DNA of 32,966 bases, taken from assembly GCA_015660855.1 (NCBI GenBank), contig JACSDG010000013.1:1-32966 (forward strand), written 5' to 3'. The DNA is from Magnetococcales bacterium. Lineage in GTDB: Bacteria > Pseudomonadota > Magnetococcia > Magnetococcales > UBA8363. The notes beneath the pieces are model-generated. The model made no database searches. It was not told the origin of the DNA and worked only from the letters and a program-made list of their open reading frames with translations. The number at the start of each line of letters is the position of its first letter. Within the stretch, counting starts at the first letter, position 1. Position numbers and translations under genes: made by a program. Positions 1 through 32,966 of this stretch are shown here, piece by piece.

Positions 1-185
1 GGACCCCCACAATAGTTTCAATCTTAAAAAAAGAGGGGGGAGACTGAACGGTTACGCGACAGTTGGCAATGCTCAAGGGCCTATGTTAGCGCATATGGGG
101 ATCATCTCCCCCGTGCTGCGGTTTGGAGGCGAGAGCACCCAAGGTTTTGGTTTTTGCCCGCAGGGCAAGATGTTCTATAGAATAG
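1..185 (-). repeat. Intergenic mosaic repeat, copy R1 (reverse)
   Basis: Read on the minus strand this stretch carries the full set of modules of a dispersed element: a TGCCCTGCGGGCA hairpin, then CCAAAACCTTGGG, a G-run/GATGAT/C-run palindrome, and a pyrimidine-rich block ending in GTGGGGGTCC. A 21-bp block at 15-35 recurs exactly, inverted, at 889-909 on the other side of the HAD gene. The left end is cut by the window edge. Confidence 0.6.
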
Positions 186-198
186 AGAGGACAAGGCG

Positions 199-870
199 AT
201 GGCATTGGCTCTTTTTGATTTGGACAATACCCTGCTCGCGGGTGACAGCGATTATCTGTGGGGCTGTTTTTTGGTGGAACAGGGCATCGTTGACCGGCAA
301 CTCCATGAATCAAAAAATAAAAAATTTTATGATGACTATGCCCGGGGGACGTTGGATATCCAAGCCTATCTGGATTTTCAACTGGCGGTCCTGGCTCGTT
401 TTGACCTGCCCGCGTTGGAAAAATGGCGTGCCCAATATGTCGCGGAAATGATCGAACCCATCATTGCCCCGAAAACTGAAGAATTATTGCAATTTCATCG
501 TGCGCGTCGGGACGTTCTTATCATCATCACGGCCACCAATCGTTTCGTCACCGCCCCCATAGCCCGGCTTTTGCGGGTGGACCATTTGTTGGCTACCGAG
601 ATTGAATCCGTAAACGAACGATTCACGGGGCGTCCAAAGGGGATTCCCTGTTTTAAGGAAGGCAAAATCAAACACCTTGAACGATGGATGGCCGAACATC
701 GTGCGACATTGTCGGGAAGTTGGTTTTATTCCGACTCCTTGAACGATATCCCTTTACTGGAAAAGGTGGACCATCCCAGGGTTGTGGATCCCGACGCCCA
801 TTTTCGGGCCATGGCGGAAAAAAGGGGGTGGCCCACGATCTCCCTGCGTAACAACGGCAGCCTTGATTGA
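199..870 (+). CDS. HAD-superfamily hydrolase, subfamily IB (SerB-like phosphatase)
   Basis: 223-residue cytosolic phosphatase of the haloacid dehalogenase superfamily. Motif I is FDLDNTL at residues 6-12, with Asp7 the expected nucleophile and Asp9 the general acid. Motif II is the Thr in IIITATN near residue 111. Motif III is the Lys in KEGKIKHL near 153-156. Motif IV is SDSLNDIPLLE with the magnesium-binding Asp179 and Asp183. The helical cap between residues 15 and 90 and the overall size fit the IB group, which includes phosphoserine phosphatases and CicA-like proteins. The exact substrate cannot be read from sequence. The ATG is preceded by a GAGAGGA ribosome-binding site. The gene stands alone between inverted copies of an intergenic repeat. 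Confidence 0.88.
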   Translation: MALALFDLDNTLLAGDSDYLWGCFLVEQGIVDRQLHESKNKKFYDDYARGTLDIQAYLDFQLAVLARFDLPALEKWRAQYVAEMIEPIIAPKTEELLQFHRARRDVLIIITATNRFVTAPIARLLRVDHLLATEIESVNERFTGRPKGIPCFKEGKIKHLERWMAEHRATLSGSWFYSDSLNDIPLLEKVDHPRVVDPDAHFRAMAEKRGWPTISLRNNGSLD

Positions 871-878
871 ACCATGCC

Positions 879-957
879 GTCCCCCTTCCTCTTTTTTTAA
901 GATTGAAACCATGGCGGGGTTAGGGGGGGATCATCCCTCCCTCAACCCCCGCAATGC
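879..957 (+). repeat. Intergenic mosaic repeat, copy R2
   Basis: It holds the pyrimidine-rich block followed by AAGATTGAAAC, a G-run/GATCAT/C-run palindrome and CCCCCGCAAT. It starts just after the HAD stop codon and is inverted relative to copy R1, sharing an exact 21-bp block. Confidence 0.6.
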
Positions 958-986
958 CTTCCAAACCGTGCGAAGCGTTTTTTTTC

Positions 987-1013
987 TAAAGAGTGCGCAA
1001 TTTTTTCCGATAA
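987..1013 (+). promoter_or_regulatory. Sigma-28-like flagellar promoter P1
   Basis: TAAA at 987-990, a 15-base spacer and TCCGATAA at 1006-1013 match the TAAA-N15-GCCGATAA consensus of FliA/sigma-28 with one mismatch. Transcription would start near 1020, giving a leader of about 250 bases before the first flagellin. Confidence 0.75.
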
Positions 1014-1096
1014 TTTGAAAAGAGGGTTTTTTAATTGATTTGTTGCGCCGGTTTTGGATCGTTGGCGGTCCAGGCGATGATGGAGCGAAAAAAAGC

Positions 1097-1123
1097 TCAA
1101 GAAAGGTAAAGAATAACCGATAA
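1097..1123 (+). promoter_or_regulatory. Sigma-28-like flagellar promoter P2
   Basis: TCAA at 1097-1100, a 15-base spacer and ACCGATAA at 1116-1123 form a second sigma-28-like element 110 bases downstream of P1. The bases after both -10 boxes are also alike (TTGAAAAG, then a G-rich stretch and a T-run), so P2 looks like a duplicate of P1. It is closer to the flagellin start and leaves a leader of about 140 bases. Confidence 0.65.
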
Positions 1124-1270
1124 ATTGAAAAGGTGGTTTTTTTGGTTGATCGTTAGGATCTCTTTTCAAAGTTTGCGGTCGGGAGCCTGGGTCGGTTCCC
1201 TTATCAAAAAGGACCCAAAAAAATCCAGGGAAGGGTTTACGAAAGTTTACGGAGTATTTGGAGAATTATC

Positions 1271-2194
1271 ATGGCACTGACTATTAATAACAGCATCTCT
1301 TCGATCAATGCCCGCAGGCAGCTCGAAAAGCATACGTTACAACTAAGCAAGACGTTTTCCAGGCTCTCCTCAGGGATGCGCATCAATACTTCTCAAGATG
1401 ATGCCGCAGGTATGGCCATTACCAACCGCATGGTGGCGCAAATTCGCGGTATGAACGTGGCGATTCGTAATGCCAACGACGGCATTTCGTTGGCGCAGGT
1501 TGCCGAAGGTGCCCTGGATGAAACCCAGAACGCTTTGCAAAGAATGCGGGAATTGGCCATTCAAGCGGCCAACTCCACGTATTCCGCTTCCGATCGGGCC
1601 AACCTGCACGAAGAATTCAAGCAAATGTTGGCCGAGATCAATCGTATCGCCTCGGATGCCGAGTTCAACAACGTCAAGCTGTTGGGCGGTGTGAAAATGT
1701 CGACGGATGGGGGATCCTATAAAGTCCAGCAGTTTGCGGGAAACTTTCATGTGGGTCCGGACGCTGGCCAAACCATTGCTGTCACTGTAGGTCGCGCCGG
1801 ACTTGAAGAGCTTGGCCTGAACAATTACAGCTTTACCACGGGTAATGCCTCAGCGACGGCCAAGATTGTGACGGCGACAGTCAGTGCCAAAGTTTGGGTT
1901 TCCACGGCGGCCAAAGCTAATTCTGCGTTGGGATTCATCGATAGTGCCCTGGATTCGGTTTCCGATATTCGTGCCTCCCTTGGCGCAGCCCAGAGCCGTT
2001 TTCAGACGGTGATCGCATCTCTCTCCAACGTGGTTGAGAACACCGATGCCGCCCGTTCGCGTATTCAGGACGCCGATATTGCCATGGAAACCGCGAATCT
2101 GACCAAATACACGATTTTGCAGCAGGCCGGGGTGGCCATATTGGCTCAGGCCAATCAACAACCGACCATCGCCTTGGCGTTGCTTGGCGCGTGA
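1271..2194 (+). CDS. fliC: Flagellin 1
   Basis: 307-residue filament subunit. The N-terminal D0/D1 domain starts MALTINNSISSINARRQLEKH and contains the typical SSGMRINTSQDDAAGMAI stretch; the C-terminal D1/D0 domain has SRIQDADIAMETANLTK and ends QANQQPTIALALLGA. The centre (about residues 145-220) is short, so D2/D3 surface domains are essentially absent. It is the first of three tandem paralogues of 303-307 residues. A GGAG ribosome-binding site lies upstream of the ATG and two sigma-28-like promoters lie further up. Subunits would be secreted through the flagellar export apparatus and polymerise into the filament. It is the only copy ending in GA rather than GR. Confidence 0.97.
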   Translation: MALTINNSISSINARRQLEKHTLQLSKTFSRLSSGMRINTSQDDAAGMAITNRMVAQIRGMNVAIRNANDGISLAQVAEGALDETQNALQRMRELAIQAANSTYSASDRANLHEEFKQMLAEINRIASDAEFNNVKLLGGVKMSTDGGSYKVQQFAGNFHVGPDAGQTIAVTVGRAGLEELGLNNYSFTTGNASATAKIVTATVSAKVWVSTAAKANSALGFIDSALDSVSDIRASLGAAQSRFQTVIASLSNVVENTDAARSRIQDADIAMETANLTKYTILQQAGVAILAQANQQPTIALALLGA

Positions 2195-2234
2195 CGGTCG
2201 TAAAACCTGATGAAATGATCGTTTTTTCCGGGTC

Positions 2235-2261
2235 GGGTTGGCCCGTTAAATTGAACAACCC
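2235..2261 (+). promoter_or_regulatory. Conserved stem-loop after flagellin 1
   Basis: GGGTTG (2235-2240), a 15-base loop and CAACCC (2256-2261), preceded by T-run-CCGGGTC. The same architecture with the same loop length follows each of the three flagellin genes. There is no U-run after the stem, so an mRNA-processing or stability element is more likely than a terminator. Confidence 0.5.
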
Positions 2262-2323
2262 AGTGTTTTCAAGGGATTGATAACATAGGAAATCGCGGTT
2301 CCGAAATTATAAGGAATATTTCA

Positions 2324-3235
2324 ATGGCTCTCACGATCAACAACAGCATTTCTTCCATCAATGCACGAAGAAATCTTGAAAAACATACCCTCCAACTGAG
2401 CAAAACTTTTTCCAGACTTTCTTCGGGGATGCGGATCAATACCTCGCAAGATGACGCCGCCGGCATGGCCATTACCAATCGTATGGTCGCTCAAATCCGG
2501 GGTATGAACGTTGCCATCCGCAATGCCAACGATGGTATCTCGATGTCTCAGGTTGCCGAGGGTGCTTTGGATGAAACCCAGAACGCTTTGCAAAGGATGC
2601 GGGAGTTGGCTATTCAAGCCTCCAACTCCACCTACTCCGCATCCGACCGGGCCAATTTGCACCAAGAATTCAAGCAAATGCTGGCCGAGGTCAACCGGAT
2701 CGCCTCGGATGCCGAGTTCAACAACGTCAAGCTTTTAGGTGGTTTAAGAACCTCATTGGGAGCTTCGTACAAGGTCACACAATTTGCTGGAACCTTTCAT
2801 GTCGGTCCCGACGCAGGGCAGACCATTGCCGTCACTGTAGGTCGTGCAGGTCTGGAAGAACTTGGCCTGTATAATTTTAGCTTTGCCAACGGGGCAGTTT
2901 CCACGACTTCGGTTAAGGCAGCCAGCGTCAAAGTATGGGTTTCTACGGCCGCCAAAGCCAATTCCGCTTTGGGGTTCATCGACAGTGCCCTGGATTCGGT
3001 CTCCGATATTCGTGCCTCTCTCGGCGCAGCCCAGAGCCGTTTTCATACGGTGATTGCATCTCTCTCCAACGTGGTTGAGAACACCGATGCCGCCCGTTCA
3101 CGCATTCAGGACGCTGACATTGCCATGGAAACGGCAAATTTGACAAAGTACACGATTTTGCAGCAGGCCGGGGTGGCCATATTGGCGCAGGCCAATCAGC
3201 AACCCACCATCGCTTTGGCCTTGCTTGGAAGATAA
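2324..3235 (+). CDS. fliC: Flagellin 2
   Basis: 303-residue flagellin with the same D0/D1 termini as its neighbours. It starts MALTINNSISSINARRNLEKH and ends QQPTIALALLGR. The central region (about residues 145-210) is the most divergent of the three, with a 4-residue shorter variable stretch (SFANGAVSTTSVKAASVKV). The ATG is preceded by AAGGAA. No convincing sigma-28 promoter is seen in the 129-base gap upstream, so expression probably depends on read-through from the promoters before flagellin 1 or on a promoter not recognised here. Mixed subunits may form one filament or different filaments of a bundle; the sequence does not decide this. Confidence 0.97.
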   Translation: MALTINNSISSINARRNLEKHTLQLSKTFSRLSSGMRINTSQDDAAGMAITNRMVAQIRGMNVAIRNANDGISMSQVAEGALDETQNALQRMRELAIQASNSTYSASDRANLHQEFKQMLAEVNRIASDAEFNNVKLLGGLRTSLGASYKVTQFAGTFHVGPDAGQTIAVTVGRAGLEELGLYNFSFANGAVSTTSVKAASVKVWVSTAAKANSALGFIDSALDSVSDIRASLGAAQSRFHTVIASLSNVVENTDAARSRIQDADIAMETANLTKYTILQQAGVAILAQANQQPTIALALLGR

Positions 3236-3277
3236 AGGGAACCACCCCTTTATAAGCTTGAATTTTTTTACCGGGTC

Positions 3278-3304
3278 GGGTTGGCTCGGCTAACGGAACA
3301 GCCC
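3278..3304 (+). promoter_or_regulatory. Conserved stem-loop after flagellin 2
   Basis: GGGTTG (3278-3283), a 15-base loop and CAGCCC (3299-3304), again preceded by a T-run and ACCGGGTC. One pair is a T-G wobble here, intermediate between the sequences of the first and third copies. Confidence 0.5.
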
Positions 3305-3365
3305 AAAAGTCACAAGGGATGGATGACACGGAGAATGTAATGCCGACCACCAAAGGAAAAGTAAA

Positions 3366-4289
3366 ATGGCTCTGACTATCAATAACAGTATTTCGTCTAT
3401 TAATGCTCGCCGGAATCTTGAGAAGCATACCCTCCAGTTGAGCAAAACCTTCTCCAGGCTCTCTTCGGGCATGCGAATCAACACCTCGCAAGATGACGCC
3501 GCCGGTATGGCCATAACCAACCGCATGGTGGCGCAGATTCGCGGTATGAACGTCGCCATTCGCAATGCCAACGATGGTATTTCTATGGCCCAGGTTGCCG
3601 AAGGTGCCCTGGATGAAACCCAGAATGCTTTGCAAAGAATGCGGGAATTGGCCATTCAAGCGTCCAACTCCACGTACTCCGCTTCCGACCGGGCCAACCT
3701 GCACGAAGAATTCAAGCAAATGTTGGCCGAAATCAATCGTATCGCCTCGGATGCTGAGTTCAACAACGTCAAGCTGTTGGGCGGTGTGAAGAAATCGACG
3801 GATGGGGGATCTTATAAAATCCAGCAGTTTGCGGGAACCTTTCATGTGGGTCCGGACGCTGGCCAAACCATTGCTGTCACTGTAGGTCGCGCCGGACTTG
3901 AAGAGCTTGGCCTGAACAATTACAGCTTTAACACGGGTGATGCCTCAGCGACGACCAAGATTGTGACGGCGACAGTCAGTGCCAAAGTTTGGGTTTCCAC
4001 GGCGGCCAAAGCCAATTCCGCGTTGGGATTCATCGATAGTGCCCTGGACTCGGTTTCCGATATTCGTTCTGCGTTGGGGGCGGCTCAGAGTCGTTTCCAG
4101 TCGGTGATTGCGTCTCTTTCTAACGTGGTTGAAAATACCGATGCGGCCCGTTCACGCATTCAGGACGCTGACATTGCCATGGAAACGGCCAATTTGACAA
4201 AGTACACCATTTTGCAACAGGCGGGGGTAGCGATATTGGCGCAGGCCAATCAGCAACCCACTATTGCTTTGGCATTGCTCGGAAGATAA
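3366..4289 (+). CDS. fliC: Flagellin 3
   Basis: 307-residue flagellin. Its central region is nearly identical in DNA to flagellin 1 (KIVTATVSAKVWVSTAAKANS), while its last 150 bases are closer to flagellin 2, so the gene is a mosaic of its neighbours. The ATG is preceded by AAAGGAAAAG. It lies 130 bases after flagellin 2 and ends the tandem array. A long stem-loop follows at 4328-4368 and a canonical intrinsic terminator at 4466-4498. Role as for the other two: filament subunit exported by the flagellar apparatus. Confidence 0.97.
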   Translation: MALTINNSISSINARRNLEKHTLQLSKTFSRLSSGMRINTSQDDAAGMAITNRMVAQIRGMNVAIRNANDGISMAQVAEGALDETQNALQRMRELAIQASNSTYSASDRANLHEEFKQMLAEINRIASDAEFNNVKLLGGVKKSTDGGSYKIQQFAGTFHVGPDAGQTIAVTVGRAGLEELGLNNYSFNTGDASATTKIVTATVSAKVWVSTAAKANSALGFIDSALDSVSDIRSALGAAQSRFQSVIASLSNVVENTDAARSRIQDADIAMETANLTKYTILQQAGVAILAQANQQPTIALALLGR

Positions 4290-4327
4290 CGAAAATCCGT
4301 CCCGTCCTGAAAGTTGGATGGTTTTGT

Positions 4328-4368
4328 ACCGGTCGGGCTGACCGGAAATACTTGGCAGCCCGACCGGT
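4328..4368 (+). promoter_or_regulatory. Conserved stem-loop after flagellin 3
   Basis: ACCGGTCGGGCTG (4328-4340) pairs with CAGCCCGACCGGT (4356-4368) around a 15-base loop. The core GGGCTG/CAGCCC occupies the same place as the shorter stems after flagellins 1 and 2, with a compensating base change. The stem is longer here, 13 bp, but still lacks a U-run. Confidence 0.6.
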
Positions 4369-4465
4369 TGATCAGGGTTGTGGAATCGAGCGGTTCTTCT
4401 TTTTAAGGAAGGTAAGGCTGGGCGTGGTTTGAGCCTTGCTTACGGTGATTGTCTCCTTGTCGCTT

Positions 4466-4498
4466 GGCCTGTCTGCCTTTGGGGACAGGCTTTTTTTT
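4466..4498 (+). terminator. Intrinsic terminator ending the flagellin cluster
   Basis: GCCTGTC (4467-4473) pairs with GACAGGC (4484-4490), followed directly by eight T residues. This is a standard rho-independent terminator on the plus strand between flagellin 3 and gluQ. Confidence 0.85.
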
Positions 4499-4532
4499 AT
4501 GGATTTGACATTTAAAATGCCAGGATCATCAT

Positions 4533-5480
4533 TTGGCCGAAACAATGGTCATGACCCTTAGAGATAAACCAGATAACGCCGGTTCTATGGTTCAAATAAC
4601 AACCCGGTTTGCTCCAAGTCCCACCGGATTCCTGCATCTTGGGCATGCCTGTTCCGCCATCTTTTCCCACGATTTTGCCCGTTTGCAGGGTGGCCAGTTC
4701 ATCTTGCGCATTGAGGATATTGACCGGGGGCGTTGTCGTTTGGAATTTGAACAGGCCTTGTTGGAAGATTTGACTTGGTTGGGGTTGACTTGGCGGCTCC
4801 CTGTCAGGCGTCAGTCTGAATGTATGACGGATTATGCGTCTGCCCTGGGAATTCTTGAGGAGAAGCGATTGCTTTATCCTTGTTTTTGCACCCGCCGGGA
4901 AATCCTGGATCAGGTGACGGCCTCGGGGCAGGCACCGCATGGCTCCAAAGAGTGGGTTTATCCGGGAACCTGCCGATCGTTGACCCCGTCCGTCCGTCAT
5001 GATCGGATGATGGGGGGAGAGGTTTTTTCCCTACGGTTGGATTTGTCCCGCGCCCTGGCCATGACGGGTGCGCTCTCGTGGTTTGACGAAAGGCAGGGGT
5101 GGGTACGGGTCGATTTGGCGGGGGTTGGCGACGTGGTCTTGGCGCGCAAGGATGTGCCTGCCAGTTATCATCTGGCAGTGACCGTTGACGATCATCTCCA
5201 GGGTGTCACCCATGTGACCCGAGGTGAAGATTTGTTTGCTTCAACCCACATTCACCGTTTGCTCCAAGCTTTGTTGGGGCTGGACACCCCAAAATATAGG
5301 CACCACCCCCTTCTTACGGATTCCCAGGGCAAAAGACTGGCCAAACGCGACGGTGCCGTTTCGCTACGACAGTTGCGGCAAAAGGGCGTGGACCCGGAAA
5401 CCGTGCGCCGTCAAGCCAACGATTGGTTCAACCTCATGCCCTTAGGGCAAAAAAACAAAGTCAACCCCCCGGAACCATGA
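4533..5480 (+). CDS. gluQ: Glutamyl-Q tRNA(Asp) synthetase
   Basis: Up to 315 residues. It activates glutamate and transfers it to queuosine in the anticodon of tRNA(Asp), without needing the tRNA for activation. It resembles the catalytic half of glutamyl-tRNA synthetase: RFAPSPTGFLHLGH holds the HIGH-type motif at residues 35-38, and the KMSKS-type loop is KRLAKRDG near the C-terminus. A zinc site typical of this family is visible as C117-x-C119 plus Tyr143 and Cys147. The anticodon-binding domain is absent, as expected. The longest reading uses TTG with AGGA upstream; ATGs at 4545, 4551 and 4587 are alternatives, and homologues usually begin only a few residues before RFAPSP, so 4587 is possible. 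A terminator separates it from the flagellins. Confidence 0.9.
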   Translation: MAETMVMTLRDKPDNAGSMVQITTRFAPSPTGFLHLGHACSAIFSHDFARLQGGQFILRIEDIDRGRCRLEFEQALLEDLTWLGLTWRLPVRRQSECMTDYASALGILEEKRLLYPCFCTRREILDQVTASGQAPHGSKEWVYPGTCRSLTPSVRHDRMMGGEVFSLRLDLSRALAMTGALSWFDERQGWVRVDLAGVGDVVLARKDVPASYHLAVTVDDHLQGVTHVTRGEDLFASTHIHRLLQALLGLDTPKYRHHPLLTDSQGKRLAKRDGAVSLRQLRQKGVDPETVRRQANDWFNLMPLGQKNKVNPPEP

Positions 5481-5506
5481 TGTCTGGGGCCCAAGCAAGA
5501 TTTGTA

Positions 5507-5803
5507 TCATGAAAATTTAAATAAATTTTGAAAATTGGCGAGTTGCAGCAATCGTCTAACCTCTGGTCTGACGCCGATGAATGAAATATCCGCCGATTCC
5601 CCTCCTGCCCCCTCCCGAAATAAAAGCAGCATGCCTAAGGCGGAACTGTCAATTTTTGTGACAGTACGCAAATCCAGCTGGTACCTGATTCCTGGCCGGT
5701 GGGAACTCGTGGCCTCTTTGAATTCCCTTCGCAATGAAAAACCAAATATTTCGGGAAACATGATGGTCACTGTATCCCCATCCTTAGATATTTTAAGAGC
5801 CAT
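5507..5803 (-). CDS. STAS-domain protein (anti-sigma antagonist type), copy A
   Basis: 98 residues, a single STAS domain. The phosphorylation-site loop reads KIDSSALGMLLL, with Asp52 and Ser53/Ser54 in the positions used in SpoIIAA-like antagonists. Such proteins bind anti-sigma factors or act as partner-switch proteins depending on Ser phosphorylation. No kinase or phosphatase partner is encoded nearby. The ATG has a GAGGTGA ribosome-binding site, the same as that of the hemerythrin gene upstream on the same strand, 147 bases away. A paralogue lies at 6829-7125 with the same length and the same DSSALGMLLL core. Confidence 0.9.
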   Translation of the reverse strand: MALKISKDGDTVTIMFPEIFGFSLRREFKEATSSHRPGIRYQLDLRTVTKIDSSALGMLLLFREGAGGESADISFIGVRPEVRRLLQLANFQNLFKFS

Positions 5804-5831
5804 TTTTTCACCTCTTTCAGAGCAACAGTTC

Positions 5832-5915
5832 TGCCTCCCCCCTCTTTTTGAAACTTCTGTGGTGGTCCGGGGGGGATGATCTACGCCTTAACCTCCGCAA
5901 TAATTTTTGCTTTTT
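5832..5915 (+). repeat. Intergenic mosaic repeat, copy R3
   Basis: Pyrimidine-rich block, TTGAAAC, GTGG, then a G7-ATGAT core and CTTAACCTCCGCAATAATTTTTGC. The end is shared with copies R8 and (reversed) 17030-17052. It lies between the hemerythrin stop and the STAS A start. Confidence 0.55.
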
Positions 5916-5950
5916 TGGTTTCCAGGAATGACCTGTCGCCAAAATGACAA

Positions 5951-6373
5951 TCATTGCCATTGGTTTAAATGGTGCGCCAACTGTTTGTCAACCTCGGCAA
6001 TATGATGTTCTAACCAGTTGGCAAGAAACACCGCAATCTCTTGAGCAATCGCATGTTCTTCCTTCATGTTTTTAACCGAAACAAAACGATTGTGGAACTC
6101 AGCCACTTTTTCTTTCAATAAATGATGTTCTTCACAATGCGCGGCACTCTGCTCATAGTGAGTCGCTAACATGGCATCCTCTTCAAATTTAAAATGGTTC
6201 AAAACGTAGGAGCCAAGCCCAAGGAATATATCCGAAAGATGGTAACTATCGTCGGCATTTTGGAGCGAAAGCATCAATTCATGGTAAAAAACAAAAAGAA
6301 CTTCGTGCTGAACATCGATAGCCGGATGCCCAATACGAAATTTTTCAGGCATGTAGTTTTCTTGCTCAATCAT
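5951..6373 (-). CDS. Bacteriohemerythrin
   Basis: 140-residue single-domain oxygen-binding diiron protein. The family ligand pattern is complete: His23 (IDVQH), His60 and Glu64 (HFKFEE), His79 and His83 (HCEEH), and His124 with Asp129 (HIAEVD). There is no signal peptide, so it should be cytosolic. Roles known for the family are oxygen storage, delivery or sensing in microaerophilic and magnetotactic bacteria. GAGGTGA precedes the ATG. It is followed on the same strand by STAS copy A and faces STAS copy B across an AT-rich gap, so partner-switch signalling linked to oxygen is conceivable but unproven. Confidence 0.95.
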   Translation of the reverse strand: MIEQENYMPEKFRIGHPAIDVQHEVLFVFYHELMLSLQNADDSYHLSDIFLGLGSYVLNHFKFEEDAMLATHYEQSAAHCEEHHLLKEKVAEFHNRFVSVKNMKEEHAIAQEIAVFLANWLEHHIAEVDKQLAHHLNQWQ

Positions 6374-6828
6374 CGCTTTTCACCTCGTAGTCCTTGATCC
6401 TCGTTTCGGTCAATGCTCGGGCGTAGATGTCCTGAAATTATTGAGAAGAAATAAGGGATCTGGGGAATTCTTTCCCAAGGGTTTTTATTTTAAACAAAAA
6501 GCTTTCTTCCCCGTTTTTGACTTTTGCTTTCTGACTTCAAGCGTTGTCTTTTCGATACGCCCAATACCCAACAAATGGAAGAATATTTTCCAATAACTGT
6601 TGTGCAAATGCTCCCGTCGGTATAATAAGGCAAGAATTGATTGTGGTTTTATTGTTATATTAAAAATCATTACCGTTCTATAAAAAAACTATACCATAAA
6701 AAAGTTTATTCATATTTGGTAAAACTCGGAACGGTATTTTTTTTGTAGCTTTTGCTTCGACTTTCCCCCATAATGGCCCGTGGTAGTCCGACTAAAATTA
6801 TAAAAACACTGTAAATATAGAGGCTTTT
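6374..6828. other. AT-rich divergent intergenic region
   Basis: 455 bases between the divergent hemerythrin and STAS B genes. No convincing gene is seen. It contains an 8-bp inverted pair, TACCGTTC (6671-6678) and GAACGGTA (6729-6736), 50 bases apart, which might be an operator. The stretch before STAS B is rich in A and T (TTATAAAAACACTGTAAATAT) and should hold its promoter. Confidence 0.3.
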
Positions 6829-7125
6829 ATGGCGATTCAGGTTTCAAACGAGGGCGACAGTGTGGTCGTTGTCCTGGAGGAACGGTTCAATTTTGAAATT
6901 CACCGAGAATTCCGTGATGTCTATGCCAAGTCGCCGCCAGATAAGAGATTTGTTCTCGACATGAAAAAGGTAGAGTATCTCGATAGTTCCGCCCTGGGCA
7001 TGTTGCTGCTCTTGCGGGAGTATGCCGGCGGCGACAAATGCAACGTTCACATCATCAACTGCAAGCCCACAGTCGAAAGAATCTTTAAGGTAGCCAATTT
7101 CGACCGCCTCTTTAAGCTGTCCTGA
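6829..7125 (+). CDS. STAS-domain protein (anti-sigma antagonist type), copy B
   Basis: 98 residues, one STAS domain. The active-site loop is YLDSSALGMLLL, with Asp52 and Ser53/Ser54 aligned to copy A, and both proteins end FKxS. AGAGG stands seven bases before the ATG. It is oriented away from the hemerythrin gene and copy A, so the two STAS genes flank the hemerythrin gene. No anti-sigma factor, Ser kinase or PP2C phosphatase is visible in the window, so its partner must be encoded elsewhere. Confidence 0.92.
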   Translation: MAIQVSNEGDSVVVVLEERFNFEIHREFRDVYAKSPPDKRFVLDMKKVEYLDSSALGMLLLLREYAGGDKCNVHIINCKPTVERIFKVANFDRLFKLS

Positions 7126-7139
7126 AAGAGGTTTCCCGA

Positions 7140-7285
7140 TCAAGGGGGGGGGGCTATAGTACATTATTGCCCTTCGGGCAAAGAAAAAAACCTTGGAGGC
7201 TTCGCCCCCAACCCCCCTGAAGGTAATGAAGCTTTTTGTTTCAATTCAAAATCAAAACCCTGGGGGTAATCCCCCAGACCCCTTT
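7140..7285 (+). repeat. Intergenic mosaic repeat, copy R4
   Basis: A run of ten G (7144-7153), then a TTGCCCTTCGGGCAA hairpin, AAAACCTTGG, GCTTCGCCCCCAACCCCC and a CTGGGGGTAATCCCCCAG palindrome. It sits between the convergent ends of STAS B and the nucleotidyltransferase gene. Confidence 0.55.
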
Positions 7286-7324
7286 TTTCTTCCAATAATT
7301 GGAAAATTTTGTTTTTCCGATACA

Positions 7325-7696
7325 TCAAGGTAATCCCCACAACACATCGCGCACCACGGACTCTTTGTCTTCTGGCTGAGGCTTCCCATGCTCCTCCCTC
7401 CGGTAGATGGTCACACCCACCCGCCGGATATGCTCCAGCAAAGGCGGATAACGAATGCCGTCGTAGGCTTTGACGTCGAATTCATAGGGCATGGGCAACT
7501 GATCCAAAGCCCCAACCGCAGCTTCTGCCCTGAGTTCATCAAACACGCCCACCAGAGCCAAATCCACATCCGAATGGGGCCGATAGTTGCCTTTGGCTCG
7601 GGAACCGAACATGATCACTTCACGGATTTCTGGCATCCTCCGGAAAACTTCGTGCATTAAAGCCAACTCACGCTGACTCAATCCCAAATTACTCAT
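7325..7696 (-). CDS. MNT-type minimal nucleotidyltransferase (antitoxin of HEPN/MNT pair)
   Basis: 123 residues from the ATG at 7696; a TTG at 7702 would add two. The polymerase-beta-like signature is intact: GSRAKGNYRPHSDVDLAL gives Gly31-Ser32 and the metal-binding Asp43 and Asp45, with a third acidic candidate in FDVKAYD near residue 74. Proteins of this type (HI0073 family, MntA) act with a HEPN partner; characterised ones inactivate it by attaching AMP. The ATG overlaps the stop of the upstream HEPN gene by 8 bases, so the two are translationally coupled. The C-terminus ends shortly before an intergenic repeat. Confidence 0.88.
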   Translation of the reverse strand: MSNLGLSQRELALMHEVFRRMPEIREVIMFGSRAKGNYRPHSDVDLALVGVFDELRAEAAVGALDQLPMPYEFDVKAYDGIRYPPLLEHIRRVGVTIYRREEHGKPQPEDKESVVRDVLWGLP

Positions 7697-8105
7697 TTTC
7701 AACAGAGCGTATCAAGAAAAACTCGTGCAACCGATCAAAAGCCGCAAAATAACGGGTAGCCACCTTTTTCAGTGCCTCGTCAAAGGTTTCAAAGTCGTAT
7801 TTGTGAGAGAGCAGGTTGCTGTGTTGCAATATGTCCATCCAAACCTGCGCATCATCCAGAACACCAACGGAGAAGGCCCCCTTGATCACCTTGCGGGGCG
7901 TAGCCTCCTTAATGACCACCCCCTGTTCTTCCAGGTAGTCCTTGAGGGTTTTCCATGCCAGCTCAAAGGCAAACTCAAAGCGCTGGACTGCGCCTTCCTT
8001 TTCCAACTGGGAAAGGGAGTCCATGCCCCTTTCCTGAACTTCCCGCAACAGGACAAAGGCCCGGTCGAAATTGTCGAAACGCTGTTTCCAACGAATATCC
8101 GTCAT
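7689..8105 (-). CDS. HEPN-type nucleotidyltransferase-associated protein (HI0074 family)
   Basis: 138 residues from the ATG at 8105. A longer reading to 8186 would add 27 residues that look non-homologous (CCTHRPCES...) and would run into a palindrome. The all-helical protein contains the family pattern FEFAFELAWKTLKDYLEEQG and the late motif NLLSHKYDF. HEPN toxins of this type use an R-x4-6-H ribonuclease motif. His101 is present, but the position where Arg is expected (before Asn97) is Ser96, so catalytic competence is doubtful. Family members form a complex with the MNT nucleotidyltransferase encoded immediately downstream. Function may be a toxin-antitoxin pair or a substrate-binding subunit. 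Confidence 0.85.
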   Translation of the reverse strand: MTDIRWKQRFDNFDRAFVLLREVQERGMDSLSQLEKEGAVQRFEFAFELAWKTLKDYLEEQGVVIKEATPRKVIKGAFSVGVLDDAQVWMDILQHSNLLSHKYDFETFDEALKKVATRYFAAFDRLHEFFLIRSVENE

Positions 8106-8160
8106 GGCTGCCCCGGCATTATCAACCGCCCCAGGACTACGGAGCTTGCCCGCCATCGAT

Positions 8161-8197
8161 TCACAGGGACGGTGTGTGCAACACACCGTCCCTGTGA
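8161..8197. repeat. Perfect 17-bp hairpin, REP-like
   Basis: TCACAGGGACGGTGTGT (8161-8177) pairs perfectly with ACACACCGTCCCTGTGA (8181-8197) around GCA. It starts seven bases after the aldolase stop codon, so it may also act at the mRNA 3' end, although no U-run follows. Its head GGGACGGTGTGT matches the island palindromes (GGGACAGTATAT) at every base except three A/G positions. Confidence 0.8.
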
Positions 8198-8203
8198 TAA
8201 AAA

Positions 8204-9220
8204 CTACTTGCCGCCAAAGATGGCTTTGCCCTGGCCCGCAGAGCCAAGGACGGTCTTGTTTTTCTCTATGATCATCTTCGTCAACTCGTCGCGAGCCGGC
8301 CCCAAATATTTACGGGGGTCGAACTCGGCGGGTTTGTCCTTGAAAACCTTGCGAATCATCGCCGTCATGGCCAAACGACCGTCGGAGTCAATGTTGATCT
8401 TGCAGACAGCAGATCGGGTCGCTTGACGCAGCTGTTCCGCAGGAATGCCCACCGCATCCTTGAGGGCACCGCCATTGCCGTTGATCATGCTTACGTAAGT
8501 CGGAACCACCGAAGAAGATCCATGCAGGACGATGGGGAACCCGGGAATCCGCTTTTCAATCTCCTCGAGGATATCAAAACGCAAAGGAGGCGGTACCAGA
8601 ACGCCCTCAGCGTTGCGGGTGCATTGGCTGGGGCTGAACTTGTTGGCCCCATGGGAGGTGCCGATGGAAATGGCCAGAGAGTCCACACCTGTCTTGCTGA
8701 CAAACTCCTCAACCTCTTCAGGACGGGTATAGGTGGACTTGTCAGCAACCACATCGTCTTCGATACCCGCCAGGACACCCAGCTCGCCCTCAACGCTCAC
8801 GTCATGGGCATGCGCATACTCCACAACCTTCTTGGTCAAGGCCATGTTGTCCGCGAAAGAATGGTGCGAACCATCGATCATGACCGAGGAAAAACCCGTG
8901 TCGATACAGGATTTGCACAGATCCAAAGTGTCGCCATGGTCAAGATGCAGTGCAAACTTCAGATGCGGATTGATCTCCTTGAGCAACTCTGCTGCACCCT
9001 GGGCCATGTAACGCAACAGCGTTTGGTTGGCATACTTCCGGGCACCGGAAGAAACCTGTAGGATGAAAGGAGAGTCCGACTGGCCGCAGCCGGTGACGAT
9101 GGCTTGCAACTGCTCCATATTGTTGAAATTGTAGGCCGGAATGGCAAACTTGCCCTCAAAGGCGGCCTTGAACATGGCTTTGGTATTGACGAGGCCCAGT
9201 TCTTTATAGCTTACGGTCAT
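8204..9220 (-). CDS. fba: Class II fructose-bisphosphate aldolase
   Basis: 338-residue zinc-dependent aldolase that splits fructose-1,6-bisphosphate to glyceraldehyde-3-phosphate and dihydroxyacetone phosphate, and the reverse, in glycolysis and gluconeogenesis. The barrel begins with IPAYNFNNMEQLQA. HLDHGD at 92-97 provides the zinc and catalytic residues, VEGELG at 143-148 a conserved Glu, GTSHGANKF includes His190, and VLHGSSS includes His233, followed by the glycine-rich phosphate loop. GAGGGAAAC precedes the ATG. The gene lies alone on the minus strand between serC and the MNT/HEPN pair, with a hairpin just past its stop codon. A related ketose-bisphosphate specificity cannot be fully excluded. 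Confidence 0.93.
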   Translation of the reverse strand: MTVSYKELGLVNTKAMFKAAFEGKFAIPAYNFNNMEQLQAIVTGCGQSDSPFILQVSSGARKYANQTLLRYMAQGAAELLKEINPHLKFALHLDHGDTLDLCKSCIDTGFSSVMIDGSHHSFADNMALTKKVVEYAHAHDVSVEGELGVLAGIEDDVVADKSTYTRPEEVEEFVSKTGVDSLAISIGTSHGANKFSPSQCTRNAEGVLVPPPLRFDILEEIEKRIPGFPIVLHGSSSVVPTYVSMINGNGGALKDAVGIPAEQLRQATRSAVCKINIDSDGRLAMTAMIRKVFKDKPAEFDPRKYLGPARDELTKMIIEKNKTVLGSAGQGKAIFGGK

Positions 9221-9526
9221 GTTTCCCTCATTTCTGTTGACGTGTTTAAGGCAATGGTTCCCGGATTTGCTTCAGAAAGCCTCCTGCCCTGATGCTTGGC
9301 CTGGATTTCTGGGCTGGGACTTAGGCACTAGCCCCCAACCTTTCCGAAAAAGCCGCAAACATCATCACACCCGTGCCTTAAAAAAGCACGTCAAGGCAGA
9401 TCCTGTCGCATCAATTCTTCAGTGAGACTCTCTATAATAGCCGCGCCGATGTTAACAGCACGCATTCAGATACGCAATCCATTTCATCGGTTTGCTACCG
9501 GATGAATTCGACGATGGCCTCCTGGA
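9221..9526. other. Intergenic region between fba and serC
   Basis: 306 bases that must hold the fba promoter. No gene or RNA gene is recognised. A weak imperfect inverted repeat (ATTTCATCGG / CCGGATGAAT, 9481-9507) follows the serC stop on its downstream side but has no U-run. Confidence 0.3.
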
Positions 9527-10615
9527 TCAACCATATCGGCGTTCAAAGTCCAACATAAAAGCAACCAAGGCTTCCACACCCTCGTCGGGCATGGCATTGT
9601 AAATGGAGGCTCGCATCCCCCCCACGGAACGATGTCCCTTCAAGGTGACCAATCCCGCCTTGTTCGACTCCGACAAAAAGGTTTCGGTGAGGTCGGGTTT
9701 GCTCAGTGTGAAAGGGATATTCATACGTGAGCGGCTGTCCTTTTGATTGGGACATTGATAAAACCCCGAGGCATCGATGACTCCGTACAAACGCTCCGCC
9801 TGACGAATATTGCGTTGTTCGATTCCTGCCACGCCTCCTTGATCACGAACCCATTCCAATACCAATCCAAGGATATAGATGGCATAGGTCGGGGGGGTGT
9901 TGAGCATGGATTGCTCTTCGGCCTGGGCCTTATAGTCCAACATCACCGGCATGTTGGCGTTTCGGCCAACCAGATCCTTGCGAATGATCACCACCGTCAC
10001 ACCGCTGGGACCCAGATTTTTTTGCGCCCCCGCATAAATGATCCCAAACCGGTTCACATCGATCACCCGCGACAGGACATTGGATGACATGTCGGCGACC
10101 AGAGGAACCTTGCCAGTATCGGGAGTATAGTGGAATTCGGTTCCAAAAATGGTGTTGTTGGTCGTCATGTGAACATAAACCGCATCGGGATTGAGACGCA
10201 GTTCGTCCTGTGTTGGAATTCGGGTAAAGTTGCAATCTTCGGTTGATGCGGCCACTCGGGTTGCGGAAAAAACTTTTTTTGCCTCTTTCATGGCCTTTTT
10301 GGCCCAACTTCCGGTGAGAATAAAGTCGGCGGTTTGCCCCTTGGGGTCGCTGATCAGGTTCATCGGCACCATGGCAAACTGGAGCGAAGCCCCACCCTGC
10401 TGAAACAAAACCTCGTAGTCAGCCGAGATGCCCATCAGAGACCTGAGCATGGACTCGGCATGCTGGATGATACCCAGATATTTTTTTGAACGGTGACTCA
10501 TCTCCATCACTGACATGCCAGATCCCTGGTAGTCAAGCATTTCATCCCGAGCACGCTCCAATACCGCCACGGGCAAGGCGGCGGGACCAGCACTGAAATT
10601 ATAAACGCGTCCCAT
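9527..10615 (-). CDS. serC: Phosphoserine aminotransferase
   Basis: 362 residues, PLP-dependent fold type I. It converts 3-phosphohydroxypyruvate and glutamate to phosphoserine, and the equivalent step of pyridoxal phosphate synthesis. The N-terminus YNFSAGPAALP is diagnostic, as are FQQGGASLQF and the PLP-lysine segment YAGAQKNLGPSG with Lys199. The C-terminal part shows GLVTLKGHRSVGGMRASIYNAM. Length matches the E. coli enzyme. AGAGGACAG precedes the ATG. It lies downstream of acs on the same strand, separated by an intrinsic terminator, so it probably has its own promoter or is reached by read-through. Confidence 0.96.
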   Translation of the reverse strand: MGRVYNFSAGPAALPVAVLERARDEMLDYQGSGMSVMEMSHRSKKYLGIIQHAESMLRSLMGISADYEVLFQQGGASLQFAMVPMNLISDPKGQTADFILTGSWAKKAMKEAKKVFSATRVAASTEDCNFTRIPTQDELRLNPDAVYVHMTTNNTIFGTEFHYTPDTGKVPLVADMSSNVLSRVIDVNRFGIIYAGAQKNLGPSGVTVVIIRKDLVGRNANMPVMLDYKAQAEEQSMLNTPPTYAIYILGLVLEWVRDQGGVAGIEQRNIRQAERLYGVIDASGFYQCPNQKDSRSRMNIPFTLSKPDLTETFLSESNKAGLVTLKGHRSVGGMRASIYNAMPDEGVEALVAFMLDFERRYG

Positions 10616-10645
10616 CTGTCCTCTATGCTCCTTCTTCGAGAATGG

Positions 10646-10677
10646 TAAAAGAAAAAGGGCGCATGACCTCGCGCCCC
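10646..10677 (-). terminator. Intrinsic terminator after acs
   Basis: On the minus strand GGGCGC (10676-10671) pairs with GCGCCC (10662-10657) around an 8-base loop, followed by TTTTTCTTTT. It lies just beyond the acs stop codon and before serC. Confidence 0.8.
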
Positions 10678-10713
10678 AAAGGGATCAACCCAAAAACTCT
10701 CCAAGCTGGATGA

Positions 10714-12645
10714 CTATTTGTTCAACCGATTGTGAATCAGGCTGTCCACTACAGTGGAGTCCGCCAGGGTGGTGGTGTCGCCAAGGTTTTCCAATTCGTT
10801 GGCGGCAATCTTGCGCAGAATACGGCGCATGATCTTTCCAGAACGGGTTTTGGGAAGTCCTGGTGCCCATTGGATGATGTCAAGATGTGCAATGGAACCG
10901 ATTTCCTTGCGCACCAGGGCGACCAAATCTTTCTGTAATTTTTCTGACGGTTCTATCCCCTTCATCAATGTAACATAGGCGTACAAACCATTGCCCTTGA
11001 TGTTGTGCGGATAGCCCACCACGGCCGCTTCGGAAACGCATTCATGGAGCACCAGGGCACTTTCGATCTCCGCCGTTCCCAGATTATGGCCCGAAACGAT
11101 GATCACATCATCGACCCGACCCGTGATCCAATAATAGCCGTCCTTGTCCCGTTTGCATCCATCTCCGGTAAAATATTTTCCTGGAACCGCCGTCAGATAG
11201 GTTTCCAAAAAGCGTTGGTGATTACCGTAGATGGTACGCATCATGCTTGGCCATGCCCGGCCCAGAACCAAGTTACCCTCGGCCTCACCTTCCAGGACTT
11301 TCCCCTCGGGACTGGTCAGTTGGGGTTCGACACCGAAAAATGGCCGGGTTGCCGAGCCGGGCTTCAAAGGGGTGCACCCAGGCAACGGCGTAATCATGAT
11401 ACCGCCGGTTTCGGTCTGCCACCAAGTATCGACGATAGGACAACGCTTGTCCCCAACCACCTGATAATACCATTCCCAGGCTTCGGGATTGATAGGCTCA
11501 CCGACCGACCCCAGGAGCCGCAATGATTTCCTGCTGGTTTTCTTGACCGGATCGTCTCCCAATCCCATCAGCGATCGGATGGCGGTGGGGGCAGTGTAGA
11601 AAATATTCACCTGGTGTTTGTCAATTACCTGCCAGAAACGGGAAGCATCGGGATAGGTGGGGATTCCCTCAAACATCAGGGTGGTTGCCCCGTTGGCCAA
11701 GGGACCATAAACAATATAGGAGTGCCCAGTGACCCACCCCACATCCGCCGTGCACCAAAATACATCACCATCGTGATAGTCGAAGATAAACTTGTGGGTC
11801 ATGGCCGTATAAAGGCTGTATCCCCCGGTGCAATGCTGCACCCCTTTGGGTTTACCGGTGGATCCCGAGGTATAGAGAATGAACAGGGGGGCTTCGGCAT
11901 CCATTTCTTCGGCGGGACATACCGGTTCCACCTTGGCAGCCGCTTCATGGTACCAGATGTCACGCCCTTCGACCCAATTCACCTCGGTGCCACTGTGACG
12001 CAGGGTTAAAACCGTGCTCACGTTGGGACAGGATTTCAACGCCTGATCGACATTGGCCCGCAACGGCACCACTTTGCCGCCACGAAAACCACCGTCGGCG
12101 GTAATGACTGTACGACAGTCGGAGTCAAGGATGCGGTCTTTGATGGAATCGGGAGAAAATCCGCCAAAAACGACCGAATGCACGGCCCCGATTCTGGCAC
12201 AGGCCAACATGGCCACAGCCGCTTCGATAATCATGGGAAGATAAATACAGACACGATCTCCCTTGGCAACACCTCGACCTTTGAGAACGTTGGCCATCCG
12301 GCAAACTTCGGCATGCAATTGGCGGTAGGTGATCCGGCGGTCGGCGTTGGGGTCATCCCCTTCCCAAATGATTGCGATTTGATCGCCACGGGTTTCCAGA
12401 TGCCGATCCAGACAATTGTAGGAAGCGTTGGTTTTGCCACCTTCAAACCAACGGATGTGGCCCTTGCTGATATCGCAGTTCATGACCCGATCCCAGGGTT
12501 TGAACCAGTGTACAAATTCACGCGCCCGATCTCCCCAGAATGTCTCAGGGTCTTCGAGGGATTGTTTGTACCACCGTTGATATTTTTCTTCGTTGATGAA
12601 GGCATTCTCAGCAAAATGTTCAGGAACCGGATAAACTTTACTCAT
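10714..12645 (-). CDS. acs: Acetyl-CoA synthetase (AMP-forming)
   Basis: 643 residues from the ATG at 12645, which has AGGAG upstream; a reading to 12792 would add 49 non-homologous residues. It activates acetate to acetyl-AMP and then acetyl-CoA. The adenylation motif [12 protein letters not shown] lies at 258-269, and the TWWQTETGG motif and the A10 segment [15 protein letters not shown] are intact, with the Lys that is acetylated in homologues. The N-terminal region ([13 protein letters not shown]..., [12 protein letters not shown]) and the length are those of bona fide Acs. It ends in an intrinsic terminator. A hairpin with a U-run lies about 200 bases upstream on the same strand. Confidence 0.97.
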
Positions 12646-13020
12646 GTTAATTCTCCTGGTATCTTGCCACCCCCCTGGGATGGGCAAGAGTCTTGAACAA
12701 AAACGCCCAAAGGCGAACTTCTGGAATCCAGGCAACCATCCACCCCCACCTTGTGAGCCGGTCTGGCCAGCGGACAGTGCACTCAAAAACACATTCTACC
12801 ATTTCATCCGACAGGAATCAGTCTCCTTTTTGCTTTTCTGTCAAAAAATTGGATTTTCCCCCGAAAATCCAGTCCTGATGTTTGACAAAATGATTTGGAA
12901 TGACTCCAACAATGGCACCAATCATGCTTCATTAACGTCGCAGCAAAAAAGGATGGAAAAACTCAATCCAAGCGACTGGAAATTCCAGTCACCGCTAGCT
13001 AAAAAGAAGGAACTATCAAC
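12646..13020. other. Divergent intergenic region upstream of acs
   Basis: 375 bases between divergent acs and the 78-residue gene. It holds a perfect 9-bp stem, TGGATTTTC (12850-12858) and GAAAATCCA (12863-12871), with a CCCC loop. On the minus strand ATTTTTTGA follows, which gives it a terminator-like shape ahead of acs. No other gene is seen. Confidence 0.4.
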
Positions 13021-13257
13021 ATGGCCATTTCCAAAGTAAATTCACTTATGACCAATGTTAGCCACTTAATGACATCACGTGCTATGCAGGCCAGCCAAAA
13101 GCTGGGTGCCAAAGTGCATGCCAGTGCCTCGGCAACGGCAAGTGCCATTGATGAACGTTCCAACGTTCCCCAACAAGGAGCGACTCAAGCATTCAAGGTC
13201 AACATTTCCAAAGCTGGAATGGCCAGTTTTCAGGGGGCGCAAACCGCCAATAAATAA
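13021..13257 (+). CDS. Small protein of unknown function
   Basis: 78 residues, unrecognised. The ATG is preceded by AAGGAACTATCAAC, a good ribosome-binding site. Composition is rich in Ala, Ser, Gln and Met, with no signal peptide and no membrane segment. The first 40 residues (SLMTNVSHLMTSRAMQASQKL...) look helical, and the tail contains a basic/hydrophobic FKVNISKAGMASFQG. It is divergent from acs and convergent with the lytic transglycosylase gene. A clear start signal and no opposing gene on the other strand support it being real. Confidence 0.6.
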   Translation: MAISKVNSLMTNVSHLMTSRAMQASQKLGAKVHASASATASAIDERSNVPQQGATQAFKVNISKAGMASFQGAQTANK

Positions 13258-13298
13258 ACCATCGCCGCATTGTCAGCCATGCCAAGAGAAGGTACCAC

Positions 13299-15395
13299 TC
13301 AGGAAGAACCTGATCCGGGTTCGTCTCCCTTGATGACCTTCAGAATGGATCCTTTGCCGAACAGGATCAATTGGTAGTGTACCATCCCGTTGATGACAAG
13401 TTTGACGTAGTTGCGCGTTTCGGTGAAAGGTATGTTTTCGATAAATGTGAGGGTTGGTTCGATCTGGCGGCGTTCGCTCCATTTTTCTGCCCGTCCCGGA
13501 CCCGCATTATAGGCGCAAAGTGCCAAAACCAAATCCCCCTTGAACGTAGACAGCATACGTTTTATGTAGGCTTGACCCAAAGCCAGATTATAAGCGGGGT
13601 CATAAATCAAGCGGGGATTGGGGGGGGGGAACGAACTGAGTCTGGCTTCCTCCTCGGCCGTTGCTGGAATAATCTGCAACAACCCCTGGGCTTGGGCAGA
13701 AGATTTGGAACGGACATCAAACATGCTTTCCTGCCGGGTCATGCCCCAAATCAAGGCGGGATCCAGTTGCCACCCCCAACCTGGCTCCCAGTCGGGGACC
13801 GGGTAGAGACCCTGCCAATAAAATTGTCCACCTTTCTTCATGTCGCGCGCCAGATTGATGGCGTAATCGTAGGCACCTGAGTTGCTTGCCAAACATAAAC
13901 GTTCTTCAGTGCCTAAATTGTAACGCTGCGCCAAATTTTCAGCTTCGCGTCCGTTGTAATAATTTCGGCCTACATCCCGTAACCAGAGCATCCTTTGAAA
14001 ATCTTCCTTGATTCGAGGATCCCTGATGATGTCGCATTGGGACGCGGATCTTTTCAGATTGGGTAGACGACCATCACGGGTTTCCAGGGCCAATAAACCA
14101 TAAAAGGTGTCGGGAAACTGGGCGGCTTGGTCGATCCATGCCTTTTTGGCTTTTTTGGAATGGGACAGCTCTGCCGCCCACCAAGCCCCCTGAGAACGAA
14201 GAGATCCCGTCTTGGCCTTTTTTCCAAGCAGTTTGAACATTTCAATGGCCTGACCGTCACGCTTCAGAAGATGGGCTGTCCAACCGGACAGCCAAAGAAA
14301 ATCTTCCTGTTCCGCTCCCTTCTCTCTGGCCTTCAGGTTTAACAGGTTGAATGCCTCTTTGAGTCGATCATGTCCAGAAAAATATTTAGCTAATTTATAA
14401 CGTAATTTATAGCTGTCGTTGACATTTAAATGTCGGCCTTCCGGTCCCATGAGCATTTCGTATGTTTTGTCCAGGGAACCATGACTTCTCAACCATTCGA
14501 TGCGTGCATACCACAGCTCCGATTGGTTGGCTTCTTTCTTCGGCAGGCGTCTGCGGTATTCGGAAAAAAGTTTTTCGTTACCTGTTGTTGCGGCCTCTAG
14601 TGCCAAAAAATAATCCCGTCGATTTTTTGGAAAACTTTGGACAAAATTGGCAAGGTTGATGTGGCTGCCATTTTTTATAAGGTTGCGGGCGCGTTTTTCC
14701 CGGTCGGCGACACCAAGCTGTCTTTCAAATTCAACCGTTTTTTCTTTCAGATCCTCTGGGAGAACCATTCCGTCGAGGTACAAACGTTTCCACAAGGGGA
14801 AGGCTTCTGCGACGCGTTTTTTTGACAGAAGCAACTGGGTATAATAAGTTCGGGCCGCTGCGGAAACGGGGGGGTGGCGGTCAAACCATGTCCAGGCTTC
14901 CTTTTCCTGCATTGTTTCGGAGAGACGCGTCTCCACCATTTTTTCAATACGTTTTTTTTGGGGATGGTTGGGCCGACGTTCAAGAAAATCCAGAAGCTGT
15001 GGCAGCGTTGCGTTATAACGGGGATGAAGTAAAAGTTCGAGTTCCAGATAGGACGCCAGACCATCGTTATCAGGCCAGGATGAACGATCAAGGACACTGT
15101 CGATAGGCCCTCCTTCCTCCAGCACAGCAAAATAATTTTGAAAAATGGCGAGATCTTCCTCTGACAAGTTGGCCAACGCGACAGATGCCGGAAAAAAAAT
15201 ACCCAGGAAGATCGCAAACCATCCAACCCTACGGATGGAACTCTGTTGCGCCCCCGATGGAATCCGACAATGGCTTCTTTTGGGTAAACCGGATGCAGTA
15301 TAGACGTTCACTGGGTTTTGATCCTCATTTCGGCTACGGATTAAAGAATCATCCCCCCGGATCCCGACCGTGTTTTTTGCAGCATGCTGTGGCAA
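13299..15395 (-). CDS. slt: Soluble lytic murein transglycosylase (Slt70-like)
   Basis: 698 residues as the longest reading. It cleaves the MurNAc-GlcNAc bond of peptidoglycan in the periplasm with formation of 1,6-anhydro ends. A secretion signal (GWFAIFLGIFFPASVALA) starts only near residue 56, so translation may begin later, for instance at the GTG in NPVNVYTA near residue 28. The middle 400 residues form the helical superhelix of Slt enzymes. The catalytic domain contains GMTRQES with Glu556, then QGLLQIIPATA and LALCAYNAGPGRAEKW, the standard lytic transglycosylase motifs. A run of ten C codes FPPPN inside this domain. Divergent from the regulator gene at 15578. Confidence 0.92.
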   Translation of the reverse strand: MPQHAAKNTVGIRGDDSLIRSRNEDQNPVNVYTASGLPKRSHCRIPSGAQQSSIRRVGWFAIFLGIFFPASVALANLSEEDLAIFQNYFAVLEEGGPIDSVLDRSSWPDNDGLASYLELELLLHPRYNATLPQLLDFLERRPNHPQKKRIEKMVETRLSETMQEKEAWTWFDRHPPVSAAARTYYTQLLLSKKRVAEAFPLWKRLYLDGMVLPEDLKEKTVEFERQLGVADREKRARNLIKNGSHINLANFVQSFPKNRRDYFLALEAATTGNEKLFSEYRRRLPKKEANQSELWYARIEWLRSHGSLDKTYEMLMGPEGRHLNVNDSYKLRYKLAKYFSGHDRLKEAFNLLNLKAREKGAEQEDFLWLSGWTAHLLKRDGQAIEMFKLLGKKAKTGSLRSQGAWWAAELSHSKKAKKAWIDQAAQFPDTFYGLLALETRDGRLPNLKRSASQCDIIRDPRIKEDFQRMLWLRDVGRNYYNGREAENLAQRYNLGTEERLCLASNSGAYDYAINLARDMKKGGQFYWQGLYPVPDWEPGWGWQLDPALIWGMTRQESMFDVRSKSSAQAQGLLQIIPATAEEEARLSSFPPPNPRLIYDPAYNLALGQAYIKRMLSTFKGDLVLALCAYNAGPGRAEKWSERRQIEPTLTFIENIPFTETRNYVKLVINGMVHYQLILFGKGSILKVIKGDEPGSGSS

Positions 15396-15511
15396 ACTTT
15401 GTTTTTTCTGTGTGCGTAGACTAGCTTTCAGTAATATGATTTGTCAAGAGCTACCGGGTATGTTTTACCCTGCGTAACGTTGACGATATTTTGGCATATT
15501 GAAAAAACAAA

Positions 15512-15562
15512 GTCTGGGGGCGAATCCCTCAAGGTAATGATTCTTGCCCGAAGGGCATAACA
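15512..15562 (-). repeat. Intergenic mosaic repeat, copy R5 (reverse, partial)
   Basis: On the minus strand: ATGCCCTTCGGGCAA, then ATTACCTTGAGGGATTCGCCCCCAG, the first two modules of the element. It lies directly upstream of the regulator gene and overlaps its likely promoter region. Confidence 0.5.
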
Positions 15563-15577
15563 TTCAAGGATGCCACC

Positions 15578-17023
15578 TTGCCTGCCAAATCTGTATTGTT
15601 CCGTTACGCCGCCATTGTTCTTGTAGGCAACGACAAGGAAACCATCATGGCAATCAAAGACATGCTGGCGGAGGAAAAATGGCCGCCGGTGGTCACACTG
15701 GAGAATGGAAAAAAACTTTTACCCTATTTGCAACGCTTCGGCGCCATGATCGTATTCCTCGATGCCAACGGTCGCCATAGTTCCGGCATGGATTTGCTGG
15801 CTGGTGTGGTGCATGGGTTTCCCAACATTCCGGTGGTAATGATGACCTCGGTGGTGGATTTGGACGTTGTGGTTGCCGGTATGAAAGGGGGGGCCAATGA
15901 TTTTATCGCCAAACCGATACCAAAGGATCGCTTGTTGGCCCTGGTGAAAAGTGCCATGGCGATGCCTCAAAAAACGGTTCTCCCCCTGCAACCATCTTCT
16001 CCGCGTCGGGGTTTGGGGAAGGACAGCCCCTTTGCCGCGATAAAAACCCGCAATGGTCGCATGTTGGAAATTTTCCGCTATCTTGAAACGGTTTCAGGCT
16101 CGCAACAGCCGGTTTTGATTCAGGGAGAAACCGGGGTAGGCAAGGAGTTGATGGTTGAAGCTTTGCATAAAGCCAGTTCTGCAACGGGGTCGTTGATTGC
16201 CGTCAACGTGGCCGGGCTTGATGGCACCATGTTTTCTGATACTTTGTTTGGCCACGTTCGCGGGGCCTATTCCGGTGCCGACAGCACCCGTCAGGGATTG
16301 GTGGCTGCGGCTCAAGGGGGAACCCTGTTTCTCGACGAAATCGGCGACCTCGACCAGGAATCCCAGATTAAACTGCTCAGATTGCTCCAGGAAAAACTCT
16401 ATTATCCTTTGGGGGCCGACAGCTTTCGTTCAACCGATGCCCGCGTGGTTTGCGCGACCCATGTTGCGCTGAAAGACAAAATGCTGGAGGGTTCATTTCG
16501 CGCCGATCTCTATTATCGGCTTGCCGCCCACCAAGTATCGATACCGCCCTTGCGCGAACGCATCGATGACATTCCTCTGTTGACCGAACATTTTATTGCC
16601 GAATCCGCCCAGGCTTTGAACAAACCGACTCCCAGGGTGCGACCCGATTTTTTTCAACGGCTCACGGCCTACCCCTTTCCCGGCAACGTGCGTGAACTGC
16701 AAGCCCTGATTCACGATGCCGTAGCCCGGCATGCGGATGGCGAACTGTCTTGGGAAAACCTGGCCATGCGGTTGGAGAATGCGGGCCACCCATCTCCCCG
16801 TTTCGTCTCCGGGAGGTGGGATGAAAAAAACAATATTTTCAGATCCATCGACGATCCGTTACCCTCGTTCAAGGAGGTCGAACGACAGCTCATGGAGGAA
16901 GCCTTACGTCGCAGCAAAGGCTATCAGGGCACCGCAGCCGCCATGTTGGGAATCTCCCGTTCGGCACTGAATCGCCGTATCCACATCGAACGACAACGGA
17001 AAAACAAAACCTTGCAAGGTTAA
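15578..17023 (+). CDS. Sigma-54-type response regulator with atypical receiver and GAYSGA loop
   Basis: 481 residues from a TTG start with AAGGA seven bases upstream. Receiver domain, residues 10-125: Asp62 (FLDANGR) and Lys112 (AKP) are retained, but the usual acidic pair is reduced to Asp19 in VGNDK. AAA+ domain: Walker A GETGVGKE at 183-190 and Walker B TLFLDEIGD at 249-257. The sigma-54 contact loop is GAYSGA at 229-234 instead of GAFTGA. The C-terminal Fis-type helix-turn-helix reads GTAAAMLGISRSALNRR. It most likely activates or modulates sigma-54 promoters. The loop changes are conservative, so activity is possible, but some regulators with altered loops act without sigma-54. Divergent from slt; no kinase nearby. 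Confidence 0.9.
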   Translation: MPAKSVLFRYAAIVLVGNDKETIMAIKDMLAEEKWPPVVTLENGKKLLPYLQRFGAMIVFLDANGRHSSGMDLLAGVVHGFPNIPVVMMTSVVDLDVVVAGMKGGANDFIAKPIPKDRLLALVKSAMAMPQKTVLPLQPSSPRRGLGKDSPFAAIKTRNGRMLEIFRYLETVSGSQQPVLIQGETGVGKELMVEALHKASSATGSLIAVNVAGLDGTMFSDTLFGHVRGAYSGADSTRQGLVAAAQGGTLFLDEIGDLDQESQIKLLRLLQEKLYYPLGADSFRSTDARVVCATHVALKDKMLEGSFRADLYYRLAAHQVSIPPLRERIDDIPLLTEHFIAESAQALNKPTPRVRPDFFQRLTAYPFPGNVRELQALIHDAVARHADGELSWENLAMRLENAGHPSPRFVSGRWDEKNNIFRSIDDPLPSFKEVERQLMEEALRRSKGYQGTAAAMLGISRSALNRRIHIERQRKNKTLQG

Positions 17024-17029
17024 AATTAT

Positions 17030-17052
17030 TGCGGGGGTTAAGGGTATATCGT
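17030..17052 (-). repeat. Intergenic mosaic repeat fragment
   Basis: On the minus strand CCCTTAACCCCCGCAATAAT repeats the tail of copies R3 and R8. Only the end module is present, right after the regulator stop codon. Confidence 0.4.
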
Positions 17053-17120
17053 TACCCACATCCTTATAAGATTGCGTAACATCAATATATTGCATGCAGG
17101 GCATGTATGAGTAAAGTGTT

Positions 17121-17178
17121 GTCAGTATATCCATTTTTCCATCGGCTACCAAAGAAAGGATATACTGTCCCCGGATTT
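17121..17178. repeat. REP-like palindrome A (left arm truncated)
   Basis: Left arm reduced to GTCAGTATATCC (17121-17132), then ATTTTTCCATCGGCTACCAAAGAAA, and the full right arm GGATATACTGTCCCCGG... (17158-17178). First member of the island palindrome family. Confidence 0.7.
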
Positions 17179-17307
17179 CGGATTTAAGTTCTCTTATTAT
17201 ACTGAATTTACGGGGCGAAAGTTGGAAAATGAGTTCCATTTGCGGAACAAACTGGGTATCCTGTGGTCAATAATGCCGCTATAGCAGGAGAAATCGCCAT
17301 GACGCAG
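17123..17307 (+). repeat. Direct repeat, copy 1: leader and start codon of a DUF3782-type gene
   Basis: About 185 bases that recur at 18357-18541 with few differences and one single-base indel. It includes palindrome A, a shared leader (AAAGTTGGAAAATGAG...), the AGGAG ribosome-binding site and ATGACGCAG at 17299-17307. After three codons the reading frame is lost to palindrome B, so this is a decapitated copy of the 5' end of the gene at 18532. Confidence 0.75.
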
Positions 17308-17309
17308 GA

Positions 17310-17376
17310 AAATCCGGGGACAGTATATCCATTTTTCCATCGGCCACCAAAAAAAGGATATACTGTCTCCGGATTT
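17310..17376. repeat. REP-like palindrome B
   Basis: Complete unit: 21-base left arm (17310-17330) and right arm (17356-17376) differing by one base from perfect complementarity, with the loop ATTTTTCCATCGGCCACC plus an A-run. It interrupts the duplicated DUF3782 start. Confidence 0.8.
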
Positions 17377-17457
17377 CCCCTTTGAGTTTGCCATTCGTGG
17401 CGTAGACGAAACTGGGCGTATGTTGGGGGGATGGATAAAACAGCAGGAGGAAAAACG

Positions 17458-17661
17458 ATGACCATGGACCTTGTCGAAGAACTTCAACTAAAGATTAGCA
17501 ACCTGCCCCCACTCCTTGCCAGAGAGGTACTGGATTTTATCAGCTACCTGGAACACACCCGTAGGCAAGATCAGGAACGAGATCCCTTAAAGTATGCGCA
17601 ACTGGTCTCCATGCGCAAGGTTTGGGACAATCCAACGGACGAGGCATGGAATGACATGTAA
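17458..17661 (+). CDS. DUF2281-type antitoxin
   Basis: 67 residues from ATG 17458, with a strong AGGAGG seven bases upstream. The sequence MDLVEELQLKISNLPPLLAREVLDFISYLEHTRR matches the small DUF2281 family, whose members pair a short helical N-terminal segment and LP.....EVLDFI with a charged tail and commonly act as antitoxins. The tail DNPTDEAWNDM would be the toxin-binding part. The stop codon overlaps the start of the PemK-like gene by 11 bases, typical of a co-translated toxin-antitoxin operon. The pair lies between two long direct repeats. Confidence 0.8.
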   Translation: MTMDLVEELQLKISNLPPLLAREVLDFISYLEHTRRQDQERDPLKYAQLVSMRKVWDNPTDEAWNDM

Positions 17662-18001
17662 ACCAGGCATACTGGTCGTGGTGCCATTCCCTTTCGCCGA
17701 CTTGTCCTTCAGAAAGAAACGCCCGGTGCTGGCTCTGACTTTCCCGGACAGGTACGGAGACTTTATTGGGTTGGCCATTACTTCCGTTCCCACGCAAGAA
17801 AACGCCATGCATCTTGAGCCATCTGACTTGATCATTGGTGCGTTGCCCCTGCCGAGTTGGATACGTCTGGATAAAGTTTATACTCTTGGGACCGAGTCCA
17901 TTACCCGCGAATTGGCAGAAGTTCGTCCCGATGTCCTGGTCCGCATCATTCGTAGCACATGCGCGATAGTTGGTCTTGCATCGGCTGTTACCCCGTTGTG
18001 A
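17651..18001 (+). CDS. PemK/MazF-family toxin (endoribonuclease)
   Basis: 116 residues from ATG 17651; a longer frame to 17594 would only read through the antitoxin gene. The N-terminal strand GILVVVPFPFADLSFRKKRPVLALT is the hallmark of PemK/MazF proteins (usually G-D-I-V...PF.F.D....K.RP.LVL). Then come FIGLAITSVPTQ and LPLPSWIRLDKVYTLGTESI, matching the later strands and the conserved LDK segment. MazF-like toxins cut mRNA at short motifs and are blocked by the co-expressed antitoxin. The 11-base overlap with the DUF2281 gene supports the pairing. No ribosome-binding site of its own is obvious, so it relies on coupling. Confidence 0.85.
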   Translation: MTCKPGILVVVPFPFADLSFRKKRPVLALTFPDRYGDFIGLAITSVPTQENAMHLEPSDLIIGALPLPSWIRLDKVYTLGTESITRELAEVRPDVLVRIIRSTCAIVGLASAVTPL

Positions 18002-18118
18002 AACGTACCGGGAATTTGTTTGATCGGATTGTCGTTTTTCCCAATCTCTGGCGAACAGTCCATAAGGCGTGGCGCGGCAAGAAGGATAAGGCCAGAATTG
18101 CCAATTTTTACTTTAACC

Positions 18119-18412
18119 AAATCCGGGGACAGTATATCTATTCTTCCATCTCGGACATGAAATCCGAACCAAATCCGGGGACAGTATATCTATTCTTCCA
18201 TCGCGGACATGAAATCCGAACCAAATCCGGGGACAGTATATCTATTCTTCCATCGCGGACATGAAATCCGGGGACAGTATATCCATTTTTCCATCGCGTG
18301 AAATTCGGGGAAATCCGGGGACAGTATATCCATTTTTCCATCGGGAAATCCGGGGACAGTATATCCATTTTTCCATCGGCTACCAAAGAAAGGATGTACT
18401 GTCCCCGGATTT
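18119..18412. repeat. REP-like array C: six left arms and one right arm
   Basis: The head CCGGGGACAGTATATC(C/T) starts at 18119, 18171, 18223, 18264, 18311 and 18346, each followed by AT(T/TC)TTCCATC. Spacing is 52, 52, 41, 47 and 35 bases. A single reverse-complement arm closes the array (18392-18412). The first three units share a TCTATTCTTCC variant and a GACATGAAATCCGAACC linker, so they look like a local tandem expansion. Confidence 0.85.
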
Positions 18413-18541
18413 CGGATTTAAGTTCTTTACTCTACCGGATTTACGGTACGAAAGTTGGAAAATGAGTTCCATTTGCGGAACAAACTGGGTATCCTGTGGT
18501 CTATAATGCCGCTATAGCAGGAGAAATCGCCATGACGCAGG
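18357..18541 (+). repeat. Direct repeat, copy 2: intact leader of the DUF3782-type gene
   Basis: Partner of 17123-17307. Here the leader, AGGAG and ATGACGCAG continue into a full gene. The two copies enclose the toxin-antitoxin pair. Confidence 0.75.
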
Positions 18542-19083
18542 CTGTAACCTTTGACGACGTATGGAAAATGTTCCAGGAAACCGACCGCAAATTTCAGGAA
18601 GTTTCCACTCAAATGAGGGAAACCGACCGCAAGATCAAGGAGGTCAGCCAGCAGGTTGGCAACCTGGGTAGCCGGTGGGGTGAGTTCGTCGAAGGCATCG
18701 TTGCTCCGGCCTGCGAAACACTGTTTGCCGAGCGGGGCATCCCCGTGCATCGTGTCTCGCCTCGGGTCAAGGCAAAGAGCCTGGACGGCAACCGCCGCAT
18801 GGAGATTGATCTGTTGGTAGACAACACCGACAGCGTTGTCCTGGTGGAAGTCAAGAGTCGCCTGACCGCCGAGGATGTCCGTGATCATCTGAAACGGGTG
18901 CGCGAGTTCAAGGAGTTTTACGAAGGTGAAGGTGGCGCACGGGTGATGGGTGCCGTGGCCGGCATCCTGATTGATAACGATGTAGATAAATTCGCCATGA
19001 ATGAAGGGCTGTTCGTCATCGTTCAGTCTGGCGACAGCGTCAAGCTGGCCAATGACGGAAAGTTTGTACCACGTACTTGGTGA
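18532..19083 (+). CDS. DUF3782-type PD-(D/E)XK nuclease-superfamily protein
   Basis: 183 residues from ATG 18532, which has AGGAG eight bases upstream; a GTG at 18496 is less likely. Residues 8-45 are heptad-like (MFQETDRKFQEVSTQMRETDRKI split over two turns) and suggest a coiled coil. Then come GNLGSRWGEFVEGIVAPACETLF and ERGI, typical of this family. The nuclease-like core shows MEIDLLVDN with Asp93 and VLVEVKS with Glu106 and Lys108, the D-x12-E-x-K arrangement of PD-(D/E)XK enzymes, followed by DVRDHLKRVREF. The family is widespread in mobile regions of filamentous and multicellular-like bacteria; its function is not established. The gene is bracketed by REP-like palindromes. Confidence 0.85.
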   Translation: MTQAVTFDDVWKMFQETDRKFQEVSTQMRETDRKIKEVSQQVGNLGSRWGEFVEGIVAPACETLFAERGIPVHRVSPRVKAKSLDGNRRMEIDLLVDNTDSVVLVEVKSRLTAEDVRDHLKRVREFKEFYEGEGGARVMGAVAGILIDNDVDKFAMNEGLFVIVQSGDSVKLANDGKFVPRTW

Positions 19084-19113
19084 GTTGATGAGCCTCTGCA
19101 AGGTTCTACTGAT

Positions 19114-19213
19114 AAATCCGGGGACAGTATATCCATTTTTCCATCAGCCACAAAAAAAAGGATATACTGTCCCCGGATTTCCCAATTAATTAGGATATAC
19201 TGTCCCCGGATTT
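19114..19213. repeat. REP-like palindrome D with an extra right arm
   Basis: Left arm 19114-19134, right arm 19160-19180 (perfect complement), then a second right arm at 19193-19213 preceded by CCCAATTAATTA. It starts 30 bases after the DUF3782-type stop codon. Confidence 0.85.
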
Positions 19214-19440
19214 CCCAATTAGATAGAGCTTTAACTTTTCAGGGATTTTCTAAAAAGTGCCAAATTTCGGCATCATTTATATAGCAATCCATTGAATTTA
19301 CAGGTAAATATTCATGCAGCAAAGCCAAAGGACACCGTGCTCCATTCGGCAGGTACTTCCAATGAGTAAGGTTGCTGTTTCGACCACCAAACAGTACAAT
19401 TATGCTGATCATTTCTTGGTGAGTTTGCTACAGGAGAAGC
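19214..19440. other. AT-rich upstream region of the 245-residue gene
   Basis: 227 bases without a gene. It should contain the promoter of the downstream gene, but no box stands out. Confidence 0.25.
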
Positions 19441-20178
19441 ATGATGTATGTCGATCACCCCAGTCCTGAACTCAATGACCTGTTTGCTCGCAAGCCCTAT
19501 CAGGGCGTCGATCCAGATCAATCAACTTTTTTGTTTGTTGGGCAGGATGCCAATTATGACGAGAACATTGAAAAAAAGTCAATTTTTCCAAAGATTCTTG
19601 AATACCATGACGATGGGGCATCATTCTGGCGTAAATACAATGTTCATCACCCATTTCTCTTGCCAGAGTACTCTGGCGGCGGGAAATCTTACCATCGCGG
19701 CTTCTCACGCATCGGCTTTGGCCCACAACATGCTGACTTAGTATCATTCGTAGAGCTACTCCATGTCCCAACCGTGGGCCGCAACAAACTCGATGCCACA
19801 GATCTACAGCTATCACATCTTAGGATGCTGAACACCACCATACTTGAAGGACAAGCCGCTCATATTTTTATCCCTGCCAAAGTAGCCAATCTCATGCGCA
19901 TAACAGGAGCTTTTCCATGGTTAGGAAAGGGGATAAAAAATCCCCCAGGATTGCTACGCGTCCTTTTTAGAAACCACACAAAAACCGTTTACTCTCACTT
20001 GCATTTTTCTGTGTATGGAAAGTTCGAACAACAAAAATCCCAGGAAGCCATTGCTATACGCGCGATTCTATCACAAAGCACTAACGACAAAGAGTACCAA
20101 GTATTGGGCCTTGACCATTGTTTTGACCAAACCGGCCAAGCAAGCCGAGGAGATCCGAAAACTTCTAAATCTTTTTGA
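19441..20178 (+). CDS. Unknown protein, possibly uracil-DNA-glycosylase-superfamily-like
   Basis: 245 residues, with AGGAG just upstream of the ATG. I do not recognise it firmly. The layout is reminiscent of the UDG fold: strand plus loop TFLFVGQDANYD near residues 29-40 where UDGs have a GQDPY-like motif; then ADLVSFVELLHVPTVGRNKL resembling the N-L-V-x-R-P-T segment of MUG/TDG-like members; then AHIFIPAKVANLM; then YSHLHFSVYGKF where the H-P-S motif is expected. The catalytic residues differ from known UDGs, so function is open. No signal peptide. Base composition is more AT-rich than that of the neighbouring core genes, and it lies among REP-like repeats and an IS remnant, which suggests horizontal acquisition. 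Confidence 0.6.
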   Translation: MMYVDHPSPELNDLFARKPYQGVDPDQSTFLFVGQDANYDENIEKKSIFPKILEYHDDGASFWRKYNVHHPFLLPEYSGGGKSYHRGFSRIGFGPQHADLVSFVELLHVPTVGRNKLDATDLQLSHLRMLNTTILEGQAAHIFIPAKVANLMRITGAFPWLGKGIKNPPGLLRVLFRNHTKTVYSHLHFSVYGKFEQQKSQEAIAIRAILSQSTNDKEYQVLGLDHCFDQTGQASRGDPKTSKSF

Positions 20179-20297
20179 ATGAATGCGCCGCATGACGGCC
20201 AGGAACGGCCAACCAGTTCCCGAAACAATGATCGATGCCAAGTATTGAGCAAATCTGATAGACAACCGTCAAGCCTTGCAGTTCAATTAAACCTGGA

Positions 20298-20318
20298 AAT
20301 CTGGGGACAGTATATCCA
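20298..20318 (+). repeat. REP-like single arm E
   Basis: One left arm (CTGGGGACAGTATATCC core, one base different) without a partner. It marks the right edge of the palindrome-rich island and stands about 140 bases upstream of the IS110 remnant. Confidence 0.7.
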
Positions 20319-20458
20319 TTTCCCTACTCCCTATTGCAATTTTGAACCTCTGTGAAATGAATGTACTGATGGGATGGCCCCATCCCCCTTAAAAACGGCC
20401 TCGAAATGGGCCAGAATGGAGTTATCACCAACCATTCGCACATGAAGGAGGATGGATC

Positions 20459-20617
20459 ATGGACAACATTACCGTACTTGGAATCGACTTGGCAAAGAGT
20501 GTCTTCCACCTTCATGGGGTGGATCAACAGGGCAAGGTGGTTTTAAAGAGACTGTTTGATAGGGAAAAGATGTTGTCGTTTTTTGCGAATCTGCCGCCTT
20601 GTCTGATCGGGTTGGAG
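20459..20617 (+). pseudogene. IS110-family transposase, N-terminal stump
   Basis: 53 residues remain: MDNITVLGIDLAKSVFHLHG then KVVLKRL and FFANLPPCLIGLE. This is the start of the DEDD-type IS110/IS1111 transposase, with Asp10 and Glu53 of the catalytic tetrad. A good AAGGAGG ribosome-binding site precedes the ATG. The normal continuation after GLE is lost: at 20618 the sequence switches to GGTAACC and the intergenic mosaic repeat R6. The rest of the RuvC-like domain and the serine-containing C-terminal domain are absent, so the gene cannot function. The non-coding 20319-20458 could be the left end of the former element. Confidence 0.85.
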
Positions 20618-20720
20618 GGTAACCATTCAGTTTCCCCCCTTTTTTTTAGGATGAAACTATTGTGGGGGTCCGAGGGGAGAACCTCCCCCCGGACCCCCCG
20701 CAAAAATTTTTGCCGAACAA
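20618..20720 (+). repeat. Intergenic mosaic repeat, copy R6
   Basis: Starts GGTAACCATTCAG, followed by a pyrimidine-rich block, GATGAAAC, TATTGTGGGGGTCC and a C/G-rich palindrome ending CCCCCCGCAAAAATTTTTGC. It is the same module order as the reverse copy R1. Its left boundary coincides with the break in the IS110 gene; its right end nearly touches the octaheme cytochrome stop. Confidence 0.65.
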
Positions 20721-20751
20721 GGATTTCCCCTCCCCGTATCCACCCCTTCAA

Positions 20752-22914
20752 CTATTTGGCCTGTTTTTCCAGTTCGGGAAGATGACGCAGTTCCTTGGCC
20801 CGTTCCGGAGTGTAGCCAAGTTTGTCAAAATCCAAAATTCCCTTTTCAGCATGGCATTCACGGCAGGTGCGGCCATCGCGTTTGATGCCATGGTTGATCA
20901 TAAGAGTCGCCATCTGGCGCATCCAATGTTTTTCCACCTTTTGCAGTTCATCGTTTGCAGTCAAGGGATACTCCGCCGACCAGGCATCCACACCAAAATA
21001 AGTCATGAAGGCATCCATCATGTACATTTTGAACGGGGCTTCATACATGCGCCGAACAATGGGATGTTTGATGGCGGTCTTGACCGATTGAATGGGGTCA
21101 CCGGTCTCATAGTAACTCGCATAATCGAACGGCAAAATCATGGCCCCGAACAACCCCTGGTTGCCCATGTCCTCATACATGCGGGCATTGAACAGTTTGA
21201 ACGGCGTAATCCGACTGATCCCCTTTTTCATCAAGGGCCGTATCTTCTCCTCAACCCAAAGCCGCCGTTTTTCAACCTGCTCCGGTGTAAAATGACTCAG
21301 AGGATTGGCCGCTTCACGGACATATTGATCCACATCAATATCGGGATAGGTGAGTTTTAACTTTTCGGCGGCACTACGAATAGCCGCCAAAACCTCGGGG
21401 TCGTCGATTTTAACCAGTTGGTTCATCAACGGGTTGTAACGATTGTCGCCAGTGGGATTGTCTCCCAGGGCATTGGCCAGGAAGGTGCCGTTGCCATTGA
21501 ACCACAGATAAGTCATCCCCTTGCCGGGTTTGCCCGATTGATAAACATCAACGTAGGTATATACACCTTCCTCCTTGTTCCAGACAGGATAGACCCAATC
21601 ACGCAAAACCACGTTGTAATCAGCCAACTCTTTGATGTGACAAGTCTCACACGCCAAACGGGCAATGTGACCATTGAGGATGGCGCGATGGGTGACATCG
21701 CGAATATGGGGAGACGCGGTATGACATCCTTCACAGGAAACCGGCTTGTTGGGCAAATCGTTGGCAACCAAATCCACCCCATGCAAACCACGGGGAATCT
21801 TATGCCCTTCGGGGACATGGCAATCCAGACAATTCATCCCGGCAGCCGAATGGACATCGGTGGACGGGCTGAAAGGTGTGGCCCGTTTGGCACCATCATG
21901 GGAAAACCGCTCGTTGATGTGACCCCGATTTTTAGAGGCCCGATTACCCTCAAACGCATCACCACCCAGATTGTGCTGGTGACAGTTCAAACAACTGTCC
22001 ACTTTGGGCGTCCCCACCGTCATCGCCGCACGCAACGACCGATCCTGATCCCAACGGCGACCATGGCTGTCGGCAATGACAACCCTTTGGTTCATATCGT
22101 AAACATCGGCGTGGCAAATCAGGCAGTCAATCCCCTCCTTGGCACTGGCGGGTACGTCCCCAATGGGCATCATTTTTTCGGTGGCGGGGTGATAGTTGCC
22201 GCCAATATGGCATTGGCCACATCCCTCGGAACGGGTGACAACCTCCCCATGGGCCGATTCCGGTTTGCTTTTGACCAGCTCCGCCCATCCGGTCCAGGAA
22301 AAAGAACCGGGAATGCCACAGGCACGGTCAATCTTGCCCATGGGTATGTTCAACAGTGAATTTTCGGCGTTGACCTCGCGACCATCAAAGCCAAAGGTGG
22401 AAAATCCCTTGGAATTTTTTTGGAAACGAAAATGGACCGTATCCACCACATCTTCCAGGGTGTTCACCTTCACGAATTCTCCCTTGCCATTGGCTGCATG
22501 CATGTCGGCATGACAAATCAGGCAGGTGGATGGCCCATCGTAGCGGGTAATGCCAGCCCGTTTAAAATAACCAATGTGGGGATAGGGGCTGTCGTCGCGG
22601 ACCGATTTCAACTCCATGACCCGCTCACGCCGCAGCCGCTCGATAAAGGAATTCCCCTCATCGGGAATTTTTTCCCTGGCCTTCCTGTCACGGTACGGCA
22701 AGGTCAATTCATCAGAGATCGCTTTGATTTCACTAGCTTTTAATTCTTTTGAGCTTTCATAGGTCAGGGTTGCGTTGACCACTCCGGTGTATCGTTCAAA
22801 AAACATCGGATACAACCATGTCTTCCCCACCCAGACCATCAGTCCGATCATGGCAAGAGAAATCAGGAAGGTTCTTGGGCCTGTTCTTTTTTTTGTTGTG
22901 TTAACGGCGTTCAT
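20752..22914 (-). CDS. Octaheme c-type cytochrome, OTR-like with C-terminal extension
   Basis: 720 residues from ATG 22914 (AAGGAG upstream). One N-terminal hydrophobic segment (residues 15-36) serves as anchor or signal. Eight CxxCH sites: Cys131, 232, 264, 308, 362, 394, 422 and 684. The first seven, with CLICHADMH, DTVHFRF, CGQCHIGG, CLNCHQHNLGGDA, CLDCHVPEGHKI and CETCHI, follow the spacing I recall for the octaheme tetrathionate reductase (OTR) family. The eighth heme sits alone near the end, after about 260 heme-free residues that include TM-less, Trp/Tyr-rich sequence. Expected periplasmic; substrate unknown (sulfur or nitrogen oxyanions are known for OTR in vitro). The start overlaps the cytochrome b stop by 14 bases, so the genes are coupled. 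Confidence 0.85.
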   Translation of the reverse strand: MNAVNTTKKRTGPRTFLISLAMIGLMVWVGKTWLYPMFFERYTGVVNATLTYESSKELKASEIKAISDELTLPYRDRKAREKIPDEGNSFIERLRRERVMELKSVRDDSPYPHIGYFKRAGITRYDGPSTCLICHADMHAANGKGEFVKVNTLEDVVDTVHFRFQKNSKGFSTFGFDGREVNAENSLLNIPMGKIDRACGIPGSFSWTGWAELVKSKPESAHGEVVTRSEGCGQCHIGGNYHPATEKMMPIGDVPASAKEGIDCLICHADVYDMNQRVVIADSHGRRWDQDRSLRAAMTVGTPKVDSCLNCHQHNLGGDAFEGNRASKNRGHINERFSHDGAKRATPFSPSTDVHSAAGMNCLDCHVPEGHKIPRGLHGVDLVANDLPNKPVSCEGCHTASPHIRDVTHRAILNGHIARLACETCHIKELADYNVVLRDWVYPVWNKEEGVYTYVDVYQSGKPGKGMTYLWFNGNGTFLANALGDNPTGDNRYNPLMNQLVKIDDPEVLAAIRSAAEKLKLTYPDIDVDQYVREAANPLSHFTPEQVEKRRLWVEEKIRPLMKKGISRITPFKLFNARMYEDMGNQGLFGAMILPFDYASYYETGDPIQSVKTAIKHPIVRRMYEAPFKMYMMDAFMTYFGVDAWSAEYPLTANDELQKVEKHWMRQMATLMINHGIKRDGRTCRECHAEKGILDFDKLGYTPERAKELRHLPELEKQAK

Positions 22915-23566
22915 GGTCGTTCTCCTTGGTGGTGCTGATTTCTTCCCAACCTGTAAGCATTTTTTCAATTTGACTGGTCATGGTTTTTCCAACCGTGACC
23001 AGATACACATGGCCGACGAAAAAAACAGCCAGGGCAACGCCAACCAAATAGTGCAGCACCGCCGCTGGCCACAAACCATCCATTCCAAAAATCTGCTCCG
23101 GTGCCCATTCGGGCACCCAAAGCATAAACCCGGTAACAATGATCAGCGGCACAACCAAATACATGATGGTTAGGTAGGTCATCTGTTGCAAAGGATTGAA
23201 CTTTTGCTCCCAGGTCGGCGGAAAAGGATGCGATAACCCTGCAAAAATACCCCGTGCATAAAAATCGGCCTGTTTCATGAGGCGTTGGCTAAGATTTTTC
23301 ATGACAGGCCGGTAATGTCGCACGTTGCCGCTGATTCCATTGGCTAAAACAAACACAAGAAACTCAAAGCTTAAAAACAAACCGCAAAGATTATGCAACA
23401 CCCTCGCCGTGGCAAACGGGATCAACGGGGCGTTGGGGTTGGCAAAATGCAGACTGATGCCACTGATCAACAGCAGGATGAACAGGGCGGCGTGACTCCA
23501 ATGCCAGATGCGCAACCACAAAGGGTAGAGCAGCACCTTCTTTTTAATGACGCAGTCAGGATTCAT
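22901..23566 (-). CDS. Membrane cytochrome b (thiosulfate-reductase PhsC-like)
   Basis: 221 residues from ATG 23566, with AAGGAGG upstream; the longer frame to 23659 lies inside the previous gene. An integral membrane diheme cytochrome b. LYPLWLRIWHWSHAALFILLLISG gives the first helix with the H-W-x-x-H pattern, followed by VLHNLCGLFL, FNPLQQMTYLTIMYLVVPLIIVTGFML and VLHYLVGVALAVFFVGHVYLV with paired His. This arrangement is that of COG4117-type quinol-oxidising subunits. It would pass electrons between the quinone pool and the periplasmic cytochromes encoded on both sides. It overlaps the heptaheme gene by 11 bases and the octaheme gene by 14. Confidence 0.88.
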   Translation of the reverse strand: MNPDCVIKKKVLLYPLWLRIWHWSHAALFILLLISGISLHFANPNAPLIPFATARVLHNLCGLFLSFEFLVFVLANGISGNVRHYRPVMKNLSQRLMKQADFYARGIFAGLSHPFPPTWEQKFNPLQQMTYLTIMYLVVPLIIVTGFMLWVPEWAPEQIFGMDGLWPAAVLHYLVGVALAVFFVGHVYLVTVGKTMTSQIEKMLTGWEEISTTKENDHERR

Positions 23567-24563
23567 GGCTTTGCCTCCTTCGCCCCGCAATAAAACGTCC
23601 CAAACCGTGGAACAATACACCGACCAGTGCCCCGCCAACCCCCAGAATGCCCAGGGCATCCAGCAAAGGATGCCTGGTCATGCCGATGACATAATAGTCG
23701 CTCAATACCACCCCATTGATGAATCCGGCCCGATGTTCACTTTCATGCAAACGGTATTTGTACAGTTTGGTCAAAAGAATGGAGTCGCGACTGTGACAGG
23801 CCACACAGTTGCGTTCAGCCCTTTCCGCCGGTTCAATGGCATGAATCACCGACCCGGGTCTGGGGGTGTGGCAATCCAGACATCGAACCGCACCAAGGTG
23901 CAGGGAAGCTTTGGGGATGATTCGGTGTTTTTCCACCTCCGTCATCGTTTGTTGATGACAGCGCAAACAAACTCCATTATCACGCTGCACCACATCCGCT
24001 TCCGGTGCCCTCTGGTCTTCAAGACGGCTTTCGTGGGGGTTGTGACAGGAAAAACAATCAAATCCTGCAACCTTTTCTTGCACATGGACACTTTTCTTAA
24101 ATTGGGCCGTAATCCCCACCAGACGCATGCGTTGAATCAATTTGTCCCCAGTGTGACAATCCCCGCAGCTGTGATGATCGGTAACCCCTTCGGGTTGATG
24201 GGGAAGCCCCGCAAAATTTCCCTTGTGGCAGGTCATGCAGGTTTGCCTGCCATGATCCGAAAGGGAAAATTTTTCTGCATCCACAGAAAAATCCAAATGT
24301 TTGCCAGACATCGGATCGATATAACTCAATGTGGACATGCCATGGCAGCGCAGGCACTTGGCATTTTCATCGGCAACCGCTTTGATGTCCGTATTGGCGT
24401 CAAGGGAGACCGGAGCCAAGGCAGACAGGGCCATGACCATGATTGAGACGATGCACCCATGGCGAAAATGCAATACCCGCCGTCTGGCCCATGGCCAGGC
24501 GTTACGATGGGGTATCGGCGTCGTTGGCCGGGAGGTCAATACCTTCAACGCATCGGCTCTCAT
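23556..24563 (-). CDS. Membrane-anchored heptaheme c-type cytochrome
   Basis: 335 residues from ATG 24563, which has GGGAG six bases upstream; a TTG at 24584 would add seven. After a basic, hydrophobic N-terminal signal (CIVSIMVMALSALAPVSLDA) there are seven CxxCH sites: CLRCH, CMTCH, CGDCH, CFSCH, CLRCH, CLDCH and CVACH. The C-terminus has a membrane helix (ALGILGVGGALVGVLFHGLGRF) with a positive tail, so the heme domain faces the periplasm. It is the first gene of the three-gene operon and lies 11 bases into the cytochrome b gene. A role as electron carrier next to cytochrome b is likely. The pairing recalls the heptaheme/cytochrome b pair CbcBA of Geobacter, by arrangement only. Confidence 0.9.
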   Translation of the reverse strand: MRADALKVLTSRPTTPIPHRNAWPWARRRVLHFRHGCIVSIMVMALSALAPVSLDANTDIKAVADENAKCLRCHGMSTLSYIDPMSGKHLDFSVDAEKFSLSDHGRQTCMTCHKGNFAGLPHQPEGVTDHHSCGDCHTGDKLIQRMRLVGITAQFKKSVHVQEKVAGFDCFSCHNPHESRLEDQRAPEADVVQRDNGVCLRCHQQTMTEVEKHRIIPKASLHLGAVRCLDCHTPRPGSVIHAIEPAERAERNCVACHSRDSILLTKLYKYRLHESEHRAGFINGVVLSDYYVIGMTRHPLLDALGILGVGGALVGVLFHGLGRFIAGRRRQSHES

Positions 24564-24639
24564 AAAAATCTCCCAATTCTTCAAAAAGATGCGTCAATAG
24601 TTCAGTAATGGTTAATGATTATCTTTCAAAATATAATCC

Positions 24640-24654
24640 GCATAGGGCGTGCCA
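24640..24654 (-). promoter_or_regulatory. Sigma-54 (-24/-12) promoter of the cytochrome operon
   Basis: On the minus strand TGGCACGCCCTATGC: -24 box TGGCACG perfect (with the preferred C before it), correct spacing, and -12 box ATGC with one mismatch to TTGC. It lies 77 bases before the heptaheme start codon. The divergent neighbour encodes a sigma-54 activator with an intact GAFTGA loop. Confidence 0.75.
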
Positions 24655-24876
24655 GTCATACCGGTAGGGAAAATATATAATATTTTAAAATTATCAAGCA
24701 CATAAAAATGAACAGTAAAAATATGTTTTTACATGGAATTTCTGCCAGAATGAACAGGTTTCCGGGGAATGCCCTTTTTTTTCATCGACGCGTTTCGCTC
24801 ATAATTTATATAAAATATTGTAAAATAGATAAAAATCCAGTTTTGAACGGATGTTGCGAAATGTCTTGACTCAAGC

Positions 24877-24921
24877 TGTTCCATGGGACATTTTGTTCCA
24901 GCACCGTCGCCCCCTGTTCCA
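24877..24921 (+). promoter_or_regulatory. Three TGTTCCA repeats, candidate activator-binding sites
   Basis: TGTTCCA at 24877-24883, 24894-24900 and 24915-24921. The first is half of a 14-base near-palindrome, TGTTCCATGGGACA. The cluster lies 18-62 bases before the regulator start and about 220-280 bases upstream of the sigma-54 promoter. This is a usual distance for enhancer sites and also suits autoregulation. Confidence 0.45.
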
Positions 24922-24938
24922 GGTTTTGCAGGAGCATC

Positions 24939-26633
24939 ATGAACAAAGCACCCGAAAATATATTATGCGTCGATGACGATCCCGGCATTTTGTCCTTGTT
25001 TTCGCTTGTCCTCAGAGAAGCGGGATATGCGGTGGAAAAGGCCGAATCCATGACCATCGCCAGCGAACTGCTGTCACGAAGCTCCTTTGACTTGGTGGTT
25101 TCCGACATCATGCTCGGAGACGCTACGGGTCTGGATCTGGTCAGAAGAATCCGGCAAACCGATGGGACGGCCTACGTGATCCTGGTGACGGGCCATCCAA
25201 CCCTGGAGACGGCCCAGGAAGCGTTGCAACAGGGTGTTTTTGACTATATCCCCAAACCCGTCTCCCCAGGCACCTTACGTGAGCGGGTACGCCGTGCCCT
25301 GGAACACAAAAGGTTGCGGGATGAACGCAACGCCATTCAGCAAAATTTGCAGGCCATATTTCGCAGTGTCCAGGAAGCGATCATCTCGGTGGACGCAAAC
25401 TTTAGCATACGCCAAATCAACGATGCCGCCCAACGTGTCTGTGGTCTGTCCTCAGAGAGGATTGGCCAATCTTTTTTGGAGATCGTTCACTGCGAACCGT
25501 TACGCGATCTGGTCAAACGGGTATTCCACGAGCGCAGGCCGGTAGAAAGGGCGGAAATGACGTGTCAAAACGCCCAGGGACGCCAACAGGTGATTCACGT
25601 CTCCGTGTCGCCGCTGCTGGATGATGGCGGACTGTTTACAGGGGCCGTGGTGGTCATTCTTGATTTTACCCGCATGGCTCTGCTGGAGCAAAGCCGGCGT
25701 GAACGCAGTCGTTTTCATGGCATGATGGGCCAAAGTGCCGTGATGCGCCAGATTTTCAGCCTCATTGAAGATTTGGCGGTTGTGGAGACGACGGTGCTCA
25801 TCACCGGTGAAAGTGGTACGGGCAAGGAATTGGTAGCCGAGGCCCTGCATTTTCAGGGGGCGCGGGGCAAGGGGCCTCTGGTGAAAGTCAATTGCGCCGG
25901 ATTGACCGAAACCTTGTTGGAAAGCGAACTTTTCGGTCACGTCAAAGGGGCCTTTACCGGGGCGTTCAGAGACAAAATGGGGCGTTTTCAATTGGCCGAC
26001 AAGGGAACCCTTTTCCTGGATGAGATCGGCGATATCAGTGCCAACATGCAAACTCGATTGTTGCGGGTGCTCCAGGAAAAGACCATCGAAAAGGTCGGCG
26101 ATGCCCATCCCATCCAAGTGGATGTGCGCATCATCGCTGCCACCAACCGGCATTTGTTGGACAAAGTTTCCGCAGGCCTGTTTCGTGAGGATCTTTATTA
26201 TCGCCTGAACGTCGTGGAAATCCATTTGCCGCCACTTCGGGAACGGGCAGACGACATTGGACTCCTGATCGACCAGTTTATTCGCAAGTTTGGCGTTAAA
26301 TTCAATAAGGCCATCGATTCGGTGACCGAAGAAGTGATGCAGATTCTCCAACAGTACTCTTGGCCCGGCAATGTGCGGGAACTGGAACATGTCATAGAAC
26401 GGGCCTTTGTGGTTTGTCGTGAACATGTCATCGGTTTGGAGCACCTACCGAAAGCCATGGTGGCGGGTAAGATAACGTTAACTCAACCGTTTTTTGCCGA
26501 AGGCGAATCCGAACGCGATACGATTCTCAAGGTATTGGAACAGGCACGCTACAATAAGGGCAAAGCGGCCAAACTCCTGGGAATCAGTCGCAGTACCCTG
26601 TACCGTAAACTTGAAAGTTTAAAAATAATCTAA
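24939..26633 (+). CDS. Sigma-54-dependent response regulator (receiver-PAS-AAA-Fis)
   Basis: 564 residues, AGGAG upstream of the ATG. Receiver, residues 6-120: acidic triplet Asp12-14, phosphoacceptor Asp56 (VVSDIML), Thr84, Lys106 (PKP). PAS domain about 135-245 (FRSVQEAIISVDANFSIRQIN...). AAA+ domain: Walker A GESGTGKE at 290-297, GAFTGA at 337-342, Walker B GTLFLDEIGD, arginine-finger region REDLYYRLNVVEIHLPPLRER. The C-terminal Fis-type helix-turn-helix reads KGKAAKLLGISRSTLYRKL. All parts needed to drive sigma-54 transcription are intact. It is transcribed away from the cytochrome operon, whose promoter has a -24/-12 signature, so it is the probable activator. The cognate kinase is not in the window. 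Confidence 0.95.
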   Translation: MNKAPENILCVDDDPGILSLFSLVLREAGYAVEKAESMTIASELLSRSSFDLVVSDIMLGDATGLDLVRRIRQTDGTAYVILVTGHPTLETAQEALQQGVFDYIPKPVSPGTLRERVRRALEHKRLRDERNAIQQNLQAIFRSVQEAIISVDANFSIRQINDAAQRVCGLSSERIGQSFLEIVHCEPLRDLVKRVFHERRPVERAEMTCQNAQGRQQVIHVSVSPLLDDGGLFTGAVVVILDFTRMALLEQSRRERSRFHGMMGQSAVMRQIFSLIEDLAVVETTVLITGESGTGKELVAEALHFQGARGKGPLVKVNCAGLTETLLESELFGHVKGAFTGAFRDKMGRFQLADKGTLFLDEIGDISANMQTRLLRVLQEKTIEKVGDAHPIQVDVRIIAATNRHLLDKVSAGLFREDLYYRLNVVEIHLPPLRERADDIGLLIDQFIRKFGVKFNKAIDSVTEEVMQILQQYSWPGNVRELEHVIERAFVVCREHVIGLEHLPKAMVAGKITLTQPFFAEGESERDTILKVLEQARYNKGKAAKLLGISRSTLYRKLESLKII

Positions 26634-26702
26634 TCTCCCCATCAGCCGATTCCGATATACGCCATATCCCCGAATCAACCGCAGTCGTGAAGAGGCGAGG
26701 AG

Positions 26703-27395
26703 ATGCAGATGCAGTATTTTCTCAGAACAATGAGCAGGCGCGGCAAATGGTTATTGCTGGCAGGTGTTGTGGCTCCCACCATGGCCGCGTGTGGTCACAC
26801 CATTGATCCAACCATGTCGGAATTGCCGGTTTACAACATGCCAGCGGCGGTCGTTGTCAAAACGCCTCCGGCGCAGATGAATGGTGGTGCCTTTGCTTAC
26901 CCTGGGATGATGCCCGCCTCGATGCCCATGGCCCCTGTTGCAGGCGGGGCGGTTATGGGTACCAATGCGGTTCCCGTGGGGGATGGCCAGTTTGCCATGG
27001 TACGCCCCGATGGGGTTACGGTGATTCAGCAGTCGCCCATCACCGTGCAACAGCCTTCCGTTACCATTCCCCAGCCCCCCATATGGGTGGGGAATCCGCC
27101 GATGCCGATTCCGTCGCCGCCGCTGGTGATCAACCAGCCAGGCTTTTCTTCCTTCAACCAGGCGGAGATCCTGGTGCATCCATCCAGGGTCGAGTTTGTG
27201 GAAACCGTGGTGATGCCAACTCAGGTCGTGGCAACCCAGCAGGCGTATGTACCGCCACCGGCACCGGCACCGGCTCCGGCTCCCGCACCCGCGCCACCGC
27301 CCGTGGTTCAACCCAAAGCACCACCACCCGCACCGCCATCCTTGCCCAAGGTTGAGCCAACCATTCCCAGGGAGGATCCCCTCCCGCCCAAATAA
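26703..27395 (+). CDS. Exported Pro-rich protein, possible lipoprotein
   Basis: 230 residues; ATG 26709 is an equally good start with GAGGAG better spaced. The N-terminus RRGKWLLLAGVVAPTMAAC is a signal peptide ending in a weak lipobox, with Cys near residue 30. The mature part is low complexity: Met/Pro/Ala-rich to residue 110, a VTVIQQSPITVQQPSVTIPQPP stretch, then VHPSRVEFVETVVMPTQVV and a (PA)n tract followed by a Pro/Lys-rich tail ending LPPK. No enzyme domain is recognised. It begins 69 bases after the regulator gene and is the first of four small exported proteins spaced 35-86 bases apart. It may span or link envelope layers. Confidence 0.75.
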   Translation: MQMQYFLRTMSRRGKWLLLAGVVAPTMAACGHTIDPTMSELPVYNMPAAVVVKTPPAQMNGGAFAYPGMMPASMPMAPVAGGAVMGTNAVPVGDGQFAMVRPDGVTVIQQSPITVQQPSVTIPQPPIWVGNPPMPIPSPPLVINQPGFSSFNQAEILVHPSRVEFVETVVMPTQVVATQQAYVPPPAPAPAPAPAPAPPPVVQPKAPPPAPPSLPKVEPTIPREDPLPPK

Positions 27396-27436
27396 AAAGG
27401 AATGGTCAAGGAAACCGGAACGTGGAGAAATAAAAC

Positions 27437-27796
27437 ATGTGCAGAAAAAACAAAATGATCTTGACGGTTTTCTCAGGTTTATTGCTGGCCGCCGGTCACG
27501 CCGGGGCGGGGCAATTGATGGTGCCGCACCAGGACCAGGACGAGGTGATCGTCCACACCTATCCCGAAAAGTTCGCCCACCCTGTGGATTATTGGTGGCA
27601 CCTGAATCCATCGCAGGCCGGGGCGTGGGACTATTTTTCACCGGTACAGGATTCCTATCAACCTGTTGTCGTGGAGCAGGGAGCTCCCGGCACCAGGCCT
27701 CTTGAGGTGATGGGTGTTGGCCTCCGTAAACTGGAAGCCAAATACGCTTCGCCCCAGGTCACAGGATCGCCGCTCTATCACGGACGAGGGAAATGA
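27437..27796 (+). CDS. Small exported protein of unknown function
   Basis: 119 residues. A clear Sec signal peptide, MILTVFSGLLLAAGHAGAG, precedes a mature chain of about 95 residues with an aromatic-rich patch (HPVDYWWHLNPSQAGAWDYFSPV) and a Gly/Leu-containing tail (PLEVMGVGLRKLEAKYASPQ). No known domain is recognised. The ribosome-binding site is GGAG before AAATAAAAC. It lies 41 bases after the Pro-rich protein gene and 35 bases before the Gln/Met-rich one, so the genes are very likely cotranscribed. Confidence 0.75.
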   Translation: MCRKNKMILTVFSGLLLAAGHAGAGQLMVPHQDQDEVIVHTYPEKFAHPVDYWWHLNPSQAGAWDYFSPVQDSYQPVVVEQGAPGTRPLEVMGVGLRKLEAKYASPQVTGSPLYHGRGK

Positions 27797-27831
27797 ACGT
27801 TGTGCTTACCAGCTATAGAGAAGGAATGAAT

Positions 27832-28536
27832 ATGATCAAGTCTCCAGTAAAGAATCGCACATCGGTATCCCTTCTGGCTTGTGCTGCCCTGATGACGGTC
27901 AGCCTCGTTGCGCCGCAAAAAGCCCATGCCGATATCGCTACCGCCACGGTTTTGGGTGGTCTGGCACTGTTTACCACATTGATGCACGCTTCCGAACCGG
28001 CAGCACCACCGGTAGCCATCGCCTATCCCCAGGCATCGGTACCGCCGCCGGTCATGATGGCACAACCCATGGCCATGCCCATGCCGGTTTTGTCTCCCAT
28101 TCATCAGCCCATGGTCTATTCTTCCGTATCGCCTACAGTGGCTCCGGCACCCATGGTTCAACAAATTCAGCCGATTTCCTATCAGGTTTCAGCCCCGTCG
28201 GCACCGATGATGAACGTGCCCAGCTATCAGAGCGGACCTTCGCCGGTCTATCAACAGCAATCGTATCAGCAGCCGTATCCCACAGGAGGCATGCCCGTCG
28301 CTTATCAGCAGCAACAGCAGGGCTATCCCGTGATGCAGCAGGCCGCCATGATGCCCCAACAGCAGGGAGTGTCCTATCAGACGATGCCCCAGCAAGGAAT
28401 GTCCTATCAGGCGATGCCGCAGCAGGGAATGATGCCGCAGCAGCAGACCGCCATGATGCAGCCACAAGGGATGATGCCTCAGGGTGGCTATGGTGCCAGC
28501 ATGCCTTCGACCAATTTTGCTTATGCTCGACAGTAA
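27832..28536 (+). CDS. Exported Gln/Pro/Met-rich repeat protein
   Basis: 234 residues from ATG 27832 (GAAGGA six bases upstream); 27826 is an in-frame alternative. The signal peptide SVSLLACAALMTVSLVAPQKAHA is followed by a short hydrophobic segment (DIATATVLGGLALFTTLMHA). A long low-complexity region then ends with imperfect repeats around SYQ-x-MPQQGM at about residues 180-220. Composition is dominated by Gln, Pro, Met, Tyr and Ser, like many intrinsically disordered surface or matrix proteins. No enzymatic motif is seen. Third gene of the exported cluster; a strong stem-loop follows its stop codon. Confidence 0.75.
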   Translation: MIKSPVKNRTSVSLLACAALMTVSLVAPQKAHADIATATVLGGLALFTTLMHASEPAAPPVAIAYPQASVPPPVMMAQPMAMPMPVLSPIHQPMVYSSVSPTVAPAPMVQQIQPISYQVSAPSAPMMNVPSYQSGPSPVYQQQSYQQPYPTGGMPVAYQQQQQGYPVMQQAAMMPQQQGVSYQTMPQQGMSYQAMPQQGMMPQQQTAMMQPQGMMPQGGYGASMPSTNFAYARQ

Positions 28537-28556
28537 TCTTTCAAGGTTTGTTCGGT

Positions 28557-28592
28557 GCGATCTTGCCAAGCGGGTTGTCGGGGCAAGATCGC
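28557..28592 (+). promoter_or_regulatory. Intercistronic stem-loop
   Basis: GCGATCTTGCC (28557-28567) pairs perfectly with GGCAAGATCGC (28582-28592) around a 14-base loop. It lies between the third and fourth genes of the exported cluster. No U-run follows immediately, so it is more likely to affect mRNA stability, processing or attenuation than to terminate. Confidence 0.65.
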
Positions 28593-28622
28593 CGGGCTGT
28601 ACTTTTGCGCTACCGAGTGAGA

Positions 28623-29231
28623 ATGAACATGGAATTTCCTGAAGTCAGACAATCGGCAGTGTCTGCCGCAGTTTTTGGCTTGGCAATGGTCTTTCTGGTG
28701 GCCCCCGCCCTGGCTGGGAGTGGGGCTGCGGTTTCGCCAGAAGCGACACCCGAGAAAAGGCCCCTCAGGGAGTTTATCTACTATCCCAATTATGCCCAGT
28801 CGCCCTACAATTATCAGTCCACGGGCGATTTTGCCGCTACCCCCATGGTGATTCCGCCGTCCGTTCCAGTCATCCAACAACCGGCGCAACTTATCGTACA
28901 GGCTCCGCCTCCGCTTCCGCCTCTCGCGATGGAAATGGGAATGCCGCAACAGGTGGTCATGGGAGGCCCATCGGGTGGTGGAAACGGATTACAAACGGTA
29001 AAAAACTACAGCCTCCATGTCGGCAGTTCCATGGATTCCGCTCATGCCGATCTTCTGATGCGACAGGTCACCAACTCAGGCGTTCCAGCCTACCGCCGTC
29101 CCATGTCCCATAATGGTATGACCTGGGAGCAAATTCACGCAGGCCCCTTTGACAGCCATGACAAGGTAACCCACGTCGCCAAATTGTTGCAGGATCGGTT
29201 GCAAATTCAGGGAAGAATCGTGACTCATTGA
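28623..29231 (+). CDS. Exported SPOR-domain protein
   Basis: 202 residues from ATG 28623; the ATG at 28629 is also possible. A long open frame reaches upstream to 27879, but that part is the shadow of the preceding gene. Signal peptide AVSAAVFGLAMVFLVAPALAG, then a Tyr/Pro-rich linker (YYPNYAQSPYNYQSTG, PPPLPPLAMEMGMPQQ). A C-terminal SPOR domain spans residues 127-200: NYSLHVGSSMDSAHADLL, then VPAYRRPM, WEQIHAGPF and AKLLQDRL. SPOR domains bind peptidoglycan strands lacking stem peptides, usually at division sites. It should therefore tether the exported cluster to the cell wall. It converges with the Wzz-type gene. Confidence 0.85.
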   Translation: MNMEFPEVRQSAVSAAVFGLAMVFLVAPALAGSGAAVSPEATPEKRPLREFIYYPNYAQSPYNYQSTGDFAATPMVIPPSVPVIQQPAQLIVQAPPPLPPLAMEMGMPQQVVMGGPSGGGNGLQTVKNYSLHVGSSMDSAHADLLMRQVTNSGVPAYRRPMSHNGMTWEQIHAGPFDSHDKVTHVAKLLQDRLQIQGRIVTH

Positions 29232-29237
29232 CAGAAC

Positions 29238-29342
29238 ATCATGCCCTGCGGGCAAAATTAAAAAAAGAACCTTGGGGTACCGCCCCAAACTCCGCCGGGG
29301 GGGATGATTCCCCCCCCGAGCCCCCGCAATTTTTTTTGCCAG
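29238..29342 (+). repeat. Intergenic mosaic repeat, copy R7
   Basis: Complete example: TGCCCTGCGGGCA hairpin, A-rich spacer, CCTTGGGG...CCCCAA hairpin (29272-29288), G7-ATGATT-C7 palindrome (29297-29317) and CCCCCGCAATTTTTTTTGCC. It sits between convergent genes. Confidence 0.65.
29257..29288 (-). terminator. Probable terminator within repeat R7
   Basis: On the minus strand TTGGGG and CCCCAA form a stem followed by GGTTC and seven T. It would end transcripts of the Wzz-type gene, whose stop codon is about 90 bases upstream on that strand. Confidence 0.5.
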
Positions 29343-29375
29343 ACTGCGTTTTTCCGGCACATGAATTGAAAAGGA

Positions 29376-30317
29376 TTATTTCTCTAGGGATTTTTTTTTG
29401 TTGCGGCGGAATAATGCGTGGAACAAAAACGCAGAGAGGATCCCCGCTCCCAGGCCAGTCCCAAATCCAATGGCTGCCATTTGTTTGCGAAGGGGACGAA
29501 CAATTCTTCCCTCAGGTGGGGCAACAGCCGGATCAACGATGGTAAAGGCAAACTCTGGCCGGACTTTGGACATCATAATTTTCTGAATTTGCGATTCAAG
29601 TAGGTTGGCGAGTGCCTGTTGCAGCTGCGTCACTTGGGTTTTTGCCATCTCATTATTGAGGAATTCGATACTTTTTTCCGATTCCTGAATGGCAAGATTG
29701 CGCAAATGATCGTTGAGGCGTTTGACCAGAAGATTGGCCCAGAGTGCCGCCTGATGGCGGTCTTTCCATTCGACGGCAATGGAAAGAATGCCGTCTTTTC
29801 TATCCGTGCTGAGGATGATCATTCCCTGAAAGGTTTCGACAGCATCCCACAGTTTTTTTTTGTCCCGGTCAGCGTCTGTTCCCGCATCCAGCTTTTTCAG
29901 TTCTGAATCCGACTTGCTGATGATGTCAACAATTTTTTCATTAACAATGAAATTCTCAAGGAAGAATCGTGACTTGAAGATTACCAGATTGGTGCCTGAG
30001 GCCCCACCACCCCCAACGGAGAGGCCTGCTATGGATGCCAATCCGGCGAGACCTCCCACTTGGCCTGATCCCCCCTTGTCACCTACGGGAGCAAGCAAAA
30101 CTTCTGCTCGGTAGATGGGCGTGGCTATTTTGGCCTGATACACAGACCAGGCAGTGACCAGAACGGTAACAACGAAAATTAACCATTTTCCCCGAACAAG
30201 AATCTGCCAATAGGACGCCAGATCGAATTCTTCTTCGCTCGCCGGAGGGGCAAGAAAGGCCAGAGGGATGGTGGTATAGACAGGTGCTGCGGAGGTTTCT
30301 CTGACTTGATTTTCCAA
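29376..30317 (-). CDS. Wzz-type polysaccharide chain-length determinant
   Basis: 313 residues from a TTG start with GGAG nine bases upstream. Inner-membrane protein with two membrane helices, about residues 44-62 (WLIFVVTVLVTAWSVYQA) and about 283-305 (AAIGFGTGLGAGILSAFLF). The periplasmic part contains the family segment YRAEVLLAPV and long helices; the Pro-rich stretch DPAVAPPEGRIVRPLRK before the second helix is typical of Wzz/PCP proteins. No C-terminal tyrosine-kinase domain is present. It would control the length of an exopolysaccharide or O-antigen. An unusual Gly-rich insertion (GLAGLASIAGLSVGGGGAS) follows the first strand. It lies downstream of the hexose-phosphate transferase on the same strand. 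Confidence 0.88.
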   Translation of the reverse strand: MENQVRETSAAPVYTTIPLAFLAPPASEEEFDLASYWQILVRGKWLIFVVTVLVTAWSVYQAKIATPIYRAEVLLAPVGDKGGSGQVGGLAGLASIAGLSVGGGGASGTNLVIFKSRFFLENFIVNEKIVDIISKSDSELKKLDAGTDADRDKKKLWDAVETFQGMIILSTDRKDGILSIAVEWKDRHQAALWANLLVKRLNDHLRNLAIQESEKSIEFLNNEMAKTQVTQLQQALANLLESQIQKIMMSKVRPEFAFTIVDPAVAPPEGRIVRPLRKQMAAIGFGTGLGAGILSAFLFHALFRRNKKKSLEK

Positions 30318-30401
30318 CGGGCAAGACTCCAGCCACAGTTATCAGGGAGACGTACGATCAACCTCCCGCCTTGTTTGGAGAGGTTTTGCCGTTTTATCAC
30401 G

Positions 30402-30423
30402 GGACCGGAGAGACATCCGGTCC
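30402..30423 (-). promoter_or_regulatory. Short hairpin between transferase and Wzz genes
   Basis: GGACCGG (30402-30408) and CCGGTCC (30417-30423) with an 8-base loop, in the gap between the two genes. No U-run follows on the minus strand, so its role is unclear. Confidence 0.4.
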
Positions 30424-30498
30424 GAGGCATGGAACCCGGACAGATCCCGTCATCGAGTATCATACTATTGAGTTGAGGTTTATTGGGCAAGGGCTTGA

Positions 30499-31923
30499 TC
30501 AATAGGCATCCCGGCTGAAAAACAATTTAATGATGGTCATGAGGATAATGCGGATGTCAAAAAGGAGTGACCAGTTGGAGATGTAGTAAAGGTCGTACTC
30601 TACCCGTCGCTGCATTTTTTCGATGGTATCGGTTTCACCACGGAAGCCGTTGACCTGAGCCCATCCGGTAATGCCCGGTTTGACGATATGCCGTTTCATG
30701 TATTGATCGATTTCGTCTCTGTAGAGAAAATTGTGCTCGACGGCATGGGGACGCGGCCCGACGATGGACATGGTTCCTTGAAGGACGTGGAAAAATTGGG
30801 GAAGCTCATCCAGACTTGTACGACGCAATATTTGGCCGATGGGGGTGACTCGGGAATCGTTGCGTTTGGCCTGAACCACCTGACCTTCCGGTTCTTTGTG
30901 CACATACATGGTTCTGAACTTCCAGATTTCGACCTTTCGACCGTCCCAGCCGTGGCGAATCTGGCGGAACAGAATGGGGCCAGGGGAACTCAGTTTGACC
31001 TGAATGGCAATCAGGATCATGACAGGCATGCAAAGTCCAAGGATAAGGAAAGCAAGGATGCGATCTTCAATGGCTTTGATCTTCCGGTTCAACCCTACCA
31101 TGGGTGTTACTGAAAGATTCATGACAGGGATGCCGGAAATTTGGGTAATGGAATGATTGAGCAGGTCAAAGGTGAAAATGTCTGGGATGAAAAGGATATC
31201 CACCGTGCTGTGGCGCAGGGTTTTGATAATCAATTTTACGCGACCTTCTGCCCGCAAAGGAAGGGCGATCCATACTTGATCGATGGCATTTTCTTCGACG
31301 AAGGCATGCAGATCGTCCAGGGTGCCGATGATGGGAATGCCTTCGACCGCGCAAGAGGAATCGCGTTGAAAACGATCATCGAAGAAAGCAACGACATCCA
31401 ATCCGGTCCATGTGGCCATGGAAAGTTCCCTGATAACTTTCCGACCCAGGTCACCGGCACCAGCGATAACGATATGACGGTGATTATAGCCTTTGCGGCG
31501 CATCCAGCGCAGGAAGTTACGCAAGGAGATGCGGTAAGCAACCAGCAAGATCCAGCAGATCACCAGCCATTTACCAAACAGGAGGTCGGGGATGGGGCGT
31601 GAAATGACGAGCAGATCGCGAACGATCATGGCGACGGTCATAATGACCAGGATCAATACCCAACTGACTGCGCCGACTTCAACCCAAAGACTGATGCCGC
31701 GCCATTGTCGGTAAAGATTATTGTTGGCATTGGCAGCGACCAGCCAGATCAACACGACGATCAGGCCGATGGTCAGGGCTTCGCGGGAATGGGGCATACT
31801 ATCGAAGCTGAAGTACAGGGAAAGGAATCCGGAGACAACAACGACGACGATGTCGAGGATCCGCATGAGCAGATCCAACTCTCTGATGTTGCGTTTTATG
31901 AGGCCGTTACTTTTGATGACCAT
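30499..31923 (-). CDS. Undecaprenyl-phosphate hexose-1-phosphate transferase (WcaJ/WbaP type)
   Basis: 474 residues. Membrane enzyme that starts polysaccharide repeat-unit synthesis by placing a hexose-1-phosphate, usually glucose or galactose, on undecaprenyl phosphate. Four membrane helices lie in the first 140 residues, then a CoA-binding/Rossmann-like domain (HIVIAGAGDLGRKVIREL). A fifth membrane segment (RILAFLILGLCMPVMILIAIQV) leads to the catalytic domain: LSSPGPILFRQIRHGWDGR, WKFRTM, RRTSLDELPQFFHVLQGTMS, VGPRPHAVEHN and KPGITGWAQVNGFRGET. All signature blocks are intact. The ribosome-binding site is weak. Followed by the Wzz-type gene 181 bases downstream on the same strand, forming an exopolysaccharide pair. 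Confidence 0.95.
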   Translation of the reverse strand: MVIKSNGLIKRNIRELDLLMRILDIVVVVVSGFLSLYFSFDSMPHSREALTIGLIVVLIWLVAANANNNLYRQWRGISLWVEVGAVSWVLILVIMTVAMIVRDLLVISRPIPDLLFGKWLVICWILLVAYRISLRNFLRWMRRKGYNHRHIVIAGAGDLGRKVIRELSMATWTGLDVVAFFDDRFQRDSSCAVEGIPIIGTLDDLHAFVEENAIDQVWIALPLRAEGRVKLIIKTLRHSTVDILFIPDIFTFDLLNHSITQISGIPVMNLSVTPMVGLNRKIKAIEDRILAFLILGLCMPVMILIAIQVKLSSPGPILFRQIRHGWDGRKVEIWKFRTMYVHKEPEGQVVQAKRNDSRVTPIGQILRRTSLDELPQFFHVLQGTMSIVGPRPHAVEHNFLYRDEIDQYMKRHIVKPGITGWAQVNGFRGETDTIEKMQRRVEYDLYYISNWSLLFDIRIILMTIIKLFFSRDAY

Positions 31924-32102
31924 ACGTTACCAAGCCAGAAAAAAACGGGGAAAGACCGGGGCTTCAACCCGAATGTTTTGGAGACAGCCCTTAATGTAAG
32001 CATGAATCTTTATGAAAAACAATGCTTCATCTCTATTTTCCGCGCCAGGAAATCATGGTTGGCCGGAGGATGAGCGAAACCTGCAATAATCCCATGGTGA
32101 AA

Positions 32103-32232
32103 TGATGCCTCTCGGGCAAAAGCCAAAACCTTGGTAACTTTTTGTTTCAACCATTGAAAGAAAAACCTGATTAGAAGCTTTGCCCCCCCTTATTGGGGGG
32201 GATGATTTTCCCCCTTAACCCGCGCAATATTT
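32103..32232 (+). repeat. Intergenic mosaic repeat, copy R8
   Basis: Modules in order: TGCCTCTCGGGCA hairpin, AAAACCTTGG, TAACTTTTTGTTTCAA (shared with R4), then CCCCCCCTTATTGGGGGGG, ATGATTTTCCCCC and TTAACCCGCGCAATATTTT. It fills most of the 334-base gap upstream of the transferase gene. Confidence 0.6.
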
Positions 32233-32257
32233 TCCAGCACACATCAGGGCATGGATG

Positions 32258-32494
32258 TCAATTGATGAGACGCATGACTTGTTTTTGCACATAATCGGGG
32301 TCAAAGTCTGCCAGATCGCAAACGAACTTGAAGTGAAGCCCCCCTTCGCGGAACCATTTGCGTGCCGCTTCTTTTTCTTCGGGATCCTTGTGGGTAAGGG
32401 CATCCTCGACCGCAGTTTCCAAGACGGCGATCCAAAGTTTTTGTTCCGGAGAAAGTGAGGATGTTTGAGTAACCGATTCGATTTGGTTTTTCAT
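32258..32494 (-). CDS. Small protein of unknown function, phage-like flavour
   Basis: 78 residues from ATG 32494; a frame open to 32584 would add 30 less plausible residues. Not firmly recognised. The pattern LWIAVLETAVEDAL...EAARKWFREGGLHFKFVCDLADFDPDYVQKQV, an acidic helix then a W-F...F..VC..A..D...V block, resembles small helix-turn-helix-like proteins often found near prophage or accessory loci. That is an impression from memory, not a domain match. No signal peptide. The ribosome-binding site is weak. Confidence 0.55.
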   Translation of the reverse strand: MKNQIESVTQTSSLSPEQKLWIAVLETAVEDALTHKDPEEKEAARKWFREGGLHFKFVCDLADFDPDYVQKQVMRLIN

Positions 32495-32966
32495 GCTTGC
32501 AAACCCGTATTTTCCAGAGTGTTGTTTTAAGGTGGGCAACTCGACTGACGGAGGTGTCAAAAAACCACGACCCTTGAAGAGCATTGCAACCCCTCGGAGT
32601 TACTGCAAGCAAGAATTAGGCCTAAAATCCGCGATTAAAATCAAAAATGAGGGGGCCGAACGGTTACCATGGGCACCGGCCTGGAAATTCCTTTGGATTC
32701 GAAGGAACAGGGACGGCGGTTCAAGTTGCCTGACGGTAAAATTGTTATATTATCTCAAAACTTTCTGAGTTGACGGCGCAGTAAGATTGATATACTTTTC
32801 AAAGTATCAATGGCGTCGGTAGAGAGAATCCAGTATGATCAATCGGGTTTATTTCTATACTTGTAGCGTGGGGTGTCCAAAAACGGCCTTTTTGGTGCAG
32901 TTTCCTTGTCCGGGATCTGGGCTTCGTTAACGATTTTATGATTGTTTCGTAAGTCGATTTTTCGTA
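32495..32966. other. Right-end intergenic region
   Basis: 472 bases without a convincing gene. It has a fragment of the mosaic repeat at 32648-32668 (reverse GGTAACCGTTCGG), an imperfect inverted repeat at 32787-32810 (TTGATATACTTT / AAAGTATCAA) and a short palindrome, CCAAAAA-CGGCC-TTTTTGG, at 32877-32895. A promoter for a gene beyond the window may be present. Confidence 0.35.

Follow-up and report, generated by a model that had tools for sequence, protein, structure and literature searches.

Three overlapping genes on the minus strand of a Magnetococcales contig encode, in this order, a heptaheme c-type cytochrome, a diheme cytochrome b and an octaheme c-type cytochrome (Table 1; the window, that is the whole stretch of DNA analysed, is 32,966 nucleotides long). 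An earlier note on this DNA had described overlaps of 11 and 14 bases and proteins with 7 and 8 CxxCH motifs, and both coordinates and motif counts agree exactly, with 11 bp shared by the heptaheme and cytochrome b genes and 14 bp by the cytochrome b and octaheme genes. A density of 7 to 8 CxxCH per protein cannot be attributed to chance.

Table 1. Positions of genes and features at the locus (numbering of the window).
Feature	Position	Strand	Remarks
Divergent sigma-54 activator	24939..26633	plus	response regulator, PAS, AAA+, Fis-type HTH
Sigma-54-type -24/-12 element TGGCACG-N4-ATGC	24640..24654	minus	upstream of heptaheme gene
Heptaheme c-type cytochrome	24563-23556	minus	335 aa, 7 CxxCH
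Cytochrome b	23566-22901	minus	221 aa; Ni_hydr_CYTB/FdnI/PhsC type
Octaheme c-type cytochrome, OTR superfamily	22914-20752	minus	720 aa, 8 CxxCH
N-terminal membrane anchor helix, octaheme residues 13-43	22786..22878	minus	AF2 model
Cys199, lone non-heme Cys, equivalent to OTR Cys64	22318..22320	minus	kept in 76/76 family members and 20/20 OTRs
Heme 2 CxxCH (C232)	22207..22221	minus	equivalent of OTR catalytic heme
Loop.HN.GGD...H.G.KR, residues 313-344	21883..21978	minus	replaces OTR loop with D150, K153, H154
Helical insert between hemes 7 and 8, residues 485-559	21238..21462	minus	profile-profile gap; AF2 helices 506-522, 528-536, 544-562
Heme 8 CxxCH (C684)	20851..20865	minus	aligns to OTR heme 8

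The heptaheme cytochrome consists of an N-terminal signal region, its seven heme motifs and a C-terminal membrane helix (residues ~299-334), the last of these bearing out the membrane anchor proposed earlier. Among 42 relatives, six histidines outside the CxxCH motifs are invariant and one more is nearly so, for seven hemes. Profile searches with this protein gave weak matches to NrfB-like cytochromes and to 'Cytochrome c' 28pb, and a fold search against the PDB returned no significant match. The cytochrome b matches PF01292 (E=3.6e-27; 95.7 bits against a cut-off of 30.1) and is homologous to FdnI and HyaC; four histidines for two b hemes (H22, H58, H172 and H186) align with those of FdnI (1kqf_C), which supports the b-type quinone partner that had been suspected. 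It also resembles PhsC, the thiosulfate reductase cytochrome b (PRK15006), against which the cytochrome b scores 180-194 bits (180 for this protein), under the cut-off of 204, but the molybdoenzyme partner PhsA is absent from the operon.

Upstream of the heptaheme gene lies a sigma-54-type element that agrees with the consensus at 10 of 12 positions and keeps the GG-N10-GC spacing; about 0.3% of mononucleotide shuffles equal it. Similar elements were seen in six other loci, all from close relatives, and none was found in the Chromatiaceae loci. The divergent sigma-54 activator, which adjoins the operon in seven Magnetococcales loci, is presumed to be its regulator, and the operon would then be under sigma-54 control.

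Relation of the octaheme subunit to octaheme tetrathionate reductase

The octaheme protein carries CxxCH at residues 131, 232, 264, 308, 362, 394, 422 and 684, a spacing that matches the octaheme tetrathionate reductase (OTR) type, as first recognised in the earlier note. Profile-profile alignment (hhalign) with OTR extends over residues 129-704, from heme 1 through heme 8, at E=4e-35, and phmmer against the OTR of Shewanella oneidensis (1SP3) gives E=1.6e-11. In a Foldseek search with the octaheme model, 1SP3 was the sole significant PDB match (E=3.3e-10, probability 1.00), with a modest TM score of 0.43 by target. No other well-known 720-residue family matched the whole protein. The eight hemes are colinear with those of OTR, and the two also share the lone cysteine equivalent to Cys64 (1SP3 numbering), six of seven invariant distal histidines and a neighbouring cytochrome b, a partner of such type being paired with 16 of 20 true OTRs.

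The final heme had been read as part of an added C-terminal domain, set off by about 260 heme-free residues. This was rejected, as Cys684 is OTR heme 8 and homology runs through it. The corresponding stretch, measured from CxxCH to CxxCH, already spans 169-190 residues (~180) in 20 OTRs, against 215-264 in the present family. The extra length of the protein lies instead in the N-terminal anchor and a helical region that follows it to about residue 125, which fall outside the OTR profile alignment (residues 1-125) and are absent from OTR, and in inserts inside the OTR frame that lengthen the heme 1-2 and heme 7-8 segments.

Homology from heme 1 to heme 8 was upheld, but full OTR membership was not: under the curated model TIGR04315, whose cut-off is 375 bits, the protein scores 78 bits and its relatives 65-90 bits. 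The octaheme family forms a clade apart from 20 OTRs with support of 100/100. Judged from sequence, the protein is an OTR homologue from a clade of its own within the OTR superfamily, and neither the curated model nor the active-site loop would place it within OTR itself. Gene context also differs, in that the trio octaheme has a heptaheme neighbour and follows its cytochrome b, whereas in OTR loci the OTR gene precedes the cytochrome b gene.

A further difference concerns the loop around heme 2, which in OTR carries the distal Lys153 (VKHGD). The KHG[DE] motif is found in 20/20 OTRs and in this loop of 0/76 family members, and the loop with the catalytic Lys153-His154 pair of OTR is replaced in all of the latter by another, equally invariant one, in which H314, D319, H339, K343 and R344 are fixed. 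Heme 2 and Cys199 are fixed along with this loop in all 76 intact members. H113, for a time taken as a family-specific ligand, was withdrawn once the 20 OTRs were aligned and it proved invariant there too. Confidence of the AF2 model is lowest around Cys199 (below 50 for residues 195-209), so that the active site falls outside the reliable part of the model. Another offshoot of the OTR superfamily with an altered heme 2 site is MmcA of Methanosarcina (TIGR04314), whose model the octaheme matches weakly (28-39 bits, cut-off 250). MmcA is without heme 2 and belongs to an Rnf operon, whereas the trio octaheme keeps heme 2 and no Rnf genes were seen among the window genes examined.

Distribution, selection and loss

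The survey of gene order proposed earlier found the arrangement widely conserved. The order heptaheme-cytochrome b-octaheme was recovered at 53 of 61 named loci (tblastn) and at divergent loci by HMM, and in full at 17 of the 20 Magnetococcia loci that were fetched separately, one further locus being cut by a contig end. Carriers belong to the Magnetococcia, Chromatiaceae, Thiomargarita, Chlorobiota, Melioribacteraceae, Calditrichota, Poribacteria, Leptospiraceae and Gemmatimonadota. The octaheme was matched in 39/48 Magnetococcia genomes (24/27 of those of high quality), although in a few of these the match is to a true OTR alone; of the sampled Chromatiaceae genomes, about one in three carries it. 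In one case the cytochrome b and octaheme reading frames are naturally fused, and in two relatives the heptaheme-cytochrome b pair stands alone (loci L144 and L145). A Hyb-type [NiFe] hydrogenase lies divergently next to the operon in eight Chromatiaceae loci; no further gene was seen to recur widely beside the trio. Sulfide oxidisers make up most of the lineages that carry the trio, and this could be compatible with oxidation of a donor.

The octaheme is strongly constrained across phyla, with 202 residues conserved at 95% or more and dN/dS of 0.06-0.08 in intact pairs, a pattern consistent with a specific active site. In two related genomes heme 2, Cys199, the replacement loop and the neighbouring cytochrome b gene have all disappeared together; as close relatives these genomes count as one event. 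The remnant octaheme is under relaxed constraint (dN/dS 0.46), and a heptaheme-cytochrome b pair elsewhere is still constrained (dN/dS about 0.1).

None of the papers that we could search names the trio. For A. vinosum and C. okenii, sulfide has been reported to induce 'a cytochrome b561 and octaheme cytochrome' (PMC6374484). This pair was set aside as evidence on the trio, since a true OTR beside a cytochrome b is present in C. okenii as well (contig C14), and contig order compared with locus-tag numbers puts the reported pair closer to this OTR than to the trio family member (contig C36). In a pyrite transcriptome of A. vinosum, one cytochrome with 7 hemes and two with 8 are given with no function, and the main text makes no tie to the trio family (PMC11267869).

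A probable quinone-linked periplasmic oxidoreductase

In the reading that we prefer, at a probability of roughly 0.55, the trio encodes a periplasmic oxidoreductase that is membrane-bound and linked to quinone, and that would most likely act as a terminal reductase. Menaquinol or ubiquinol would reduce the two hemes of the cytochrome b, from which electrons would pass to the membrane-anchored heptaheme cytochrome, on to the anchored octaheme subunit and finally, at heme 2, to a small bound substrate. We infer heme 2 as the active site, the direction of flow and a physical complex of the three proteins; the dedicated respiratory reductase that had been suggested before is plausible. The nearest functional parallel is CbcBA of Geobacter sulfurreducens, a quinone oxidoreductase of heptaheme c and diheme b cytochromes, which we take to comprise a 7-heme c cytochrome with a C-terminal anchor, a b-type partner and a sigma-54 activator. 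The trio has the same arrangement of an anchored 7-heme cytochrome beside a diheme cytochrome b, a likeness of function and make-up, and differs in that its pair shares an operon with an octaheme subunit. CbcBA oxidises quinol (PMC12307469).

The flow could also run the other way, the octaheme oxidising a periplasmic, probably sulfur, compound and passing its electrons by way of the heptaheme cytochrome and the cytochrome b to the quinone pool. FdnI-type cytochromes b also run from periplasm to quinone, so either direction fits the cytochrome b, and its homologues FdnI and HyaC normally reduce quinone; many carriers, namely Chromatiaceae, Thiomargarita and Magnetococcales, are moreover mostly sulfide oxidisers. 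We nonetheless consider this unlikely, if the most credible of the alternatives: carriers such as Gemmatimonadota, Leptospiraceae, Melioribacteraceae and Calditrichota are not typical sulfide oxidisers, the adjoining hydrogenase of Chromatiaceae could supply quinol to a reductase, characterised OTRs act as reductases in vitro (PMC6449678), and the CbcBA precedent points to quinol oxidation.

Somewhat less probable still is an ordinary tetrathionate or nitrite reductase whose catalytic lysine has merely shifted within the loop, to Lys343, with activity unchanged. K343 is indeed invariant in the 76 intact members, and OTR shares Cys199, D319 and the heme frame, but the octaheme scores roughly one fifth of what the family model requires and its family forms its own clade, the host genome already carries two bona fide OTRs, and even a third, divergent OTR-like group keeps GAKRGD. 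It is improbable that the octaheme is a non-catalytic conduit, relaying electrons of the CbcBA-like pair to carriers in the periplasm or outer membrane: MmcA, an OTR relative lacking heme 2, acts in this way (PMC11024163), CbcBA functions without an enzyme subunit and one lineage of the trio family has itself lost heme 2, but heme 2, Cys199 and the loop are fixed in every intact member, their loss goes with relaxed selection, and no further gene recurs widely beside the trio.

Within the preferred reading of a quinone-linked oxidoreductase, replacement of the loop over the catalytic heme implies a substrate that is probably not simply that of OTR. We tentatively suggest, at a little short of even odds, that the trio represents an unnamed octaheme respiratory class, near-core in Magnetococcia and frequent in purple sulfur bacteria, in which an invariant His/His/Lys loop in place of the Lys-His loop would bring new heme 2 ligands and a new substrate, with a CbcBA-like link to quinone. 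With the trio family the OTR superfamily has three states, OTR having heme 2 and the lysine, MmcA neither, and the trio family heme 2 with a different loop. Cultured carriers such as Thiocapsa roseopersicina and Allochromatium palmeri make knockout and assays feasible. With the octaheme this frequent in Magnetococcia and Chromatiaceae, the usual equipment of magnetotactic cocci and of purple sulfur bacteria includes a respiratory enzyme that is still uncharacterised.

Gene order and distribution of the trio

The heptaheme c, cytochrome b and octaheme genes (the trio) had been read in an earlier note as a coupled operon with overlaps of 11 bp at the first junction and 14 bp at the second. These overlaps are exact, the claimed seven and eight CxxCH motifs are confirmed on the minus-strand ORFs, and the three-gene order, likewise proposed, is conserved in relatives, being complete in 53 of 61 named loci by tblastn. 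Among the remaining eight, some end at contig edges, and at L013 there is no partner upstream. Cytochrome b was recovered by HMM in divergent loci of Leptospiraceae and Gemmatimonadota and is split over two frames in L058. The first junction overlaps by at least 4 bp in most named loci and the second overlaps in many, and translational coupling is typical among relatives. A description of the trio was not found in the literature searched, and published expression claims were set aside, as they could not be attached to the octaheme family.

Features of the window, with coordinates as read on the forward strand
Feature	Position	Strand	Remarks
Heptaheme c	24563-23556	minus	335 aa, 7 CxxCH
Cytochrome b	23566-22901	minus	221 aa
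Octaheme	22914-20752	minus	720 aa, 8 CxxCH
Sigma-54 activator gene	24939-26633		divergent from operon
-24/-12-like element	24654-24640		same kind of element in six loci of close relatives
Tandem flagellin paralogues	1271-4289		Pfam confirms 1271-2194 and 3366-4289; similar-sized ORF in between
Repeat array	17109-19248		~32-52-nt repeats with AAATCCGGGGACAGTATATC, also inverted; between and around the PemK-like toxin gene and a DUF3782 gene
PemK/MazF-like toxin gene	17594-18001		PF02452, 26.6 bits
Truncated ORF	20459-20785		just downstream of octaheme; resembles an IS110-type transposase N-terminus by eye, no Pfam match
Small exported Pro/Gln-rich proteins	26703-28536		a run; L004-L007, from close relatives, keep it beside the operon and regulator

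The named loci belong to Magnetococcales, Chromatiaceae, Thiomargarita, Chlorobiota, Melioribacteraceae, Calditrichota, Poribacteria, Leptospiraceae and Gemmatimonadota. The family profile matched in 39 of 48 Magnetococcia genomes (24 of 27 high-quality ones), yet a few of these matches (G006, G014 and G137) are to true octaheme tetrathionate reductase (OTR) only, so that the octaheme family itself occurs in about 36 of the 48. A full-length or clearly partial member is carried by about 30 of the 96 Chromatiaceae genomes sampled, as counted from high-scoring rows. Separately fetched Magnetococcia loci hold the full trio in 17 of 20 cases, one with a fused cytochrome b-octaheme ORF; one of the others ends at a contig edge and two are without cytochrome b. 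In other Magnetococcales (L009, L010, L012) the heptaheme gene is directly preceded by a gene for an ankyrin-repeat protein, and an ankyrin-like ORF likewise lies ahead of one OTR gene of the host (L002, 2985-3590).

The octaheme protein and OTR

The octaheme protein is homologous to OTR across the whole heme frame, because sequence, profile-profile and AlphaFold2-model matches all lead there. Its best NCBIfam match is the OTR model TIGR04315, which scores 78 bits (cut-off 375) over residues 226-443 of 720 (244-461 of the longer ORF submitted). Shewanella OTR (1SP3) is matched in PDB (phmmer, E = 1.6e-11), and residues 129-704 align with 20 curated OTRs (profile-profile, E = 4e-35). For the AlphaFold2 model (pLDDT 80.5, pTM 0.82), 1SP3 is the sole significant PDB match (E = 3.3e-10, probability 1.00, 566 columns), with a TM of only 0.43 by target. 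The OTR-like assignment therefore holds as homology, whereas the curated cut-off is missed; no Pfam, NCBIfam or PDB family spans the 720-residue protein as such. The added C-terminal domain proposed in the earlier note came from misreading the segment that closes OTR itself, since the homology runs through it and a separate alignment pairs the final heme with heme 8 of OTR (phmmer, repeated with a 55-sequence profile).

A branch with 100/100 support separates the octaheme family from OTRs. The host genome has two bona fide OTRs besides the octaheme, one of them followed by its own cytochrome b. Among 20 true OTRs, cytochrome b lies downstream in 16, and none has a separate heptaheme gene of the trio's family alongside. 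A third OTR-like group was also observed, comprising L163 7909-10149 (Chromatium okenii) and similar Chromatiaceae proteins of ~750-970 aa, with nine CxxCH, an extra N-terminal region (PKD-like by eye) and a Lys kept in GAKRGD.

Relative to OTR, the octaheme has an added membrane helix (residues 13-43) at the N-terminus, together with a helical region. The median segment length between hemes 1 and 2 is 100 residues against 50; the heme 4-5 loop has 54 against 42, and the heme 7-8 segment 262 against 182, the octaheme's containing a helical insert (~485-559). In OTR, a conserved Lys ligates the catalytic heme 2 (PMC11024163). Of the OTRs examined, 20 of 20 keep the motif KHG[DE] in the loop between hemes 4 and 5, and its Lys together with seven invariant non-CxxCH His would, from the alignments, make up the eight distal ligands. 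As read from the phmmer alignment this Lys is K153 in 1SP3 numbering, the residue number of the published ligand; OTR Cys64 lies near the catalytic heme 2. All 76 intact octaheme family members lack KHG[DE] at this place and carry instead a new loop (residues 313-344) with invariant H314, D319, H339, K343 and R344, and they retain Cys199, heme 2 and six of the seven distal His (H113, H161, H355, H371, H416, H675). On these grounds the ligands K153 and H154 are replaced by new-loop residues, and heme 2 may be His-ligated, Lys343-ligated or open.

Quinone module and proposed electron route

The cytochrome b belongs to PF01292 (E = 3.6e-27), falls near the PhsC model (180 bits against a cut-off of 204) and shares with FdnI the four His that bind the b hemes; the heptaheme protein carries a C-terminal membrane helix. 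The pair resembles Geobacter CbcBA in make-up; CbcBA has a heptaheme c component and a sigma-54 activator. It is an inner-membrane quinol oxidoreductase operating near -0.2 V (PMC12307469). The divergent activator gene and the -24/-12-like element suggest that the trio may be under sigma-54 control. A Hyb-type [NiFe] hydrogenase operon adjoins the trio divergently in eight Chromatiaceae loci; its subunits were identified by Pfam in one and by clustering in the other seven.

With a probability of roughly 0.55, electrons would pass from quinol to the b hemes of cytochrome b, then to the heptaheme protein, on to the octaheme and finally to a substrate at heme 2. The foremost alternative, itself unlikely, is reverse flow with a periplasmic donor as the electron source. 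It is doubtful, and less probable again, that the octaheme has unchanged OTR activity. Least probable is that it serves as a pure electron conduit. These readings partly overlap, and the figures behind the gradings need not sum to one.

A natural deletion, which counts as one evolutionary event, bears on the parts of the proposed route. In two close relatives (G129 and G026, loci L141 and L142) the octaheme has lost residues 174-241, with Cys199 and heme 2, together with the new loop; the neighbouring cytochrome b gene is missing, and the remnant adjoins a heptaheme gene. Both genomes have an octaheme-free heptaheme-cytochrome b pair at another site (L144 7384-8936, L145 865-2417). Between G129 and G026, dN/dS is 0.46 for the remnant and 0.09 and 0.11 for this pair, which is a fairer control than intact octahemes (0.06-0.08) because divergence is greater between the intact octahemes compared than between the two remnants. 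These observations fit a single functional site made up of the new loop, Cys199 and heme 2, and a heptaheme-cytochrome b pair that acts as a separable quinone module. The trio is a member of the OTR superfamily joined to a b/c quinone module.
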